Shown: piece by piece, positions 1 through 64,000 of the stretch
Layout of the letters: every line of letters begins with the position of its first letter
Position numbering within the stretch: position 1 is the first letter of the stretch
NCBI RefSeq assembly: GCF_028618575.1
Contig: NZ_JAQITA010000002.1
Location: forward strand, 62,001 to 126,000
Length of the DNA: 64,000 nt
Origin: Bartonella sp. ML70XJBT.G
GTDB taxonomy: Bacteria; Pseudomonadota; Alphaproteobacteria; Rhizobiales; Rhizobiaceae
Direction: 5' to 3'
Position numbers and translations under genes: made by a program
Notes under the pieces: generated by a model
Database searches by the model: none
Told to the model about the DNA's origin: nothing
The model's input: only the letters and a program-made list of their open reading frames with translations

Positions 1-78
1 AAATTCACATGCCTGCCCAATAACAATAGGTCCTGCTCCAATGATAAGAATAGATTTTATATCTGTGCGTTTTGGCAT
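1..78 (-). CDS. carB: carbamoyl-phosphate synthase large subunit, N-terminal 26 codons (partial)
   Basis: The minus-strand frame starts with ATG at 78 and runs off the left edge. It reads MPKRTDIKSILIIGAGPIVI and continues with GQACEF, the invariant start of the CarB large subunit and the first strand and P-loop-like turn of its first ATP-grasp half. CarB makes carbamoyl phosphate from bicarbonate and ammonia supplied by the CarA glutaminase, for arginine and pyrimidine synthesis. A GGGAGA ribosome site lies about 7 bases upstream. carA is on the same strand 1.7 kb upstream, with an unrelated gene in between. Identification is secure despite only 26 codons being visible. Confidence 0.93.
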   Translation of the reverse strand, partial: MPKRTDIKSILIIGAGPIVIGQACEF

Positions 79-673
79 GGTTTCTCCCTATGACAAACAT
101 CCGTATGTGATTGCGGCAGACAGTTAAATGTTAAGGCTAAAATAGTTTTATAGGTGAAGTGGCAAAGAAAGTAAGCACTAAAATGCCTTTTCCATGTTTT
201 TTTTTATAGAGTTCGATATCAATGTCTTCTTTACGGGGGAGAAACTTTATATGCATATAAAAGCATGATTTTTACTCAAAATAATAATATATAGAAAATA
301 TTGAAGCTAAATTTGTAATGAAATAGAATTTATTATTATTTACAATAATAGAATTTATTTTTATAAAAATTTTATCTTTTAGAAAATAACTAAATATTAC
401 TTAATTTATTATTTTTAGTACAAAAACTTATCTTTAATGAGTTATTATTTATAATTGTAATAAAACTATATGTATAATTTTAAAATTTATGTCTGTAAAT
501 AGATAATATAATAAATTTTTTATAAAGTATAACTCTTTTATTAATGTAAAAATAACTTTAAAATAATTTGTTCTGTTATTAAAAAGATGTTGTTTCTGTA
601 TAAATTACATGTATTTGATAATACTTCTTAATAATTTCCGACAGTTCTTGACAATATGGGGGCTTTTTACGGA
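79..673. other. AT-rich gap upstream of carB
   Basis: This 595-base gap separates the end of the DUF1460 gene from carB. Positions about 280-600 are almost entirely A and T, with stop codons in all frames and no convincing ORF. It should hold the carB 5' leader and possibly a promoter, but no clear -35/-10 pair, riboswitch or strong hairpin stands out. Confidence 0.5.
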
Positions 674-1603
674 TTATTGGAGAGCTCTTAAAACAATAAT
701 TCCTGGTGTTTTTGTGACGTAATCCATAAAAGGAGAGTCGACGACCTTTTTATTCTCTTTTCGTGAGGAAGCATTCCGGAACACAGGTCCATGTTTTGTC
801 ATGATAAAGAAGCCCACATGGGTTACATCTAATCCAGCAAGTTTGGTATAAATACCAATGAAATCACCAGTTTGTAAACGGCTTATCATCTCTTCATCAA
901 TAAAGTTACTTGGGATATAGGTTATATTACGTTTAACAACGGGTAGTCCGAGAAGGTAGTTTCCACCATCAGCTTTTTTATTGAGATATTTTTCAGTGTT
1001 TACTGCATGAGGGCTTATTTGGGTGGTGATGTCAGTGGCAAGTTTGTATTCTCTATAAGCCCAGTCAGTAAAAAAATGTTTCCGATTTAAAAAACTAACA
1101 TTACCATTAACATAACGTGTTCGTATGACATTCTTAATGAATTCTGTTTGTGATGTTGATTTCTGTAACGCTTCAACATAGTCTAAATAAGTGAAGCAAT
1201 CTAAACCTCTAAAGTCAATAATCAGTTTTTCCTGTGTATTTTTTGAACCATGTAACATGTTTGCTTGGTATGGTGTACCTAAAAAAGCTTCAGAAAGTAA
1301 GCCAATCATTTCACCTGTTTTATGGTGGTTTGCTTGTGAGCGTTTTTTGAGAAGATCATTTAGTTTCTTTAAAGTATACGAGTCTAGCTTTACTCTGGTT
1401 GTTTGTTGTGTCTCCATATTATTTTTTGCAATATTTTTCTTCGTATGAGAAGCACAAACACCATATCCTGTAGCAAAAACTAAGATTAAAACTAATGGGA
1501 ATATTTTTCGTATTCTATACATCATTTTTATATGTTTCTTTTTTGAGGAATTTTGTGCGCTTGTTTTTACAACGATAATTTTTTGCTTTGTGGATACACT
1601 CAT
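674..1603 (-). CDS. DUF1460 family protein (N-acetylmuramoyl-L-alanine amidase-like)
   Basis: This 309-residue protein resembles the DUF1460 family, exported proteins with a papain/NlpC-like fold and predicted peptidoglycan amidase activity. The segment FRGLDCFTYLDYVEAL (131-146) carries the likely nucleophile Cys136, and THVGFF (261-266) supplies the likely His262. A hydrophobic stretch at about 35-48, preceded by basic residues, looks like a signal peptide. An internal start at residue 27 or 28 (ATG at 1525 or 1522) would put it right at the N terminus. The longer start has a GAG about 12 bases upstream; the internal one has only a poor A-rich site, so the true start is open. The gene sits between carA and carB on their strand, which is unusual. 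Enzyme activity is inferred from the family. Confidence 0.75.
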   Translation of the reverse strand: MSVSTKQKIIVVKTSAQNSSKKKHIKMMYRIRKIFPLVLILVFATGYGVCASHTKKNIAKNNMETQQTTRVKLDSYTLKKLNDLLKKRSQANHHKTGEMIGLLSEAFLGTPYQANMLHGSKNTQEKLIIDFRGLDCFTYLDYVEALQKSTSQTEFIKNVIRTRYVNGNVSFLNRKHFFTDWAYREYKLATDITTQISPHAVNTEKYLNKKADGGNYLLGLPVVKRNITYIPSNFIDEEMISRLQTGDFIGIYTKLAGLDVTHVGFFIMTKHGPVFRNASSRKENKKVVDSPFMDYVTKTPGIIVLRALQ

Positions 1604-1814
1604 TTGTTAGAATTCTCGTTGGTAAAAACATTTTCTAAGGTAATGTAAAAGATAGATCATACTGTCTTCAATGGATTTTACACTTTTTTGCTTTTTATCA
1701 AAGTGATTTGAGGCAGCTTAAATTGGCTATTTATTGCACTAAAAAGAGGCCTGTTTGTGGCTAGAGAGAGGATTTTATTTAAAGAAGAGAGTCTCAACGG
1801 ATTAAGCATTTTCA

Positions 1815-3011
1815 TTAAGCTATTTTTTTATAGTCCATAATAAGATCACAGAAGTGTTGAAAGAGATAGTGACTGTCTTGAGGACCAGGAGAAGCTTCAG
1901 GATGGTATTGAACAGAAAAAACTGGCTTTCCAATGATCCGTATACCACAGTTTGAACCATCAAAAAGGGAAATATGTGTTTCTTGAACATGTTGTGGTAA
2001 AGATGTCGCGTCTACAGCAAAACCATGGTTCATTGAGACAATTTCGACTTTTCCAGTGTTAAGATCTTTAACAGGGTGATTAGCACCATGGTGTCCTTGG
2101 TGCATTTTTACAGTTTTTGCGCCAACTGTGAGAGCAAGAAGCTGATGTCCAAGACATATACCGAAAAGCGGTAGATTGTGATCAATCAATGTTTTAATTG
2201 TTGGAATGGCGTATTGCGCTGTAGCAGCTGGGTCACCTGGTCCATTGGAAAGAAAGATACCATCAGGTTTCATTGCTAGAATTTCTTCTGCACTTGTGTG
2301 GGCGGGTACAACGGTAACGCGTGCATTTTGTGTCGCCATAAGGCGAAGAATATTACGCTTAATGCCATAATCAATGGCAATAATGTGAAGATTGTGCTCA
2401 GTATTTGTACTATATCCTTTATTCCATTCCCATGGCTTTTCATCCCATTGTCTTGATGATAGAGATGTCACTCCTTTTGTAAGATCGAGATTGACAAGAC
2501 CGGACCATTTCTGCGCCCGCTTGTGTAAAGAAGGAATATCGAAACTCCCTTCAGGATTATGTGCTATGACAGCATTCTGCGCACCTCTTTCACGGATAAG
2601 AATGGTTAGTGCGCGTGTATCAATACCACAAAGTGCAATAATTTTACGTGCTTTGAGCCATTGATTAAAGTTTTCATTGGCACGGTAGTTAGAGGGATGG
2701 GTAATATCTGCCTTAAAAATAGCGCCAATTGCACCATGACAGTTGGGAGGAGTGAGATCTTCAATATCTTCACTATTTGTCCCTACATTTCCTATATGAG
2801 GGAAGGTGAAATTAATGATTTGTTGCGTATAGGATGGATCTGTAAGGATTTCCTCATAGCCTGTTATGGCAGTGTTAAAACACACTTCACCCTCAGCAAT
2901 ACCCGTAGCACCTGCTCCTTTCCCTTCAATAACTGTTCCATCGGCTAAGATTAAGAGGGCTGTAGGTTTGTTTATACTCCAAGGATCAAGAGATGTGATG
3001 GTTTGTGTCAT
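1815..3011 (-). CDS. carA: carbamoyl-phosphate synthase small (glutaminase) subunit
   Basis: CarA hydrolyses glutamine and channels ammonia to CarB for carbamoyl phosphate synthesis. The N-terminal CPSase domain (about 15-150) has the family segment EVCFNTAITGYEEILTDPSY. The C-terminal class I glutamine amidotransferase domain has nucleophile Cys286 in GICLGHQLLAL and the His370/Glu372 pair in VQYHPEAS. From ATG at 3011 the protein is 398 residues, normal for the family. A longer frame begins at TTG 3026 but adds only five residues, so the ATG is preferred although its ribosome site is weak. The gene reads toward the DUF1460 gene and carB, but 211 bases separate it from the former. Confidence 0.95.
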   Translation of the reverse strand: MTQTITSLDPWSINKPTALLILADGTVIEGKGAGATGIAEGEVCFNTAITGYEEILTDPSYTQQIINFTFPHIGNVGTNSEDIEDLTPPNCHGAIGAIFKADITHPSNYRANENFNQWLKARKIIALCGIDTRALTILIRERGAQNAVIAHNPEGSFDIPSLHKRAQKWSGLVNLDLTKGVTSLSSRQWDEKPWEWNKGYSTNTEHNLHIIAIDYGIKRNILRLMATQNARVTVVPAHTSAEEILAMKPDGIFLSNGPGDPAATAQYAIPTIKTLIDHNLPLFGICLGHQLLALTVGAKTVKMHQGHHGANHPVKDLNTGKVEIVSMNHGFAVDATSLPQHVQETHISLFDGSNCGIRIIGKPVFSVQYHPEASPGPQDSHYLFQHFCDLIMDYKKIA

Positions 3012-4300
3012 AGTATGCGTCCACAATTTATTCTTTGAAAGGTATAATGATCAACGTTACATAAAAGGCACAACCATAACAACTGTTGTGTATATTGTCT
3101 TTATAAGGGTTCATCTAAGAACAACAAGTATAAGTGTCTTCTATGAAGAGGTAAAGTCCTGTTTTGGATTTTCCAAGGTTTGGATGTTCATTATTTTTTG
3201 TGCATTGTTAAGACATATAAAATTGGCGAAGGGATGCTGTTTAGTATGAACCACACTGGATGATAAATTTCTGTTGGGTAACAAGATTGTATAACCTCAA
3301 AATATTTTGGAGCTCTTTGATGATGTGTATTTTACGACCCTTGTTTCATGTCTGCTGTGGTGAAAAATTATGATGTTCGTTATCGTGATAAAGAAATCTT
3401 ATGCTTCAAATTGGAAGAGGAAAATACGTGCAAATGGAAGTTGTATGCACGTTCTTTCTTATGAGTTTGAAGAAAGGAAATTCCATAAGTGAGGTATAGA
3501 GCTTTGTTATAAGTAATGGCCGAAAGACTCTGAGTTATCAGTAGAATTATGGCATGATTCTAAAAATGTTATGAGGGGCAAATGATTTTTTTTAAATTTT
3601 ATATAAAGTGTTGTAAAAAATGAAGATAAATCTTATCAATTTATAAAGGATATTGGTGAGAGTTGTTTATTACGAGCAATCTTTTCAGTAAAGAAAAAGC
3701 GTAAAGAATGTTTTGATACGCAATACTTGTGTCATAAAAGTTATCACGAAAAACTATTTTAAAATAAGTAAGTTTGTGTTTTTTCTACTGATAGCAAAAG
3801 TGCCTTTTTCTATGTAGATTCTGCTTTTCTTCATAGTGTTTATATTTTCACAAGGCTGTATTTTCATTTTTCTACAAAAGTTTTTAGAGCAAATAAAGCT
3901 TTTAGACCAAATCTTCCGTATATGTATTTAGTTTTTGGGAGGAGATGTGTTGTTGCCTTTTTGAATGCTTTGAAACGTTTTTCGTTAAGAGCTAGGGCAT
4001 TTGCAAAGGAAAAGATTCTTTCACCTGTTATTGAAATGCAAAGGCTCTATTCATAGCTGATTAAGGGTAAATTTGTTGATGTTTTGGTGAGTATGCTGAG
4101 GTAGGAAATTTTTGAAAACATTTATTTTTTAACGAGCACTATTTGGGTGTGGAGCTGGTTCAAAAAGCATGGCAAAAGTGAAGACATTATTGGTAGTATA
4201 GTGTTCAAAAAAGTTAAACAACGCACTTCCTTTTTTCAACAAGGCTTATAAAATCAATAAGTTGAGTATGGTAAAGGAGGGGAATATTCTTCATTTATAT
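3012..4300. other. long gap with unidentified coding fragments
   Basis: This interval of about 1.3 kb lies between carA and the chorismate lyase gene and holds no intact gene I can support. On the plus strand there are short open runs with ordinary amino-acid composition, for example about 3610-3762, 3880-4056 and 4120-4170, each ended by stops or broken by frame changes. They could be remains of one or more lost genes. I recognise no family in them. The carA promoter should lie at the left end. Confidence 0.4.
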
Positions 4301-4816
4301 TTAGGCGGGATTTGTTGTGTACAATGGCGAAGCCGTTAAAAACAGTTCGGTGAGTAATAATGGTTTGCTTGTTAATCGCAAACGGGAGCGGCGTGCCCAG
4401 AGTGTTCCTTGTTGGCCGATGTGAATGTAGTCGCGGCTCAATTTGCCACTGTTAAATAAATAATGCCCTAATGGCGTTGTGCCCAAATGCATCAGTTCTT
4501 GATTTTGTTCGAGGAGGGTTTCTTGGGGGATGACCGTGCGTCCAAGAAGCCAAGGTTGATTATCTCCCATCAGTATGATTTCACGTAGCCAGTAACGTGC
4601 ACTCTGAGGTAAATGCTCTGCTTCGTCTTGCAATTGATCCCGCGTGATAAAACATTCACGCTGTGGTTCAATACGTATGTTGGCACAGTGTTTTTTTAAT
4701 CGAAGCGTCATGGAGCCCGATTCCATGAGCCAATCACGGATGTTTTCTGGCACAAAAGAGACTTGATCAGAAAGCCATTCTAGAGGCGGTATGATGGAAT
4801 CTCTAAGATCAGACAT
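4301..4816 (-). CDS. ubiC: chorismate--pyruvate lyase (ubiquinone synthesis)
   Basis: The protein resembles UbiC, which removes pyruvate from chorismate to give 4-hydroxybenzoate, the first committed step of ubiquinone synthesis. The family pattern is clear: an N-terminal LEWLSDQ segment, the central LLGRTVIP strand, the PLGHYLF turn, and the C-terminal [12 protein letters not shown]. From ATG at 4816 the length is 171 residues. That start has a good GGAGTGA site 5-7 bases upstream, better than the in-frame ATG at 4831. The gene stands alone between long gaps. Residual doubt is only whether the protein is annotated as UbiC itself or as a UbiC-like protein. Confidence 0.88.
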
Positions 4817-5633
4817 TACTTCACTCCACATCTAAAATTGTATTTCGTATGTTATTATGCTAGGGTGATATAAATAGATATTTCTCATTCTAGTGCGGAA
4901 ATGTTGAGGCAGCAAGATTTTAAACAAGAAGAGAGAAGAAAAATTTCAGCAAGGGATAAAGGTAATTTATGGAAGGATGTTGGAGATGGAAGTTTAATAT
5001 CTTTTATGAGTAGAACGTAAAACACAATGAAAGAAAAAGGAGAAAGATATCATCTTTTACTCTCTTTTCTTTTCATTGAGAGGGGGAAAATTCTCTTTAT
5101 TATTTATAATAATTCAAAAGGGTTATTTCAGTCTTTTGGTAAGGTAATTGCGTTAGTAGAATGTAGAGAAGTTAAATGTTATGTGATAGAATTTTAAAGC
5201 ATCATAATATTATTTTATAATAATATGGAGTATTTGTTTCGCCTTACAGTAAGATAAGAAAGCTTTAATGGTGGGGGGTCTATTGACTGAGAAAAATTTA
5301 AAGCGTTCGTAAGGTGTTGAAGCAATCAGATATTAAAACAAGAAATATTAACAACAATGATGTGTGCATTGTAAATGCAATTATGCCAGCATTATAGTAA
5401 AATCCAGCATTGTATAAATGTCATTGTGGCTCATGCTATAAATGGGTTGTCGTATATTGGTTAGAGATGGTGTGTTGTAAAACTGTGTTGTCCTTTAATA
5501 ATATCATGATGGTGATGCAAAAGGATTGCGGCTTAAGCATCTCACCATCATTTCTTTTCGGGGCAACTTTTTAAATTATTGCGGAAACATTTTAACTGTT
5601 TTCCTCAGCACAAAAAGGTGCTAAACAAACGCT
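4817..5633. other. non-coding gap
   Basis: These 817 bases lie between two minus-strand genes. There is no ORF with credible composition. Just downstream of the membrane-protein gene there is a short inverted repeat, AGCAC...GTGCT near 5607-5623, and a GGAAAC/GTTTTCC pair near 5583-5606, which may form weak terminator-like hairpins for that gene. The ubiC promoter should be at the left end. Nothing else stands out. Confidence 0.4.
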
Positions 5634-5885
5634 CTATGATCGGATTTTACGTCCTATCCATATCAAAATACAGGCTCCTATAAAACCTGAAATAAGATAG
5701 CCAAACCAACCAGCAAAGCTTACTCCTAAAAGACCAAAAAGAAAACTCGCTAATGCGGCTCCAATAACTCCTAAAATAATATTTAGCAACACTCCTGTTT
5801 GGCTTTTCATAAGATACTGTGCAGCTAATCCTGCAAGTCCCCCGATGATAATAGCTGCAATCCAGCCGATATTTGCGTCTTCCAT
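5634..5885 (-). CDS. GlsB/YeaQ/YmgE-family stress-response membrane protein
   Basis: This 83-residue protein is almost all membrane: three hydrophobic segments at about 7-24, 32-51 and 57-77, rich in Gly and Ala, ending in a basic tail (GRKIRS). The pattern GGLAGLAAQYLM, then ILGVIGA and a final GACILIWIGR, is typical of the GlsB/YeaQ/YmgE family, once called transglycosylase-associated proteins. They sit in the inner membrane and are often induced by stress; the molecular role is unknown. A strong AAGGAGGG site lies about 5 bases before the ATG. Family assignment is firm. Confidence 0.88.
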   Translation of the reverse strand: MEDANIGWIAAIIIGGLAGLAAQYLMKSQTGVLLNIILGVIGAALASFLFGLLGVSFAGWFGYLISGFIGACILIWIGRKIRS

Positions 5886-6525
5886 TATACCCTCCTTTGT
5901 CTAAGTCTAGACTGTTAGTTTTAGCTAGAGTAAGCTTTGCAAAGGTCAAGGCTCCCTTTTTGCTCGATGAAAGGATATTTTGCGGGAAATTTTGTTACAC
6001 TTTTCCTTTGCTCTCTTTCAATTTACCTGAATATCTTATGCATACAAAGATTATAGCTATAATATAATAAATAGAGACCATCTCTCTTATAATACTAAAA
6101 AGTGCTAATATGAGCAATTATTTTACGTACAATAATATCTACGAAAGTATTGTTATCATAATAAATTGTATATTTATGAGGATATTTATTACAAATTTTG
6201 TTACAAGTTTTGAAAAAATAAGAATAACCTAACTTAAGGGACAAATAAAATAGATATTCAGAAAACTTACTTTTATAATAGCAGTAACATTTGAATAATT
6301 AAAGATATTTTTATTTTATTCTTACAAAATCTTGTATAGGTTGAAATTCTTAGAATATTGATATTACCATTGCAATTTTAGAGATATTTGCATTTCTGAT
6401 GGTAGGCTTTTTTTGATGATCATACAATGAAGGGCCGTACTTTTTACAAAAGCCTTTGATTTGGTTTCAGACATTTGAATGTTCACAATTCATGATGCTG
6501 TGGTCCATGTATCGTTCAAAGATTT
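5886..6525. other. AT-rich non-coding gap
   Basis: These 640 bases lie between the GlsB-like gene and the end of the Na/Pi cotransporter gene. From about 6050 to 6370 the sequence is very AT-rich with stops in every frame. It must contain the promoter of the GlsB-like gene near 5890-5950. I see no gene, repeat family or strong hairpin. Confidence 0.45.
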
Positions 6526-8223
6526 TTAAAATGAAGGTTTTCTTGTTTGTTGGTCAGTAGGATTACGCAGGCGAGAACTTTGAAGAAGCCCTTTTGCTTC
6601 TAAAATTGGGTAGATCATTGAGGTCAAAAGGGAGTTGATTTGTTTGAGATCACGTACCGTGTCAAGATGAAGACTGGATGATTCTACATTTTTAAGATCC
6701 CCTTCACGAAGGCGTTTAAAATGCTTTAAACTCATCTCTTTTTCTAAATCTCGCAGTTGGTCTTTTTTCTGTACCAGCAAATGTGCGGTGTGGGTGTCAC
6801 GCGAGACAAGAACATTAAATGCAATATGCGCATTGGCGAGAACAATGGCATGGAAACGAAGAAGGTCATTCCATCCTTCGCTACTGAATTGGAGACCTTT
6901 TTGTTGTTTCTTTTTAACGAGCATAAGCATATTATGAATAATAATATCTCCAGCTTGATCCAATTTTATACAAGCACCTAGAAGTTCTTGTGTTTGAAGG
7001 GCTTCTTCATCAGACAATTTTTGTCCAGCTAATCGTGCAAGATAAAGTTTGATTGCAATATGTTTTTTGTCCAATATGATGTTCAATTGGTTGAGTTCAC
7101 GGATGATGTCGGGATCAGGTTTTTCATAAAGTCCCATGATTTTTTCTAACATAATATCCACGAGATCACAAATATGGATGACTTCACGCATGACATTTGA
7201 AAGTGCTAAAGTTGGACGTTCAAGAACGCTCTCATCAAGAGCTGTTTGATGAGAGAGATCAAATGTTTTATCCGTTTGCGTTTTTTGCGTACTTAAATGG
7301 ACAATTTTTGTGGTTAGTTTTAAAACCCATTTCGAGAGGGGTATTCCAGCAAAGAGAATGAAAATATTGAAGATGATATGGGCATTGATCACTTGAGAAG
7401 CTGCATCGTGACCAAGCCATGTGATGGGTGGTTGAAAAGAGAGAAATAAGATGAGAACAAGGATTGAACCCGCTCCACGCATGAGTAAATTTCCCAAGGG
7501 AACGAGACGGGTGTTAGGAGAGGCGCTACGTGTTAAAAGTGGTGCTATAAGAGAAGAACCAAAGTTAACACCAAGGACCATGATCACACAGAGTTGAGCG
7601 TGAATAAGATCATAGTTAGCAAAATTGATGAGCAAAATAATTCCTGCAATGGATGAATGCAAAAGATAAGTCAATATGGCTGCTAGTAAGAAAGAAGAAA
7701 GGGGATCGGTTGAGAGATAACGAATGATGCTAGGTAAAATTTCGCTCTCACGTAAGGGCTCTGTGGCTGTGCTTATCATTTGTAAAGATAAAATTAAAAG
7801 ACCAATACCGATAACAATACGTCCTATTTGACGCCAATGACGTTTTTCAGTAGTCATGAAGATACAAGTACCAATTAAAAGACATAAGGGGACAACGATT
7901 GTGAGATCATAGGAGAGAATTTTGACAACGAATGCTGAGCCTAATTCTCCTCCACGTACTGCCATAAGCCCTGCTAATCCAGAGACAAAACCAGATTCAA
8001 CAAAAGAACCAACAAGCAGCGTTATTGCTGTAGAACTTTGTAAAAGCATTGCAGAAAAAAGTCCAAAACTTATAGCAAAGAATGGTTTGGAAATGACATG
8101 GCGCATTTTATATTTGAGCTTGTCTCCATAGGCTCGTTCAATACCTGTGCGGACCATGCGTGTAGCCCAAAGAAGTAAAGAAACAGAACCTGCAAGATGA
8201 AGGAGTACCAAGGAGCTATTCAT
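6526..8223 (-). CDS. Na/Pi cotransporter family protein with C-terminal PhoU-like domain
   Basis: The first roughly 310 residues hold about nine hydrophobic segments and the duplicated Na/Pi cotransporter signature: LLQSSTAITLLVG in the first half and LLHSSIAGIILL in the second, the QSS/HSS motifs thought to form the substrate site. The last 230 residues are soluble, helical and PhoU-like, with LxxLxxILDKK-type heptads. At 565 residues it matches the bacterial NptA/YjbB group. It probably moves phosphate with sodium across the inner membrane; direction (uptake or efflux) cannot be told. It follows the MscS-type gene on the same strand after 69 bases, so the two may be co-transcribed. No phosphate-regulon genes are nearby. 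Confidence 0.85.
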   Translation of the reverse strand: MNSSLVLLHLAGSVSLLLWATRMVRTGIERAYGDKLKYKMRHVISKPFFAISFGLFSAMLLQSSTAITLLVGSFVESGFVSGLAGLMAVRGGELGSAFVVKILSYDLTIVVPLCLLIGTCIFMTTEKRHWRQIGRIVIGIGLLILSLQMISTATEPLRESEILPSIIRYLSTDPLSSFLLAAILTYLLHSSIAGIILLINFANYDLIHAQLCVIMVLGVNFGSSLIAPLLTRSASPNTRLVPLGNLLMRGAGSILVLILFLSFQPPITWLGHDAASQVINAHIIFNIFILFAGIPLSKWVLKLTTKIVHLSTQKTQTDKTFDLSHQTALDESVLERPTLALSNVMREVIHICDLVDIMLEKIMGLYEKPDPDIIRELNQLNIILDKKHIAIKLYLARLAGQKLSDEEALQTQELLGACIKLDQAGDIIIHNMLMLVKKKQQKGLQFSSEGWNDLLRFHAIVLANAHIAFNVLVSRDTHTAHLLVQKKDQLRDLEKEMSLKHFKRLREGDLKNVESSSLHLDTVRDLKQINSLLTSMIYPILEAKGLLQSSRLRNPTDQQTRKPSF

Positions 8224-8292
8224 GATACTTTTTCTTTCTCTGTTGTTATAAATACGGTTGATCTAAAAAATTAATGAATGATGTTTATCGGT

Positions 8293-9525
8293 TTAGGTGT
8301 TTTTTGTTTCTAATACATGACGAAAATCATAGCCACTTGGATTTTGAAAAATCTTTAGACCAAAACTGGGAAGAATGGAGTAAAGGTGATCAAAAATATC
8401 AGCTTGAATTTGTTCGTATTTGAGCCAAATCGTTGTGTTGGTAAAGCAATAGATTTCTAAGGGTAAACCATTTGGTGTAGGGGGTAATTGCCGTGCCATT
8501 AGTGTCATGTTCTGTTCAATATGAGGATGTTTTTTAAGATAAGCAACAACGTAAGCACGGAAAGTTCCAATATTGGTTAAACGGCGGGTATTGGCTAAAA
8601 CATCATGATTTTTATCTAATTGCGTGTTCCATTCAGTGATTTCCGGTATTTTTTGTGTGAAATAATTTTCTAACAAATTAAATCGAGCAAGATATTCTTG
8701 TTCTTCTTCTGTATGAAAACGAATACTTGACTGATCAATGAAGAGGGATCGTTTAATGCGCCGTCCACCGGCTTCTTCCATGCCACGCCAATTCTTAAAA
8801 GGATCCGTTACCAGTTTACGAATAGGCACGGTGGTGATCGTTTTATCAAAATTTTGCACTTTAACAGTGTGAAGTGCGATTTCCATGACATCTCCATCGA
8901 CATCAAGGCTGGGGATTTCAATCCAATCACCCACGCGGACCATATCGGTGGAGGAAATTTGGATACCTGCAATGAGAGAAAGCAAAGTATCTTGGAAAAT
9001 CAACATGAGGACAGCGGCCATTGCGCCAAGACCGGATAAAAGAATAAGAGGGGAGCGGTCAATTAATGTGGCTACCATCAAAATTGCAGCTACAGTAAAA
9101 AGCGCAATTTTAGCGATTTGAATATAACCTTTTATTGGTTTTAGCCGCGCTGTTGGTTGTTGTTCATAAAGAATGTTAATAACGTTCAGAAAAGAAGAAA
9201 TAGCCAAGACAACAACAAAAATAATGAAGGCGTTCGCAACATTGCCTATAATAGTGCTGAGTGTTGGGGGAAGGGTTGGAATGAAGTTAATACCGATGGA
9301 GAGAGTAAAAGCTGCAACAATATTTGCTATGTAATGAATGGTGTTTTCAATATCAACGGTTGTCTTTTTGGGAAGAAAAGAAGAAAGCCGCTTTGCTCCG
9401 TGAAAAAGGAGGTTTCGTGCTAAAAAATTGACTAAAAGCGCAATGATGATAAGAATAATAAGCCAAGCAGTAGATTCTAGCAGTGGATATTGAACAAGAA
9501 ATTTGATCACTTTTTCATTCTCCAT
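8293..9525 (-). CDS. mechanosensitive ion channel family protein (MscS/YbdG type)
   Basis: The 410-residue protein has about five N-terminal hydrophobic segments (roughly 15-190), the last giving the pore helix with LSGLGAMAAVLMLIFQDT, followed by the MscS beta domain with VRVGDWIEIPSLDVDGDV and a soluble C terminus. The insert-rich C-terminal domain and five membrane segments resemble E. coli YbdG rather than minimal MscS. Such proteins open under membrane tension in hypo-osmotic shock. ATG at 9525 is preceded by TTTCAGAAATGG with only a weak ribosome site. It lies upstream of, and probably with, the Na/Pi cotransporter gene. Confidence 0.85.
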   Translation of the reverse strand: MENEKVIKFLVQYPLLESTAWLIILIIIALLVNFLARNLLFHGAKRLSSFLPKKTTVDIENTIHYIANIVAAFTLSIGINFIPTLPPTLSTIIGNVANAFIIFVVVLAISSFLNVINILYEQQPTARLKPIKGYIQIAKIALFTVAAILMVATLIDRSPLILLSGLGAMAAVLMLIFQDTLLSLIAGIQISSTDMVRVGDWIEIPSLDVDGDVMEIALHTVKVQNFDKTITTVPIRKLVTDPFKNWRGMEEAGGRRIKRSLFIDQSSIRFHTEEEQEYLARFNLLENYFTQKIPEITEWNTQLDKNHDVLANTRRLTNIGTFRAYVVAYLKKHPHIEQNMTLMARQLPPTPNGLPLEIYCFTNTTIWLKYEQIQADIFDHLYSILPSFGLKIFQNPSGYDFRHVLETKNT

Positions 9526-9641
9526 TTCTGAAAAATAGGTGGTTGGAGCTTAATCTTTTAACCGCTTAAGAGGAAGTCTTGGAATTATGCTCTAAAGTCG
9601 TTAAATATGCAAAAAAGAAATTTCAAACTCTGTGAGAGATA

Positions 9642-11579
9642 ATGCGCTTTTCGCCCGATTTCCTTGATGAGCTCCGAGCAAGATTACCAATTTCAACAGT
9701 TATTGGACAAAGGGTGGTGTTTGATCCCCAAAAAAGCAAGCCTTCGCGAGGAGATTTTTGGTGTTGTTGCCCATTTCATGGTGAAAAGACTCCCAGTTTT
9801 CATTGTGATGATCGTAAAGGCCGCTATTATTGCTTTGGCTGTGGTGTCAGTGGTGATATTTTTACTTTTCTTTGTGAACTTGATGGATTGCACTTTTCAG
9901 AAAGTGTAGAGCGTTTGGCTGATTTTGCAGGAATAAAACTCCCTGTGTTTGATCAAAAAAGTCACAAAAATCATAGGGAAAAAGCTGATCTTTATGATGT
10001 TATGAGAATAGCTACGGATTTTTTTCAACAGAGCTTACATGATAAAGAAGGTGTACAGGCGCGTCGTTATCTTGATGCGCGTGGTGTCACGCCAAAGCTT
10101 GTAGAGCGTTTTCGAATTGGTTTTGCTCCAATAAAGCGTACAGCTTTAAAAGAAGCTTTAAGCGCGCGTGGTATTTCTATTAAACAAATGGAAGAGTGTG
10201 GGCTTCTCAAATTGGCTGAGGATAATACGGCTTCTTATGATCGATTTAGAAATCGTATTATGTTTCCTATTGAAGATTTACGCGGACGTGTGGTGGCCTT
10301 TGGAGGGCGTGCATTAGAAAAAGATACGCCGGCGAAATATCTCAATAGTCCTGAAACAGTGCTGTTTCATAAGGGAAATATGCTTTACAATGCAGCCTCT
10401 GCTCGTAAAAATAGCCGTTTTGTTGGTGATGAAAAAGTCCGTTCCATTCTTGTGGTTGAAGGTTATATGGATGTTATTGCACTGACTAAAGCTGGTTTTG
10501 AAGGAGTCGTAGCACCTTTGGGGACAGCATTAACAGAAGCGCAAATTGGACTTTTATGGCAAATGGATTCTGATCCCATTTTGTGTTTTGATGGCGATGA
10601 TGCTGGTTTAAAAGCGGCTTTTCGTGTTGCTGATCGCGTGTTGCCTCTTTTAAAGGCGGGGGTGTCGGTACGCTTTGTTTTATTGCCACAAGGTAAAGAT
10701 CCTGATGAAATTATTTCTGCTGGTGCAGCACAACTTTTTTCTTCTTTTCTACAAAAAGCAATTCCATTGATTGAGCTGTTGTGGTGGCGTTCTACTTACG
10801 GAAAAAACTTTGAAACTCCAGAAGCACGAGCAGCGCTAGAAAAACAACTGAAACAGCAAGTTTTTACCATTAAGGATGAAGATATACGTCGCTATTATTT
10901 ACAGGATATCAAAAAACGGCTTTTTGATTTCTTTCGTCCCTTTTTTTCGAAAAAAAAATCCACAGGACGGTATCATCAGTCTGCCCAAAATAGAGTATTG
11001 AAAGATCAATCTTTTTCTTTTTTAGCAAATTCGGGCATCGTGCGTCACTCTTCGCAATCTATTCCTCTGCGTGAGGCTGTTATTTTATTGCTGTTAGCTT
11101 ACTATCCTGAGTTGTGGTATGAAAATTTTGAAGTTTTGGCTGAGTTAGAATTACAAAATACGCAATTGGTATGTTTTCATCAGTCTATGTTAGAAATTCT
11201 CGGCAATCAACAGCTTCATGATAAGGAGACAATGGTTGCACTTTTAGAAGGAAGAGGACACAAAGCACTCTTGGAACGTATGAAACATCTTGTGCAAAAT
11301 ATTGGTATGCGTACGGTCTTTATGGGGGCGCCCATTGAAGACGCTCGTGCTATATTAAAACAGGCTGTCTACTTGCATCTTCAAGAATACCACCTACATA
11401 AGAGACTACAAGATATTGAAGAGCAACTGGTAGAAAGTCCTAACAGTGAGGTTTTTGATTTGCTTCGTGAAATAAAAAGTGAGTTAGAGCAAATGCAGGC
11501 GACAGAAGCGTTAATTGAAGGATTTGGAAGTTGGTTGGATGAAAAAATAGACGGGAATAAGCAAGATACAATAAAATGA
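9642..11579 (+). CDS. dnaG: DNA primase
   Basis: DnaG synthesises RNA primers at the replication fork in partnership with DnaB. The N-terminal CHC2 zinc ribbon is intact: Cys43 and His46 in CCPFHGEKTPSFH, Cys64 and Cys67 in YYCFGC. The catalytic core follows at about 115-370 with the TOPRIM glutamate in ILVVEGYMDVIAL (near 270) and the acidic FDGDDAGLKAA (near 315). The C-terminal DnaB-interaction region is less conserved. The length, 645 residues, is normal. ATG at 9642 has a GAGAGA site upstream. rpoD follows after about 350 bases, as in the classical macromolecular-synthesis operon but without rpsU in front. Confidence 0.97.
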   Translation: MRFSPDFLDELRARLPISTVIGQRVVFDPQKSKPSRGDFWCCCPFHGEKTPSFHCDDRKGRYYCFGCGVSGDIFTFLCELDGLHFSESVERLADFAGIKLPVFDQKSHKNHREKADLYDVMRIATDFFQQSLHDKEGVQARRYLDARGVTPKLVERFRIGFAPIKRTALKEALSARGISIKQMEECGLLKLAEDNTASYDRFRNRIMFPIEDLRGRVVAFGGRALEKDTPAKYLNSPETVLFHKGNMLYNAASARKNSRFVGDEKVRSILVVEGYMDVIALTKAGFEGVVAPLGTALTEAQIGLLWQMDSDPILCFDGDDAGLKAAFRVADRVLPLLKAGVSVRFVLLPQGKDPDEIISAGAAQLFSSFLQKAIPLIELLWWRSTYGKNFETPEARAALEKQLKQQVFTIKDEDIRRYYLQDIKKRLFDFFRPFFSKKKSTGRYHQSAQNRVLKDQSFSFLANSGIVRHSSQSIPLREAVILLLLAYYPELWYENFEVLAELELQNTQLVCFHQSMLEILGNQQLHDKETMVALLEGRGHKALLERMKHLVQNIGMRTVFMGAPIEDARAILKQAVYLHLQEYHLHKRLQDIEEQLVESPNSEVFDLLREIKSELEQMQATEALIEGFGSWLDEKIDGNKQDTIK

Positions 11580-11928
11580 TTCGCTTTTTTAATGCGAATC
11601 AGTCACCTAAGGCTTAGTATGAAGAAGTTATATAAAGCGGCATTTTTATATTTTTATAAAGAATGACGACTGAATTTTAGGAAAAGCGGGAAATTGGTTC
11701 TTACTATAGGGTACAGAGATTATCTCAGAAAGGCTGAGAGGTGTCGGGGAAACTTCTAGAGTTTTCCCGCGTTTTTGTGTGAATGACAAGGTGTATACGA
11801 TATGTAGTCTTTCAAATGGTAATCTTTTTTAAGAGGGGGTATATTATAGGAAACTGTTCGTACGCTTAAATGAGAACGCAAAAAGTTGGTCACATGGAAG
11901 CTGTGGAGTGATCAAGTGGAGTTATGGT
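11580..11928. other. dnaG-rpoD intergenic region
   Basis: This gap of about 350 bases holds three hairpin-capable segments: 11578-11600 at the dnaG stop codon (GATTCGC/GCGAATC, 9-base loop), about 11724-11740 (TCTCAG/CTGAGA), and the terminator-like stem at 11745-11769. It most likely separates dnaG from a distinct rpoD promoter between about 11775 and 11900. I could not assign that promoter with confidence. Confidence 0.45.
11745..11776 (+). terminator. probable intrinsic terminator between dnaG and rpoD
   Basis: Nine base pairs form between CGGGGAAAC (11745-11753) and GTTTTCCCG (11761-11769), one of them G-T, around a TTCTAGA loop. CGTTTTTG follows. A GC-rich stem followed by a T run fits Rho-independent termination. 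It may end dnaG transcription or act as an attenuator in the rpoD leader. Confidence 0.55.
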
Positions 11929-13938
11929 ATGGCAACAAAGGTTAAACAGAAAGATAATGTAGAAGTAACAAGCCAAGCAAGTTTGGATAGTCCTCTTCTT
12001 GATTTTTCTGATGATGCCATCAAGAAAATGGTTAAACTTGCCAAAAAAAATGGTTATGTGACGATGGATGAACTCAATGCAGTTCTTCCTTCTGATGAGG
12101 TTACATCTGAACAAATTGAAGATATCTTGGCGATGTTCTCCGAGATGGGGATTAATGTTGTAGACGATGAAGATGAAGTCGATTCTGAACATTATGATGA
12201 AGTAACGGTGGAGGGAGGCGATTTAGTAGAAGCCTCTAGTCACGCAATTGCAACGACAACGAATAAGCGTGAGGTCACAGATCGTACTGATGATCCGGTA
12301 CGTATGTATCTGCGGGAAATGGGAGCTGTTGAGCTGCTTTCGCGGGAAGGCGAAATTGCCATTGCTAAGCGTATTGAAGCAGGACGTGAGACAATGATTG
12401 CAGGACTTTGTGAGAGTCCTTTGACTTTTCAGGCCCTCATTATCTGGCGTGAAGAATTGAAAGAGCAGCGTATTCTTCTTCGTGAAATTATTGATCTTGA
12501 AACAACTTATGCGGGACCAGAAGCTAAGCAAGCCCCATTCGTTGAACGAAGTGAAGTTGATAAGATAAAAGAGGAGAAGACATCTGTTGGTACGCGTAAT
12601 ATGGAGGGAATCGTTGGAGATAGAGGCATTGAGGATGATGAGGAAGACGAGGACGATGTTAACTTGTCGCTTGCTGCAATGGAGAATGAACTTTGTCCTC
12701 AAGTCATGGAAACATTGGATTTTATCGCTCAGACCTATGTTAAATTGCGAAAATTACAAGATCAGCATGTTGAGAGCAGTTTAGCAGAGCGTAAAGAAGG
12801 TGCACTTTCACCTTCTCAGAAGAAAAAATACATTCAATTAAAGAATGAGTTGATCCAAGCAGTGAAATCTCTCTCTTTGAATCAAAATCGTATCGAATCT
12901 TTGGTTGAGCAGCTTTATGATATCAATAAAAGATTGATTCATAATGAAGGGAAGTTGAAACGAATTGCTAACAGTTATGGCATTGGTCATGAGGACTTTT
13001 TAAAAGAATACCAAGGCCGTGAATTGGATGCAGATTGGACCAATTATATTGCAACTTTGCCAGGAATAGGATGGCAGGAGTTTTCTATGCGTGAAGCAAA
13101 AGAAATTCAAAGGTTGCGTAGCGAAATACAGAATCTTGCCCAAGAGACGGCCATTTCTATCAGCGAATTTCGTCGGATTGTTACACAGGTACAAAAAGGT
13201 GAACGCGAGTCAACCATTGCTAAAAAAGAAATGGTGGAAGCTAATTTGCGCCTCGTGATTTCGATTGCAAAAAAATACACTAATCGTGGTTTACAGTTTC
13301 TTGATCTTATCCAAGAAGGCAATATCGGTTTGATGAAAGCCGTAGATAAATTTGAATATCGGCGGGGCTATAAGTTTTCAACCTATGCAACATGGTGGAT
13401 TCGTCAAGCAATTACCCGCTCAATTGCTGATCAGGCACGCACTATCCGTATTCCTGTTCATATGATTGAAACCATTAACAAAATTGTACGTACATCGCGC
13501 CAGATTTTGCATGAAATTGGTCGTGAACCTACACCAGAAGAATTGTCTAGCAAACTTTCTATGCCATTAGAAAAGGTGCGAAAAGTTCTTAAAATTGCAA
13601 AAGAGCCTATTTCCCTTGAAACCCCTGTTGGTGATGAAGATGATTCTCATTTGGGTGATTTTATTGAGGATAGGAATGCATTATTGCCTATAGATGCGGC
13701 TATTCAGGCGAATTTGCGAGATACGACAACGCGCGTCCTTGCTTCTCTCACACCTCGTGAAGAACGTGTGTTGCGGATGCGTTTTGGTATCGGGATGAAT
13801 ACCGATCATACGTTGGAAGAAGTTGGTCAACAATTTTCGGTGACAAGAGAGCGTATTCGTCAAATTGAGGCAAAGGCGCTTCGTAAATTGAAACATCCTA
13901 GCCGTTCACGCAAATTGCGGAGTTTCCTCGATTCTTGA
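11929..13938 (+). CDS. rpoD: RNA polymerase primary sigma factor (sigma-70)
   Basis: RpoD directs RNA polymerase to housekeeping promoters. From ATG at 11929 the protein is 669 residues and starts MATKVKQKD, as in other rhizobial RpoD proteins; a GGAG site lies 7 bases upstream. The open frame continues back to GTG 11908, but that start is unlikely. Seen in order: region 1.1 (about 20-75), region 1.2 with [20 protein letters not shown], an acidic non-conserved insert, regions 2.1-2.4 with [20 protein letters not shown] (-10 recognition), region 3, and region 4.2 with the helix-turn-helix [20 protein letters not shown] (-35 recognition). Nothing is missing. Confidence 0.97.
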
Positions 13939-14503
13939 ACAAAGGAACTTGTGTATTTTCAAAAATCTCTCCTTAGGCATATCATACTGTTGAAATGCCT
14001 TTTTGAGAAGCGAAGAGGTCTTTTGTTATGCAGAATTTGCGGTATCTAACGTTTTGTGTGGTTGTAGTCTTTGTATGACTGTTTACAAAATCAACGGAAG
14101 CTGCGTATAAATTGTAGGGTGATTTCTTAAAAGAATGAATGATATCTAAGTATTTTTCTCCATGTAGAGGTAAATTGATTGAGAGATATGGTATTGTAAA
14201 ATGACTGATGTTGGAAGGCATTAACTTTTGATGCTTACGGTCCTTTATACTGCAAAAGCATTCATAAACGCGATTTATGTGAATAAGTGAGAGTTTAGAA
14301 ATTCCATTCAGACCCTCTAACTTTTGATTGTGTGTTGTGTTTTATAAGAGATATTTTAATGCTTTATTTTTTGTATATGAAATCTTTTCTCAAAATAGTA
14401 TCTATTTTTGATTGAATTTATTTTAAAAGTTTGTCTTAAGGCTATGCCGTGAATTTATTTTGTTGCTTTTTGATCGTTTTTTCCCAAAAGATGTGGTCGA
14501 TTT
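13939..14503. other. non-coding gap after rpoD
   Basis: These 565 bases separate rpoD from the cysteine-cluster gene. A minus-strand open run of 79 codons (13982-14221) exists but shows no family resemblance and no ribosome site, so I do not call it. The right part (14330-14500) is AT-rich and probably carries the promoter of the next gene. Confidence 0.4.
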
Positions 14504-14965
14504 ATGCGTAAAGAAAATCCCTTTTGGAAAGTCAAAAAATTAGAAGAACTTTCACTTCTTGAGTGGGAAAGTCTTTGTGATGGGTGTGGATGTTGTTGTT
14601 TGCACAAAGTAGAAGATGATGATACGGGTGATATTTATGCAACCAGTGTGGCTTGTTGTCTTTTAGAGAGAGAAACTTGTCGGTGTCAGAATTATGTTCA
14701 TCGTCACTCAATTGTCCCAAATTGCATAGCGTTGGATGTTGCGACGGTTAAAACAGCCCGTTGGCTACCAGAAAGTTGTGCTTATCGGTTGATTCATGAG
14801 GGAAAAGATCTTCCATGGTGGCATCCGCTTGTATCAGGAGATTGTCAGACGGTGCATCAAACACAATTTTCTGCACGTGGGCAGATAGAAGTTTACGAAA
14901 ATGAATTATCTTCTGAAGAAGCTTATCTCTATCATATCACTGGTCTTCTTTGTGAAGGCCAGTGA
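14504..14965 (+). CDS. YcgN-family cysteine-cluster protein (UPF0260)
   Basis: This 153-residue protein starts with FWKVKKLEELSLLEWESLC and has the family's cysteine cluster: Cys25, Cys28 and Cys30-32 in CDGCGCCCLHK, then further Cys near 52 and 58-61 and VPNCIAL near 77. This is the UPF0260/YcgN family, conserved in proteobacteria and widely thought to bind a metal or iron-sulphur centre; the function is unknown. It ends with the common WHPLVSGD segment and a divergent tail. The stop codon lies inside a long hairpin (14935-14967). The SIMPL-domain gene converges on it. Confidence 0.88.
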   Translation: MRKENPFWKVKKLEELSLLEWESLCDGCGCCCLHKVEDDDTGDIYATSVACCLLERETCRCQNYVHRHSIVPNCIALDVATVKTARWLPESCAYRLIHEGKDLPWWHPLVSGDCQTVHQTQFSARGQIEVYENELSSEEAYLYHITGLLCEGQ

Positions 14966-14967
14966 TA
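14935..14967 (+). terminator. 14-bp hairpin over the end of the YcgN-family gene
   Basis: TATCACTGGTCTTC (14935-14948) pairs with GAAGGCCAGTGATA (14954-14967) around a five-base TTTGT loop: 13 Watson-Crick pairs and one T-G. The stem includes the last nine codons and the stop. It sits between convergent genes, so it may terminate transcription from both sides. The downstream T run (AATTTCT) is weak, which lowers confidence in purely intrinsic termination. Confidence 0.55.
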
Positions 14968-15003
14968 AATTTCTGTACATGGTGATTGATGATATTACAT
15001 GAT

Positions 15004-15741
15004 TTAGTCTATAGAAAATACTATGGTAACATTGACGTTATAGTCCAATTCGCCCCCTGAAAAATTTGTGTCTGCATAGCTTGTATCCGCTGCTCGGCTC
15101 ATAAGACGTGGCTTTGGATAATAGGGGTCATTATTTTCATTGATTGCAAGGATTTTTCCTAATTTTACATCTGCTGCTTGTGCTATTGTTTTTGCTTTTT
15201 CAATGGCTTCAGCAATAGCTTTTTTACGTGCTTCTTGATAAAATGGTTTTGGATCGGCATTGGTAAAGGTAATGCCGTTAACCGAATTAACACCAAGCCC
15301 CATTGCTTGATCAAATATTTTACCAGCATTGGCAAGATCACGAATACGCACTGTTAAAGAATTTGAAACATGATACAGTTTTCCATTGTTCTGTTTTTCG
15401 TGATGTTTGTCGGGGGTATATTGATAAATTGATAAGCCTGATGTTTGTAAATCATTTGCTTGGATACCATTGTTTTTAAAAGCGTTTACAATATCATTCA
15501 TAGACTTATTATTGGCGGCTAGCGCTTGTTGAGCAGTTTTGTCATCTGTTACAACAGCTAAACTGATAATTGCCATGTCCGGTGCTGCTTGGCTTTCGCC
15601 CGTTGCTGTAACTCTAATTGTTGCGTTTTTCATTTTGCTTTCTTCAGCATGGAGAGAGAGTGAACTGATGAGCAGAGTGAGTGCCATCATCGCTATTTTG
15701 ATTCTGTAGAGATTTACCGAATGGAAAACTGTTTTTGTCAT
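15004..15741 (-). CDS. SIMPL domain-containing (DUF541) exported protein
   Basis: The 245-residue protein begins with a signal peptide (basic start, hydrophobic core at about 16-29, cleavage probably after SLHA) and then carries a full SIMPL/DUF541 domain: IRVTATGESQAAPDMAIISL at about 41-60, the LQTSGLSIYQYTP strand, and AIEKAKTIAQAADVKLGKIL near 185. These periplasmic or outer-membrane proteins (OMP28/BP26-like in Brucella) form oligomeric rings; their role is unclear, with links to oxidative stress and antigenicity. A clear AAGGAAT site precedes ATG 15741. It converges with the YcgN-family gene. Confidence 0.9.
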   Translation of the reverse strand: MTKTVFHSVNLYRIKIAMMALTLLISSLSLHAEESKMKNATIRVTATGESQAAPDMAIISLAVVTDDKTAQQALAANNKSMNDIVNAFKNNGIQANDLQTSGLSIYQYTPDKHHEKQNNGKLYHVSNSLTVRIRDLANAGKIFDQAMGLGVNSVNGITFTNADPKPFYQEARKKAIAEAIEKAKTIAQAADVKLGKILAINENNDPYYPKPRLMSRAADTSYADTNFSGGELDYNVNVTIVFSID

Positions 15742-15910
15742 ATCTATTCCTTTATATTTCTCATTGACTATTTTCTCATTTCTGAGAGTTCTTGTAAAGA
15801 AATTAGAGTATTGAAAAAAAAACCAAGAGAAAAGAGAAAAAGATGGGTTATAATTGAGCTAGGCTCTTGTGTCATAGGGCATTTTAGTTTAGAGAAAAGC
15901 AACCTGTGTG

Positions 15911-15987
15911 GGGCCTGTAGCTCAATTGGTTAGAGCCAGCGGCTCATAACCGCTTGGTTGGGGGTTCGAGTCCCTCCGGGCCCACCA
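15911..15987 (+). tRNA. tRNA with CAT anticodon (tRNA-Met, or tRNA-Ile2 with lysidine)
   Basis: The 77-base sequence folds as a complete tRNA with encoded CCA: acceptor GGGCCTG/CGGGCCC with discriminator A, D-arm region GTAGCTCAATTGGTTAGAGC, anticodon stem AGCGG/CCGCT with loop CTCATAA (anticodon CAT, 15945-15947), and T-arm GGGGG TTCGAGT CCCTC. The CTCATAA loop followed by CCGCTTGGT resembles E. coli tRNA-Ile2, whose CAT is modified by TilS to read AUA. The acceptor also resembles rhizobial tRNA-Ile. Automatic annotation would probably say tRNA-Met. It is not the initiator, because the first acceptor pair is G-C. Confidence 0.93.
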
Positions 15988-15997
15988 TCATAAGACG

Positions 15998-16019
15998 AAA
16001 AAATTCTATAGAATTTTTT
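15998..16019 (+). terminator. possible tRNA terminator (perfect AT-rich palindrome)
   Basis: AAAAAATTCTA (15998-16008) is followed at once by its exact complement TAGAATTTTTT (16009-16019). The right arm supplies six T residues. It starts 11 bases after the tRNA CCA end. The stem is AT-rich, so stability is modest. Confidence 0.45.
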
Positions 16020-16341
16020 GATTCTCTTGTTCTTCTAGTTTATTTTTTTGTCTATCCTGAATTTTTCTTATCTTTAATTGTTTCCTTGTGAGTTTTTTCT
16101 TTACAGTTTTGCTCTAGAGCGGTGCTATGCTCTTTTTTACTTTAACCAAAAACCTTTTATCTAGTGGCATTACTGCATCTACGTTAATCAATTATCTTGT
16201 ATGCTGTTTTAAAATGTCTGCTACATTATCTTCTGCATGGGAGAGGGTAAAACTGTCATTGATGTTTTATGACCGCTTTTCTCTGCTTCTTAATAAATGA
16301 CATTATCTATGAGGTCTTTTTGAGTAATCAAAGCTGTATCA

Positions 16342-16509
16342 TTACGATTCAAGTTTGTGCAAAAAAACAGAATTCACAATATTTATGTATAGCATGTGAT
16401 CCATGACAGTAACATTTGTTGCTGTTTTCTTTTTCAAGTGAAGAATCCATTCTTCTTTTGGTAAATGCTTGTGCAATATATATGCAGGTATCATTCGGTC
16501 TTGACCCAT
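16342..16509 (-). CDS. short hypothetical ORF, possibly a gene remnant
   Basis: ATG at 16509 opens a 55-codon frame beginning MGQDRMIPAYILHKHLPKEE, with AAGAGATA just before the start. It is rich in Lys, His and Leu and has no membrane segment. After its stop the same strand has more open fragments, so this may be the front of a longer gene now broken. I do not recognise a family. It could also be chance. Confidence 0.25.
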   Translation of the reverse strand: MGQDRMIPAYILHKHLPKEEWILHLKKKTATNVTVMDHMLYINIVNSVFLHKLES

Positions 16510-17075
16510 TATCTCTTTTTAAGTATTGCCATTTTTGTTCATGATAGATCTCGATGTCATATTTTCAGTGGACTTCATAGAGGACAATAGCCTTTTGTGG
16601 AAAGCATGTCATAGAGTTGTAGGCAGCGCTGCTGTTCATAGAACTGTACATATCGCATTGCTCTATTTTTGCATTGCGATATCGTTTAAAAAATATAGAG
16701 AGTGCTGTGTAGAATAAAACTGTGATATATTCTTTTTTAAAAATAAGCTTTTTTATATTTTTTCACAGAGAAACTAGCAACGTTTTCAGAGATATCTTTA
16801 CATTGATGCGTTATTGGTGCGAATCGCAAAATTTGCATAACTTTATTAACGTTGTTGATAAAAGTCATAATATCGGCTTTTTCATAAAAAGATCTGGACC
16901 GTGTGATGTTTTCTGTTTCACCATGGTACATAACCAACAGAATTCCATCTCATTTTATAAAACCAGTTTGTATACAACTGCTTCCATACTGCTTATTGCA
17001 AATATTTTTTCTAAGGTATGGGATATGTGCAAACGTTTTAGCGTTATATATAGTTTGACTACATGGAGTATAACT

Positions 17076-17258
17076 ATGAAGAATGACGAAAAATTTGAGG
17101 CAGCTTTATCTGATATTATCGTGAAATGGGAGGCTTTGTCTGCAACTCAAAAACAAGAGATCTTGAAAATAGTAGAAAGTTCTACAAATTCTGCTCAGTC
17201 AACAGAACACTTAAAGCTTCAATCTTCTTTTTATCTCCAGAGGAAATCAAAGCGATAA
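17076..17258 (+). CDS. small hypothetical protein converging on the XRE regulator
   Basis: ATG at 17076 has a GGAG site 7 bases upstream and opens a 60-codon frame. Residues 1-40 (MKNDEKFEAALSDIIVKWEA onward) look like a helical, charged, ordinary protein. Residues 36-60 are translated from DNA that is antisense to the end of the XRE gene, an overlap of 77 bases, and are of odd composition (QSSFYLQRKSKR). The tail may therefore be a late extension caused by loss of an earlier stop or by a frameshift. No function can be given. Confidence 0.42.
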   Translation: MKNDEKFEAALSDIIVKWEALSATQKQEILKIVESSTNSAQSTEHLKLQSSFYLQRKSKR

Positions 17259-17496
17259 GTTTTAAATCTTCATCGGAGATGTTAAAACCAGTTATTACAT
17301 ATATGGCGCTAGCATTTCCGAGCGTGTTAAGAATAGCCATAAGCTTGTCTACAGAGGGTCTTTTTCCTCCCTTTATCATTTGTTGTACGTAGTTTTGTCC
17401 ACAGCCTGCTGCTTTACTTATTTGAATCATGGTGCGTCCGTCACTTTCTATTAATTCAATTAAGCGTTGGAACCAATCTTTTTCAGTCTTTTTCAT
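17182..17496 (-). CDS. small XRE-family helix-turn-helix regulator
   Basis: From ATG 17496, preceded by AAAGG at a good distance, the protein is 104 residues. A lambda-repressor-type helix-turn-helix lies at about 23-60: MIQISKAAGCGQNYVQQMIK (recognition helix), then GKRPSVDKLMAILNTLG. The C-terminal third (SDEDLKLIALISSGDKKKIE) is short and helical. There is no protease or sensor domain, so it resembles phage Cro/CI-like or accessory regulators. ATG 17514 in the same frame is a weaker start. A perfect 12-base palindrome at 17517-17528, directly upstream, is a natural operator candidate for autoregulation. Confidence 0.78.
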   Translation of the reverse strand: MKKTEKDWFQRLIELIESDGRTMIQISKAAGCGQNYVQQMIKGGKRPSVDKLMAILNTLGNASAIYVITGFNISDEDLKLIALISSGDKKKIEALSVLLTEQNL

Positions 17497-17516
17497 TTTT
17501 AGACCTTTACACATTT

Positions 17517-17528
17517 ACGCTATAGCGT
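17517..17528. promoter_or_regulatory. palindromic operator candidate upstream of XRE gene
   Basis: ACGCTATAGCGT is a perfect 12-base palindrome 20 bases before the XRE start at 17496. On the minus strand a TAATAT box precedes it by two bases and could be the -10 element, so a dimer bound here would sit over the transcription start. The link to the XRE protein is inference. Confidence 0.45.
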
Positions 17529-17955
17529 TAATATTACACTGCGAATCCAGAATATATGAGATAAGGAGCGTGAAAATACCCATGCGTAGCTTTTCGCTTA
17601 TGAAGGATACAGAGTTGTTTTTAACTAATAACAAAATGTCCCCATACACTTTCAGATTCGAATCAATAAAAAATGGTTGCTTAGTTTCACGATTGTGACA
17701 GGGTAGGCGCGTATGACCAGAAATGGAAATACACTTGGTGTGTTCATGAAATATTACTGATAGTATACGTAGCGTCATTATAAATCAAGATATCCCATAA
17801 CATTGGCATTTATAAGAAATTTCTGCATTTGGTGTGTGGATATAGTGGATTTCTATGCTTTGAAGGAAAAAGGTCATGGCTGTAGAACGTACAAACATCA
17901 TGGATGTGGGACACTGGTTTTTCTTTTCTTTTAAGAGATTCAGTTACTGTTAGAG
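17529..17955. other. gap between the XRE gene and broken hexapeptide-repeat gene
   Basis: About 430 bases with open runs on both strands (17429-17698 plus, 17515-17778 minus) but no ribosome site or recognisable protein in either. It likely holds divergent promoters. The plus-strand stretch just before 17956 has no good ribosome site, in keeping with the next gene being dead. Confidence 0.35.
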
Positions 17956-18627
17956 ATGGTATATCGCATGTGTGCGTTAAGAGAGTTTAAAAACATCCCA
18001 AAAAGTAATCTTGATCATTTCATAGAGCATGAAGGGATTCTCAATTACGAAGGTGATTGTTGGGGACAATATCATATTAATGGTAGAGGTTTTATCGAAA
18101 ATGGGCGTGTTTGGGCTGATGTCATAGTTTGTGTGATGCTTCTTTTAGCGTGGACATTTGTGCTTATGATAGCACGCAGATATATTGTATGTTGCCTGTC
18201 TTTAGCATTGTTCATGGGTATAATCATACACAAATATATAGTCTTGGAGTGGGGGAGTAGGCTGTATGTTTGCAATAAGATAAAGATTTATTGTCGTTTG
18301 AAGGTGAGTGGCAATGCACATGTTGATGGCTATGCTCTTGTTTATAACTGAGTAGAGATTCTCAAAAATTCTAAAATTTATATCAATGTTTTTGTTTGCT
18401 CTTATACAAAGGTTCGTAAGAAAGAAAAAGTTTACGGTTATCTTGAAGTTTGTCACTATGAAGATTTTCGCAATGAAAAAGAGATTTGCCTAGGGGGGTG
18501 CATTCTCCATGATGTAAAAAAGGTAAGCAAAAACAATACAAAAGAGGTATTTTCGAGCGTGTCGGGCTGGTTGTATTGTTTGAAATCATTTGTGGCTTTG
18601 TATTTTGTATCAATCAATATGATATAG
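17956..18627 (+). pseudogene. broken hexapeptide-repeat (beta-helix type) gene
   Basis: The frame from ATG 17956 starts with a typical N terminus (REFKNIPKSNLDHFIEHEG, then NYEGDCW) of phage-associated proteins made of repeated GNAxVYGxA hexapeptides. Repeat-like text continues in pieces: GRGFIENGRVWAD, then in the +2 frame near 18132-18190 (CDASFSVDICAYDSTQIYC), then back in the first frame KVSGNAHVDGYALVYN up to TGA 18349-18351, and again in frame beyond it (KNSKIYINVFVCSYTKV, YGYLEVCHYEDF). So at least one frameshift pair and one stop break it. The hydrophobic run read from 18118 to 18270 is probably a frameshift artefact, not a membrane segment. It ends at TAG 18627. Confidence 0.62.
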
Positions 18628-18640
18628 GGAATTGCTATAA

Positions 18641-18808
18641 GGAAATGGATTTAGGCAGCTTTATGGGACTGTCCTGTATCATTTGTTAGCGTGTTTTGAT
18701 GGAGTGAATAAGGAAACCGAGCGTGATTTTTTGCACTTGGTGGATAGTCTTTTGCATTCTTTTTTTGATGGAGGGCGAAACAAAAAAGTTGGTCGAGATG
18801 ACAATTAA
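18641..18808 (+). pseudogene. C-terminal remnant of an unidentified gene
   Basis: An open frame without a start codon runs from 18641 to TAA 18808, 55 codons, with good coding composition (LYGTVLYHLLACFDGVNKET, then RDFLHLVDSLLHSFFDGG). It ends 21 bases before the coiled-coil gene. It looks like the end of a gene whose front has been lost or shifted. The family is unknown. Confidence 0.4.
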
Positions 18809-18829
18809 TGGCAATTAAAGGAAATCAAA

Positions 18830-19144
18830 ATGAGCGTAAATGAAATTTTATTAGGCGTGTTGATTGTTGTGTTGTTTTTTAGTGGAGTGGTATTTCGGTT
18901 TGCTCTTTATTATCGCGATCAGGTTAAAGATCTTAAAGAACAGGTACGAAAGATAAAGCATGAGTTCTTAAGAGATTCTATGAAGATGACTGAAGAGCGG
19001 GATAGGGCAATTAGAGAGCAAAATATGGTGATTAAAAGACGCGATCAAGCAATTGAAAAACTGAAAAAACAAGTTAAGCAGTACGATGAAATGATCAAAC
19101 AATATCAGGAAGTTGTTCCATCTGAAGAGGATGCAAGAAAATAA
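18830..19144 (+). CDS. membrane-anchored coiled-coil protein, hypothetical
   Basis: ATG at 18830 has an AAAGGAAAT site just upstream. The 104-residue protein has one N-terminal membrane segment (about 6-27, ILLGVLIVVLFFSGVVF) followed by a long charged coiled coil (about 30-95) with clear heptads, including KRRDQAIEKLKKQVKQYDEM. There is no cysteine for a lipid anchor. N-anchored coiled-coil proteins of this size include phage inner-membrane spanins (Rz type), and the surroundings look phage-derived, but I find no overlapping Rz1-like lipoprotein frame, so that is only a suggestion. It is the only intact gene between two broken repeat genes. Confidence 0.65.
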   Translation: MSVNEILLGVLIVVLFFSGVVFRFALYYRDQVKDLKEQVRKIKHEFLRDSMKMTEERDRAIREQNMVIKRRDQAIEKLKKQVKQYDEMIKQYQEVVPSEEDARK

Positions 19145-19841
19145 TTGTATGCACATTCTTTATTGGAGCTCGTGTAAGATAAGATTTTTAGAGCGTTAAG
19201 AAAGTCATAAAAAATTAAGGGTAGCCGGAAATCTTTATCATAAGAGTGAATATTGAATTGGTGATGAGATTATATTTTAAATCATGTTCAAATTTACTCT
19301 CATGCTATATTTTATAAAAATACTCAATTATATGGGAATATAATTGTTGGTGGTGATGTAAAAGTTTATGATGATACATTGATTTATAGGCATTGAAGCT
19401 GTTATCAGAATGCAATGTGCAATCTCGTAACTGTATTGAAGAAATAACTGTTTTGTGGCGTATCTGTTGCTGAAAGCAATGGGGGGTGGGGTATCTGTTT
19501 AGGAATAAAATGCCTTATGAAGGAGTAAGTTAATACCATCATACCCTTCGTCAACCCTCAATATTGCACAGCCCTTAGATTTAAAAGCTTTCATAAGAGG
19601 GCTTCAATCCGTTCTTGTACGGTTTTTGTCCATTGCCTGCTCCTTCTGATGTGCAGGTGAATCGTTTTGATTGCCTCAATATAAATTAAGTTCAGAATAG
19701 GGGAATTTAAAGGTGTTTAGCATCCTCATGCCGCATGAAAACAACGAATTACCATTCTAAGTTAATATGTACCCATCATCAAATTGTGAAGCAGAGGTTG
19801 AAATAACAAAGTCAAAATTTTTATTCTAAGGATAATGCATG
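19145..19841. other. decayed stretch between accessory genes
   Basis: About 700 bases hold a hexapeptide-repeat fragment (19268-19396, listed separately) and, on the minus strand near 19500-19660, short open pieces next to an AGAAGGAG site that do not add up to a gene. Stops are frequent on both strands. This looks like degraded accessory, possibly prophage, DNA. Confidence 0.4.
19268..19396 (+). pseudogene. second hexapeptide-repeat fragment
   Basis: A 42-codon open piece reads HVQIYSHAIFYKNTQLYGN followed by VGGDVKVYDDTLIY, the same xVYGxA-type repeat as the broken gene at 17956-18627. It has no start codon; a plausible upstream continuation (IGDEI) is in another frame, so at least one frameshift is present. 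It may be a separate decayed copy or the far part of a once larger locus. Confidence 0.5.
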
Positions 19842-20021
19842 TCAAGACTGCAGCTCTCTAATGAGAGCTTTATGTGTAATCTCTTTTATCTGCTCAATAT
19901 TTATTAGTATATCCTGTTTTGTTGGATAACCTTTACTAGAAAAAGCGATTTTTTGTTTATCTCCTGAGATTAAACGCCAATACCACTGATTGTGAACTCC
20001 TTGAAACACCTCAAAATACAT
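19842..20021 (-). CDS. DUF1508 (YegP-like) small protein
   Basis: From ATG 20021, with a strong GAGGTGAG site upstream, the protein is 59 residues and begins MYFEVFQGVHNQWYWRLISG, the classic DUF1508/YegP repeat, followed by KIAFSSKGYPTKQDILINIE. The usual form has one or two such repeats; here there is one. The family is small, often stress-linked and of unknown function. The open frame extends back to 20069 but the internal start fits family length and ribosome site better. The tail (HKALIRELQS) departs from the family end. Confidence 0.8.
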   Translation of the reverse strand: MYFEVFQGVHNQWYWRLISGDKQKIAFSSKGYPTKQDILINIEQIKEITHKALIRELQS

Positions 20022-20434
20022 GCTTCTCACCTCATAAAATAGCCAATAATTTGCAGGATAAATATTCAAACAGTCTGACTATAGATAATAAGGTATGTCT
20101 CTATAATAAGTCGTCAATATATTCCCCTTAAATTTTTTGCTCTTAAACAAATAATTTCTATGAGGGTTATAATTTTGTAATAAGAAAACATTTCTTGTCA
20201 ATAACAAGAAAATGGGTCTTTTATACTATAAAACTGATTTTTGAAACTTTAATTATGTTATATTTCTCCTTACAGCAGAAGTTTCCTTTCATTGTTATTG
20301 GGCAAGGCTGTCCCATATTTCTACGATCAAAACAAAATTTGTACTGACACTTAACCCGATCAGCATGGAAAAACACTTCTTTCCGTGCTGATTAAAGCTT
20401 ACATCGATTTTTGTATCCTTTGTGATCAGGATAT
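20022..20434. other. gap with terminator-like hairpin
   Basis: About 410 AT-rich bases between two minus-strand genes. The main structure is the hairpin at 20359-20392, listed separately. The rest shows no ORF. A promoter for the DUF1508 gene should lie near 20040-20110; ATAATAAGG near 20085 could belong to it, but I could not fix one. Confidence 0.4.
20359..20392 (-). terminator. 13-bp hairpin downstream of the larger XRE gene
   Basis: ATCAGCATGGAAA (20359-20371) pairs with TTTCCGTGCTGAT (20380-20392), 12 Watson-Crick pairs and one T-G, around an 8-base loop. It lies 43 bases past the end of the XRE gene on the minus strand. No clean T run follows, so it may stabilise a 3' end rather than terminate by itself. 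Confidence 0.45.
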
Positions 20435-20974
20435 TTATTGATTAGCTGTAATTTCTTTTTGAGATACGCTTCGAATGAGTAAATCAATGAACAAGCTAAG
20501 GGTATAGGAATTCGCCATTTTGGCTTTCATATCAATCAGAGAGGTTGCAGCTTTTGGGTTAAGGCTATTCGATAAGCCTTGCTTTGACAAATATTGTTGC
20601 AATTTCTCGTAAGAACGATCGATTTTTTCCTGATTTGGTTTTTCACTTCGATCACTAGTGGCAAGAATTTCCTCGAGTCCTTCGATTTTTTTTATAAAAT
20701 AATTCCAGTCAAAGTCACCTTTAGTATATTCGGTATCAAACATTTTTCCCTGTCCGGTTAAAAGCCAATTGATATTGACACCGTATAACGTACGGTATGT
20801 TTGTAAAACACTAAGATTAGGTTCTCTTTCGCCACGTTCATAAAAAGCGATAGAGTTTTTTGTCATGCTAAAATTTTTAGCCAAGGTTTCACGTGATGGA
20901 TCTCCTAAAGCGAGACGCACATAACGTAAACGTTTTCCAAATATAGTTTTCGATTCAGTTTCAGGACGTGCCAC
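20435..20974 (-). CDS. XRE-family helix-turn-helix regulator with C-terminal helical domain
   Basis: The start is GTG 20974, preceded by GAGGGAG. The 179-residue protein has an XRE helix-turn-helix at about 11-70: FGKRLRYVRLALGDPSRETL, then the recognition part FSMTKNSIAFYERGEREPNL and the VNINWLLTGQGKMF end typical of phage-type repressors. The C-terminal 110 residues are helical (YEKLQQYLSKQGLSNSL, LSLFIDLLIRSVSQ), with no LexA-like peptidase. This fits the regulators found in several copies in Bartonella genomes. A promoter-like TTGACA is at 21057-21062 and the leader is long. Confidence 0.82.
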   Translation of the reverse strand: MARPETESKTIFGKRLRYVRLALGDPSRETLAKNFSMTKNSIAFYERGEREPNLSVLQTYRTLYGVNINWLLTGQGKMFDTEYTKGDFDWNYFIKKIEGLEEILATSDRSEKPNQEKIDRSYEKLQQYLSKQGLSNSLNPKAATSLIDMKAKMANSYTLSLFIDLLIRSVSQKEITANQ

Positions 20975-21319
20975 GAATTATCTCCCTCAGTAAATCATCA
21001 TGGTATAGACTTGTGATAAATAAAGCCACACTATGTATTAATATCTCATGATGTAATGTCAATATTTATAGCTTTATTTTTCTTTATTTTTTGAATTTTA
21101 GTGGATAGAAAGTCATTTTTAACTGACTAGTTTGTATATTAACTTAAAATGAGCACTCATTATTTTTAGGAAGATAAGAGAATCACTTATTTTTCTCTTG
21201 TTTTTTCCAAAGGGCGTTCCCATATAAGCACGCCATGTAGATTGTAGTTATTTTACAAATACCATTATTCGATGTGATTCTACAGATAAATGAAAGAAAT
21301 AGATTTTTGAGGAATGATC
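20975..21319. other. divergent intergenic region of the XRE and DUF475 genes
   Basis: These 345 bases hold the promoters of two divergent genes. On the minus strand, TTGACA and TAATAC 16 bases apart (21035-21062) form the best promoter, leaving about 55 leader bases before the GTG. The part from 21070 to 21319 has no ORF. In Bartonella, small RNAs (Brt) are described upstream of XRE-type genes; I see no terminator between promoter and gene here, so I do not call one. Confidence 0.4.
21035..21062 (-). promoter_or_regulatory. predicted sigma-70 promoter of the XRE gene
   Basis: On the minus strand a perfect TTGACA (21057-21062) is followed after 16 bases by TAATAC (21035-21040). The XRE gene starts about 60 bases downstream. 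Confidence 0.45.
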
Positions 21320-22363
21320 ATGGCCTTATTAGGCTATTTTAAGTGGGCTTTTTTTTCCACAGTTGTTGGTGTTTTGCTGGGAGGTGTTCTTGGTTGGCTA
21401 GAAACAGGAAGTGTGACCGGTTTTCTTAAATATTTTTTTATTTGCTGTGTTCTGGGAATTTTAGAAATCTCTTTATCTTTTGATAATTCTATTATCAATG
21501 CCCGTGTTCTTGAAAAAATGGACCCTGTATGGCGCCGTCGTTTTTTGGTATGGGGCATTTTAGTAGCTGTATTTGGGATGCGGATTGTTTTTCCATTACT
21601 TGTGGTAGCTGTTGCTGTTGGGATTAATCCAATGGCGGCAGTAGAATTAGCAATATGGGAACCACATCAATATGCAGCAATCTTAACGGATGCGCATGTG
21701 GGGATTTCCGCTTTTGGAGGAACTTTCCTCATGATGGTCGGTTTGAAATATTTTTTTGATTCGCAAAAAGAGGTGCATTGGCTTGCTTTTATAGAGAAAC
21801 CTGCTCAAAAACTGGGGGCGCTTGTTGGTGTTGATGTTGCAATTGTTTTGATTTTAATATTATTGTTTTCAACACAGATTGTCATAGAAGATAAAATGAC
21901 TTTCTTACTTGCTGCGCTTTATGGACTTTTGACTTTTATCGGAATCGAAGCAGTGAGTTCACTTTTGGATGCTCCTAAAACGACTCTTACCACTGTTACA
22001 AAAGGGGGAGCAGGTGCCTTTCTTTATCTCGAAATTCTAGATGCTAGTTTTTCTTTTGATGGGGTGGTTGGTGCTTTTGCTTTTTCACACAATCTTTTTA
22101 TTATTGCAATTGGTCTTGGTATAGGGGCGTTCTATGTTCGTTCTATGACGATTATGTTAGTTGAATCAGGGATATTATTGCATTATCGTTATTTAGAGCA
22201 TGGTGCTTTTTATGCTATTTTGGTGCTTGCAATCATTATGTATCTGCAGACGACTATATCGGTTCCTGAAGTATTAACAGGACTTGTGGGCGTTTGTATT
22301 ATTGGAATGGCATTTTATTCTTCTCTTCGTTTTAAGCGTCATCAGCTCAATAAGCATATTTAA
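21320..22363 (+). CDS. DUF475 (TerC-like) integral membrane protein
   Basis: About 347 residues with eight or nine hydrophobic segments. The segment EISLSFDNSIINARVLEKM near 50 and the later LEILDASFSFDGVVGAFAFS near 240 are the paired acidic (D/N) membrane motifs of the DUF475 group, related to TerC, thought to handle metal ions such as manganese. The ATG at 21320 is favoured because TGAGGA lies 6 bases upstream; ATG 21314 is too close to it. The last 10 residues are basic. It stands alone, divergent from the XRE gene and convergent with pncA. Confidence 0.85.
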   Translation: MALLGYFKWAFFSTVVGVLLGGVLGWLETGSVTGFLKYFFICCVLGILEISLSFDNSIINARVLEKMDPVWRRRFLVWGILVAVFGMRIVFPLLVVAVAVGINPMAAVELAIWEPHQYAAILTDAHVGISAFGGTFLMMVGLKYFFDSQKEVHWLAFIEKPAQKLGALVGVDVAIVLILILLFSTQIVIEDKMTFLLAALYGLLTFIGIEAVSSLLDAPKTTLTTVTKGGAGAFLYLEILDASFSFDGVVGAFAFSHNLFIIAIGLGIGAFYVRSMTIMLVESGILLHYRYLEHGAFYAILVLAIIMYLQTTISVPEVLTGLVGVCIIGMAFYSSLRFKRHQLNKHI

Positions 22364-22416
22364 CTTAAGTAAATTAAAAATTTTTTATATATGACAATGG
22401 TAAAAAAGAAGGGATT

Positions 22417-23025
22417 TTAGGAGGCCATTAAGAGTTCTATACCGGCTTCGTTCATAAGTTTAAGCATTGTATTGAGAGAACCGTTTACATCAATGCCAGC
22501 GCAGGCATTTAATGAAACGCTGACTTTAAAGCCACATTGTATGGCGTGAAGCGCAGAAAATCCTACACAAAAATCCGTTGCCAAACCACACATAGCAAGT
22601 TTAGTGAAGCTGTGTTCTTTGAGATAAACTTGTAAGCCTGTTGGTGTTTTGTGGTCATTTTCAAAAAAAGCGGAATAGCTATCAATTTTGGGGTTATAGC
22701 CTTTTCGAAGGATAAGTTGCGCCTTCTCAACTTTGAGAGATGTATGAAAGTCTGCTCCTTTTGTTCCTTGCACACAATGATCGGGCCAAAGTATTTGGGG
22801 GCCATAGTCAAGATCAACGGTATCATAAGGCTTTTTATCAGGATAGGAAGATGCAAAACTACAATGGTTTTGAGGATGCCAGTCTTGCGTTAAAATGACA
22901 TGATCAAAATGGTCTATAAGATTATTAACAGCCGGTAAAATGATATCACCTTGTGGTACTGCAAGTGCTCCGCCTGGTAGAAAGTCATTTTGAACATCAA
23001 TGACGATTAAGGCTTTTTTTTCCAT
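22417..23025 (-). CDS. pncA: nicotinamidase / pyrazinamidase
   Basis: The 202-residue isochorismatase-fold hydrolase converts nicotinamide to nicotinic acid for NAD salvage. The catalytic triad is visible: Asp10 in VIDVQNDFLPGGAL, Lys108 in LRKGYNP, and Cys153 in GLATDFCVGFSALHA. Metal ligands Asp48, His50 and His54 are in TQDWHPQNHCSF. All key residues are present, so it should be active. A CAGGAAT site precedes the ATG. It converges with the DUF475 gene; the following unknown ORF lies upstream on the same strand. Confidence 0.94.
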   Translation of the reverse strand: MEKKALIVIDVQNDFLPGGALAVPQGDIILPAVNNLIDHFDHVILTQDWHPQNHCSFASSYPDKKPYDTVDLDYGPQILWPDHCVQGTKGADFHTSLKVEKAQLILRKGYNPKIDSYSAFFENDHKTPTGLQVYLKEHSFTKLAMCGLATDFCVGFSALHAIQCGFKVSVSLNACAGIDVNGSLNTMLKLMNEAGIELLMAS

Positions 23026-23073
23026 AAATATATTCCTGTAGGAGACTTAAAATTTTGTGATACCTTTAAAAGA

Positions 23074-23610
23074 TCATATTTTATTTTGAAGTTTTGAGAT
23101 AATTTGGCGGATATTGGTATTACTTTTACAATTATCAAGCCAAAAAAGAGGTGTGGATAAGTTTTTACAGTTCGTTTTATAGTTTTTTACGAACTGTAAC
23201 CATTTTTCGATGGGGAGTGTACTATAGTCACTTTTTGCTACATGTTGGTGTAAAGCTTTCATGATCATAAGGCTTGGGACATCAGATCCCATAAGACGGC
23301 GATCGTTTTGTAAACGCAGCTTAAGTCCCATCAAGGAAAGAGGTGAAGTCCATTGTTTCCCGTAACACAAAATTAATGAAAAAAGAGAGGGTTTTTTTAC
23401 TGCATAGTGTAAAGCCCATAAAGCAAAAAAAGAAGGGGCATAGAGAATGAGTTTTTTATGGGGGATCATATTACATTGATAAGTTGGTTTAATACGATAA
23501 AAACACAATGTTGTATCTGGCATGGAGAAGAGAGGTGATGTTTGATAGCATGTTTCAGGTACAGCTAAAAACAGATGTTCTCTATTTTTTGATGGGGCGT
23601 TTTTTTGCAT
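23074..23610 (-). CDS. hypothetical protein
   Basis: A 178-residue frame with normal composition for this genome, no signal peptide and no clear membrane segment, though LILYAPSFFALWALHYAV (about 54-71) is hydrophobic. I do not recognise the family. No ribosome site is visible before ATG 23610, and the protein is rich in Lys, Ser and Leu as decayed proteins often are. It sits 48 bases upstream of pncA on the same strand. It could be the C-terminal part of a longer lost gene. Confidence 0.5.
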   Translation of the reverse strand: MQKNAPSKNREHLFLAVPETCYQTSPLFSMPDTTLCFYRIKPTYQCNMIPHKKLILYAPSFFALWALHYAVKKPSLFSLILCYGKQWTSPLSLMGLKLRLQNDRRLMGSDVPSLMIMKALHQHVAKSDYSTLPIEKWLQFVKNYKTNCKNLSTPLFWLDNCKSNTNIRQIISKLQNKI

Positions 23611-23771
23611 GCAGAACCGTAGTAGGGCTTGTGAGATTAGAAAAAATGTATCAATATAGAGTGAGAAGCTTTTGATACAAGGAAAGCACTCTTTACTGCG
23701 TAGTTGAAAAAAGTGAAAGCACTTTTTTCAAGGTTCTGATTTTTAATACCGAAAATATCAAAGAGAAATTT

Positions 23772-25421
23772 ATGGCACGTCAATTTATCTATCACATGGC
23801 TGGGCTTAACAAGGCTTATGGCAATAAAAAAATTTTAGAAAATATTCATTTGTCTTTTTATCCAGATGCAAAGATTGGTATTTTAGGACCCAATGGTGCA
23901 GGTAAATCAACAATTTTGCGTATTATGGCGGGGCTCGATAAGGAATATACGGGGGAAGCATGGCTTGCTGAAGGGGCACGTTGTGGCTATTTGCCGCAAG
24001 AACCTATTCTTGATACAAGCAAAGATGTGCGTGGCAATGTGATGGAAGGTGTTGCAGATAAGCAGGCAATTATCGAGCGTTATAACGAATTGATGATGAA
24101 TTATAGCGAAGAAACGGCTGATGAAAGTGCTAAGCTGCAAGATATTATTGATAGCCAGAATCTTTGGGATTTAGAAAGTCAAGTGGAAATGGCTATGGCT
24201 GCTCTTGGTTGTCCGCCTGCCAACGAGAGTGTGATAAAGCTGTCAGGAGGTGAAAAACGGCGCGTGGCTCTGTGTAAATTGCTTTTGTCAAAACCTGATT
24301 TATTGCTTTTGGATGAGCCGACAAACCATTTGGATGCCGAAACAACCGCTTGGCTTGAAAGGCATTTACGCGAATATCCCGGCGCGGTACTTTTGGTGAC
24401 CCATGATCGTTATTTTCTCGACAATGTCACAGGTTGGATTTTAGAAGTAGATCGCGGTAAAGGTATTCCTTATGAGGGAAATTATTCTGCTTATTTGGCG
24501 GCAAAAGCCAAACGTTTGGCTCAGGAAGGTCGTGAAGAGGCTGCGCGTCAGCGTGCATTGTCACGTGAGCAAGAGTGGATAGCTTCTAGCCCAAAAGGGC
24601 GCCAAGCAAAATCAAAGGCTCGGATTAAAGCCTATGATGAATTGGTGCAGGCAGCACGGGAGCGTCGTCCTGGAGAAGCGCAAATCATTATTCCTATTGG
24701 AGAGAGATTGGGGCAGGTTGTCATTGAAGTTGATCATCTTTCTAAAGCATATGGCGAGCGTGTGTTAATTGATAACCTCTCTTTTAAGCTTCCTGCTGGA
24801 GGGATTGTTGGAGTCATTGGGGCTAATGGGATGGGAAAATCTACTTTGTTTAAAATGCTGACGGGCCAAGAACAGCCAGATTCAGGACAAATACGTATTG
24901 GGGAAACAGCTTACATGAGTTACGTTGATCAGAGTCGTGATGCATTGGCAGGCGATAAAACCGTTTGGGAAGAAATTTCTGGTGGAAATGATATTATTAA
25001 ATTAGGCAAATATGAAATGAATAGTCGCGCTTATTGCGGTGCATTTAATTTTAAGGGGGCAGATCAACAGCAAAAGGTGGCAAATTTATCAGGGGGGCAG
25101 CGTAATCGCGTCCATTTGGCTAAGCTTTTAAAAGAGGGAGGCAATGTTCTTCTCCTTGACGAACCAACAAATGATCTTGACACGGAAACATTAGCTGCAT
25201 TGGAAGATGCATTAGAAAACTTTGCTGGTTGTGCGGTTATCATATCGCATGATCGTATGTTTCTTGATCGATTGGCAACGCATATTTTGGCTTTTGAAGG
25301 TGAGGGCCATGTGGAATGGTTCGAAGGTAATTTTGCTGAATATGAGGCGGATAAGATTCGCCGTTTTGGTGCAGAGGCTCTCAATGTTAAGCGTGTCGCT
25401 TATAAGCCGCTTACGCGCTAA
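23772..25421 (+). CDS. ettA: ABC-F protein, energy-dependent translational throttle EttA
   Basis: The 549-residue protein has two ATP-binding cassettes and no membrane domain. Cassette 1: Walker A GPNGAGKST (39-47), signature KLSGGEKRRVALCKLLL, Walker B LLLLDEPTNHLD. A charged linker with ARQRALSREQEWIASSPKGR follows, the EttA-type arm and interdomain linker. Cassette 2: Walker A GANGMGKST, signature NLSGGQRNRVHLAKLL, LLLDEPTNDLD. EttA binds the ribosomal E site and gates the first elongation step according to ADP/ATP. Length and linker match EttA rather than Uup or antibiotic-resistance ABC-F proteins. Confidence 0.95.
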   Translation: MARQFIYHMAGLNKAYGNKKILENIHLSFYPDAKIGILGPNGAGKSTILRIMAGLDKEYTGEAWLAEGARCGYLPQEPILDTSKDVRGNVMEGVADKQAIIERYNELMMNYSEETADESAKLQDIIDSQNLWDLESQVEMAMAALGCPPANESVIKLSGGEKRRVALCKLLLSKPDLLLLDEPTNHLDAETTAWLERHLREYPGAVLLVTHDRYFLDNVTGWILEVDRGKGIPYEGNYSAYLAAKAKRLAQEGREEAARQRALSREQEWIASSPKGRQAKSKARIKAYDELVQAARERRPGEAQIIIPIGERLGQVVIEVDHLSKAYGERVLIDNLSFKLPAGGIVGVIGANGMGKSTLFKMLTGQEQPDSGQIRIGETAYMSYVDQSRDALAGDKTVWEEISGGNDIIKLGKYEMNSRAYCGAFNFKGADQQQKVANLSGGQRNRVHLAKLLKEGGNVLLLDEPTNDLDTETLAALEDALENFAGCAVIISHDRMFLDRLATHILAFEGEGHVEWFEGNFAEYEADKIRRFGAEALNVKRVAYKPLTR

Positions 25422-25846
25422 AATTTCTTATCTTGTTTAAGCTTGATTTGAGAAAATGATGGTTGTATGCTGGTGTTTTCTTCGTGTTCAAAACAGTATG
25501 CCAGAGGGTGAATTTTGTTTTTCGCTTCTGAGATAACAAAGAAAGCTGCTATTCTTATTATATTCTTTACAGAATATTTTATCATATTTAAAAGACTGAT
25601 AATGCATAATAACATATGTAAACTTTTCTTACTTGTTACATTATCGTGGAAGGTTATAAGTTTTACAGAGAGTTTTATGATTGCTCTATAAGGTGTGTAC
25701 TATTATTTTGAGGTAATAGCACTGGGAGGAACTATTCATTTTTCATATTATCATAAAAACAATTCGCACAGTTTTATGCAACCTTATGCTTTTTGCTTGA
25801 TTTTCTATTCGTCAGAACAAATGTTTATCTGAGCTAAGGAATATTG
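25422..25846. other. AT-rich gap before the ArsR-methyltransferase gene
   Basis: About 425 bases with no credible ORF. It should contain the promoter of the next gene. A short inverted repeat, ATTCTTTACAGAAT (25559-25572), is present but not clearly an operator. Confidence 0.35.
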
Positions 25847-26785
25847 ATGAACAAAACAGTAAGTTTGGATGCAATGATTGAGTTTCTGCAAGCGATGGCA
25901 GAAGTCAATCGTTTGCGTATTTTGGCGCTGTTGTGTCAAGAAGATTTAACAATTTCTGATCTTACTTTTATCTTGGGCCAGCCCCAATCGCATATCTTAC
26001 GGCATCTCCATTTATTACGTAAGGCGCGGTTGATGACATGCTATCAGAAGGGGGGGGAGAATTATTTTAAGTTTTGTCATCATGATTTAAGCAAAGACAT
26101 TGTGATGGCTGTTATTTCAGCGTTGCCAAAGCATGACGGAATATTAGCGCGTGATTTAGAATGTTTAGTGGAGGTCAGAAAACAGCGCCAAAGAGTGGGG
26201 AAAGAGCATTTTTTACGAAAACAAGCAGAGTGGAAAGCTTTACGGTTGTCCTATATTGCCGATCAGGTAGTGGAAAGTGCTTTACTTGAAATTATTGGCA
26301 ATAAACCATTTGAGACTATGCTCACTGTTGGTATGGAAACAGATGCTGTCTCAAAATTATTTTCAGATCTTTATAGGCATAATTTTGAAGTGAAGCTTGA
26401 AAGCAATGTTTTGCATCTTTCTGTTGGGGATAAAACTTTTGATGTGGTTTTTCTTCATTGGGCTCTTTATTTTCTTGATAACCCTGAGATGGCTTTTCAT
26501 CAGGTTGCACGTGTTTTGCGCCCTCATGGGCGTTTGTTGATTGTCGATTTTGTTGGAAAAAAAGTTTCTTCTTCACATGTTTGCCATTCCCATATGTACC
26601 GTGGATTCTCAGAAGCACAAATAGAACAGTGGCTTGAAAATGCAGGGCTTATTCTAGAACACAGGCTTTGTCTTGCTCCTATGCAAAATGAAAATAATGA
26701 CGGGCTTATGCCTACAGTTTGGCTTGCCCGTGATCCACGTTTACTCATAGATGATATCAGAGATAAAAGAGTAGATTTTGCATAA
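25847..26785 (+). CDS. ArsR-type regulator fused to SAM-dependent methyltransferase
   Basis: The N-terminal 90 residues are an ArsR winged helix: MAEVNRLRILALLCQEDLTI, then FILGQPQSHILRHLHLLRKA (recognition helix) and the wing YQKGGENYFKF. Residues about 130-300 form a class I methyltransferase: LLTVGMETDAVSKLF stands at the usual SAM motif but the glycine-rich ExGxGxG is degraded; FDVVFLHWALYFLDNPEMAF and LRPHGRLLIVDF are the later motifs. ATG 25847 has AAGGA 6 bases upstream; TTG 25844 is an alternative. In many rhizobia such fusions stand next to metF or metH and control methionine genes; none is in this window. Confidence 0.85.
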   Translation: MNKTVSLDAMIEFLQAMAEVNRLRILALLCQEDLTISDLTFILGQPQSHILRHLHLLRKARLMTCYQKGGENYFKFCHHDLSKDIVMAVISALPKHDGILARDLECLVEVRKQRQRVGKEHFLRKQAEWKALRLSYIADQVVESALLEIIGNKPFETMLTVGMETDAVSKLFSDLYRHNFEVKLESNVLHLSVGDKTFDVVFLHWALYFLDNPEMAFHQVARVLRPHGRLLIVDFVGKKVSSSHVCHSHMYRGFSEAQIEQWLENAGLILEHRLCLAPMQNENNDGLMPTVWLARDPRLLIDDIRDKRVDFA

Positions 26786-27135
26786 ATTACCTTTCTTTAA
26801 CGTGTTTTATTCTCTGTTTTTTAATAAAAGCAGGAAAGGTGGGGCTTTGGTAAGTTTTTTTAAGGGGTATCGTTTTTTGCACGGGATTTACTGGTATTTA
26901 AAGAGGTAAGTATGGGGGATAACTCAAGACACTCTGACAGAGATGAGGCTTTTTGAGGACGTCATTTTGTGTGTTGATACAGTACGTGATTGATTAATAT
27001 ATTGAATTTATAAGTGATGCTTCATTGTTTTACACCTTGAGTGAAAATTGTGAATATAGGGATGTTTTCTCGTTTCAAACCTTTTGATATACAGGTTAAA
27101 GAAAGCTTAGTCAGTCCCTCATAAGGGGGTAATGT

Positions 27136-27568
27136 ATGCGTGCAACTGTTAAAGAAAGTAGTAAGATATGCTTTTTGAAGCGTTATTTTAATGCAAAAGC
27201 AAATTCACTGTTGAGGGACGATAAGTGTAATAATGTTTCTGCTTTGTCGCTTCACTTTCTGGTGAGGTGCAGGTCTTAATAGGCCTTGTATTGTCTCTTT
27301 CACAAATAAAGCTAAAAAATGAGTTTGATAGCGAAGTAAAATATCTCTCTTTAGGTAAGTAGGTCAGTGAGCAGTATCATCAGGTCAATTTTTATGAGAG
27401 GTGTGATTCTATAAAACATGAGCAGTAAAAAGTTATTGGCTCATCCTCTTCATAAAGAAAAAATACAGCGATTTTCGGCTATAGAATGACTATTGCATCA
27501 TTTTGTAAGAGAGCAAATACAAGCAGCGGTGAAGAAACATATCTCTATTCATCATTGTCTTTTATGAT
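27136..27568 (+). pseudogene. probable decayed gene(s), family unknown
   Basis: An apparent start with a good ribosome site (AAGGGGGT) at 27136 and coherent amino-acid text spread over two frames with several in-frame stops suggest a dead gene: RATVKESSKICFLKRYFNAK, then LSLSQIKLKNEFDSEVKYLS, then KKLLAHPLHKEKIQRFSAIE. I recognise no family and cannot exclude two separate remnants. Confidence 0.3.
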
Positions 27569-27988
27569 AAGGCATGGGATTTTTTTAGTTGTAAAGTAAC
27601 TTTTAACCACTCTAGATAGCAATGGTGAGTGATTCGGTATAAATGATATTTGGAAGCTTCATTTTTGTACCATCTTAAAGGGCTAAAAAGTTTATATTTT
27701 GATTGTGGTGGTAAAGGCTATTGAGCAAGTGTTTGCTGTTTTAATAGGTTTTATCTGTGCCATAGGTAAAGTGCAAAAAAATCTGCTTACACTTTAAAAC
27801 TTTTTATAATCACGGAAATTTCTAAAAGATATTGAAAATTATAATGATTGTAGATTCTTATTTCATTCTTCTTGAAATAAAATTGCTTCAAATTGGATCA
27901 TTTCAAATGTTTTTTGCCTAATTTTTTTCATTTTTAAACGATTTATAATTTTTTTATGTTTTTTTGTATGGAAGGTGATAAGAATTTC

Positions 27989-28017
27989 TTGTTGTTTAAA
28001 ACATTTTATTCCATAGC
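27989..28017 (+). promoter_or_regulatory. predicted promoter of the small RNA
   Basis: TTGTTG (27989-27994) and CATAGC (28012-28017) are separated by 17 bases. The expected transcription start, six or seven bases further, falls at about 28023-28024, just before the first hairpin of the predicted RNA. Both boxes are imperfect. Confidence 0.4.
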
Positions 28018-28023
28018 AAGAAT

Positions 28024-28142
28024 ATTGCATCGGTCACTGAGTGGTTGATGCGAGAAGACGATCGGGGAACCTCCTCCCCCCCCCCCCGCGTGGATCCCCT
28101 TGATTGTCTTGCCTGGCTGAGGAAATCCTCAGCCAGGCTTTT
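28024..28142 (+). ncRNA. predicted three-hairpin small RNA with anti-Shine-Dalgarno loop
   Basis: About 119 bases fold into three consecutive hairpins. Hairpin 1: GCATCGGTCAC (28027-28037) with GTGGTTGATGC (28041-28051), loop TGA. Hairpin 2: GACGATCGGGGA (28057-28068) with TCCCC-TT-GATTGTC (28095-28108), 12 pairs and a two-base bulge, holding a 26-base loop that contains CCTCCTCCC and a run of 12 C (28076-28087). Hairpin 3: GCCTGGCTGAGG with CCTCAGCCAGGC (28111-28138), perfect, then TTTT. CCTCCTCCC complements the ribosome-binding sequence of mRNAs and is the known motif of alphaproteobacterial trans-acting RNAs such as the alpha-r14/NfeR1 and CcsR groups. Membership in one of these is inference. 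There is no ORF over it. Confidence 0.68.
28111..28142 (+). terminator. strong intrinsic terminator of the small RNA
   Basis: A perfect 12-base-pair GC-rich stem (28111-28122 with 28127-28138) with an AAAT loop is followed directly by TTTT. This is the clearest Rho-independent terminator in the window. Confidence 0.85.
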
Positions 28143-28337
28143 AAGGGAGTAGTATTGATGTTTTGTAGAATATAGAGGGGTAGTAGTGCTGTGTAGCGTT
28201 TGAGAGGGAGAAGTTAGAAATTGTTTAGCTGGTACTGTTCTTTTTATCGATAATAAGGAGCTTGTTTTTTCTTGAAAGCCAATAGATATGAGGGGGACGA
28301 TTTTGCTTTGTGTGTTATGATCTTTAGGTAAAAGATA

Positions 28338-28712
28338 ATGAGGTCTTGCGGAAATCGTATCGTTTTTATTTTTTTTGTGTTTTCGGTTTTTGTTGCCAGC
28401 CTTTTCGTTTCTCGGAATGTTACGGCTTATCGCTTTTTGTCCGATCGCTCTTTTTCTTCTTCTCAAGTTAATATCACAGAGGAACAGCTTTTAGAAAAAT
28501 TTGCAGTATCTTTTCCCGATGTTATTATGCAACTCTCTAAGCTGAAGCCGGAGCAACAAAAAAAACTGATTGAACAAGTGCGCCATGACATGATTGCTTT
28601 TGCTTCTGCAAGTGGTCAAAGCAGTGAACAGGCTCAGAAATTAGGTGGAATTGTTGCAGTTATTCTATCAAAAGCGATTTCTCATCCTTCCATTGTAGAT
28701 ACTTACTTTTAG
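28338..28712 (+). CDS. small exported hypothetical protein
   Basis: The 124-residue frame starts at ATG 28338. Residues about 8-28 (IVFIFFVFSVFVASLFV) form a signal peptide with likely cleavage after VTA near residue 30. The mature part is helical and soluble: FSSSQVNITEEQLLEKFAVS, DVIMQLSKLKPEQQKKLIEQ, then SASGQSSEQAQKLGGIVAVI. Gln- and Lys-rich helices suggest a small periplasmic helical protein. I do not recognise a family. An AGG lies about 13 bases upstream. It follows the small RNA by 195 bases, but the terminator between them argues for separate transcription. Confidence 0.62.
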   Translation: MRSCGNRIVFIFFVFSVFVASLFVSRNVTAYRFLSDRSFSSSQVNITEEQLLEKFAVSFPDVIMQLSKLKPEQQKKLIEQVRHDMIAFASASGQSSEQAQKLGGIVAVILSKAISHPSIVDTYF

Positions 28713-29549
28713 TCATTTCTTTCACATTATATATTTACAATTAACTTCATAAAGTTTTCTCACATTTTTTGTGTTTTTTGAAAAGCATGCGAACGTGTGG
28801 TCTGTTTGGTATGTTTCCTGAAGGTAGGGGTAAGTATTAGAGATAAACGGATTATAATATACGCTTGAGATATTGAGAGAGGGATAGACGTTATAAATTT
28901 TTATTCAGAGGATATTGAGATTCTTTGTGCTGTTTCTTTATAGAATAAAAAACAGAAAAAAATGATTACGAAGCTGTGTTATAGGCTCAAAAGTGGGTGT
29001 GTTGGTAGTACTCAGGTAAATTCCATTAGAATGATCGATTTTTCTTACTGGCTTTTTTAGCATAAGTTTTCTGCCGTGGGTGTTTAGCGGTTTGTAGGGC
29101 AAGTGGGTAACGGTTTTTCTCTCTCATGAAATATTTTGCAATATTAAGAGATGCTCAGTGAAAGATTTTTGTGCTGTGTCGCTTTTTGTAATGAGCAATT
29201 GATTTTAATGAAAGCTTTTAGAAATCTTTTATAAGAACAAGCAGCGGTATTTTAAATGCTGTTTTTTTATTAAAAGTAAGTCTTATGTTAGATGAATAAA
29301 AAAGGGTAATCTCTATCATATTTTTAGTATATTTAAATCTCTGATAGGGTTTCTTTGTATTTTTATATTTTATAAAATAAAGGAATATAGCTTATTTGTT
29401 AAGAGATTTTCTTTTATTAGGAAAAAATATCTTGAAATTGTCTTAATATTTTCATTTTCAAGCCGCTCTTTAGCTTTTTTTTTCTGTAAAGTACATCGGC
29501 AAAGTCATTATGGCTAGGATTTAAGAATGTCTTAATAAAGAGAAAGAAG
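28713..29549. other. AT-rich non-coding gap
   Basis: About 840 bases before the lytic transglycosylase gene. There are short open pieces (for example NFYSEDIEILCAVS near 28900) that do not join into a gene. From 29270 to 29480 it is very AT-rich and likely carries the promoter of the next gene. No structured element stands out. Confidence 0.4.
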
Positions 29550-30059
29550 ATGCAATTTTTGAAAGTCTTTTTAAATGCAGCATTTGCTGTATTTTTTGTA
29601 TTCGATGTCAGTTTTTCTCATACGGTCTTCAATGTTGCAGGATCAAGTGAAAACTCAGTGAATATTGCTCCTAAGATTTCTGTGCGTCCTTATGAGTCCC
29701 TTATTCAGAAATTTGCAAATAAGCATAATGTTCCTGTTAATTTGGCACATGCTGTTGTAAGAGTTGAAAGTAATTATAAGGCCCGTACAAAGGGGGCAGC
29801 TGGTGAAATAGGCTTGATGCAAATTAAACCTTCTACTGCGCGAGGGTTGGGTTTTAATGGTTCTGTACAAGATCTTTACGATCCTGCGACTAATCTTGAA
29901 TATGGGATGCGTTATTTGGCACGGGCATATAAACTCAGTGGTGGAAATACCTGTGGTACGATCTTGAAATATAATGCAGGTCATGGGGCAAAGAAAATGA
30001 ACGCCATTTCAGCAAAATATTGCTCAAAAGTAAAAACTTATCTGGCTTCATTAAAATAA
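29550..30059 (+). CDS. lytic transglycosylase, SLT domain
   Basis: The 169-residue exported protein has an N-terminal signal segment (about 3-25) and a single Slt70-type domain. Catalytic Glu73 is in AHAVVRVESNYKA, followed by the family motifs GEIGLMQIKPSTARGLGF, NLEYGMRYLARAY and ILKYNAGHG. It should cleave the MurNAc-GlcNAc bond in peptidoglycan and form anhydro-muropeptides. Small single-domain enzymes of this kind act in wall turnover or open gaps for secretion machines; no secretion genes are nearby. AAAGAGAAAG precedes the ATG. Confidence 0.9.
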   Translation: MQFLKVFLNAAFAVFFVFDVSFSHTVFNVAGSSENSVNIAPKISVRPYESLIQKFANKHNVPVNLAHAVVRVESNYKARTKGAAGEIGLMQIKPSTARGLGFNGSVQDLYDPATNLEYGMRYLARAYKLSGGNTCGTILKYNAGHGAKKMNAISAKYCSKVKTYLASLK

Positions 30060-30146
30060 AAAGAATCTTGAAAGTGATGCATTTGCTCTAAAATCTCTTG
30101 GAGATACTATTTTCACTTCATGAAAAATGTTTTATAAGTACCATGT

Positions 30147-30540
30147 CAGTCGGCTGGGCAGCCGCGCTTGTCTAATACTTAAAGGCGACAGGTGAGGAAA
30201 GTCCGGGCTCCACGGAAAAACGGTGCCGGGTAACACCCGGCGGGGGCGACCCTAGGGAAAGTGCCACAGAAAGTAAACCGCCTATTTTTATAGGTAAGGG
30301 TGAAAGGGTGGGGTAAGAGCCCACCGCGCATTCAGTAATGAATGTGGCAAGGTAAACCCCACCGGGAGCAAGACCAAATAGAAATGACGCGCAAGACTTA
30401 ACTTGCAGCTGGTTTCCAAGCGAGTCATTCGGGTAGGTTGCACGAGGCGGATGGTAACATCCGTCCCAGATGAATGGTTGCCATATAGAGTGTAAGCTTT
30501 ATGATACAGAACCCGGCTTATAGGCCGACTGATCTTTTTT
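30147..30540 (+). ncRNA. rnpB: RNase P RNA (type A)
   Basis: The RNA subunit of RNase P, which matures tRNA 5' ends. The conserved core is plain: GAGGAAAGTCCGGGCTCC near 30193, GGGTAACACCCGGCG near 30229, GTGCCACAGAAAGTAAACCG near 30261, GGTAAGGGTGAAAGGGTG near 30292, and the 3' core AGATGAATGGTTGCCA near 30469. The ends pair to form P1: CAGTCGG (30147-30153) with CCGACTG (30525-30531), and TTTTTT follows at 30535-30540 as terminator. The mature RNA should be about 385 bases. Confidence 0.95.
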
Positions 30541-30769
30541 GACTGAATGCGTTTTATCTCATTGATTATTGGACAAAATTTACGTGGTACGAAAACTTAT
30601 TCTGTCGCAATCCATGGGTGCTTTTAGAGTGTATACTTTAAAAAGAGCCTTTTAAAAAATCATAACATTTCTTTAAGTATAATGCGTTAGGATATGTGCT
30701 GGACTAACTTTGGCTTTATGTTCTTTCATTATGAAAGTTGAAGTTCTGGTTATTCTAATATCAGTTTCC

Positions 30770-31816
30770 ATGAAAGAGCTGTTTATTGTAAATAAGCATA
30801 AATCAAGACGGATTATTTTGACAAAACAAGGTCACAGAGCTGAACGCCATATTCCAGTGTTGTTACAGCCAGTTTTAGCTGGGCTTGCGCCATTGGATGG
30901 GGCAAGAGTGATTGATGGCACCTTTGGTGCTGGTGGTTATACGCGTGCTTTGTTAACTGCAGGTGCACAGGTTATTGCTCTTGATCGTGATCCTTATGCT
31001 ATTGCTGCAGGACAATCACTGGTTGATGAATTTTTTCCACGGCTTCATTTAGTGCAGATGGAATTTTCAAGGTTGGAGAATGTTGTTGAAGAGAAGGTGG
31101 ATGCTGTTATTTTGGATATTGGTGTTTCTTCAATGCAGCTTGATGAGGCTGAGAGAGGTTTTTCTTTTCAAAAAGATGGTCCATTAGATATGCGAATGGC
31201 TCAGACGGGTTTTACTGCTTGTGATGTTGTCAATCGTTTAAAAAGTAATGAATTAGCGCGCATTTTTAAAATATTAGGAGAAGAACGTTATGCGGGGCGA
31301 ATTGCACGAATGATTGAAAAACGTCGCTCTATCCAGCCTTTTTTGCGTACTGGTGACCTTGCCCATGCCATTGAAGCGTTGGTGGGGTGCAAAAGTGGAG
31401 AGCGCATTCATCCTGCAACACGTGTATTTCAGGCTCTTCGCATTTATGTGAACGATGAAATTGGTGAACTCGCGCGTGGTTTATTTGCTGCTGAACGCGT
31501 TTTGAAACCAGGAGGACGTTTGGGTGTTGTGAGTTTTCATTCTCTTGAAGATCGTATGGTCAAAAGATTTTTTTCTGCGCGTTCAGGAGAGAGGGTGAGA
31601 TCACGCTATCTTCCTGAAATAGAGACAGTTCCAGCAACATTTTTTCCTTTGTTTAAAGGTGTGATTACTGCAAGTGAAGAAGAGCTTCAAAAAAATCCTC
31701 GTTCACGTTCTGCAAAGTTGCGTATTGGTGTACGTACACAGGCGGAGAGTCTTGCAACTGACATGAAATTATTTGGTTTTGCAGAAATTGCCAGTTTTGA
31801 GGGTGGCAAGAAATGA
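30770..31816 (+). CDS. rsmH: 16S rRNA (cytosine-1402-N4) methyltransferase
   Basis: RsmH (MraW) methylates C1402 in the ribosomal decoding centre. The N-terminal [15 protein letters not shown] leads into the SAM-binding [13 protein letters not shown], then [27 protein letters not shown], the family-specific helical insert, and [20 protein letters not shown] near the end. Start choice is uncertain: TTG 30710, ATG 30731 and ATG 30770 are all in frame without a clear ribosome site; I take 30770 (348 residues), closest to family length. It is the first gene of the dcw cluster here; mraZ is absent. Its end overlaps ftsL by four bases. Confidence 0.93.
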
Positions 31817-32217
31817 CAGTTTTTCGCACATTTGATATGATTTTAGTGATCATTATGATTTGTATGGCAGGTCTTACTTATAAGGTAAAATATGATGTCC
31901 AAAGGCGAATGAGCGAAATCCGCTATCTTGAACATGAAATTGCTGCAGCAAAAAATACGGTGAGTTTGTTGCGTGCTGAGTGGGCTGTAATGATAGAGCC
32001 TTCACGTATGGGAAAACTTGCAAAACGTTATCAAAAAGAGCTTGGTTTAGAGATTATACAGCCTCGCCAAATCGTAGAGTTTAAAGATATTCCAATGCGT
32101 GTACATGATCCCATTGAAGAAGTGATTAAACAAAATATTTTGGAGGAAAGGCGAGATATTTGGGCGAATAATCGGACTTCTGAGGCCAATAACGTTGTGC
32201 AAAAAGGCATGCGGTGA
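31813..32217 (+). CDS. ftsL: cell division protein FtsL
   Basis: A 134-residue bitopic membrane protein with one membrane segment (about 8-26, [15 protein letters not shown]), then a coiled coil ([20 protein letters not shown]) with heptads that pair with FtsB, and the common ...[17 protein letters not shown] end. FtsL with FtsB and FtsQ links early and late divisome proteins and activates FtsW/FtsI. Sequence similarity in this family is low, so assignment rests on topology plus position between rsmH and ftsI. ATGA overlap with rsmH and TGATG overlap with ftsI show translational coupling. The C-terminal 25 residues look disordered. Confidence 0.88.
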
Positions 32218-33962
32218 TGAAATTATATTTTCCATTCTCGCAAAAGAAAAAGCGCTTAAATAATCACCAGTTCAATCTTGATCGTTTTCCTGTTTATCGT
32301 TCGTATTCTGGTCGTCCACGCTTGCTTTTTTCTTTGTTCTGTTTTCTGACTTTGTATAGTATTATAGGGGCTTGTCTTATTTCTTATGGGCTTGAAGGTG
32401 GGCAGATTGAAGAAGCAAAAGGGCCAACGGCTGTTCAACCCACTGCTCGACCTGATATTGTGGATCGTAATAACCGTTTATTGGCAACGGATATTAAGAC
32501 TTATTCGCTTTTTGCTGAACCGCGACGTATTATTGATGTAGATGAAACCATTGAATTGCTCTCAACAGTTTTGCCCAATCTCAATTGGCAGGAGACTTAT
32601 AAACGTCTCAAAAAAAAGTCCAGCTTTTCTTGGATTCAGCGTGGATTAACGCCAATGCAAAAGACAAGGATTATGGCTCTTGGTATTCCAGGGATTGGTT
32701 TTCGTACGGAAATTCGTCGTTTTTATCCAAGTGGATCTATGGTTTCGCATATTCTCGGCATGGTGAATGTTGATAACCAAGGTATAGCGGGTATGGAAAA
32801 ATATATTGATGATGCTGGCTTGAGTGCTTTGCGTGCTGCTGGTCTTGCAACGGAAGAATCATTAAACCCAGTTCAACTTTCAATTGATGTGCGACTTCAG
32901 GCCATTGTGCATGATGAACTTGTTAAGGCCATGAAGCGTTATAAAGCGATTGCTGCAGGAGCTGTTATTTTAAATATCCACACAGGAGAAGTTTTGGCTT
33001 TGGCATCACTGCCAGATTTTGACCCTGGAAATCCTGCGGATGCTCTGAAAAGTGATCGTTTTAATAGAATGACAGCTGGGACTTTTGAAATGGGATCTAT
33101 TATTAAAAGTTTTACAACCGCAATGGCACTTGATTCAGGACTTTTTCATTTGAATAGTGTTATTGATGCTTCAAAGCCTATTCAAGCAAGTAAAAATTAC
33201 TTCATTCGTGATTTTCATGGAAAAAATCGTCCTTTAACAGTTTGGGAAGTTTTTATTTATTCCTCCAATATTGGTTCTGCTAAGGAGGCTTTGGCGGTAG
33301 GAATTGACGGACATCGTGATTTTTTGAAACGACTTGGTTTACTTGACCGATTGACAATAGAATTGCCTGAGGTTGCTCATCCTGTCGTGCCACATCATTG
33401 GAAGGATATCCATTCTATGACGATTTCTTTTGGGCATGGTATGGCAACAACGCCTTTGCAAACAGCTGTAGGTGCTGCTGCTCTTATGAATGATGGTTGG
33501 TGGATTGACCCTACTTTTTTAAAACGCACAAAAGAACAAGCTTTGCAACATGCGAAAAAGGTTTTACAGGTCAAAACGAGTCAAAATATGCGTTATCTCT
33601 ATAAATTAAATAGCAATATGGGTTCTGGACGTAATGCAAAAGTAGAAGGGTACCGCGTTGGTGGTAAAACAGGAACAGCTGAAAAAGTTGAAAATGGAAA
33701 ATATTCTAAAACAAAAAATTTTAATAGTTTCCTTTCTGCCTTTCCTATAGAAAATCCTTCTTATGTTGTTTTAACTATTATTGATGAGCCTCAACCTGAA
33801 GAGGGGCAGCGTTCAGCAACAGCAGCAATGAATGCAGGGCCAATGCTTGCTAATATCATCCGCCGTTCCGCAAGTTTTTTAGGAATAAAACCAGATTTCG
33901 AAAAAGAATACGAGCCTCTTTTGAGCACAAAGAACAATTCGAAATTTGTTAAGCAACGATAA
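32217..33962 (+). CDS. ftsI: peptidoglycan D,D-transpeptidase FtsI (PBP3)
   Basis: The septal transpeptidase that cross-links new wall at division. One membrane segment near 38-57 anchors it; the non-penicillin-binding region has RPDIVDRNNRLLAT. Catalytic motifs are intact: Ser294-x-x-Lys297 in FEMGSIIKSF, SSN at 349-351 in IYSSNIGSAKEA, KTG at 484-486 in VGGKTGTAEK. Length is 581 residues from ATG 32217, which overlaps the ftsL stop (TGATG); GTG 32214 is an alternative one codon earlier. The enzyme partner is FtsW, also in this cluster. Confidence 0.95.
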   Translation: MKLYFPFSQKKKRLNNHQFNLDRFPVYRSYSGRPRLLFSLFCFLTLYSIIGACLISYGLEGGQIEEAKGPTAVQPTARPDIVDRNNRLLATDIKTYSLFAEPRRIIDVDETIELLSTVLPNLNWQETYKRLKKKSSFSWIQRGLTPMQKTRIMALGIPGIGFRTEIRRFYPSGSMVSHILGMVNVDNQGIAGMEKYIDDAGLSALRAAGLATEESLNPVQLSIDVRLQAIVHDELVKAMKRYKAIAAGAVILNIHTGEVLALASLPDFDPGNPADALKSDRFNRMTAGTFEMGSIIKSFTTAMALDSGLFHLNSVIDASKPIQASKNYFIRDFHGKNRPLTVWEVFIYSSNIGSAKEALAVGIDGHRDFLKRLGLLDRLTIELPEVAHPVVPHHWKDIHSMTISFGHGMATTPLQTAVGAAALMNDGWWIDPTFLKRTKEQALQHAKKVLQVKTSQNMRYLYKLNSNMGSGRNAKVEGYRVGGKTGTAEKVENGKYSKTKNFNSFLSAFPIENPSYVVLTIIDEPQPEEGQRSATAAMNAGPMLANIIRRSASFLGIKPDFEKEYEPLLSTKNNSKFVKQR

Positions 33963-33985
33963 AATGAAGATAAAGGGACGTTATC

Positions 33986-35437
33986 ATGTTGTTTGGAACA
34001 GTTTTTTCAGAATGTCTTAAAGATGAAAAGCTTTCTTCAATGGAAATAACAGGAATCACTGCAGATTCTCGGCAAGTTTTGCCGGGCTATGTTTTTGTAG
34101 CGATTCAAGGAAATCAAGCTGATGGCAAACACTATATCAATGATGCGCTAAAACGTGGTGCACGAGCAATCGTTACAGATTCTCATGTTGTCTATAAGGA
34201 TTTATCTGTCCCCCTTTTACGTGTTGATAATGTTCGTCATAGTTTAGCGATAGCAGCGGCACGTTTTTATGGTTCTCAACCTGAAACGGTTGTTGCTGTG
34301 ACAGGGACAAGTGGTAAGACATCCGTTGTCTCTTTCATTCGGCAGATTTGGACTCATGTTGGATTATGTGCCGCAAGTATAGGAACGGTAGGTGTTGTTT
34401 CTCCTCATCGGAATGATTACGGTTCTCTTACAACACCCGATCCGGTTATTTTACAACGTCTTCTTTTTGAAATTGCTCATGAGGGTGTTACGCATGCCGC
34501 CCTTGAAGCATCTTCGCATGGAATTGATCAAAATCGACTTGATGGGGTCCATTTAACTGCTGGCGCCTTTACTAATTTAGGGCGTGATCATATGGATTAT
34601 CACACATGCGTAGAGGATTATTTACGTGCTAAAATGAGGCTGTTTGATACACTTTTGCCGGAAGATGCTCCTGCTTTAATTTTTGCCGATGATCTTTATT
34701 CGCAAAAGGTTATTGAGACCGTCAAAAAAGCACGCCGTCGTGTTTTAACAGTGGGGCGTAAAGGGCAATTTATCACCATTAATCGTGTTGAGCATCAACG
34801 TTCAAAACAGTGTGTTGAATGTCGTGTGGAAAACGATATCTATACATTTGATTTGCCTTTAGCGGGAGATTTTCAGGTGACCAATGCGCTTATGGCGGCG
34901 GGACTGGCAATTGCAACAGGTGTTTCGCCTAGTAAGGTGTTTTATTCTTTGGAAAGTTTGCAGGGAGCACCTGGGCGCTTAGAGTTGGTTGGAAAGACAG
35001 AAAATAATGCTCCTGTTTATATCGATTATGCGCATAAACCAGAAGCTTTAGAACAGGTATTACTTTCTGTTCGTCCCTTTACGCAAGGACGATTGATCCT
35101 TGTTTTTGGTTGCGGTGGTGATCGTGATCAAGGAAAAAGACCCTTGATGGGAAAAATTGCAGAAAATAAAGCTGATATTGTCATTGTAACGGATGATAAT
35201 CCTCGCACAGAAATACCAGAAAAAATTCGTCAAGGTATTTTACAAGCAGCGCCCAAAGCCATCGAAATAGCAGATCGTGGTGAGGCTATTGCTTATGCAA
35301 TTGGGTTATTAAAAGCAGGGGATACATTAATCATTGCTGGAAAAGGTCATGAGAATGGTCAAATTATAGGGCAAAAAACATATCCTTTTTCAGATCGCTT
35401 GAAAGTGATTGAGGCTTTACAGGAACGGATTAAATGA
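33986..35437 (+). CDS. murE: UDP-MurNAc-L-Ala-D-Glu:meso-diaminopimelate ligase
   Basis: MurE adds meso-diaminopimelate to UDP-MurNAc-dipeptide. The N-terminal Mur ligase domain binds the nucleotide sugar; the P-loop GTSGKTS is at 107-113; the central domain has [13 protein letters not shown] with the carbamylated-lysine region nearby; the C-terminal domain has DDNPRTE, whose DNPR signature marks diaminopimelate rather than lysine as substrate. The length of 483 residues is normal. GGGACG precedes ATG 33986, and the gene overlaps murF by four bases (ATGA). Confidence 0.96.
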
Positions 35438-36864
35438 CAGCTTTATGGAATAAACAAGCACTTATTGCTGCAATCGGTGGTTTTGTCGTGGGGCGTTTGC
35501 CAGAAACTTTTTCTGGAGTTTCTATTGATACTCGTACTTTAGAAAAAGGTGAGATTTTTTTCTGTATTAAAGGGCATCATCTTGATGGTCATGATTTTGC
35601 CTTGCAAGCTTATGAGCGAGGTGCTGGTGTTCTTATTGTTGCGGAAAATCGTTTGGCGGATATGGAAAAAATATCTGCTCCACTCATTGTTGTTCCTGAT
35701 GTTTTACAAGCCTTAGAAAAACTTGGAAAAGCTGCGCGCGAGCGTTCAAAGGCTAAAATCATTGCGGTAACAGGATCCGTGGGGAAAACAACAACAAAAG
35801 AAGCTCTCAAACAAGTGTTGACAACTGTTGGGAGGGTCCACGCTAATCCTGCTTCTTTGAATAATCACTGGGGAGTACCACTTACCTTGGCGCGAATGCC
35901 TGAGGAGAGTGATTATGGTATCTTTGAAATTGGTATGAATCATAAGGGTGAAATTCGCCCTCTGGTTCAGTTGGTCCGTCCCCATGTTGTTCTCATTACA
36001 CATATTTCTGCGGCGCATATGGGTTTCTTTAAAAACCTTGAGGAAATTGCTGATGCAAAAGCTGAAATTTTTGAAGGATTGGATAAGGAGGGGATTGCTG
36101 TTTTAAATGCAGATAGTGATTTTTTTTCTTATTTAGTCCAAAAAGCAAAGCAATGTGGTGTGAAAAAAATCTTAAGCTTTGGTGAGACTCAAAACGCTGA
36201 GTATCAGGCTCGAGAGATACGTCTTCTCACAGAGAATTCCTCTGTGACTGTCCGTATTTTTGGGCAAGAGAGAGAAATTCAAATCGGAGCTCCTGGACGG
36301 CATATTGTACAAAATAGTTTGGCTGTTATTGCTGTTTGTGATGCCCTTGGTGTTGATTTGGAAGCTATTTTGCTTTCTTTAAGCGGTTTTTCTCTTCAAA
36401 AGGGGCGTGGTGTTCGTTATCGATTGGCGTTGCCAAGTGGGGGTGAATTTTCTTTCATTGATGAGAGTTATAATGCGAATCCTGCATCTATGCGTGCGGC
36501 TCTTGATTTGCTTGCTATAGGGCCGATAGGGAGCTGTGGTCGGCGAATTGCTATTTTGGGTGATATGCTGGAGTTGGGTGCTTATAGTGAAAAATTCCAT
36601 CGTGATTTAGTCAAGCCAGTCTCTCTGTCTGGTGCTAATCCCGTTTTTTTATTTGGTGAGGCAATGAAGTTTTTGGCCTCTGATCTGTCTGCATCTGTGA
36701 AGGTTCACTATGCTGAAAATGCTGAAAAAATTTTACCGCTTATTTTTGCAGAAATTTCCCATGGAGATCTGCTTATGATCAAGTCATCCAATAGTCTTTA
36801 TTCATCGGATATTGTGAGGGCATTGCTTGATCGCTATAAGGTGGTTTCTCTCTCGTTGAAATAG
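35434..36864 (+). CDS. murF: UDP-MurNAc-tripeptide:D-Ala-D-Ala ligase
   Basis: MurF attaches D-Ala-D-Ala made by Ddl to complete UDP-MurNAc-pentapeptide. Seen: the N-terminal substrate domain with [20 protein letters not shown], the P-loop [12 protein letters not shown] near 113, the [11 protein letters not shown] magnesium region and the C-terminal ligase domain with [15 protein letters not shown] and LGDMLELG. The 476-residue length is normal. The start overlaps the murE stop. Confidence 0.96.
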
Positions 36865-36876
36865 GTTTTTGATATC

Positions 36877-37947
36877 ATGATGCTGTTTTTATCTTTGCTT
36901 AGTGATTGGCTTCCTGGAGTCAATGTTTTTCGTTATATTACTTTTCGCACTATAGCAGCTATGCTTACATCGGGGCTTATTGTGTTTTTGTTTGGTCCTA
37001 GCATTATTGCCTCTCTTAAATTGCGGCAGGGAAAAGGGCAGCCCATTCGCGCTGATGGGCCTCAAACGCACTTTAAAAAGGCAGGAACACCTACTATGGG
37101 TGGGTTGATGATTTTAACGGGCATTGTGGTATCTGCGCTTTTGTGGTGTAATTTATCAAATATTTATTTTTGGGTATCGCTGTTTGTTATGCTTTGTTTT
37201 GGAGCAATCGGCTTTTATGATGATTATCTTAAGGTTACAAAACAAACACATAAAGGATTTTCTGGTAAGTCACGGTTAAGTTTGGAATTTCTTGTTGCGG
37301 CAATCGCTGCTTTTACACTCTTACAAGTTGGCTCGTCGGGATTAGCTTTGCCCTTTTTGAAAGAATATTTCATCAATTTAGGATGGTTTTTTATTCCTTT
37401 TTCTGCTGTCGTTGTTGTTGCAACGGGTAATGCGGTTAATTTGACGGATGGTCTTGATGGACTTGCTATCGTTCCTGTTATGGTTGCTGCTTTATCTTTT
37501 GCTCTGATTGCTTACCTTTCTGGTAATATTAATTTTGCTGATTATTTACAAATTCATTATGTCGCTGGAACAGGTGAATTGGCTGTTTTATTGGGTGCGG
37601 TTGTTGGTGCAGGTCTTGGCTTTTTATGGTTTAATGCACCACCTGCGGCTATTTTTATGGGAGATACTGGTTCGTTGGCTCTTGGTGGGCTATTGGGCAG
37701 TGTTGCCGTAGCCACCAAGCATGAAATTGTTTTGGCTCTGATTGGTGGACTTTTTGTTCTGGAAGGTTTTTCGGTTGTTATTCAGGTTGGATATTTTAAA
37801 TTAACCAAGAAGCGTGTGTTTCTCATGGCTCCTATACACCATCATTTTGAGAAAAAAGGATGGACGGAAAGCCAAGTGGTGATACGTTTTTGGATTATTT
37901 CGATCGTGCTCGCACTGATTGGTCTTTCAACACTAAAATTGCGGTAA
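36877..37947 (+). CDS. mraY: phospho-MurNAc-pentapeptide transferase
   Basis: MraY moves phospho-MurNAc-pentapeptide from UDP to undecaprenyl phosphate, giving lipid I in the inner membrane. About ten membrane segments; catalytic Asp pair in [19 protein letters not shown], then [14 protein letters not shown] and the HHHFEKKGW loop near 325. The length is 356 residues. ATG 36877 and 36880 are adjacent alternatives. It follows murF by 12 bases. Confidence 0.96.
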
Positions 37948-37951
37948 AGCT

Positions 37952-39352
37952 TTGATTTCTGTTACATGTTATAAGGGAAAAAAAGTTGCTCTGTTTGGAT
38001 TAGGGCAATCAGGATTAGCCGCGGCACAAGCGTTGATGCGTGGTGGTGCGCAAGTCGTTGCTTGGGATGATAATCTTTCCAGCATACAACAGGCTTTCCA
38101 AAAAAATATTCCAACAAGAGATCTTCGTCATGAAGATTGGTCAGAGTTTAGTGCATTGATTTTGGCACCTGGGGTTCCTTTAACGTATCCTAAACCTCAT
38201 TGGGTTGTGGAAAAAGCACGTCAAGCAGATATAGAAATTATTGGCGATATTGAATTATTTGTGCGTGCACGTCATCGTTTTTTACAGCATTATGGTTTTT
38301 GTGATGGGGATGTTCCGTTTATTGCTATTACTGGCACAAATGGAAAGTCGACAACCACGGCCTTGCTTGCGCATTTGTTAGAACAAATGGGTTATGATGT
38401 GCAGATGGGTGGAAATATTGGAACAGCAATATTGATGCTTAAGCCATTTGTAAAAAAACGCATTTATGTGATTGAATGTTCATCGTTTCAAATTGATCTT
38501 ACTCCTTCTCTTCAACCAACCATTGGGCTTTTATTAAATTTAACACCTGATCATATCGATCGCCATGGTAGTTTTGCACATTATGTGCAAACCAAAAGAC
38601 GTCTTGTTGCTAGAGCATCTCGTGCTTTTATTTCAGTAGATGATGCACCTTGTCAGGCTTTGTATCAACAATTGCTTGATGAAGGTCATCATATTGAAGC
38701 CGTTTCCAAGGAACTATTGCTAGAAAATGGTTTTTATGCGGATGAAACTAAGCTCTTTTCTGTTCGTCAAGGGCAGCCTCAGATGTTGGCAGATCTCGCA
38801 TCTATGACGGCATTGCGCGGTCGTCATAATGCGCAAAATGCTCTTATGGCATTAGCGACATTACAGGCTTTAAAAATAACTGATCCACATATAAATCAGT
38901 ATTTAGCAAGTTATCAAGGGTTGCCTCATCGTATGCAGCAGGTGCGTCAAATGGGATCAGTTCTCTTTATCAATGATAGCAAGGCAACCAATGCCGATGC
39001 AACTGCTCCTGCACTTTCTGCTTTTCATGATATTTTTTGGATTGTTGGGGGACTGCCGAAAGAAGGTGGAATTGATTCTCTTAGAGGATTTTTTCATAAA
39101 ATTCACAAAGCTTATTTAATTGGCAGTGCAGCAGAAGAATTTGTTGGTGTTATTGGATGTTCTTTTCCTGTTTCAATGAGCTTAACTTTGGAACATGCGG
39201 TGCGTGAAGCTGCTGCTGATGCAAGGCTCTGTAAGGCGAAAGAGGTTGTGGTCCTCTTTTCACCGGCTTGTGCAAGTTATGATCAATTTAAAAATTATGA
39301 AGAGCGTGGGGACGCATTTGTTTCTTTTGTTATGCAGTTAAAAGAAACATGA
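37952..39352 (+). CDS. murD: UDP-MurNAc-L-alanine:D-glutamate ligase
   Basis: MurD adds D-glutamate. The N-terminal Rossmann-like domain has [18 protein letters not shown]; the P-loop [12 protein letters not shown] lies near 130; [12 protein letters not shown] and [12 protein letters not shown] are the Mur ligase active-site segments; [15 protein letters not shown] is in the C-terminal domain. The frame starts at TTG 37952, four bases after the mraY stop, and its first residues match the usual MurD start, so a TTG start is likely, possibly by coupled translation. The length is 466 residues. Confidence 0.94.
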
Positions 39353-39481
39353 ATTTTAAAAAAGCCTTTTCACGTTAATACTCCGGAATCTTTTTTTGTG
39401 TAATTTAGTTTTTGAAGTGTATGTTACAGGGAGTGGGAACCATATCGCTTTGAAGAGAATTATGACAAAGATAAGGTAGAT
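39353..39481. other. short gap inside the dcw cluster
   Basis: This 129-base gap between murD and ftsW, with the 241-base gap before ddl, breaks the otherwise tightly packed cluster. It is AT-rich and may hold an internal promoter. No clear boxes or hairpin were found. Confidence 0.35.
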
Positions 39482-40639
39482 ATGATGGTTACGCGTGCTG
39501 ATAGAGACCCAATTGCTAATTGGTGGTGGACGATTGATCGCTCTATCTTTGCTGCTTGTTTGATTCTCATGGGAATTGGAATCATGCTCTCTTTTGCTGC
39601 AAGTCCCACTATCGCAAAAAAAATCGGTATAGCTGATAGTTTTTATTTTGTACGCTGGCATATCATTTTTAGTATTCCAGCGTTTTTTACAATGATTACG
39701 GTTTCTTTTTTCTCGCTTCGTAATATTCGCCGTTTATGTGCTGTTTTGCTTGTTGTAACGCTTGTTCTTATGATTGCAACCTTATTCTTTGGTCCAGAAT
39801 TAAAGGGAGCGCGGCGTTGGATTCCTCTGTTTGGTTTTTCTGTACAAGCTTCAGAGTTTATGAAGCCGGCTTTTGTGGTGATGTCTGCTTGGCTTTTTTC
39901 AGAACAGATACGGCGTAGAGGCCTTCCTGGCTATACCCTTGCTACTGTACTTTATGCTTTTTGTTGTGTGCTTCTTATTTTACAGCCTGATATTGGTCAA
40001 ACAGTTTTAATCAGTGCAACATGGGGCGGTCTGTTTTTTGTGGCTGGTGTGCCTCTTAGTGTTATTTTTCTTTTTGTCATTTTAGGACTGTTAGGAATTG
40101 TTTTTGCCTATTTTTCTCTGCATCATGTACGTGAACGTATCAATGGTTTTTTGACAGGTGAAGGAGATACCTTTCAGGTGGATGTCGGACGTGAGGCTAT
40201 TTTGAATGGTGGTTGGTTTGGGCAAGGACCAGGAGAGGGAACAGTAAAAAGGATCATTCCTGATAGCCATACAGATTTTGTGTTTTCGGTTGCTGCTGAA
40301 GAATACGGTATTATCCTTTGTCTTTTCATTATGATGCTTTTTGGCTTTATCGTTATGCGTTCGCTATATATAGCAATGAATACGCGTGATTCATTTATAC
40401 GTCTTGGTATTACGGGCATAGCGATGATGATTGGCTTTCAATCAGCGATTAATATGGCTGTTAATCTTCATTTAATACCTCCCAAAGGTATGACATTGCC
40501 GTTTATTTCTTATGGTGGTTCCTCTATGGTGGCGATTGCCTTTTCAATGGGGATTTTGCTCAGTTTAACACGTCGTTGGCCAGAAGCACGCCTTTCAGCT
40601 TTTTCTTCTCCTTCTATTTTGGATACTGCTTATGAGTGA
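39482..40639 (+). CDS. ftsW: peptidoglycan glycosyltransferase FtsW
   Basis: FtsW is the SEDS-family polymerase that uses lipid II to build glycan strands at the septum with FtsI. It has about ten membrane segments, the family loop GARRWIPLFGFSVQASEFMK, the catalytic-Asp region ILQPDIGQTVLIS, and the C-terminal HLIPPKGMTLPFISYGGSSM signature. The length is 385 residues. AAGG lies about 8 bases before ATG 39482. Its end overlaps murG by eight bases. Confidence 0.95.
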   Translation: MMVTRADRDPIANWWWTIDRSIFAACLILMGIGIMLSFAASPTIAKKIGIADSFYFVRWHIIFSIPAFFTMITVSFFSLRNIRRLCAVLLVVTLVLMIATLFFGPELKGARRWIPLFGFSVQASEFMKPAFVVMSAWLFSEQIRRRGLPGYTLATVLYAFCCVLLILQPDIGQTVLISATWGGLFFVAGVPLSVIFLFVILGLLGIVFAYFSLHHVRERINGFLTGEGDTFQVDVGREAILNGGWFGQGPGEGTVKRIIPDSHTDFVFSVAAEEYGIILCLFIMMLFGFIVMRSLYIAMNTRDSFIRLGITGIAMMIGFQSAINMAVNLHLIPPKGMTLPFISYGGSSMVAIAFSMGILLSLTRRWPEARLSAFSSPSILDTAYE

Positions 40640-41768
40640 TAAAAAAGTTGTTATTTTGGTGGCTGGTGGTACAGGAGGACATCTTTTCCCTGCCGAAGCT
40701 CTTGCTGTTGAATTAAGACAGCGTGGATATGATGTTCATTTGGCAACAGATGGAAGGGCTCAAGGTTTTGTACGCTGCTTTGATGAAGAGCACACACATA
40801 TTATTTCATCGGCAACATTTACACGACGCCATCCTTTTGCATTGATAAAAACATTTTGGACTTTGTTACGGGGAATGGGGCAATCTTTGCTGCTTTTTTA
40901 TAAACTGCGTCCTGTTCTTGTCGGTGGATTTGGAGGCTATCCTAGTTTTCCTCCTGTTGTTGTTGCTGCTTTCATGCGGCGGGTCACATTTATTCATGAA
41001 CAGAATGCCGTTATGGGACGTGCTAATCGGGCGTTGGCACGTTTTGTGCGTGCAATAGCTGGTGGTTTGTTATCGCAAAATAATACTTACGCTCATAAAA
41101 CATTTTTGACGGGGAACCCCGTGCGTGAGGCTGTTCTTAAAGCAGCAGAAGTCCCTTATCATCCTTCTGCAAATGAAGACCCTTTTCATTTATTGGTTTT
41201 TGGTGGAAGCCAAGGAGCTTCTGCTTTTTCACGAATTGTTCCTGAAGCAATTGCTTTGTTGGAGGAGGGGATACGTAAACGCTTACGCATTGTTCAGCAA
41301 GTTCGAGGTGAAGCTGAAGAATTAATAAAAACCTATCATGAGATGGGTGTACAAGCAGAAGTTGCACCTTTTTTTGATGATATGGCTGAGCGTATGGCAC
41401 GGTCTCATTTCATTTTATCACGTGCTGGTGCTTCATCTGTTTGTGAAATAGCTGTTATTGGTCGGCCTGCTTTGCTTATTCCCTATCCCCATGCTTTAGA
41501 TCATGATCAGGCGGCAAATGCAGCTTTGCTTGCGCGTGTGGGGGGGGCTCAAATTGTATCAGAAAAAGATTTGAACGCACAAAGACTTGCTGCTCTCTTA
41601 ACGGAAGCCTGTTGTACGCCGTATTTATTAGAAAAGCAGGCGCTTGCTGCAAAAAAAGTTGGACAACCTCGTGCAACTATTCGCCTTGCTGATATAGCTG
41701 AAGCATTGATTGCAGGGCGATCAGTATCAGATATAAAAGAGGAGTTTTTTGATGAAAATGCCGCTTAA
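40632..41768 (+). CDS. murG: UDP-GlcNAc:lipid I GlcNAc transferase
   Basis: MurG turns lipid I into lipid II on the inner face of the membrane. Glycosyltransferase GT-B fold: N-terminal [15 protein letters not shown]-loop, [20 protein letters not shown] segment ([17 protein letters not shown]), [15 protein letters not shown]-terminal UDP site with [27 protein letters not shown] and [14 protein letters not shown]. It has 378 residues with intact motifs. It starts inside the end of ftsW and ends after the start of murC. Confidence 0.96.
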
Positions 41769-43179
41769 TATAGGTGTGATCCATTTTGTTGGAATCGGTG
41801 GTATTGGCATGAGTGGAATTGCGGAGGTTTTTCATAATTTTGGCTATCAAGTTCAAGGATCAGATCAGGTTGATAGCGCAAATGTAGAGCGTTTACGGAA
41901 AAAAGGAATTACTATTCATATCGGTCATCATCCTAAAAATTTAGGGAATGCAGAGGTTGTTGTATTTTCTACAGCCATTAAAAAAACAAATCCTGAATAT
42001 ATTGCTGCGAAAGAACGGCATTTACCACTGGTGAGGCGTGCAGAAATGCTCGCGGAGCTGATGCGTTTTCGTCGGGCAATTGCTGTTGGAGGTACACATG
42101 GTAAAACGACAACCACATCCATGATAGCAGCGCTTCTTGATGCTGGTCGTTTTGATCCAGTCGTCATTAATGGTGGTATTATTAATGCTTATGGCACCAA
42201 TGCTCGTATGGGGGAGGGTGATTGGATGGTTGTTGAGGCGGATGAGAGTGACGGTACATTTTTAAAATTGCCTGCTGATATTGCGGTTATTACCAATATT
42301 GATGCTGAGCATTTGGATCATTATGGAAATTTTGCGGCTCTGCGTCAGGCTTTCCGGAAGTTTATAGAAAATGTTCCTTTTTATGGCTTTGCTGTTTTAT
42401 GCCTTGACCATCCAGAGGTTCAATCGTTGGCTAGCCGTATTGATGATCGTTGGGTGATTACTTATGGCGCAAATCCACAAGCAGATGTCCGTTTTTTTAA
42501 TCTTTCGATGGATGGTCAAAAAACGCATTTTGATGTTCTTATTCGTTCACGCAAGACAGGGAAAAAGACTGAGTTGAAAAATTTGACTTTGCCTATGTCT
42601 GGGCAGCATAATGTTTCTAATGCAACGGCGGCAATTGCTATTGCTCATGAACTTGGTATTGCAAATGAAGCTATAAAAAAAGGACTCGCAGAGTTTGCTG
42701 GAGTAAAACGGCGTTTTACGCAAACAGGAAGTTGGCATGGCGTTGAAATATTTGATGATTATGGGCATCATCCTGTTGAAATAAAGGCTGTTTTACGTGC
42801 TGCGCGTGAGAGTGCAAAAGGGCGCGTGGTTGCCATTGCACAACCTCATCGTTATTCACGTTTGTCTCATTTATTTGATGATTTTGCTGCTTGTTTTAAT
42901 GATGCAGATACAGTGCTCATTGCACCCGTGTATGCAGCTGGTGAAGAGCCAATTGCTGGTTTTGGTGCTAGAGAATTGGTAGAACATATTAAAATGGCTG
43001 GTCATCGTGATGTGCGTTTGATTCACGGTCTGGAAGATGTTGTTTCTTTTGTCTCTACATTTGCACAGTCTGGGGATTATGTTGTTTTTCTTGGTGCTGG
43101 CAATATCACACAATGGGCTTGTGCGTTGCCTCATCAGTTGGCGGTACTTGATGGAAATGATGAACTTTCAACAGATTGA
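41752..43179 (+). CDS. murC: UDP-MurNAc:L-alanine ligase
   Basis: MurC adds L-alanine, the first residue of the stem peptide. The N-terminal [20 protein letters not shown] binds the nucleotide sugar; the P-loop [13 protein letters not shown] lies near 115; [14 protein letters not shown] and [13 protein letters not shown] are the active-site segments; [12 protein letters not shown] and the C-terminal QPHRYSR complete the family set. ATG 41752 has GGAG seven bases upstream; TTG 41749 is a less likely start. It overlaps murG by 17 bases and murB by 23. Confidence 0.96.
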
Positions 43180-44134
43180 TGGTGAAGCGCTGTTCGCGCG
43201 ATTGCAACCGCTGCTTTGCGGAGTCAAAGGAAAAATTACGCCTAATATGGATATGCGTAAGGTGACGTGGTTTCGCACAGGTGGTCTGGCAGAGCTTTTT
43301 TATCAGCCTGCTGACGAAGCAGATTTAGCCTTTTTCTTGCAAAATTTGCCTGAATCTATTCCTGTAACAATTGTAGGGATTGGTTCTAATCTTTTGGTGC
43401 GTGATGGAGGGATTCCTGGCGTTGTTATTCGTCTTTCAGCCAAAGGTTTCGGGCAAATACGACAAGTTTCTGCAAAGCGTTTTTTTGTTGGTGCTGCTAG
43501 CGCGGATAAACATTTAGCAGTAGCAGCACTAGAAGCTGAGGTTGCGGGTTTTCATTTTTATTATGGTATTCCTGGTGGTCTTGGAGGGGCGCTCAAAATG
43601 AATGCAGGAGCGAATGGTGTGGAAACCGCTGCTCGTGTTGTCGAAGTCTATGCATTCGATCGGAGAGGACAGCGTCATATTTTAAGTCTCAAGGATATGC
43701 ACTATTCTTATCGTCATTGTATCGTTCCTGAAGATCTGATTTTTACCGCTGCTTTGTTGGAAGGTGAACTAGGAAAGCACGATAATATTCGAGCTGCTAT
43801 GGATGAAGTTGTACTGCATCGAGAAACAGTACAGCCCGTTCGCGAAAAAACCGGTGGTTCAACTTTTAGAAATCCTGAAAATACATCTGCATGGCGTGTT
43901 ATTGATCAAGCAGGATGCCGTGGTTTGCAGATCGGTGGAGCTCAGATGAGTGAAATGCACTGTAATTTTATGATCAATACTGGGCAAGCAACAGGTTATG
44001 ATCTTGAAGCTTTAGGAGAGACAGTGCGTGCTCGTGTTTTTGCTCATTCAGCCCACCTTTTACAGTGGGAAATACAACGTATTGGTCAATTTGAACAAGG
44101 ACGTATTGTTCCCTCTTTTGACCCGTTTCATTAA
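43157..44134 (+). CDS. murB: UDP-N-acetylenolpyruvoylglucosamine reductase
   Basis: MurB reduces UDP-GlcNAc-enolpyruvate to UDP-MurNAc with FAD and NADPH. FAD-binding motifs: [35 protein letters not shown] and [19 protein letters not shown]; the catalytic Ser is in GGSTFRNP and the end has [15 protein letters not shown]. The open frame extends back to 43037, but family starts agree with ATG 43157 (325 residues); 43151 and 43160 are close alternatives. The start lies inside the end of murC. Confidence 0.95.
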
Positions 44135-44268
44135 TTGATTCAGTGTATAAAAAAATTGGTCATAAAAAATTGAGTCATTTCAAAGAGATAATGAAAAAAA
44201 TCCATTAAGAATCAATAAATTAACAAAGAAACTCTTGCGTCATGCGCCTCAGTCTGATTCATTATGAA

Positions 44269-44310
44269 AAATGCTAGGCTATTGATTCGCAAGGATAAAT
44301 CTTAGCATTT
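44269..44310. repeat. inverted repeat in the murB-ddl gap
   Basis: AAATGCTAGG (44269-44278) and CTTAGCATTT (44301-44310) form ten pairs, one G-T, around a 22-base loop. It lies 65 bases upstream of ddl in the 241-base break of the dcw cluster. It could be an operator, an mRNA processing site or a weak terminator for the murB transcript. Confidence 0.35.
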
Positions 44311-44375
44311 CCCGTATATGGTGTTAGTGGTTTTTATGTAGTCTATATCTAGTAGACATAAGAGGGCGAGTTGTT

Positions 44376-45296
44376 ATGAAAGATGAGCATATAGCTGTAT
44401 TAATGGGGGGGATTTCTTCTGAACGGTCTGTAAGCTTATCTTCAGGTAATGCTTGCGCTGATGTTCTTGAAGCACAAGGGTATCGCGTGAGTCGGGTGGA
44501 TGTCGATAGCCATATCGCTTCTATTCTTGAACAATTGCAACCTGATATCGCTTTCAATGCATTACATGGTTTATTTGGTGAAGATGGTTGCATTCAGGGA
44601 ATTCTTGAATATTTAAAAATTCCCTATACGCATTCTGGAGTGATGGCATCTGCATTGGCGATGGATAAGGGGCGTGCAAAAATTATTGCTGCAAGCGTTG
44701 GGATTTCGGTTGCACCTTCTGTTGTTATGAATCGTTTTGCTATTGGGGGAGCACATCCTATGGAACCTCCTTATGTGGTTAAGCCGGTATGTGAAGGGTC
44801 GAGTTTTGGGGTTGTGATTGTAAAGGAAAATGAGCCTTCACCACCACGGCATGTTGTAACGACTGAGTGGAATTATGCAGATGAGGTGATGGTTGAAAAA
44901 TATATTCCTGGTCGTGAACTTGCTTGTGCTGTTTTGGGAAATGAAGTGCTGGATGTTTGTGAAATTCTTCCTGATCCGCATTTTCAATTCTATAATTATG
45001 AATCAAAATATAAGATTGGTGGTTCTCTTCATATTTGTCCTGCACAACTTTCATCAAATATTTACCAAAATGTGCAAAGAATGTCTTTAGCAGCACATCA
45101 GGCGATAGGTTGTCGAGGCGTTAGTCGTTCTGATTTTCGTTTTAATGAGGAAACGGGAGAATTGGTTTGGCTTGAAATTAATACTCAGCCCGGTATGACA
45201 TGTACTTCTCTTGTTCCTGATATTGCAAAAGCAAGTGGTCGTACTTACGGCGATATTGTTCAGTGGATGGTGGAGGACGCGTCATGTATGCGTTGA
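44376..45296 (+). CDS. ddl: D-alanine--D-alanine ligase
   Basis: Ddl joins two D-Ala with ATP; the product is used by MurF. ATP-grasp fold: N-terminal [38 protein letters not shown], the [19 protein letters not shown] contact, [29 protein letters not shown] omega loop with the Tyr/Lys type switch, and EINTQPGMT at the end. The length is 306 residues. Its 3' end overlaps the ftsQ start by 13 bases. It is the only ddl gene in view. Confidence 0.96.
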
Positions 45297-46195
45297 ATGT
45301 TAATAAAATAAATGTTCCGATGGAGGTGCCGTTAGTGCCAGCTTTGCCACGACTATATCGTCGCTTTCTTCGGTTTATGTTTGAGTTTTTCTTTATTAAT
45401 ATTCATGTTCCACGCCATTTTGGCTCTTTTGCTGTTGTCTTATTTTTCTTTGTTACGGTGCTTTATGGGCTTTCATCAAGTGGTCAGATGGGAATGGTGA
45501 TGAAGGCAGCTGTGTCGGATGTTGGTTTCGTGGTTACCGATGTCGATATCAGTGGTAATAAACGTTTAGAAAAACAGGAAATTTTAAAAATTTTAGAACT
45601 TGAAGCTGCGCAATCTATCTTCGCTCTTAATGTTGATAGAGCGCGTTCTCTTTTAGAAAAACAGCCTTGGATTCAATCTGCGAATATTCAGAAGATTTAT
45701 CCTAATCGCGTGCGTATTTCTCTCGTGGAGCGTGAACCTTATGCCATTTGGCAGCATGATGGCATGATGGATGTTGTTGATAGTACAGGCCGCGTTATTG
45801 TGCCCTTTCAAGGGGGAAATGTTCGGGATTTGCCTCTCGTCGTTGGTCAGGGGGCGCAAAATTCTGCTAAAATGTTTCTTCAAGCACTGTCCGTATATCC
45901 GGAAGTTTACAATCGTGTTCGTGCTTTTGTGCGGGTGGGTGATCGGCGTTGGGATCTTGTCTTGGATAATGGAGTACGTGTTATGTTGCCTGAAAAGGGC
46001 GCACTTGAACGACTTTCTTCTTTGATGAAGACAGGTGCAGTGCAAGATCTTTTTTCTCGTGATGTTCTCAGGATTGATCTGCGTCTTTTTGACCGTGTTA
46101 CAGTTTCTTTGTCAGACGAAGCGTTGGAGCGTCGTCGTGCTGCTGTGGCAGAAGAAGAGCGTATTTTAAAAGCACGAAAGACAGGGAGCCTATGA
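45284..46195 (+). CDS. ftsQ: cell division protein FtsQ
   Basis: FtsQ is a bitopic protein that bridges FtsB/FtsL and other divisome parts. ATG 45284 has a strong GGAGG site 7 bases upstream, so it is preferred to GTG 45263 (303 residues). Seen: cytoplasmic basic tail, one membrane segment (about 40-60, [15 protein letters not shown]), a POTRA domain at about 75-145 ([40 protein letters not shown]), then the FtsQ beta domain ending [17 protein letters not shown]. It overlaps ftsA by one base (TGATG). Confidence 0.93.
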
Positions 46196-47493
46196 TGTTA
46201 CTCAGGTCACACCATCTGGGGGGACGTAAAACACGTTTTTTAACGGTTCTTGATGTTGGCTCAAGTAAGATTGTTTGTCTTATTGCTTGTTTGCGTCCTT
46301 TGAAGCATGCGCATTATTTACATGGTCGTACACACTCTATGGAAATTTTAGGCTTTGGAGTGCAACGTTCGCGCGGTATCAAATCCGGTGTTGTAATGGA
46401 TATGTTTGCAGCAGAGCAATCTATAAGATTAGCAGTTGATGCAGCAGAAAAAATGGCTGGTTTGGTGGTGGATTCGGTGATTGTCAATTTTTCTTCAAGC
46501 CGGTTACAAAGTGCTCTTATCAACGGTATGGTACGTTTAAATGGCCGTGAAGTAACGCAGCGTGATGTGCGTGTGGCGTTTTCAGATGTTTCACGCAAGG
46601 CTTTTGATGCTGAGCGTCATATTATGCATTCAGTTCCGGTTTCTTATGTTTTGGATGGAGATAAAGGCATTTCTGATCCTGTTGGAATGACGGGGGAAAC
46701 ATTTGGTGTGGATGTGCATGTGGTGACAGCAGAAACTGCGCCTTTGCGTAATTTAGAAACTTGCATTAATCGCGCGCATTTGAGTGTCGAAGCAATGGTT
46801 GCAACGCCCTTTGCAAGTGGTCTTGCTGTGTTGATGAATGAGGAGGCGCATTTAGGGGCGGCATGTATTGATTTTGGTGGTGGAACAACAACATTTTCAG
46901 TGTTTTTCGAGGGAAAGTTTGTTCATGCGGATGCTTTAGCCGTTGGTGGAAATCATGTGACTCTTGATGTCGCGCGTGGATTCTCTATGTCTCTTACAGA
47001 GGCAGAACGTTTAAAAGTTGTCTATGGTTCAGCGCTTCCGTCAAGTGCTGATGAGCAACATATGATTAATGTGGCGGAGATAGGGAGCGAACAGCGTGAA
47101 ACGCAATATCCTCGTGCTGTTCTTGGTCGTATCATTCGTGCACGTGTTGAAGAAATCTTAGAGATGGTACGTGATTGTTTAAATCGTTCTGGTTTTGCTC
47201 ACATTATTGGTAAGCGTGTCATTTTAACTGGCGGTGCAAGCCAATTAACAGGATTGCCAGAGATGGCACGTACTATTTTGGGAAGAAATGTTCGTATTGG
47301 GCGGCCTTTGGGTATTTCGAGGCTTCCTTCCCTTGCAAAAGGGGCGGCGTTTACATCTGCTGTTGGATTGTTAATTTATCCACAATTGGTGGGCTTTGAA
47401 GAAAAAACAATGAAGACTGCAGTGAATCATTTATCGGTGGGCACGCGTGGGTATTTACAGCGTGTTGGTCAGTGGTTGCGTGAGAGTTTTTAG
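46195..47493 (+). CDS. ftsA: cell division protein FtsA
   Basis: FtsA is the actin-like ATPase that ties FtsZ filaments to the membrane. Actin-fold motifs: TVLDVGSSKIVCLIA (phosphate 1), the SHS2/1C domain with MHSVPVSYVLDG, GAACIDFGGGTTTFSVF (phosphate 2), VILTGGASQLTGLPEMA (adenosine), and a C-terminal amphipathic helix (VGQWLRESF) that binds membrane. The length is about 432 residues. GGGAG lies 6 bases before ATG 46195; ATG 46192 is an alternative. It follows ftsQ without a gap. Confidence 0.95.
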   Translation: MLLRSHHLGGRKTRFLTVLDVGSSKIVCLIACLRPLKHAHYLHGRTHSMEILGFGVQRSRGIKSGVVMDMFAAEQSIRLAVDAAEKMAGLVVDSVIVNFSSSRLQSALINGMVRLNGREVTQRDVRVAFSDVSRKAFDAERHIMHSVPVSYVLDGDKGISDPVGMTGETFGVDVHVVTAETAPLRNLETCINRAHLSVEAMVATPFASGLAVLMNEEAHLGAACIDFGGGTTTFSVFFEGKFVHADALAVGGNHVTLDVARGFSMSLTEAERLKVVYGSALPSSADEQHMINVAEIGSEQRETQYPRAVLGRIIRARVEEILEMVRDCLNRSGFAHIIGKRVILTGGASQLTGLPEMARTILGRNVRIGRPLGISRLPSLAKGAAFTSAVGLLIYPQLVGFEEKTMKTAVNHLSVGTRGYLQRVGQWLRESF

Positions 47494-47563
47494 TTAAGTT
47501 TGTTGTATAGGAAGTTAAATTTCATCGCTTGGGCTGGCGATGTCTTATGGGAAGGAAAAGGAA

Positions 47564-49333
47564 ATGACGATTAATCTGCATCGGCCAGATATCGCGGAAT
47601 TAAAGCCACGTATTACCGTTTTTGGTGTTGGCGGTGGTGGCGGGAATGCCGTGAATAATATGATTAATGCTGGTCTTCAGGGAGTTGATTTTGTTGTTGC
47701 GAATACAGATGCGCAGGCTTTGGCTATGTCAAAGGCGGAACGCGTTATCCAACTTGGTGCGGCAGTCACAGAAGGATTAGGGGCTGGTGCTTTGCCAGAA
47801 GTGGGGCAAGCGGCTGCAGAAGAATGTATTGATGAAATTATCGATCATCTGGCAGATTCCCATATGGTTTTTATTACTGCTGGTATGGGTGGAGGTACCG
47901 GAACAGGGGCGGCGCCTGTTGTGGCTCGCGCTGCGCGTGAAAAAGGTATTTTAACTGTTGGTGTGGTGACAAAGCCATTTCAGTTTGAAGGTGCACGCCG
48001 TATGAAAACGGCAGAGGCTGGTATTGAAGAATTACAAAAGTCTGTTGATACATTAATTGTTATTCCTAATCAGAACCTTTTCCGTATCGCCGATGAAAAG
48101 ACAACCTTTGCTGATGCTTTTGCTATGGCTGATCAAGTGCTTTATTCTGGTGTTGCTTCCATTACAGATCTCATGATTAAAGAGGGACTTATTAATCTTG
48201 ATTTTGCGGATGTTCGTTCTGTTATGCACGAAATGGGTCGAGCGATGATGGGAACTGGTGAGGCGTCTGGTGAAGGTCGTGCTTTGAATGCTGCTGAAGC
48301 GGCTATTGCAAACCCACTGTTGGATGATACTTCTATGCGTGGTGCTCGTGGCTTGCTCATTTCTATTACGGGTGGTCGTGATATGACGCTCTTTGAAGTT
48401 GATGAGGCTGCTAATCGTATTCGCGAAGAAGTGGATGCGGATGCAAATGTTATCTTTGGTGCTATTGACGATGAGTCCTTAGAGGGTGTTATTCGTGTAT
48501 CCGTGGTTGCAACGGGTATTGATCGTGAGATGAGTGATGTGATTCAATCTTCTCATCCTCAAAGTCACAGACCAGCAGCTCCAATTCGCAAAAGTGATCC
48601 CAGCATGGCGCAGAGTTCTTTTCATGTTCCGTCACCTCCATTGCGTTCTGAGTCAATGGTAGAGGTGATCGAAGCACTTGAAATAGAAAAAGGTAAATCG
48701 ACAGGGGAACAGTTTCGTCCTAAAAGTCAGATTTTTGCACAACCTGCAGATGCTGTTGCTGTACGGAATGCAAGCGCTGCTTCCTATGGATCGAGTTCTG
48801 TACATGGGCAGATGGCAAATGCGCCACGTATGCAAGTAAGCCGTGGTTCTCAGCAGTCTGTGGTTGCTCCAGTGAGTATGGAGGCTACAGCACATGTCCT
48901 TGATGAGATGGCAGATGTTGTACAGCAGAAAGAGAAGCAAGTGCAACAAAGACAAGCACAACAGATGCAAGCACGTCCACCTATGCGTATGCCTGAATTA
49001 AAGGATTTTCCTCCTGTTGCGCATAGTCAACAGGGGAGCGCAGCAGCTAGCGAACAGGGGCCTCGCAATCTTTGGCAGCGTTTGAAACAAAGTTTAACAC
49101 ATCGTGAGGAAGCTGAACCAGAAGCTCGATTGGAGCCTGCTGTAAATTCTTCTCAGCAGCAAGAAACGCAGGTTTATAATAAAAATTCTCGGGCGCTTTC
49201 TCAAGATGCTTCTGTTTATGTTCCACGTCGTTCTGGTGCGTTGCATCCCCATGTGCCGGAAGATCAGCGTAATTTTATCAATGAAGAGGATCAGTTGGAA
49301 ATACCAGCGTTTTTACGTCGTCAGGTCAATTAA
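47564..49333 (+). CDS. ftsZ: cell division protein FtsZ
   Basis: FtsZ is the tubulin-like GTPase that forms the division ring. From ATG 47564 (AAGGAAAAGGAA just upstream) the protein is 589 residues. Seen: [16 protein letters not shown], the tubulin signature [12 protein letters not shown] at 109-120, T7-loop region [11 protein letters not shown], and a complete GTPase core to about 315. A long low-complexity linker (about 320-570, rich in Gln, Ser, Ala, Met) follows, then the conserved C-terminal peptide EIPAFLRRQ that binds FtsA. The long linker is normal for Rhizobiales and about 200 residues longer than in E. coli. ATG 47540 is an unlikely longer start. Confidence 0.96.
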
Positions 49334-49450
49334 TGGGCTAAAAGTGAAGAAAAGAGTTTTTTCACCTCTTCTGTAAAAGCGGAAAAGTAAAGTATAAAAG
49401 CTTTGGGGGGTAAAATATACTAGACTTTTGAAAAAATGTTCTGTTTTTTA

Positions 49451-49484
49451 TGAACCCGCTTAGTAATAAGTGGGTTCATAATTT
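49451..49484 (+). terminator. probable terminator after ftsZ
   Basis: TGAACCCGCTTA (49451-49462) pairs with TAAGTGGGTTCA (49467-49478), 11 Watson-Crick pairs and one G-T, around a GTAA tetraloop; TAATTTG follows. It probably ends the dcw transcript before lpxC, though the T run is short. Confidence 0.6.
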
Positions 49485-49555
49485 GCTATGAATATCATTT
49501 TTATCGTTTTATAAATATTTTTTACGTTTCTAAACAATATTTATAAAGTGCTATC

Positions 49556-50428
49556 ATGATGTTGGTACAAAAATATCAGTCTACTCTTAAAAAAGCTGTG
49601 ACATTTAAGGGATATGGTGTTCATAGTGGGTGTTTATCTGTGGTGAAAGTTTGTCCGGCTCATGTGGGAAATGGTATTGTTTTTAAGCGTTGTGGATTAG
49701 ATGGAAAAGAACAGATATTTCAAGCACATGCATCGCAAATAGGAGCGACTGAATTATCAACAGTGCTTGGGCATGGAGAGTTTAGAATTGAAACGATTGA
49801 ACATTTGATGGCTGCAATCGTTGCTTACAATTTGGATAATCTCATTATTGAAGTGTCGAGTTATGAGATCCCTATTTTGGATGGAGCTGCTTGGCAATAT
49901 TGTCAAGCTTTTGAAGAAGTTGGCATTGTACAGCAAAATGCTTTGCGTTGTTATTTCATTATAAAAAAGCCACTGCGGATTGAAGGAGCTCATGGTATGG
50001 CAGAGTTTTTGCCATTTGATGGGCGTCGTTTCGATATAACAATCTCTTTTCCTTCTTCTGTTATTGGAAATCAACATTTCAATTTTGATCTTACCACAAA
50101 AGGGTTTCGAGATGAGTTGTCACGTGCCCGTACTTTTGGTTTTGTCAAAGACGTGGAAAAATTATGGAGTTCTGGAAAGGGGTTAGGCGCTTCGTTAGAA
50201 AATTCTCTTATCATCGATCTTGATGATAAAATCATGAATTCAGATGGTCCTTATTGGCAAGATGAATGTGTACGGCACAAAATGCTTGATGCGATTGGTG
50301 ATACGGCTTTACTTGGCGCGCCTTTTATTGGATTATTTCGTTCCTATTGTAGTGGACATAGGATGAATTCGCAATTGGTGAAGGCTGTTTTAGCAGACGA
50401 ATCATGCTATGAAGAAAGCTACTTATAG
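49556..50428 (+). CDS. lpxC: UDP-3-O-acyl-N-acetylglucosamine deacetylase
   Basis: LpxC catalyses the committed, zinc-dependent step of lipid A synthesis. N-terminal domain: TLKKAVTFKGYGVHSG and IETIEHLMAAI with the zinc His; later PILDGAAW, SRARTFGFVKDVEKLW and HKMLDAIGDTALLGAPF with the other zinc ligands and catalytic residues. The length, 290 residues, is slightly short, with a brief C-terminal tail. ATG 49556 and 49559 are adjacent options and the ribosome site is weak. It is separated from ftsZ by a terminator. Confidence 0.95.
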   Translation: MMLVQKYQSTLKKAVTFKGYGVHSGCLSVVKVCPAHVGNGIVFKRCGLDGKEQIFQAHASQIGATELSTVLGHGEFRIETIEHLMAAIVAYNLDNLIIEVSSYEIPILDGAAWQYCQAFEEVGIVQQNALRCYFIIKKPLRIEGAHGMAEFLPFDGRRFDITISFPSSVIGNQHFNFDLTTKGFRDELSRARTFGFVKDVEKLWSSGKGLGASLENSLIIDLDDKIMNSDGPYWQDECVRHKMLDAIGDTALLGAPFIGLFRSYCSGHRMNSQLVKAVLADESCYEESYL

Positions 50429-50597
50429 GGTGGGACAAAAAAATTGAAAAGATTTCCTTAAAGTCTGTTTGATTTTTAAGGGGATGATCCGTTTTAAGCT
50501 GCTAAATTGGTTAGTGGATTCTCAAGTGATATGGTATAAGAACTTCTCATAAACAATTTTTGCTACAAGGTGATATTCTCTGGAGGCCGGAAGAACT

Positions 50598-51491
50598 ATG
50601 ATAAAATCTTATGTATGTATTGAAAATATGGCATATAGGAAATCTAACATTGTATGCAAGGTATTGGGGGTGATGCTTTTGGGGAGCACCTGCATGTTAG
50701 CGGGTTGTTTATTTAAAGAGAAAAATACCCTTGATCCATCTGCGTATGTTTTAAAAATGGATCCACCAGATGTTCTCTATAATCAGGCACTCGCAAGCCT
50801 TGAGAATGGAAAACTTAGCGATGCGTCGAAAAAGTTTCTTACCATTGAAAAGCAGTATGCTTATACGGATTTTGGGCGTAAAGCCTTAGTGATGGGTGCT
50901 TTTACAAATTATCGACTCGGCAAATATGATGATTCAATTAGTATGGCTCAGCGCTATATTACGCTTTACCCAGGGTCAGATGATTCTGCTTATGCTTATT
51001 ATATTATAGGTCTTTCTTCTTTCCGTCGGATTCCTGATGTTACACGAGATCAGCGCGATACAAAACGTGCTATTGCTGCTATGCAGCTTCTCATAGAGCG
51101 TTATCCAAATTCTGAATATGTCAAGGATGCTCAAGACAAAATACGTTTTGGGCGAGAACAGTTGGCTGGTAAAGAGATGCAGGTTGGTCGTTATTATGAA
51201 GAAGGACGGCGTTATCTTGCAGCAAGTAGGAGATTTCGTACAGTTGTTGAGGAGTATTCCGATACAAATCAGGTTGAAGAGGCACTTTTTCGCTTAACAG
51301 AAGTGAATCTTGCTCTTGGTTTGACAACAGAAGCACAGACAGCAGCGGCTATTTTAGGACGTAATTATCCAAAAAGTGAGTGGTATAAATTTGCTTATAA
51401 TTTGTTGCACAAGAATAGCATATCGCCACAGGAGCATAAATCTTCTTGGATCTCACGTGCTTTAGGTGGTGAGAAGAATAGGGTACGTTGA
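50598..51491 (+). CDS. bamD: outer membrane assembly lipoprotein BamD
   Basis: BamD is the essential lipoprotein partner of BamA in inserting outer-membrane beta-barrels. A signal peptide ends in the lipobox MLAGC with lipidated Cys37; the mature part has five tetratricopeptide repeats (LYNQALASLENGKLSDASKK, ALVMGAFTNYRLGKYDDSIS, YIIGLSSFRR, DAQDKIRFGREQLAGKEMQV, ALFRLTEVNLALGLTTEAQT). ATG 50598 has GGAGG and GGAAG close upstream; ATG 50628 would shorten the signal peptide and also works. The length is 297 residues. recN follows after six bases. Confidence 0.94.
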   Translation: MIKSYVCIENMAYRKSNIVCKVLGVMLLGSTCMLAGCLFKEKNTLDPSAYVLKMDPPDVLYNQALASLENGKLSDASKKFLTIEKQYAYTDFGRKALVMGAFTNYRLGKYDDSISMAQRYITLYPGSDDSAYAYYIIGLSSFRRIPDVTRDQRDTKRAIAAMQLLIERYPNSEYVKDAQDKIRFGREQLAGKEMQVGRYYEEGRRYLAASRRFRTVVEEYSDTNQVEEALFRLTEVNLALGLTTEAQTAAAILGRNYPKSEWYKFAYNLLHKNSISPQEHKSSWISRALGGEKNRVR

Positions 51492-51497
51492 TTCTCT

Positions 51498-53159
51498 ATG
51501 CTGGTACAGCTTTCGGTTCATAATATTGTTTTGATCGAAACGCTTGATGTTCATTTTACAGCCGGTTTGTCTGTTTTAACTGGAGAAACGGGTGCTGGAA
51601 AGTCTATTTTACTAGATGCTTTATCGTTAGCTCTGGGCGGACGTGGTGATGCCTCTCTGGTGCGTCATGGTGCTGCTCACGGGCAGGTGACGGCTGTCTT
51701 TGATGTCCCTGTTTTGCATCCTGTGCGTCAGTTGATTCGTGAAAATGGTTTTGATGATGAAGGCGATATTATTTTACGGCGTGTGCAATCGAGTGATGGT
51801 CGTAGTCGTGGCTTTATCAATGATCAGATAGCCAGTGTTGCTTTGATGCGTAATATTGGACGTCAGTTGGTTGAAATCCATGGTCAGCATGATGATCGCG
51901 CGCTTGTTGATGTTGCCACACATCGTCAATTATTAGATGCCTTTGGTGGGCTTGAGGATGAGACAGAAAATGTGCGGCAATGTTATAGGGTATGGCATGA
52001 ATGTGAAGAGCGTTTGCAGCAACAGCGTCTTAAAATAGAAAATGCAATGCGCGAGGCTGAATATCTTCGCTCTTGTGTGGAAGAACTTGAAAAGCTTGAT
52101 TTTCAAGTTGGTGAAGAGGAATCTCTCTCTCTTCGGCGCGCAGATATGCTTAAATTGGAAAAAATAGCCACGGATATTAAGGAAGCTGATGATCTTTTAA
52201 GTGGTCAAAAATCACCAATTCCTGTCCTTTCCAATTTGGTGAGGCGTTTGGAACGCAAAATTCATGAGGCAGAAGAACTTATTGCTCCTGTGGTAAAATC
52301 TCTTGATGAGGCATTGTGTGCACTTGCAACAGCACAAGAAGGAATCGAGGCGGCAGTGCGGGCATTGGATTTTGAACCAGATGAATTGGAACGGATAGAA
52401 GAACGTCTTTTTGCCCTTCGTGGTTTTGCTCGCAAATATCAGGTTTCTGCCGATGAATTGGTGCAGTTGCGCGATAAAATGAATGCTGAACTTGCTGATT
52501 TTGAAGAGGCGCAAATCACATTAGCACGTTTTGAAGATGAGGCGGGGCAAGCAAAAAAAAATTATGATACATTCGCACAAGCCTTATCAATAAAGCGTCG
52601 AGAAGTGGCAAAGCACTTGTCTGCAAGTGTTATGGCAGAGCTGCCAGCATTGAAATTAGAAAAGGCAGAATTTATTGTTGAAATGCAAAGTGATGTTGAA
52701 AGACGAAGTGCAGAAGGGATAGACCGTATTGAATATTTTGTTCGGACCAATCCTGGAACACGTGCTGGGCCAATGTTGAGTGTTGCTTCTGGTGGTGAGT
52801 TATCTCGTTTTTTATTGGCATTAAAAGTTGTGTTATCCGATCGTGGGTCGGCTCCTACACTGATTTTTGATGAAATTGATACAGGTGTGGGGGGAGCTGT
52901 TGCCGCAGCTATTGGGCAACGGTTGCAACGTTTATCGGAAAGAATTCAGGTTTTTGCTATTACACATGCACCCCAAGTCGCATCAAAAGCGCATAGTCAT
53001 TTTCTTATCTCGAAGATGGAAAATGATGATAAAGGCTGTTTTGTGACAGCTATTCATAAAATGGAAGAGCATGAACGTGCAGAAGAAATTGCTCGTATGT
53101 TGGCAGGAGAACAGATTACTGAAGAAGCGCGTGCAGCTGCTCAAAAGCTTCTCGCATAA
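51498..53159 (+). CDS. recN: DNA repair protein RecN
   Basis: RecN is an SMC-like ATPase acting early in double-strand break repair. Head: LSVHNIVLIETLDVHFTAGL and Walker A GETGAGKS at 29-36; two coiled-coil arms around about 160-360; then the signature LSVASGGELSRFLLALKVVL, Walker B LIFDEIDTGVGG and the FAITHAPQVASKAHSHFLIS segment. The 553-residue length is normal. It is probably co-transcribed with bamD. Confidence 0.95.
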   Translation: MLVQLSVHNIVLIETLDVHFTAGLSVLTGETGAGKSILLDALSLALGGRGDASLVRHGAAHGQVTAVFDVPVLHPVRQLIRENGFDDEGDIILRRVQSSDGRSRGFINDQIASVALMRNIGRQLVEIHGQHDDRALVDVATHRQLLDAFGGLEDETENVRQCYRVWHECEERLQQQRLKIENAMREAEYLRSCVEELEKLDFQVGEEESLSLRRADMLKLEKIATDIKEADDLLSGQKSPIPVLSNLVRRLERKIHEAEELIAPVVKSLDEALCALATAQEGIEAAVRALDFEPDELERIEERLFALRGFARKYQVSADELVQLRDKMNAELADFEEAQITLARFEDEAGQAKKNYDTFAQALSIKRREVAKHLSASVMAELPALKLEKAEFIVEMQSDVERRSAEGIDRIEYFVRTNPGTRAGPMLSVASGGELSRFLLALKVVLSDRGSAPTLIFDEIDTGVGGAVAAAIGQRLQRLSERIQVFAITHAPQVASKAHSHFLISKMENDDKGCFVTAIHKMEEHERAEEIARMLAGEQITEEARAAAQKLLA

Positions 53160-53278
53160 AGACTTGAGTCATAAAAGATTGCTTATCCATGAACTCATGA
53201 GAAAGCACGTGCTTATGGGGATTCTGTATGTGACAAAGAATTAAGTTTCTTATGGTTATAGTTCATCATTTGGAATAG

Positions 53279-55435
<2,157 letters not shown>

Positions 55436-56177
55436 GAGGTTTCTCACAAGTAGATGAATGGAGTAGTTTTAGTTATTCTTCCCAATGCCGGATTTTATGA
55501 ACATGAGAAGTTCCTATGTCACTCTGGAGAAGCTTATAATTTTTCTTCAGAATGGTGACATAATAAGGAGATTTTTTTGCTTTGTTATGAGGAGAAAGAT
55601 ACAGCTTTTCATGTTTTGTGTGCTGATTTCAAGAATATTTTTCTACTCGTTTTTCAAAAAAATCGCATCACAGATGCAATGGAAGCACTCTCTTTTATTG
55701 CCAAGCAATAAATATATTTTTAATCTTGGAAAATTTGAAGAAATGGTGAGTAGGTTATTAAAGAATCCTTGTCAGAAAGGCATTTTTTGATATGGGGTTT
55801 TCTTTATTGAAAATAATTCTGAAATAGTATGTTTGAATTCGTGATTGGGTGCGTTTTTATACTGTTGATGATTGTGCAAAATGCCATAATGAATTGATTA
55901 TGGTCGGCATGATAGAGATTATACTAAGGATTATAATGAAAGTTTCTCGGTGAGAAAATAAGAGACAGAGCCGTATAGAGGCAGTAAGGGATCTCTTTGT
56001 TAAGATTAAGAATGCTCCAGTGACTATGCTCTGTTTTACGTGGATGCGTGTCTATCATATCAGCAAAAAAATGAATCCTCTAAGAAAAATATTTCCTGAT
56101 AGTCACATATTCTTTTCTTAAAGAGAAAAGGTTCAGTCTTTCGTAAGAAGCGCCAGAAGATGTTCATGCTCTCTGCT
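55436..56177. other. gap after ligA with an interrupted small ORF
   Basis: About 740 bases between ligA and the convergent aminopeptidase gene. The left part carries an 85-codon reading frame broken by one TGA (55454-55711, listed separately). The right part, from about 55790, has no credible ORF and no strong hairpin. Confidence 0.4.
55454..55711 (+). pseudogene. small ORF interrupted by a single in-frame TGA
   Basis: From ATG 55454 one frame stays coherent to TAA 55711 apart from TGA at 55556-55558. Before it: MNGVVLVILPNAGFYEHEKF and CHSGEAYNFSSEW. After it: EIFLLCYEEKDTAFHVLCAD and FKNIFLLVFQKNRITDAMEA. Composition is natural on both sides, which suggests a small soluble protein of 85 residues recently lost by one nonsense change. 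The overlapping frame at 55485-55790 has worse composition. I do not recognise a family. Confidence 0.42.
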
Positions 56178-58004
56178 TTAAAGGGGCATGGTTGCTTCTT
56201 TTGCCCATTTTTTCTCTTCTTCATTTAAGTAAGGTGCATTGGTCTGATAGACATGCGCATGGTAGTCGTTGAGCCATTGTCGTTCTTCCTGTGTTAAAAG
56301 CTCTGGAAGAATCAGTTTTCGGTCAATGGGACAGTTTGTGAGTGTTTCAAATGAGAGCATTTCTCTTTTTCCACCATTGATTTTTTGCGCAGGTTTTACA
56401 ATGAGCAAATTTTCAATACGAATACCAAAAGCCCCCTCGCGATAATACCCAGGTTCATTAGAAACAATCATTCCAGGAAGCAATTCTTGGCATCCTTTGC
56501 GTGAAATATTTTGCGGTCCTTCATGGACAGAGAGATAGGAGCCAACTCCATGACCTGTGCCATGGGCGTAATCAAAACCGGCGTTCCATAAGGAAATGCG
56601 TGCGAGAACATCAAGATCTTGTCCGCGTGTTCCTTTAGGAAAGCATGCCGTTGAAAGGGCAATCATGCCTTTGAGAACAAGAGTAAAACAACGTTTTTCT
56701 TCCTCTCCAATATTTCCAATGGCTACTGTGCGTGTGACATCTGTGGTGCCATCACGGTATTGTCCCCCTGAATCTACAAGATAAAGTTCACCAGCATTGA
56801 GTTGTCTATTTGTTTCATTTGTTACGCGGTAATGAACGATAGCACCATTTGCTCCTGCTGCGGAGATTGTATCAAAAGAGAGATCTTCCAGTTTTTTTCC
56901 CATTTCGTTCGCTGTATTTATACGGAACTCTTCTAATTTTTGAGCTGCTGAAATTTCATTCACAGTGCCTAATGTTTGTTTGTCTAACCAAGAAAAAAAA
57001 CGGGTGAGTGCGACCCCATCACACAGATGCGCTCTGCGTGCACCATCTAATTCTGTACTGTTTTTAATGGCACGGGGGAGAGCAGCAGGGTCGGTCAGTG
57101 TGATGAAAGACTTTCCATTTTCTTCAAGTACCGTGCGTAATTTTTCGCATGCTAATTGTGGATCTAGAGCAAACACTGTTCCTTTTTGAAGATCATCTTT
57201 GATTTTTGCAATAAACTGTTCTGGTTCATATAATTTTGCATAACGTTGCAGATATTGTTTTTGTTCTTCACCAAGCTTTTTGCTGTCAATAAATAAGGCA
57301 GGTTTTTCGTTAATGTGAATGAGAGCAAAACAAAGAACAAAAGGTGTATTAGACACATCATTGCCCCGTATATTGAATATCCATGCAATAGAAGAGGGGT
57401 CTGTAAAAATAAAAGCATCAGCATGGGCTTTTTTGATATTTTGCTGAATTAAATTTAGCTTTTCATCACTATCCCATCCTGCATATTGGAGAGGATGAAT
57501 TGACAGGGGAGATTGTGGGAATGGTGGTTGATCATGCCAGATAAGATCAATAGGATTTTGCCGAACTGCTATCAGCTTTCCACCTGCGTTTATTTCAAAT
57601 GTTTTTTTCAAGGTATCTATAGCAGCAATGGTGTGGAGCCATGGATCAAAGCCAATAAAAAGATTTTTTCCATTTTTTTCAAGCCATTGTGAGGGAGGAC
57701 AAGTTATGAGATCTTCATATTCAAAAATATGCGGATCAGTTTGTTGACGAACTTGGAGCTTATAGCGTCCATCGGTAAAGAGAATGGCTTGATTTTTTAA
57801 AATGAGTGCCACACCCGCTGATCCAGTAAAGCCAGTAAGCCAGCTAAGGCGTTGGGCGTGCGGGGGGACATATTCTCCTTGATGTTCATCGCTACGTGGA
57901 ACAAGGAAGCCATCTAACCCGAGACGTTCAAGCTCTTTACGAAGGGAGGAAATGCGTCCCGCAGCATGCGTGGGATTTGTTGTTGCTACAAAGGATTGAT
58001 ACAT
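56178..58004 (-). CDS. Xaa-Pro aminopeptidase (M24B, aminopeptidase P family)
   Basis: A 608-residue metallopeptidase of the long, eukaryote-like aminopeptidase P type: two creatinase-like N-terminal domains (RISSLRKELERLGLDGFLVP, then ITDPSSIAW-like FTDPSSIAWIFNIRGNDV), the pita-bread catalytic domain with metal ligands in LYLVDSGGQYRDGTTDVTRT, HGTGHGVGSYLSVHEGP and SNEPGYYREGAFGIRIEN, and a C-terminal domain (LNDYHAHVYQTNAPYLNEEE). It removes N-terminal residues before proline in the cytoplasm. AAGGA lies 8 bases upstream. It follows prmA after 14 bases in the same direction. Confidence 0.93.
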   Translation of the reverse strand: MYQSFVATTNPTHAAGRISSLRKELERLGLDGFLVPRSDEHQGEYVPPHAQRLSWLTGFTGSAGVALILKNQAILFTDGRYKLQVRQQTDPHIFEYEDLITCPPSQWLEKNGKNLFIGFDPWLHTIAAIDTLKKTFEINAGGKLIAVRQNPIDLIWHDQPPFPQSPLSIHPLQYAGWDSDEKLNLIQQNIKKAHADAFIFTDPSSIAWIFNIRGNDVSNTPFVLCFALIHINEKPALFIDSKKLGEEQKQYLQRYAKLYEPEQFIAKIKDDLQKGTVFALDPQLACEKLRTVLEENGKSFITLTDPAALPRAIKNSTELDGARRAHLCDGVALTRFFSWLDKQTLGTVNEISAAQKLEEFRINTANEMGKKLEDLSFDTISAAGANGAIVHYRVTNETNRQLNAGELYLVDSGGQYRDGTTDVTRTVAIGNIGEEEKRCFTLVLKGMIALSTACFPKGTRGQDLDVLARISLWNAGFDYAHGTGHGVGSYLSVHEGPQNISRKGCQELLPGMIVSNEPGYYREGAFGIRIENLLIVKPAQKINGGKREMLSFETLTNCPIDRKLILPELLTQEERQWLNDYHAHVYQTNAPYLNEEEKKWAKEATMPL

Positions 58005-58018
58005 AATAACCGTCCTTT

Positions 58019-58888
58019 TTATTTAAGATGTATCGTAACCCATCCTTGACGGTGGTATGTTTCAATATGTTTGAGACCTTGTTTTACATAAGCTTCTAGC
58101 ACATGGGAATGTTGTTCTTCAAGAATTCCAGAGAGTATGAGTGATCCACCGCTTTGGAGTGCTTGGACCATTTCTTGTGCAAGTTCAATGAGCGGGTTGG
58201 CAAGGATATTGGCAATAATAAGATCAAAAGGTGCACGAGATGCAATCTCTTCATGAGCAAAACCTGTTGCAGTAACAGCTGTAATATATTCTTTTACGCC
58301 ATTGAGTTCGATATTATGTTGGGCAACTTTGATCGCAATCGGGTCAATATCGGATGCAAGGACAGAAATCGGTTTGAGCATTGCGATGCCAATGGCTAAA
58401 ACTCCACTCCCCGTACCAAGATCAAGGGCATTTTGTGGATTTTCTTGCTTCATCACCTTGGCAATCATTTCTAAACAACCGGCGGTTGTTCCATGATGTC
58501 CAGTACCAAAAGCTTGATTTGCTTCAATTTCAATAGGAAAAATATTCTGTGGAATGTCCTTGCGGTTATGGCTTCCATGTACAAAAAAAGGACCAGCACG
58601 TACAGGTGTTAGCCCCTCAAGGCTTTGTTTAACCCAATCAATATTGGGCAAAATTTCACAGTTAATTTTATGAGGATCAACAGAAAGAATTTGTGCAAAA
58701 TGCTGCAAAATACGCTCTTGGTTTTCTTTATCTACATAGAGTGAAAGTTCATAAATGGCGTTTTTTTCATCAATCTCTGCAAGAGCAAGGGGGTATCCTT
58801 CTTCGTCAAAGGCTGTTTCCATAACAGTATATAGTTGTTCTGCTTCATTTTTAACAGCATTATAATACAGACGAATTTGTTGCGACAT
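58019..58888 (-). CDS. prmA: ribosomal protein L11 methyltransferase
   Basis: PrmA trimethylates ribosomal protein L11. The N-terminal substrate-recognition domain (about 1-95) is followed by a class I methyltransferase with AFGTGHHGTTAGCLEMI, SAM motif ALDLGTGSGVLAIG, VLASDIDPIAIKVAQHN and DLIIANILANPLIELAQ. The length is 289 residues. The start ATG 58888 has an AAAGA site. It is the middle gene of a SCO-prmA-aminopeptidase minus-strand group. Confidence 0.94.
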   Translation of the reverse strand: MSQQIRLYYNAVKNEAEQLYTVMETAFDEEGYPLALAEIDEKNAIYELSLYVDKENQERILQHFAQILSVDPHKINCEILPNIDWVKQSLEGLTPVRAGPFFVHGSHNRKDIPQNIFPIEIEANQAFGTGHHGTTAGCLEMIAKVMKQENPQNALDLGTGSGVLAIGIAMLKPISVLASDIDPIAIKVAQHNIELNGVKEYITAVTATGFAHEEIASRAPFDLIIANILANPLIELAQEMVQALQSGGSLILSGILEEQHSHVLEAYVKQGLKHIETYHRQGWVTIHLK

Positions 58889-58916
58889 TCTGTTCTTTCT
58901 TTAATCAGCTTTTTAT

Positions 58917-59495
58917 TTAGTTGGAGACAAGTTTTTTAAGCCGTTCAATGGCGATATCATCTTTTAGTTCATTATCGCCCTCTTTTTCATAAGGAATGAC
59001 ACCATACAGTTTACCACCTTTTTTGAGCAAAAAAATCGCGGCTGTATGGTTATAGGTGTAATTCCCATCGGTTCCGGATACTTTTTCAGCAACAATTTTA
59101 AAAGAATTGACCATTTTATGAACTTTTTCAGGATCTCCACTGATCCCAATAATTCTATTGTTAAAATTACTGAGATAATCATGGAGTACTTGTGGTGTAT
59201 CACGTTCAGGATCAACAGTGATGAACCATACCCCTAATTTATCAGCTTCAGAGCCAAGGGCTGTGAGCCAGCGATCAAGATTAAGCAATGTGGTCGGGCA
59301 AACTTCAGGGCACATGGTGAAGCCAAAGAAAACAATTGAAGGCTTACTTCGTATATCATCTTGTGTAATGGTATTTCCATTGGAGTCAGTGAGGGTAAAA
59401 TTATCGCCTAAAGGCTTATTTCTTAACGCATCATAAAGAAAAATACCGGCAAGAAATATAGCTGTTAACCCTAAGATACGTATGACATTTTTCAT
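58917..59495 (-). CDS. SCO1/SenC family copper protein
   Basis: The 192-residue protein has an N-terminal membrane anchor (about 5-22) and a thioredoxin-like periplasmic domain with the copper-binding pair Cys62 and Cys66 in MCPEVCP and His150 in YNHTAAIFLL. All three ligands are present. Such proteins deliver copper to, or reduce, the CuA site of cytochrome c oxidase. FITVDPERDTP is also typical. No oxidase genes lie in this window. It begins the group with prmA and the aminopeptidase. Confidence 0.93.
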   Translation of the reverse strand: MKNVIRILGLTAIFLAGIFLYDALRNKPLGDNFTLTDSNGNTITQDDIRSKPSIVFFGFTMCPEVCPTTLLNLDRWLTALGSEADKLGVWFITVDPERDTPQVLHDYLSNFNNRIIGISGDPEKVHKMVNSFKIVAEKVSGTDGNYTYNHTAAIFLLKKGGKLYGVIPYEKEGDNELKDDIAIERLKKLVSN

Positions 59496-59625
59496 AGTTT
59501 AACTCTCTTAAAAAGACAAAAAAACTGTAGCATTGGTGGGTTTGTTTTGCAATCGTTGTTTCATGGTTGATTTTCTTTGCTTGCTATGTCTTTTGTGTTC
59601 TTTTTAAGGAACAATTGGTGGATGG

Positions 59626-60255
59626 ATGGAGAGAGAAAAAGATCTTCGATTCCATGAGAGTGAGCCTCGTATTCATACGACAGCACGATTGCATGGTTGT
59701 AAATTGGGGCGCTATGTGGAAATCAATGAACGGGTGGTTTTGCGTGAAGTAACGGTGGGAGATTTTTCTTATTTTGAGCGTAATAGTGAAGCTATTTATA
59801 GCGAGATTGGGCGTTTTTGTTCTATTGCATCCCATGTTCGTGTCAATGCGCTAGAACATCCTGTCGAGCGAGTTTCAACGCATAAAATAACATATCGTCC
59901 TAATGAATATTTTCGCTATATGCCATTAGATTGCTCTTTTCGTGAAAGGCGCCGTGCAAAGCGTGTTATTATTGGGAATGATGTATGGATTGGACATGGT
60001 GCGGTTATTATGCCTGGGATCACAATTGGGCATGGCGCTATCATTGGTGCTAACGCTGTTATAACTAAAGATGTTCTCCCCTATATGATTGTGGCTGGTG
60101 TTCCTGCAAAGCTGTTGCGGATGCGCTTTTCAGAAGGTGTGATTCAGGCACTTTTGGAGATGGCTTGGTGGGACTGGTCCCTTGATAAAATTTACAATGC
60201 ATTGCCTGATATGCAAAATCTTACTATTGGGGCTTTTATTGACAAGTGGAAATAA
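59626..60255 (+). CDS. hexapeptide-repeat acetyltransferase of the phosphonate-cluster type
   Basis: A 209-residue left-handed beta-helix transferase. Repeats run through LGRYVEINERVVLREVTVGD and IGRFCSIASHVRVNALEHPV; the loop and the xenobiotic-acetyltransferase-like core RVIIGNDVWIGHGAVIMPGI, then GANAVITKDVLPYMIVAGVP, are clear, and the end has LEMAWWDWSLDKIYNALPDM. This end and length match the family of hexapeptide transferases found in phosphonate (phn) gene clusters. No phn genes are in the window. An acyl-CoA-dependent acetyltransferase is likely; the acceptor is unknown. An in-frame ATG at 59626 is used; GGTGG lies close upstream. Confidence 0.83.
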   Translation: MEREKDLRFHESEPRIHTTARLHGCKLGRYVEINERVVLREVTVGDFSYFERNSEAIYSEIGRFCSIASHVRVNALEHPVERVSTHKITYRPNEYFRYMPLDCSFRERRRAKRVIIGNDVWIGHGAVIMPGITIGHGAIIGANAVITKDVLPYMIVAGVPAKLLRMRFSEGVIQALLEMAWWDWSLDKIYNALPDMQNLTIGAFIDKWK

Positions 60256-60324
60256 TATGCAAAATAACATAGAAAAGCGATTTTTCGTTTGGAAAGGTTA
60301 TTTGTGTGATCTTTACCTTGTGCT

Positions 60325-62658
60325 TTAAGCTTTGCCTACAAAGTTATCGAGAACGCGCTTTTCTCCAGCTTTTTCAAACATAATGGTTAATTTATGATCA
60401 TCTATTGCGGTGATATGGCCATAACCAAATTTTATGTGAAAAATCCGATCACCAATTACAAAGTTTGATGGTTCTTCAGAGACTGATTGGTTGATGATTT
60501 TTCCTTCAATGTTTTTTTGTGTACGCTTTTGTTTTGGTGTAACATAGTTATTGTTAAAGGAATTGGGGTATTTAAAGGAAGATCTTCCATAACCACCATA
60601 AGATGTTCCCATTTCTATGACTTCTATATGTTCTACTGGTAATTCATCTAGAAAACGAGAGGGCAGCGCAGGTTGCCAAAATCCATGAATTTTTCGATTG
60701 GATACAAACCATATATGTAAATGTTTTTTTGCTCTTGTTAGTCCTACATAAGCTAATCGGCGTTCTTCTTCTAATCCTAAGCGGCCGCCTTCATCCAATG
60801 AGCGTTGATGAGGAAAGAGGCCTTCTTCCCAACCTGGAAGAAAAACGGTTTCAAATTCAAGTCCTTTGGCGGAATGGAGAGTCATAATGTTGATTGCATC
60901 GGTATTTTCATTGTTTTCAGTATCCATAACCAGTGCGACATGTTCTAAAAAGCTTGGAAGGTTTTCAAATTGTTCTATTGAGCGGACCATTTCTTTAAGA
61001 TTTTCTAGTCGTGTTGCTGCTTCGGGTGAGCGATCTTCTAGCCACATAGCTGTGTAGCCTGAATCATCAAGAATTGTTTCGGCAAGTTCTCTATGGGGTG
61101 TGCATTGCAGCATATTTTGCCAACGGCGGAAATCTTCAACAACGTTTCGCAAAGCACTGCGTGCCTTGGGTTTTAGCTCATCCGTTTCAATGATTGCGGC
61201 TGCAGCAGAAAAGAGAGGAATGGCGCGTGCTCGAGCGCTTTCATAAAGAGTGCGTAGGGTAGCATCTCCTAAGCCGCGTTTAGGTGTGTTGATAATACGC
61301 TCAAAGGCTAAATCATCTGCTGGTTGAACAACAACGCGCAAATAAGCCATGGCATCGCGTATTTCCATTCGTTCATAAAAGCGTGGACCACCAATGACGC
61401 GGTAGTTAAGACCAAGGCTTACAAAGCGATCTTCAAATTCACGCATTTGAAATGAGGCACGCACCAATATAGCCATATGATTGAGAGAATGACCAGCTTG
61501 TTGTGCGCGTTCAATTTCTTCTCCAATTGCACGTGCTTCTTCTGCTGAATCCCAAGCTGCATGAACTTTTACTTTTTCTTCTTTGCTCTTTATTTGATGA
61601 GAAAATAGTGTTTTGCCAAGTCTTCCTTGGTTATGAGAAATAAGATGAGAAGCCGTTTTAAGAATGTGTGATGTCGAGCGATAATTGCGTTCTAAACGAA
61701 TAATTTTTGCAGGAGGAAAATCTTTTTCAAAACGCAAGATATTGTCAACTTTAGCACCTCGCCATCCATAAATGGATTGGTCATCATCACCAACACAACA
61801 AAGGTTAACGTGTCGCCCTTTAGATTGTTGTGCTAAAAGGCGGAGCCAAAGATATTGTGCTGTATTGGTATCTTGATATTCATCTACAAGAATGTAGCGA
61901 AATTGGGAATGATATTGGCGAAGAATATCTGGATTATGTTGAAAGAGAGAGATAGAATGAAGCAGAAGATCACCAAAATCACAGGCATTAAGACTTTTTA
62001 ATCTCTCCTGATAGCTACGATAAAGTTCGCGTCCCATACCGTTACCAAAGGAATAGGTATCGCTTTCTGAAATGTGTTCTGGTGCAAGACCTTGGTTTTT
62101 CCAAGAATCAATCATTATGGCAAGGTTTCTAGCAGGCCAACGCTTATCATCCAATTCTGCAGCTTGAATAAGCTGTTTTAAAAGTCTGGTAACATCATCA
62201 CTATCAAGAATTGTAAAATTGCTTTTTAAATTAACAAGTTCTGCGTGGCGGCGCAAAATTTTTGCACCGGTGGCATGAAAGGTTCCAAGCCAAGGCATAC
62301 CTTCAACAATTTCACCAATAAGCTCACCAATACGCATTTTCATTTCACGTGCTGCTTTATTGGTGAAAGTGACAGCAAGTATTTGTTGAGGAGAGGCTAG
62401 TCCAGAACGCAAAATGTGGGAAATACGTGTTGTCAAAACGCGTGTCTTTCCAGTACCGGCACCTGCAAGAACTAACAGGGGGCCTTCTGTACTTATAACG
62501 GCTTGACGTTGTTCAGGATTGAGTTGTTCTAAATAACCGGTATCGAACTGTGTTTGTTCTTTTGTTGTTATCGCGTGGGTAGCGGCATTAGAACTCTGTT
62601 CATGAGGAGAGAGGGTATCTTCTTCAAAGAATGGTATGTGATCAGAAAAATTATTCAT
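60325..62658 (-). CDS. uvrD: UvrD/PcrA-type ATP-dependent DNA helicase
   Basis: Superfamily 1 helicase of 777 residues. Motifs in order: Q motif LNPEQRQAV, Walker A GAGTGKT (66-72), TFTNKAAREMKMRIGE, motif II VDEYQDTNTAQYLWLRLLA, motif III GDDDQSIYGWRGAKVDNILR, motif IV IIRLERNYRST, motif V IMTLHSAKGLEFETVFLPG and motif VI RRLAYVGLTRAKKHL. The end has the PcrA/UvrD tail (GDRIFHIKFGYGHITAID). It unwinds DNA in mismatch and excision repair and clears protein roadblocks. Of UvrD, PcrA and Rep, the tail favours UvrD/PcrA. Confidence 0.93.
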   Translation of the reverse strand: MNNFSDHIPFFEEDTLSPHEQSSNAATHAITTKEQTQFDTGYLEQLNPEQRQAVISTEGPLLVLAGAGTGKTRVLTTRISHILRSGLASPQQILAVTFTNKAAREMKMRIGELIGEIVEGMPWLGTFHATGAKILRRHAELVNLKSNFTILDSDDVTRLLKQLIQAAELDDKRWPARNLAIMIDSWKNQGLAPEHISESDTYSFGNGMGRELYRSYQERLKSLNACDFGDLLLHSISLFQHNPDILRQYHSQFRYILVDEYQDTNTAQYLWLRLLAQQSKGRHVNLCCVGDDDQSIYGWRGAKVDNILRFEKDFPPAKIIRLERNYRSTSHILKTASHLISHNQGRLGKTLFSHQIKSKEEKVKVHAAWDSAEEARAIGEEIERAQQAGHSLNHMAILVRASFQMREFEDRFVSLGLNYRVIGGPRFYERMEIRDAMAYLRVVVQPADDLAFERIINTPKRGLGDATLRTLYESARARAIPLFSAAAAIIETDELKPKARSALRNVVEDFRRWQNMLQCTPHRELAETILDDSGYTAMWLEDRSPEAATRLENLKEMVRSIEQFENLPSFLEHVALVMDTENNENTDAINIMTLHSAKGLEFETVFLPGWEEGLFPHQRSLDEGGRLGLEEERRLAYVGLTRAKKHLHIWFVSNRKIHGFWQPALPSRFLDELPVEHIEVIEMGTSYGGYGRSSFKYPNSFNNNYVTPKQKRTQKNIEGKIINQSVSEEPSNFVIGDRIFHIKFGYGHITAIDDHKLTIMFEKAGEKRVLDNFVGKA

Positions 62659-62775
62659 TATACCTTTTGTGTAGTCTTTTTTTTGTTTAAGTGCTAGATT
62701 TAAAAAACTTTAAAAAAAAACACCACATCTTCGGTTAAATTAAGAAAACAAAAATTGTAAAAATAACAATGAATA

Positions 62776-63027
62776 TCAAATGCTTTGGGTGAGAATACTT
62801 TGCAGGGCATAGACACGTAATGAAGCTGAAAGATTTATCTGTTGTGGTCTTTTTCTGTCAATGTCCGTGATAATAAAGGCTAAAGATTGTCTTCTTTTAC
62901 GCGCTATGGTTTTAAGAATGTCAAGAAATGGTTGTTCTAAAGATATGCTTGTTGCGTGTCCATCAATCCGAATGGATATTTTTTTCGTTACCACTTTTGA
63001 CCAATCAATAGAATCATTTTCGTGCAT
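62776..63027 (-). CDS. ribbon-helix-helix domain protein
   Basis: From ATG 63027 the protein is 83 residues, beginning MHENDSIDWSKVVTKKISIR. Residues about 18-70 match the ribbon-helix-helix family common in alphaproteobacteria (KISIRIDGHATSISLEQPFL, then LKTIARKRRQSLAFIITDID), a beta strand followed by two helices. DNA binding is likely but no target is known. The longer frame starting at TTG 63069 would overlap the DUF4169 gene and is rejected. It follows that gene by 10 bases. Confidence 0.85.
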   Translation of the reverse strand: MHENDSIDWSKVVTKKISIRIDGHATSISLEQPFLDILKTIARKRRQSLAFIITDIDRKRPQQINLSASLRVYALQSILTQSI

Positions 63028-63037
63028 TTTTCTACTC

Positions 63038-63220
63038 TTATTCGTCGTGGTGTAAACGATTTTGATCAAGAAATTTTTGTACCTTTAAAGCTTCTTTTTG
63101 CTCGAAAAGTTTTTCAACCTTGGTTCGTCCAAAACGATGGCGATTTTCTTCTGCATGAAGTGCTTTGTCTGCACGCTTTTTTCGCTTGCGAAATTGGCGA
63201 AGGTTAATTGGTTCTGTCAT
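63038..63220 (-). CDS. DUF4169 family protein
   Basis: A 60-residue basic protein starting MTEPINLRQFRKRKKRADKA and continuing NRHRFGRTKVEKLFEQKEAL, the pattern of DUF4169 in Rhizobiales. It has no membrane segment and is very rich in Arg and Lys, so it might bind nucleic acid; the function is unknown. ATG 63220 is 12 bases after the sspB stop. The sspB-DUF4169-RHH order is common in this order of bacteria, which supports all three calls. Confidence 0.85.
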   Translation of the reverse strand: MTEPINLRQFRKRKKRADKALHAEENRHRFGRTKVEKLFEQKEALKVQKFLDQNRLHHDE

Positions 63221-63232
63221 CAGCAAATTTAT

Positions 63233-63778
63233 TTACTTTTTCCGAAAAGAATCTAATGAAACAACATCAGCGCTTTGTTTTGTATCATTATTTGAAGGTT
63301 CCTTATTTGTGCTGAGCTTTTGTTCTTTTGGAAGCGTATTTTCTTTTTTTTGTTTATCCGATAACACGACAGGTGCGGGTGAGCTCTTTTCCGAAATTTC
63401 ACTCTCCTCAGAGGTCAGATTTGAGGGCAGATCAAATGCTGCTTCAAATGAAGCGACAGGGTCATAAAACACTTGGATAGAAGAAAAAGGAATCACCAAT
63501 TTTTCGCTAATTTCTCTAAAAGAAAGTGTTACTTCAAAAGCGGTCTCCGAAACACTTAAATCTCTAAACTGATGTTGTAAGACAATAGTCATTTGTTCTG
63601 GATAACGATTTTTTAGCCGAGGAGAAATTTTTACGCCTGGAGTATCTGTTAAAAAAGTAATAAAAAAATGATGATTTCCCGGAAGCCCTGCTTTAGCAAC
63701 TTCCGATAAAACTTTACGGATAACCCCACGAAGCGCATCCTGAACGAGAATATCGTAGCGGATTTGATCTTGAACCAT
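63233..63778 (-). CDS. sspB: SspB-type ClpXP adaptor
   Basis: The 181-residue protein is an alphaproteobacterial SspB. The N-terminal fold is clear: MVQDQIRYDILVQDALRGVI, GNHHFFITFLTDTPGVKISP, YPEQMTIVLQHQFRDLSVSE and FEVTLSFREISEKLVIPFSS. A linker rich in Glu, Ser and Lys (about 120-170) leads to the C-terminal DVVSLDSFRKK, which contacts ClpX. SspB captures ssrA-tagged, stalled-ribosome products for ClpXP. AAGGAA lies 9 bases before the ATG. The ssrA end lies just upstream on the same strand. Confidence 0.93.
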   Translation of the reverse strand: MVQDQIRYDILVQDALRGVIRKVLSEVAKAGLPGNHHFFITFLTDTPGVKISPRLKNRYPEQMTIVLQHQFRDLSVSETAFEVTLSFREISEKLVIPFSSIQVFYDPVASFEAAFDLPSNLTSEESEISEKSSPAPVVLSDKQKKENTLPKEQKLSTNKEPSNNDTKQSADVVSLDSFRKK

Positions 63779-63944
63779 CGAAGTTTATTCCTTTTATTTC
63801 ACGTAGCAGATGAGCATGTGCAATATTGTGCAATAGAATGTATTTTTAAGCTAGTAATATTTTATCGACTATGCACTTAAATTAACTGAAAAAAGAATAT
63901 GAAATTCTGCGACAAATCATATCTGAGAGATCAGCCAATAACAT

Positions 63945-64000
63945 TTATAAGAGTGAAGGCTTCTGTTGCCAGGTGCCTTCGGACCCCGCTTAAACCTGCG
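63945..64000 (-). ncRNA. ssrA: tmRNA (ssrA), 3'-terminal part of the gene, partial
   Basis: The last 50 bases (GCTTCTGTTGCCAGGTG, then ACCCCGCTTAAACCTGCG) match the ssrA segment that I recall as the reverse-primer and probe region of the published genus-level Bartonella assay, which places the gene on the minus strand reading leftward. Only the end is in the window; the bulk lies to the right. Alphaproteobacterial tmRNA is circularly permuted and cut into two pieces, so this end need not be the mature 3' end. The left boundary is approximate. Confidence 0.72.

Follow-up and report, generated by a model that had tools for sequence, protein, structure and literature searches.

The locus and its predicted RNA

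The window that we analysed is a stretch of 64,000 nucleotides from Bartonella sp. ML70XJBT.G, at C12:62001-126000 of the assembly that we call G000. At 28024..28142 it carries an element that we interpret as a gene for a small RNA (sRNA) and that is present in one copy in G000. Its limits are the predicted start and the end of the terminator, and they are supported by the fold, by covariance models and by a drop in conservation downstream. The RNA, and the hairpins, motifs and promoter-like elements discussed below, are all on the plus strand. The predicted fold of 28024-28142 has an energy of -60.7 kcal/mol (z -6.55), and none of 200 shuffles was as good.

As in the original prediction, the fold consists of three consecutive hairpins with hardly any spare base between them, although their sizes agree only in part. 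Hairpin 1 (28025..28053) has 13 predicted pairs, G-U pairs included, and not the 11 first proposed; it is the most variable domain, and is short or absent in several copies from the metF-bearing genomes described below. Hairpin 2 (28055..28110) is indeed present, but with 16 pairs and a C-rich apical loop of 20 bases (28072-28091) in place of 12 pairs and a loop of 26. The intrinsic terminator (28111..28142) is as first described, with a 12-pair hairpin at 28111-28138 followed by TTTT at 28139-28142. The string CCTCCTCCC, which had been placed in the central loop, is found exactly, at 28070..28078, but its first two C residues are paired in the predicted fold.

An ArsR-methyltransferase gene lies at 25844-26785 in the window, and there is no long open frame in the 1.2 kb between it and the RNA. 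On the other side rnpB, the gene for RNase P RNA, is at 30146-30536, 2 kb downstream of the sRNA. A coding gene at the sRNA locus itself was considered and rejected, as the length of the C-tract in hairpin 2 varies between species and such a change would shift any reading frame. A match to Rfam BASRCII26 on the minus strand was taken as chance, having 17 bits against a cut-off of 218.

Distribution in Bartonella and support for the fold

The element is present in all 71 Bartonella genomes. R1, a covariance model built from 17 copies, finds it in 66 of them, and R2, a wider covariance model that was applied to the stretches adjoining metF in the five genomes without an R1 match, finds it in those five (G021, G043, G073, G074 and G081, at 64 to 65 bits). 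A DNA search gave the element in 17 of 41 genomes, all 17 being Bartonella, and an exact-pattern scan of one genome per species, covering 84,980 species, gave 36 matches, again all in Bartonella.

In an alignment of 53 copies, which was fitted to the covariance model and is hence biased towards it, 96.9% of cells are paired as against 88.9% in shuffles, and double-sided changes are found at 31 of 40 pairs as against 15.2. By stem the pairs with double changes are 10 of 12 model pairs in hairpin 1, 12 of 15 in hairpin 2 and 9 of 13 in the terminator. The covariation is above that of all 500 shuffles and of all slid controls, the latter dropping to 33-49%. However a 17-row MAFFT alignment, made with no fitting to structure, gives a result of the same sign (97.8% paired against 94.4%, and 12 pairs against 6.2). 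Alignment A3 of the RNA copies excludes 21 short antisense matches to the terminator, together with L046, L030 and L119. Stems broken in related species without compensating changes had been named as one finding that would refute the prediction; the prediction came through this test, with compensating changes in all three stems.

Promoter-like block and terminator

Ahead of the predicted start there is a conserved block, AAGAATTTCTTGTTGTTTAAA (27980..28000), with 99% identity to the window across 17 aligned Bartonella genomes. Inside it a near-palindrome, AAGAATTTCTT, spans a -35-like element CTTGTT (27988..27993), which is 98% conserved in these genomes; the alphaproteobacterial -35 consensus is quoted as CTTGAC in the accessible part of PMC7717549. 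The -10-like element CCATAG (28011..28016) is 90% conserved, and the 17-base spacer between the two 93%. Further upstream an A/T-rich segment (27912-27970) is 81% conserved. The RNA body itself is 83% conserved in the same 17 genomes, as against 34% just 3' of the terminator.

A generic scan with the sigma-70 consensus did not report the CTTGTT/CCATAG pair, and a generic terminator scan, at its T-rich cut-off, did not report the terminator at 28111-28142, so the support for both is their conservation in the 17 genomes. This supports the promoter-like pair with 17-base spacing that had been put forward, and with it the proposal that the sRNA gene stands alone and has a promoter-like block and a terminator of its own. 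From the conserved fold, the covariation, the conservation of the -35 block and the drop after the terminator, we conclude that the element is very probably a genuine sRNA gene, present in a single copy. On comparison of the genome sequences the element is conserved, as are its stems, its promoter-like block and its terminator, and it is present throughout the genus.

Association with metF

A metF gene (PF02219) was matched in 14 of the 71 genomes, comprising nine in which the RNA has an R1 score of 33 to 51 bits, together with the five in which R2 found it. We take these to be insect-associated Bartonella lineages. In 12 of the 14 the RNA follows metF on the same strand, at a distance of 0.2-1.9 kb downstream. 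The exceptions are G006, where the two are on separate contigs, and G012, where they are 18 kb apart on opposite strands. The usual arrangement is what one would see if the element were a relic of the end of a metF transcript, either a cis-acting terminator or a 3'UTR product. However the RNA is kept in the 57 genomes without a metF match, where it scores at least 85 bits with R1, the -35 block is almost invariant at the 99% given above, and the constraint on pairing extends beyond the terminator to hairpins 1 and 2. We thus regard a metF relic as very unlikely, and continue to treat the element as an sRNA gene in its own right.

In four metF loci that were read (L115, L116, L117 and L121) the ArsR-methyltransferase gene precedes metF, and it is retained in the window genome although metF is unmatched there. 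Seven of the metF-bearing genomes (G006, G007, G008, G012, G014, G018 and G021) also have sub-threshold matches to the Rfam family ar35.

The C-rich loop

The loop of hairpin 2 includes a tract of 12 C residues (28076..28087), the longest run of G or C in the part of G000 examined (861 kb), where the next-longest is 9. In B. bacilliformis KC583 (G044) the tract, at C1:989831, has 14 residues, and no other G/C homopolymer in the readable part of that genome is longer than 9 (about 12,700 bases being masked and the count tallied over overlapping tiles). Over the 53 aligned copies the longest C run spans 6 to 14. The 3' side of the loop, with the adjoining stem, is the conserved sequence CCCCCGCGTGGATCCC (28083..28098), which contains CCCCCGC, and CCCCCGC is found in all 53 copies. 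The longer string CCTCCTCCC is in 33 of the 53 and is missing from the other 20, including all 8 rows from metF-bearing genomes, in which the loop is GAGACCCCCCGC or a near form. It is also in 31 of 37 sequences (the window and 36 named genomes), all of which were pattern-selected, and is not significant alone, having 17 genomic places as against 19 for the reversed pattern. With CCCCCGC in every aligned copy and CCTCCTCCC in only part of the species, what stays constant is a C-tract with GC directly after it.

The length of the tract differs between close relatives: in B. bacilliformis it is 7 in Ver097 and 14 in KC583, in B. tribocorum 12 in C635 and 10 in L103, and in B. queenslandensis both 11 and 12 are found. 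These differences may be homopolymer assembly errors. A more speculative reading, which we find doubtful, is that the targeting loop of the sRNA is a slippage-prone homopolymer, retained genus-wide while its length drifts, and that this gives phase variation of a trans-acting sRNA. If that were true, the length of the C-tract would be a heritable and fast-switching dial for the strength of Shine-Dalgarno pairing, and phase variation would be acting on a trans-acting sRNA and not on a surface gene. Whether homopolymer slippage can tune an sRNA is a testable question that the long C-tract raises.

Searches outside Bartonella

We found no homologues outside Bartonella in samples of the order and of the family, which were searched with stricter filters and leave some genera outside; the matches there are weak. 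At E<=0.1, R1 gave matches in 4 of the 297 genomes of the order sample, and two of the four are Bartonella. In the family sample R2 matched 12 of 297 genomes at E<=0.01, with five Bartonella, and R3, also a covariance model, matched 16 of 394 at E<=0.01, with eight. No Bartonella is among the unmatched genomes listed in these samples. The best places of seven non-Bartonella genomes matched by R2 were read, and none has a C-tract loop; most of these seven matches rest on the terminator-like hairpin. The eight non-Bartonella genomes matched by R3 are G394, G457 and G602, whose places were among those read for R2, G637, whose best place is a new one, and G556, G565, G690 and G738.

Four other copies of the RNA (L115, L117, L118 and L126) are unmatched in Rfam at the gathering score. 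The RNA is very probably a real sRNA of the C-rich-loop kind, with an unusually long C-tract, and on sequence grounds it forms its own family. It would then be a genus-wide Bartonella sRNA gene with no match to an Rfam family in these searches.

Proposed mode of action

We suggest that the gene would be transcribed from its own sigma-70-like promoter, with transcription ending at the intrinsic terminator. The unpaired C-tract of hairpin 2, with its constant core CCCCCGC and in many species CCUCCUCCC, would act in trans by pairing with the G-rich Shine-Dalgarno regions of several mRNAs, and translation would mostly be blocked at initiation, as by other sRNAs with C-rich loops. A Bartonella-specific trans-acting sRNA of ~120 nt, with a C-rich loop that pairs with G-rich ribosome-binding sites, is in our judgement the best explanation, and a reasonably probable one. 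We have a similar, moderate confidence that pairing of the C-tract with G-rich initiation regions is its main action, and if it is, then repression is likely rather than activation.

A stable stem exposing a C-rich loop is a feature of trans-acting sRNAs of this kind, and is seen here in the predicted fold and in the alignment. As described in the accessible parts of the papers concerned, GsrN of Caulobacter has six tandem C residues in an exposed loop that recognise G-rich mRNA sites (PMC5869019), and PmaR of Agrobacterium binds its targets through the C-rich loop of a spoon-like stem (PMC6234868). By analogy with these two, the C loop of the Bartonella RNA should pair with G-rich sites in mRNA.

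Predicted pairing was looked at in KC583. Of its 904 Shine-Dalgarno windows, 229 pair with the window loop at <= -8 kcal/mol, as against 82, 125 and 113 in three control windows. However the reversed loop does as well, with 239 of 904 Shine-Dalgarno windows against 134, 161 and 167 in the control windows, so that a long C-rich loop favours Shine-Dalgarno regions whatever its base order and the preference is one of composition. The loop of the metF-bearing genomes gives 174 in Shine-Dalgarno windows as against 107 upstream and 172 and 180 in coding windows, and so has no preference over coding sequence. The sharpest preference is that of CCUCCUCCC alone, with 124 against 34, 39 and 26.

Conserved targets were sought by comparing 861 kb of G000 with KC583, in 347 gene pairs, and the result did not clearly exceed that of reversed or shuffled loops. 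The overlap in the top 10% of targets is 10 of 34 both for the loop and for the core, against 7 or 8 for four controls, and the rank correlation over these gene pairs is 0.24 for the loop and 0.34 for the core, with the controls at 0.24 to 0.49. The top target scores too are matched by shuffled loops. The best-scoring pair involves the leader of an ABC-transporter ATPase gene, and its conservation seems to come from overlap with the coding end of the upstream gene. In KC583 the flagellar cluster provides 6 of the 53 top genes, where 1.9 are expected, but the number is 2 to 9 with the reversed loop and with eight shuffled ones, and the enrichment shows only that those leaders are G-rich. The G-rich leaders of this cluster are at 1155000-1202000 in KC583. 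In five genes there is a run of G6 within -25 to -4, and G6 is found in the Shine-Dalgarno regions of a motA-like gene, a flgK-like gene and one neighbouring gene, the names being given by sequence reading.

The C-tract loop could instead be a site for a C-binding protein, or a sponge that titrates G-rich RNA, with no pairing to mRNA. The small effect of base order on predicted mRNA pairing would fit with this, as would the constancy of CCCCCGC. We consider it unlikely, as GsrN and PmaR use their C-rich loops to pair with mRNA in the accounts available to us (PMC5869019, PMC6234868), and we retain mRNA pairing by the C-tract as the preferred reading.

Relationship to the alpha-r14 and CcsR RNAs

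The RNA had at first been likened to the alpha-r14/NfeR1 and CcsR RNAs, the 'cuckoo' family. There are real likenesses, as alpha-r14 (NfeR1, RF02344) shares with it the three hairpins, a length of about 120 nt and a C-rich unpaired motif complementary to the Shine-Dalgarno sequence, and the window copy has an exact CCTCCTCCC. CcsR1-4 of Rhodobacter bear CCUCCUCCC. These are four RNAs processed from a transcript that includes a DUF1127 gene, as described in the part of PMC10253847 available, whereas the Bartonella RNA has one copy in G000, with no tandem copies as in CcsR/CIN1 loci, and a Pfam scan of 15 ORFs, from a total of 43 with >=40 aa in 24000-32000, found no DUF1127. NfeR1-type RNAs are described as having CCUCCUCCC in all three hairpins (PMC10746234 and PMC7143759, in part), whereas the Bartonella RNA has at most one, in hairpin 2 with two of its C residues paired, and the part that is constant is CCCCCGC, CCTCCTCCC being absent from the 20 copies referred to above.

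The ar14 covariance search, for which RF02344 was in the library, left the RNA unmatched both at the gathering score and up to E 10. RF02344 does have matches elsewhere, in 25 of the 37 Bartonella genomes searched (G000 and 24 of the 36 others), but at loci distinct from this one. In G000 they are at C33:91934-92051 and C55:108349-108466, with none at C12; these are two identical copies of 118 bases, with E 6e-5 and below the gathering cut-off, on the minus strand of the extracted loci, and with the loops UUUUCCUCCUAA and UUCUCCUCCCAA. Matches above gathering were found in eight other Bartonella genomes, all of them metF-bearing. Six ar14-matching loci were read, of which five have CCUCC-bearing loops and the weaker match in G014 does not, and R2 matches nothing in 6 loci taken around ar14 matches. 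Kinship with alpha-r14/NfeR1 or CcsR is thus not supported, and we think membership of that family extremely unlikely.

Comparison with published sRNAs

Published candidates are among 57 novel intergenic sRNAs of B. bacilliformis, of which BbsR9 was studied and is conserved in other Bartonella (PMC7717549, of which part was available). The genome of that paper agrees with G044, in which the intron of tRNA-Arg(CCU) is found at the published coordinates. The RNA could be BbsR9 (BB092), or a different member of the 57, in which case its expression there would already be known. The description in that paper gives BbsR9 a terminator and a predicted sigma-70 promoter, with GC-rich seeds lying in a large stem-loop, and counts it among five sRNAs that are widespread in Bartonella. 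The KC583 copy of our RNA, at 989778-989900, would agree with the number BB092 if the numbers run in map order (BB009 is at 42404-42711), and the best sites of the gcvT, nuoF and trmD leaders are at CCCCCGCG. However the published BbsR9 targets are not highly placed in a rough energy ranking, with gcvT at 70 of 1064 (scored by hand, relative to a neighbouring start codon), nuoF at 393 of 1063 and ftsH at 591 of 1063, while trmD, reported as non-binding in PMC7717549, ranks 76. We thus hold the identification as possible, but less likely than not. In the publications covered, mostly open literature without supplementary tables, we found none that describes the RNA under a recognisable name.

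With regard to known systems, the likeness to BbsR9 is that of a Bartonella-wide sRNA with GC-rich seeds (PMC7717549, in part), and the two may be the same gene. The Brt RNAs of B. henselae are different, being longer at 194-203 nt and preceding regulator genes in the account available (PMC5387305). GsrN and PmaR, compared by description only, resemble our RNA in the C-run in an exposed loop of the first and the stem with C-rich loop of the second. GsrN differs in having its own C-rich loop at the 5' end and a gene tied to the general stress response (PMC5869019, in part), and PmaR in its range, which the accessible part of PMC6234868 limits to Agrobacterium and a single strain of Rhizobium. 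BbsR14, with two TTCCTCCTAA loops as described in part of PMC7717549, resembles the ar14-like RNA and not the C-tract RNA, and as the ar14-like loops of G000 fit the TTCCTCCTAA motif, BbsR14 is probably the Bartonella ar14 RNA. The locus of the C-tract RNA is not that of the ar14-like RNAs in these genomes, which sets this RNA apart from ar14, and two kinds of RNA with C-rich loops would thus coexist in the same Bartonella genomes.
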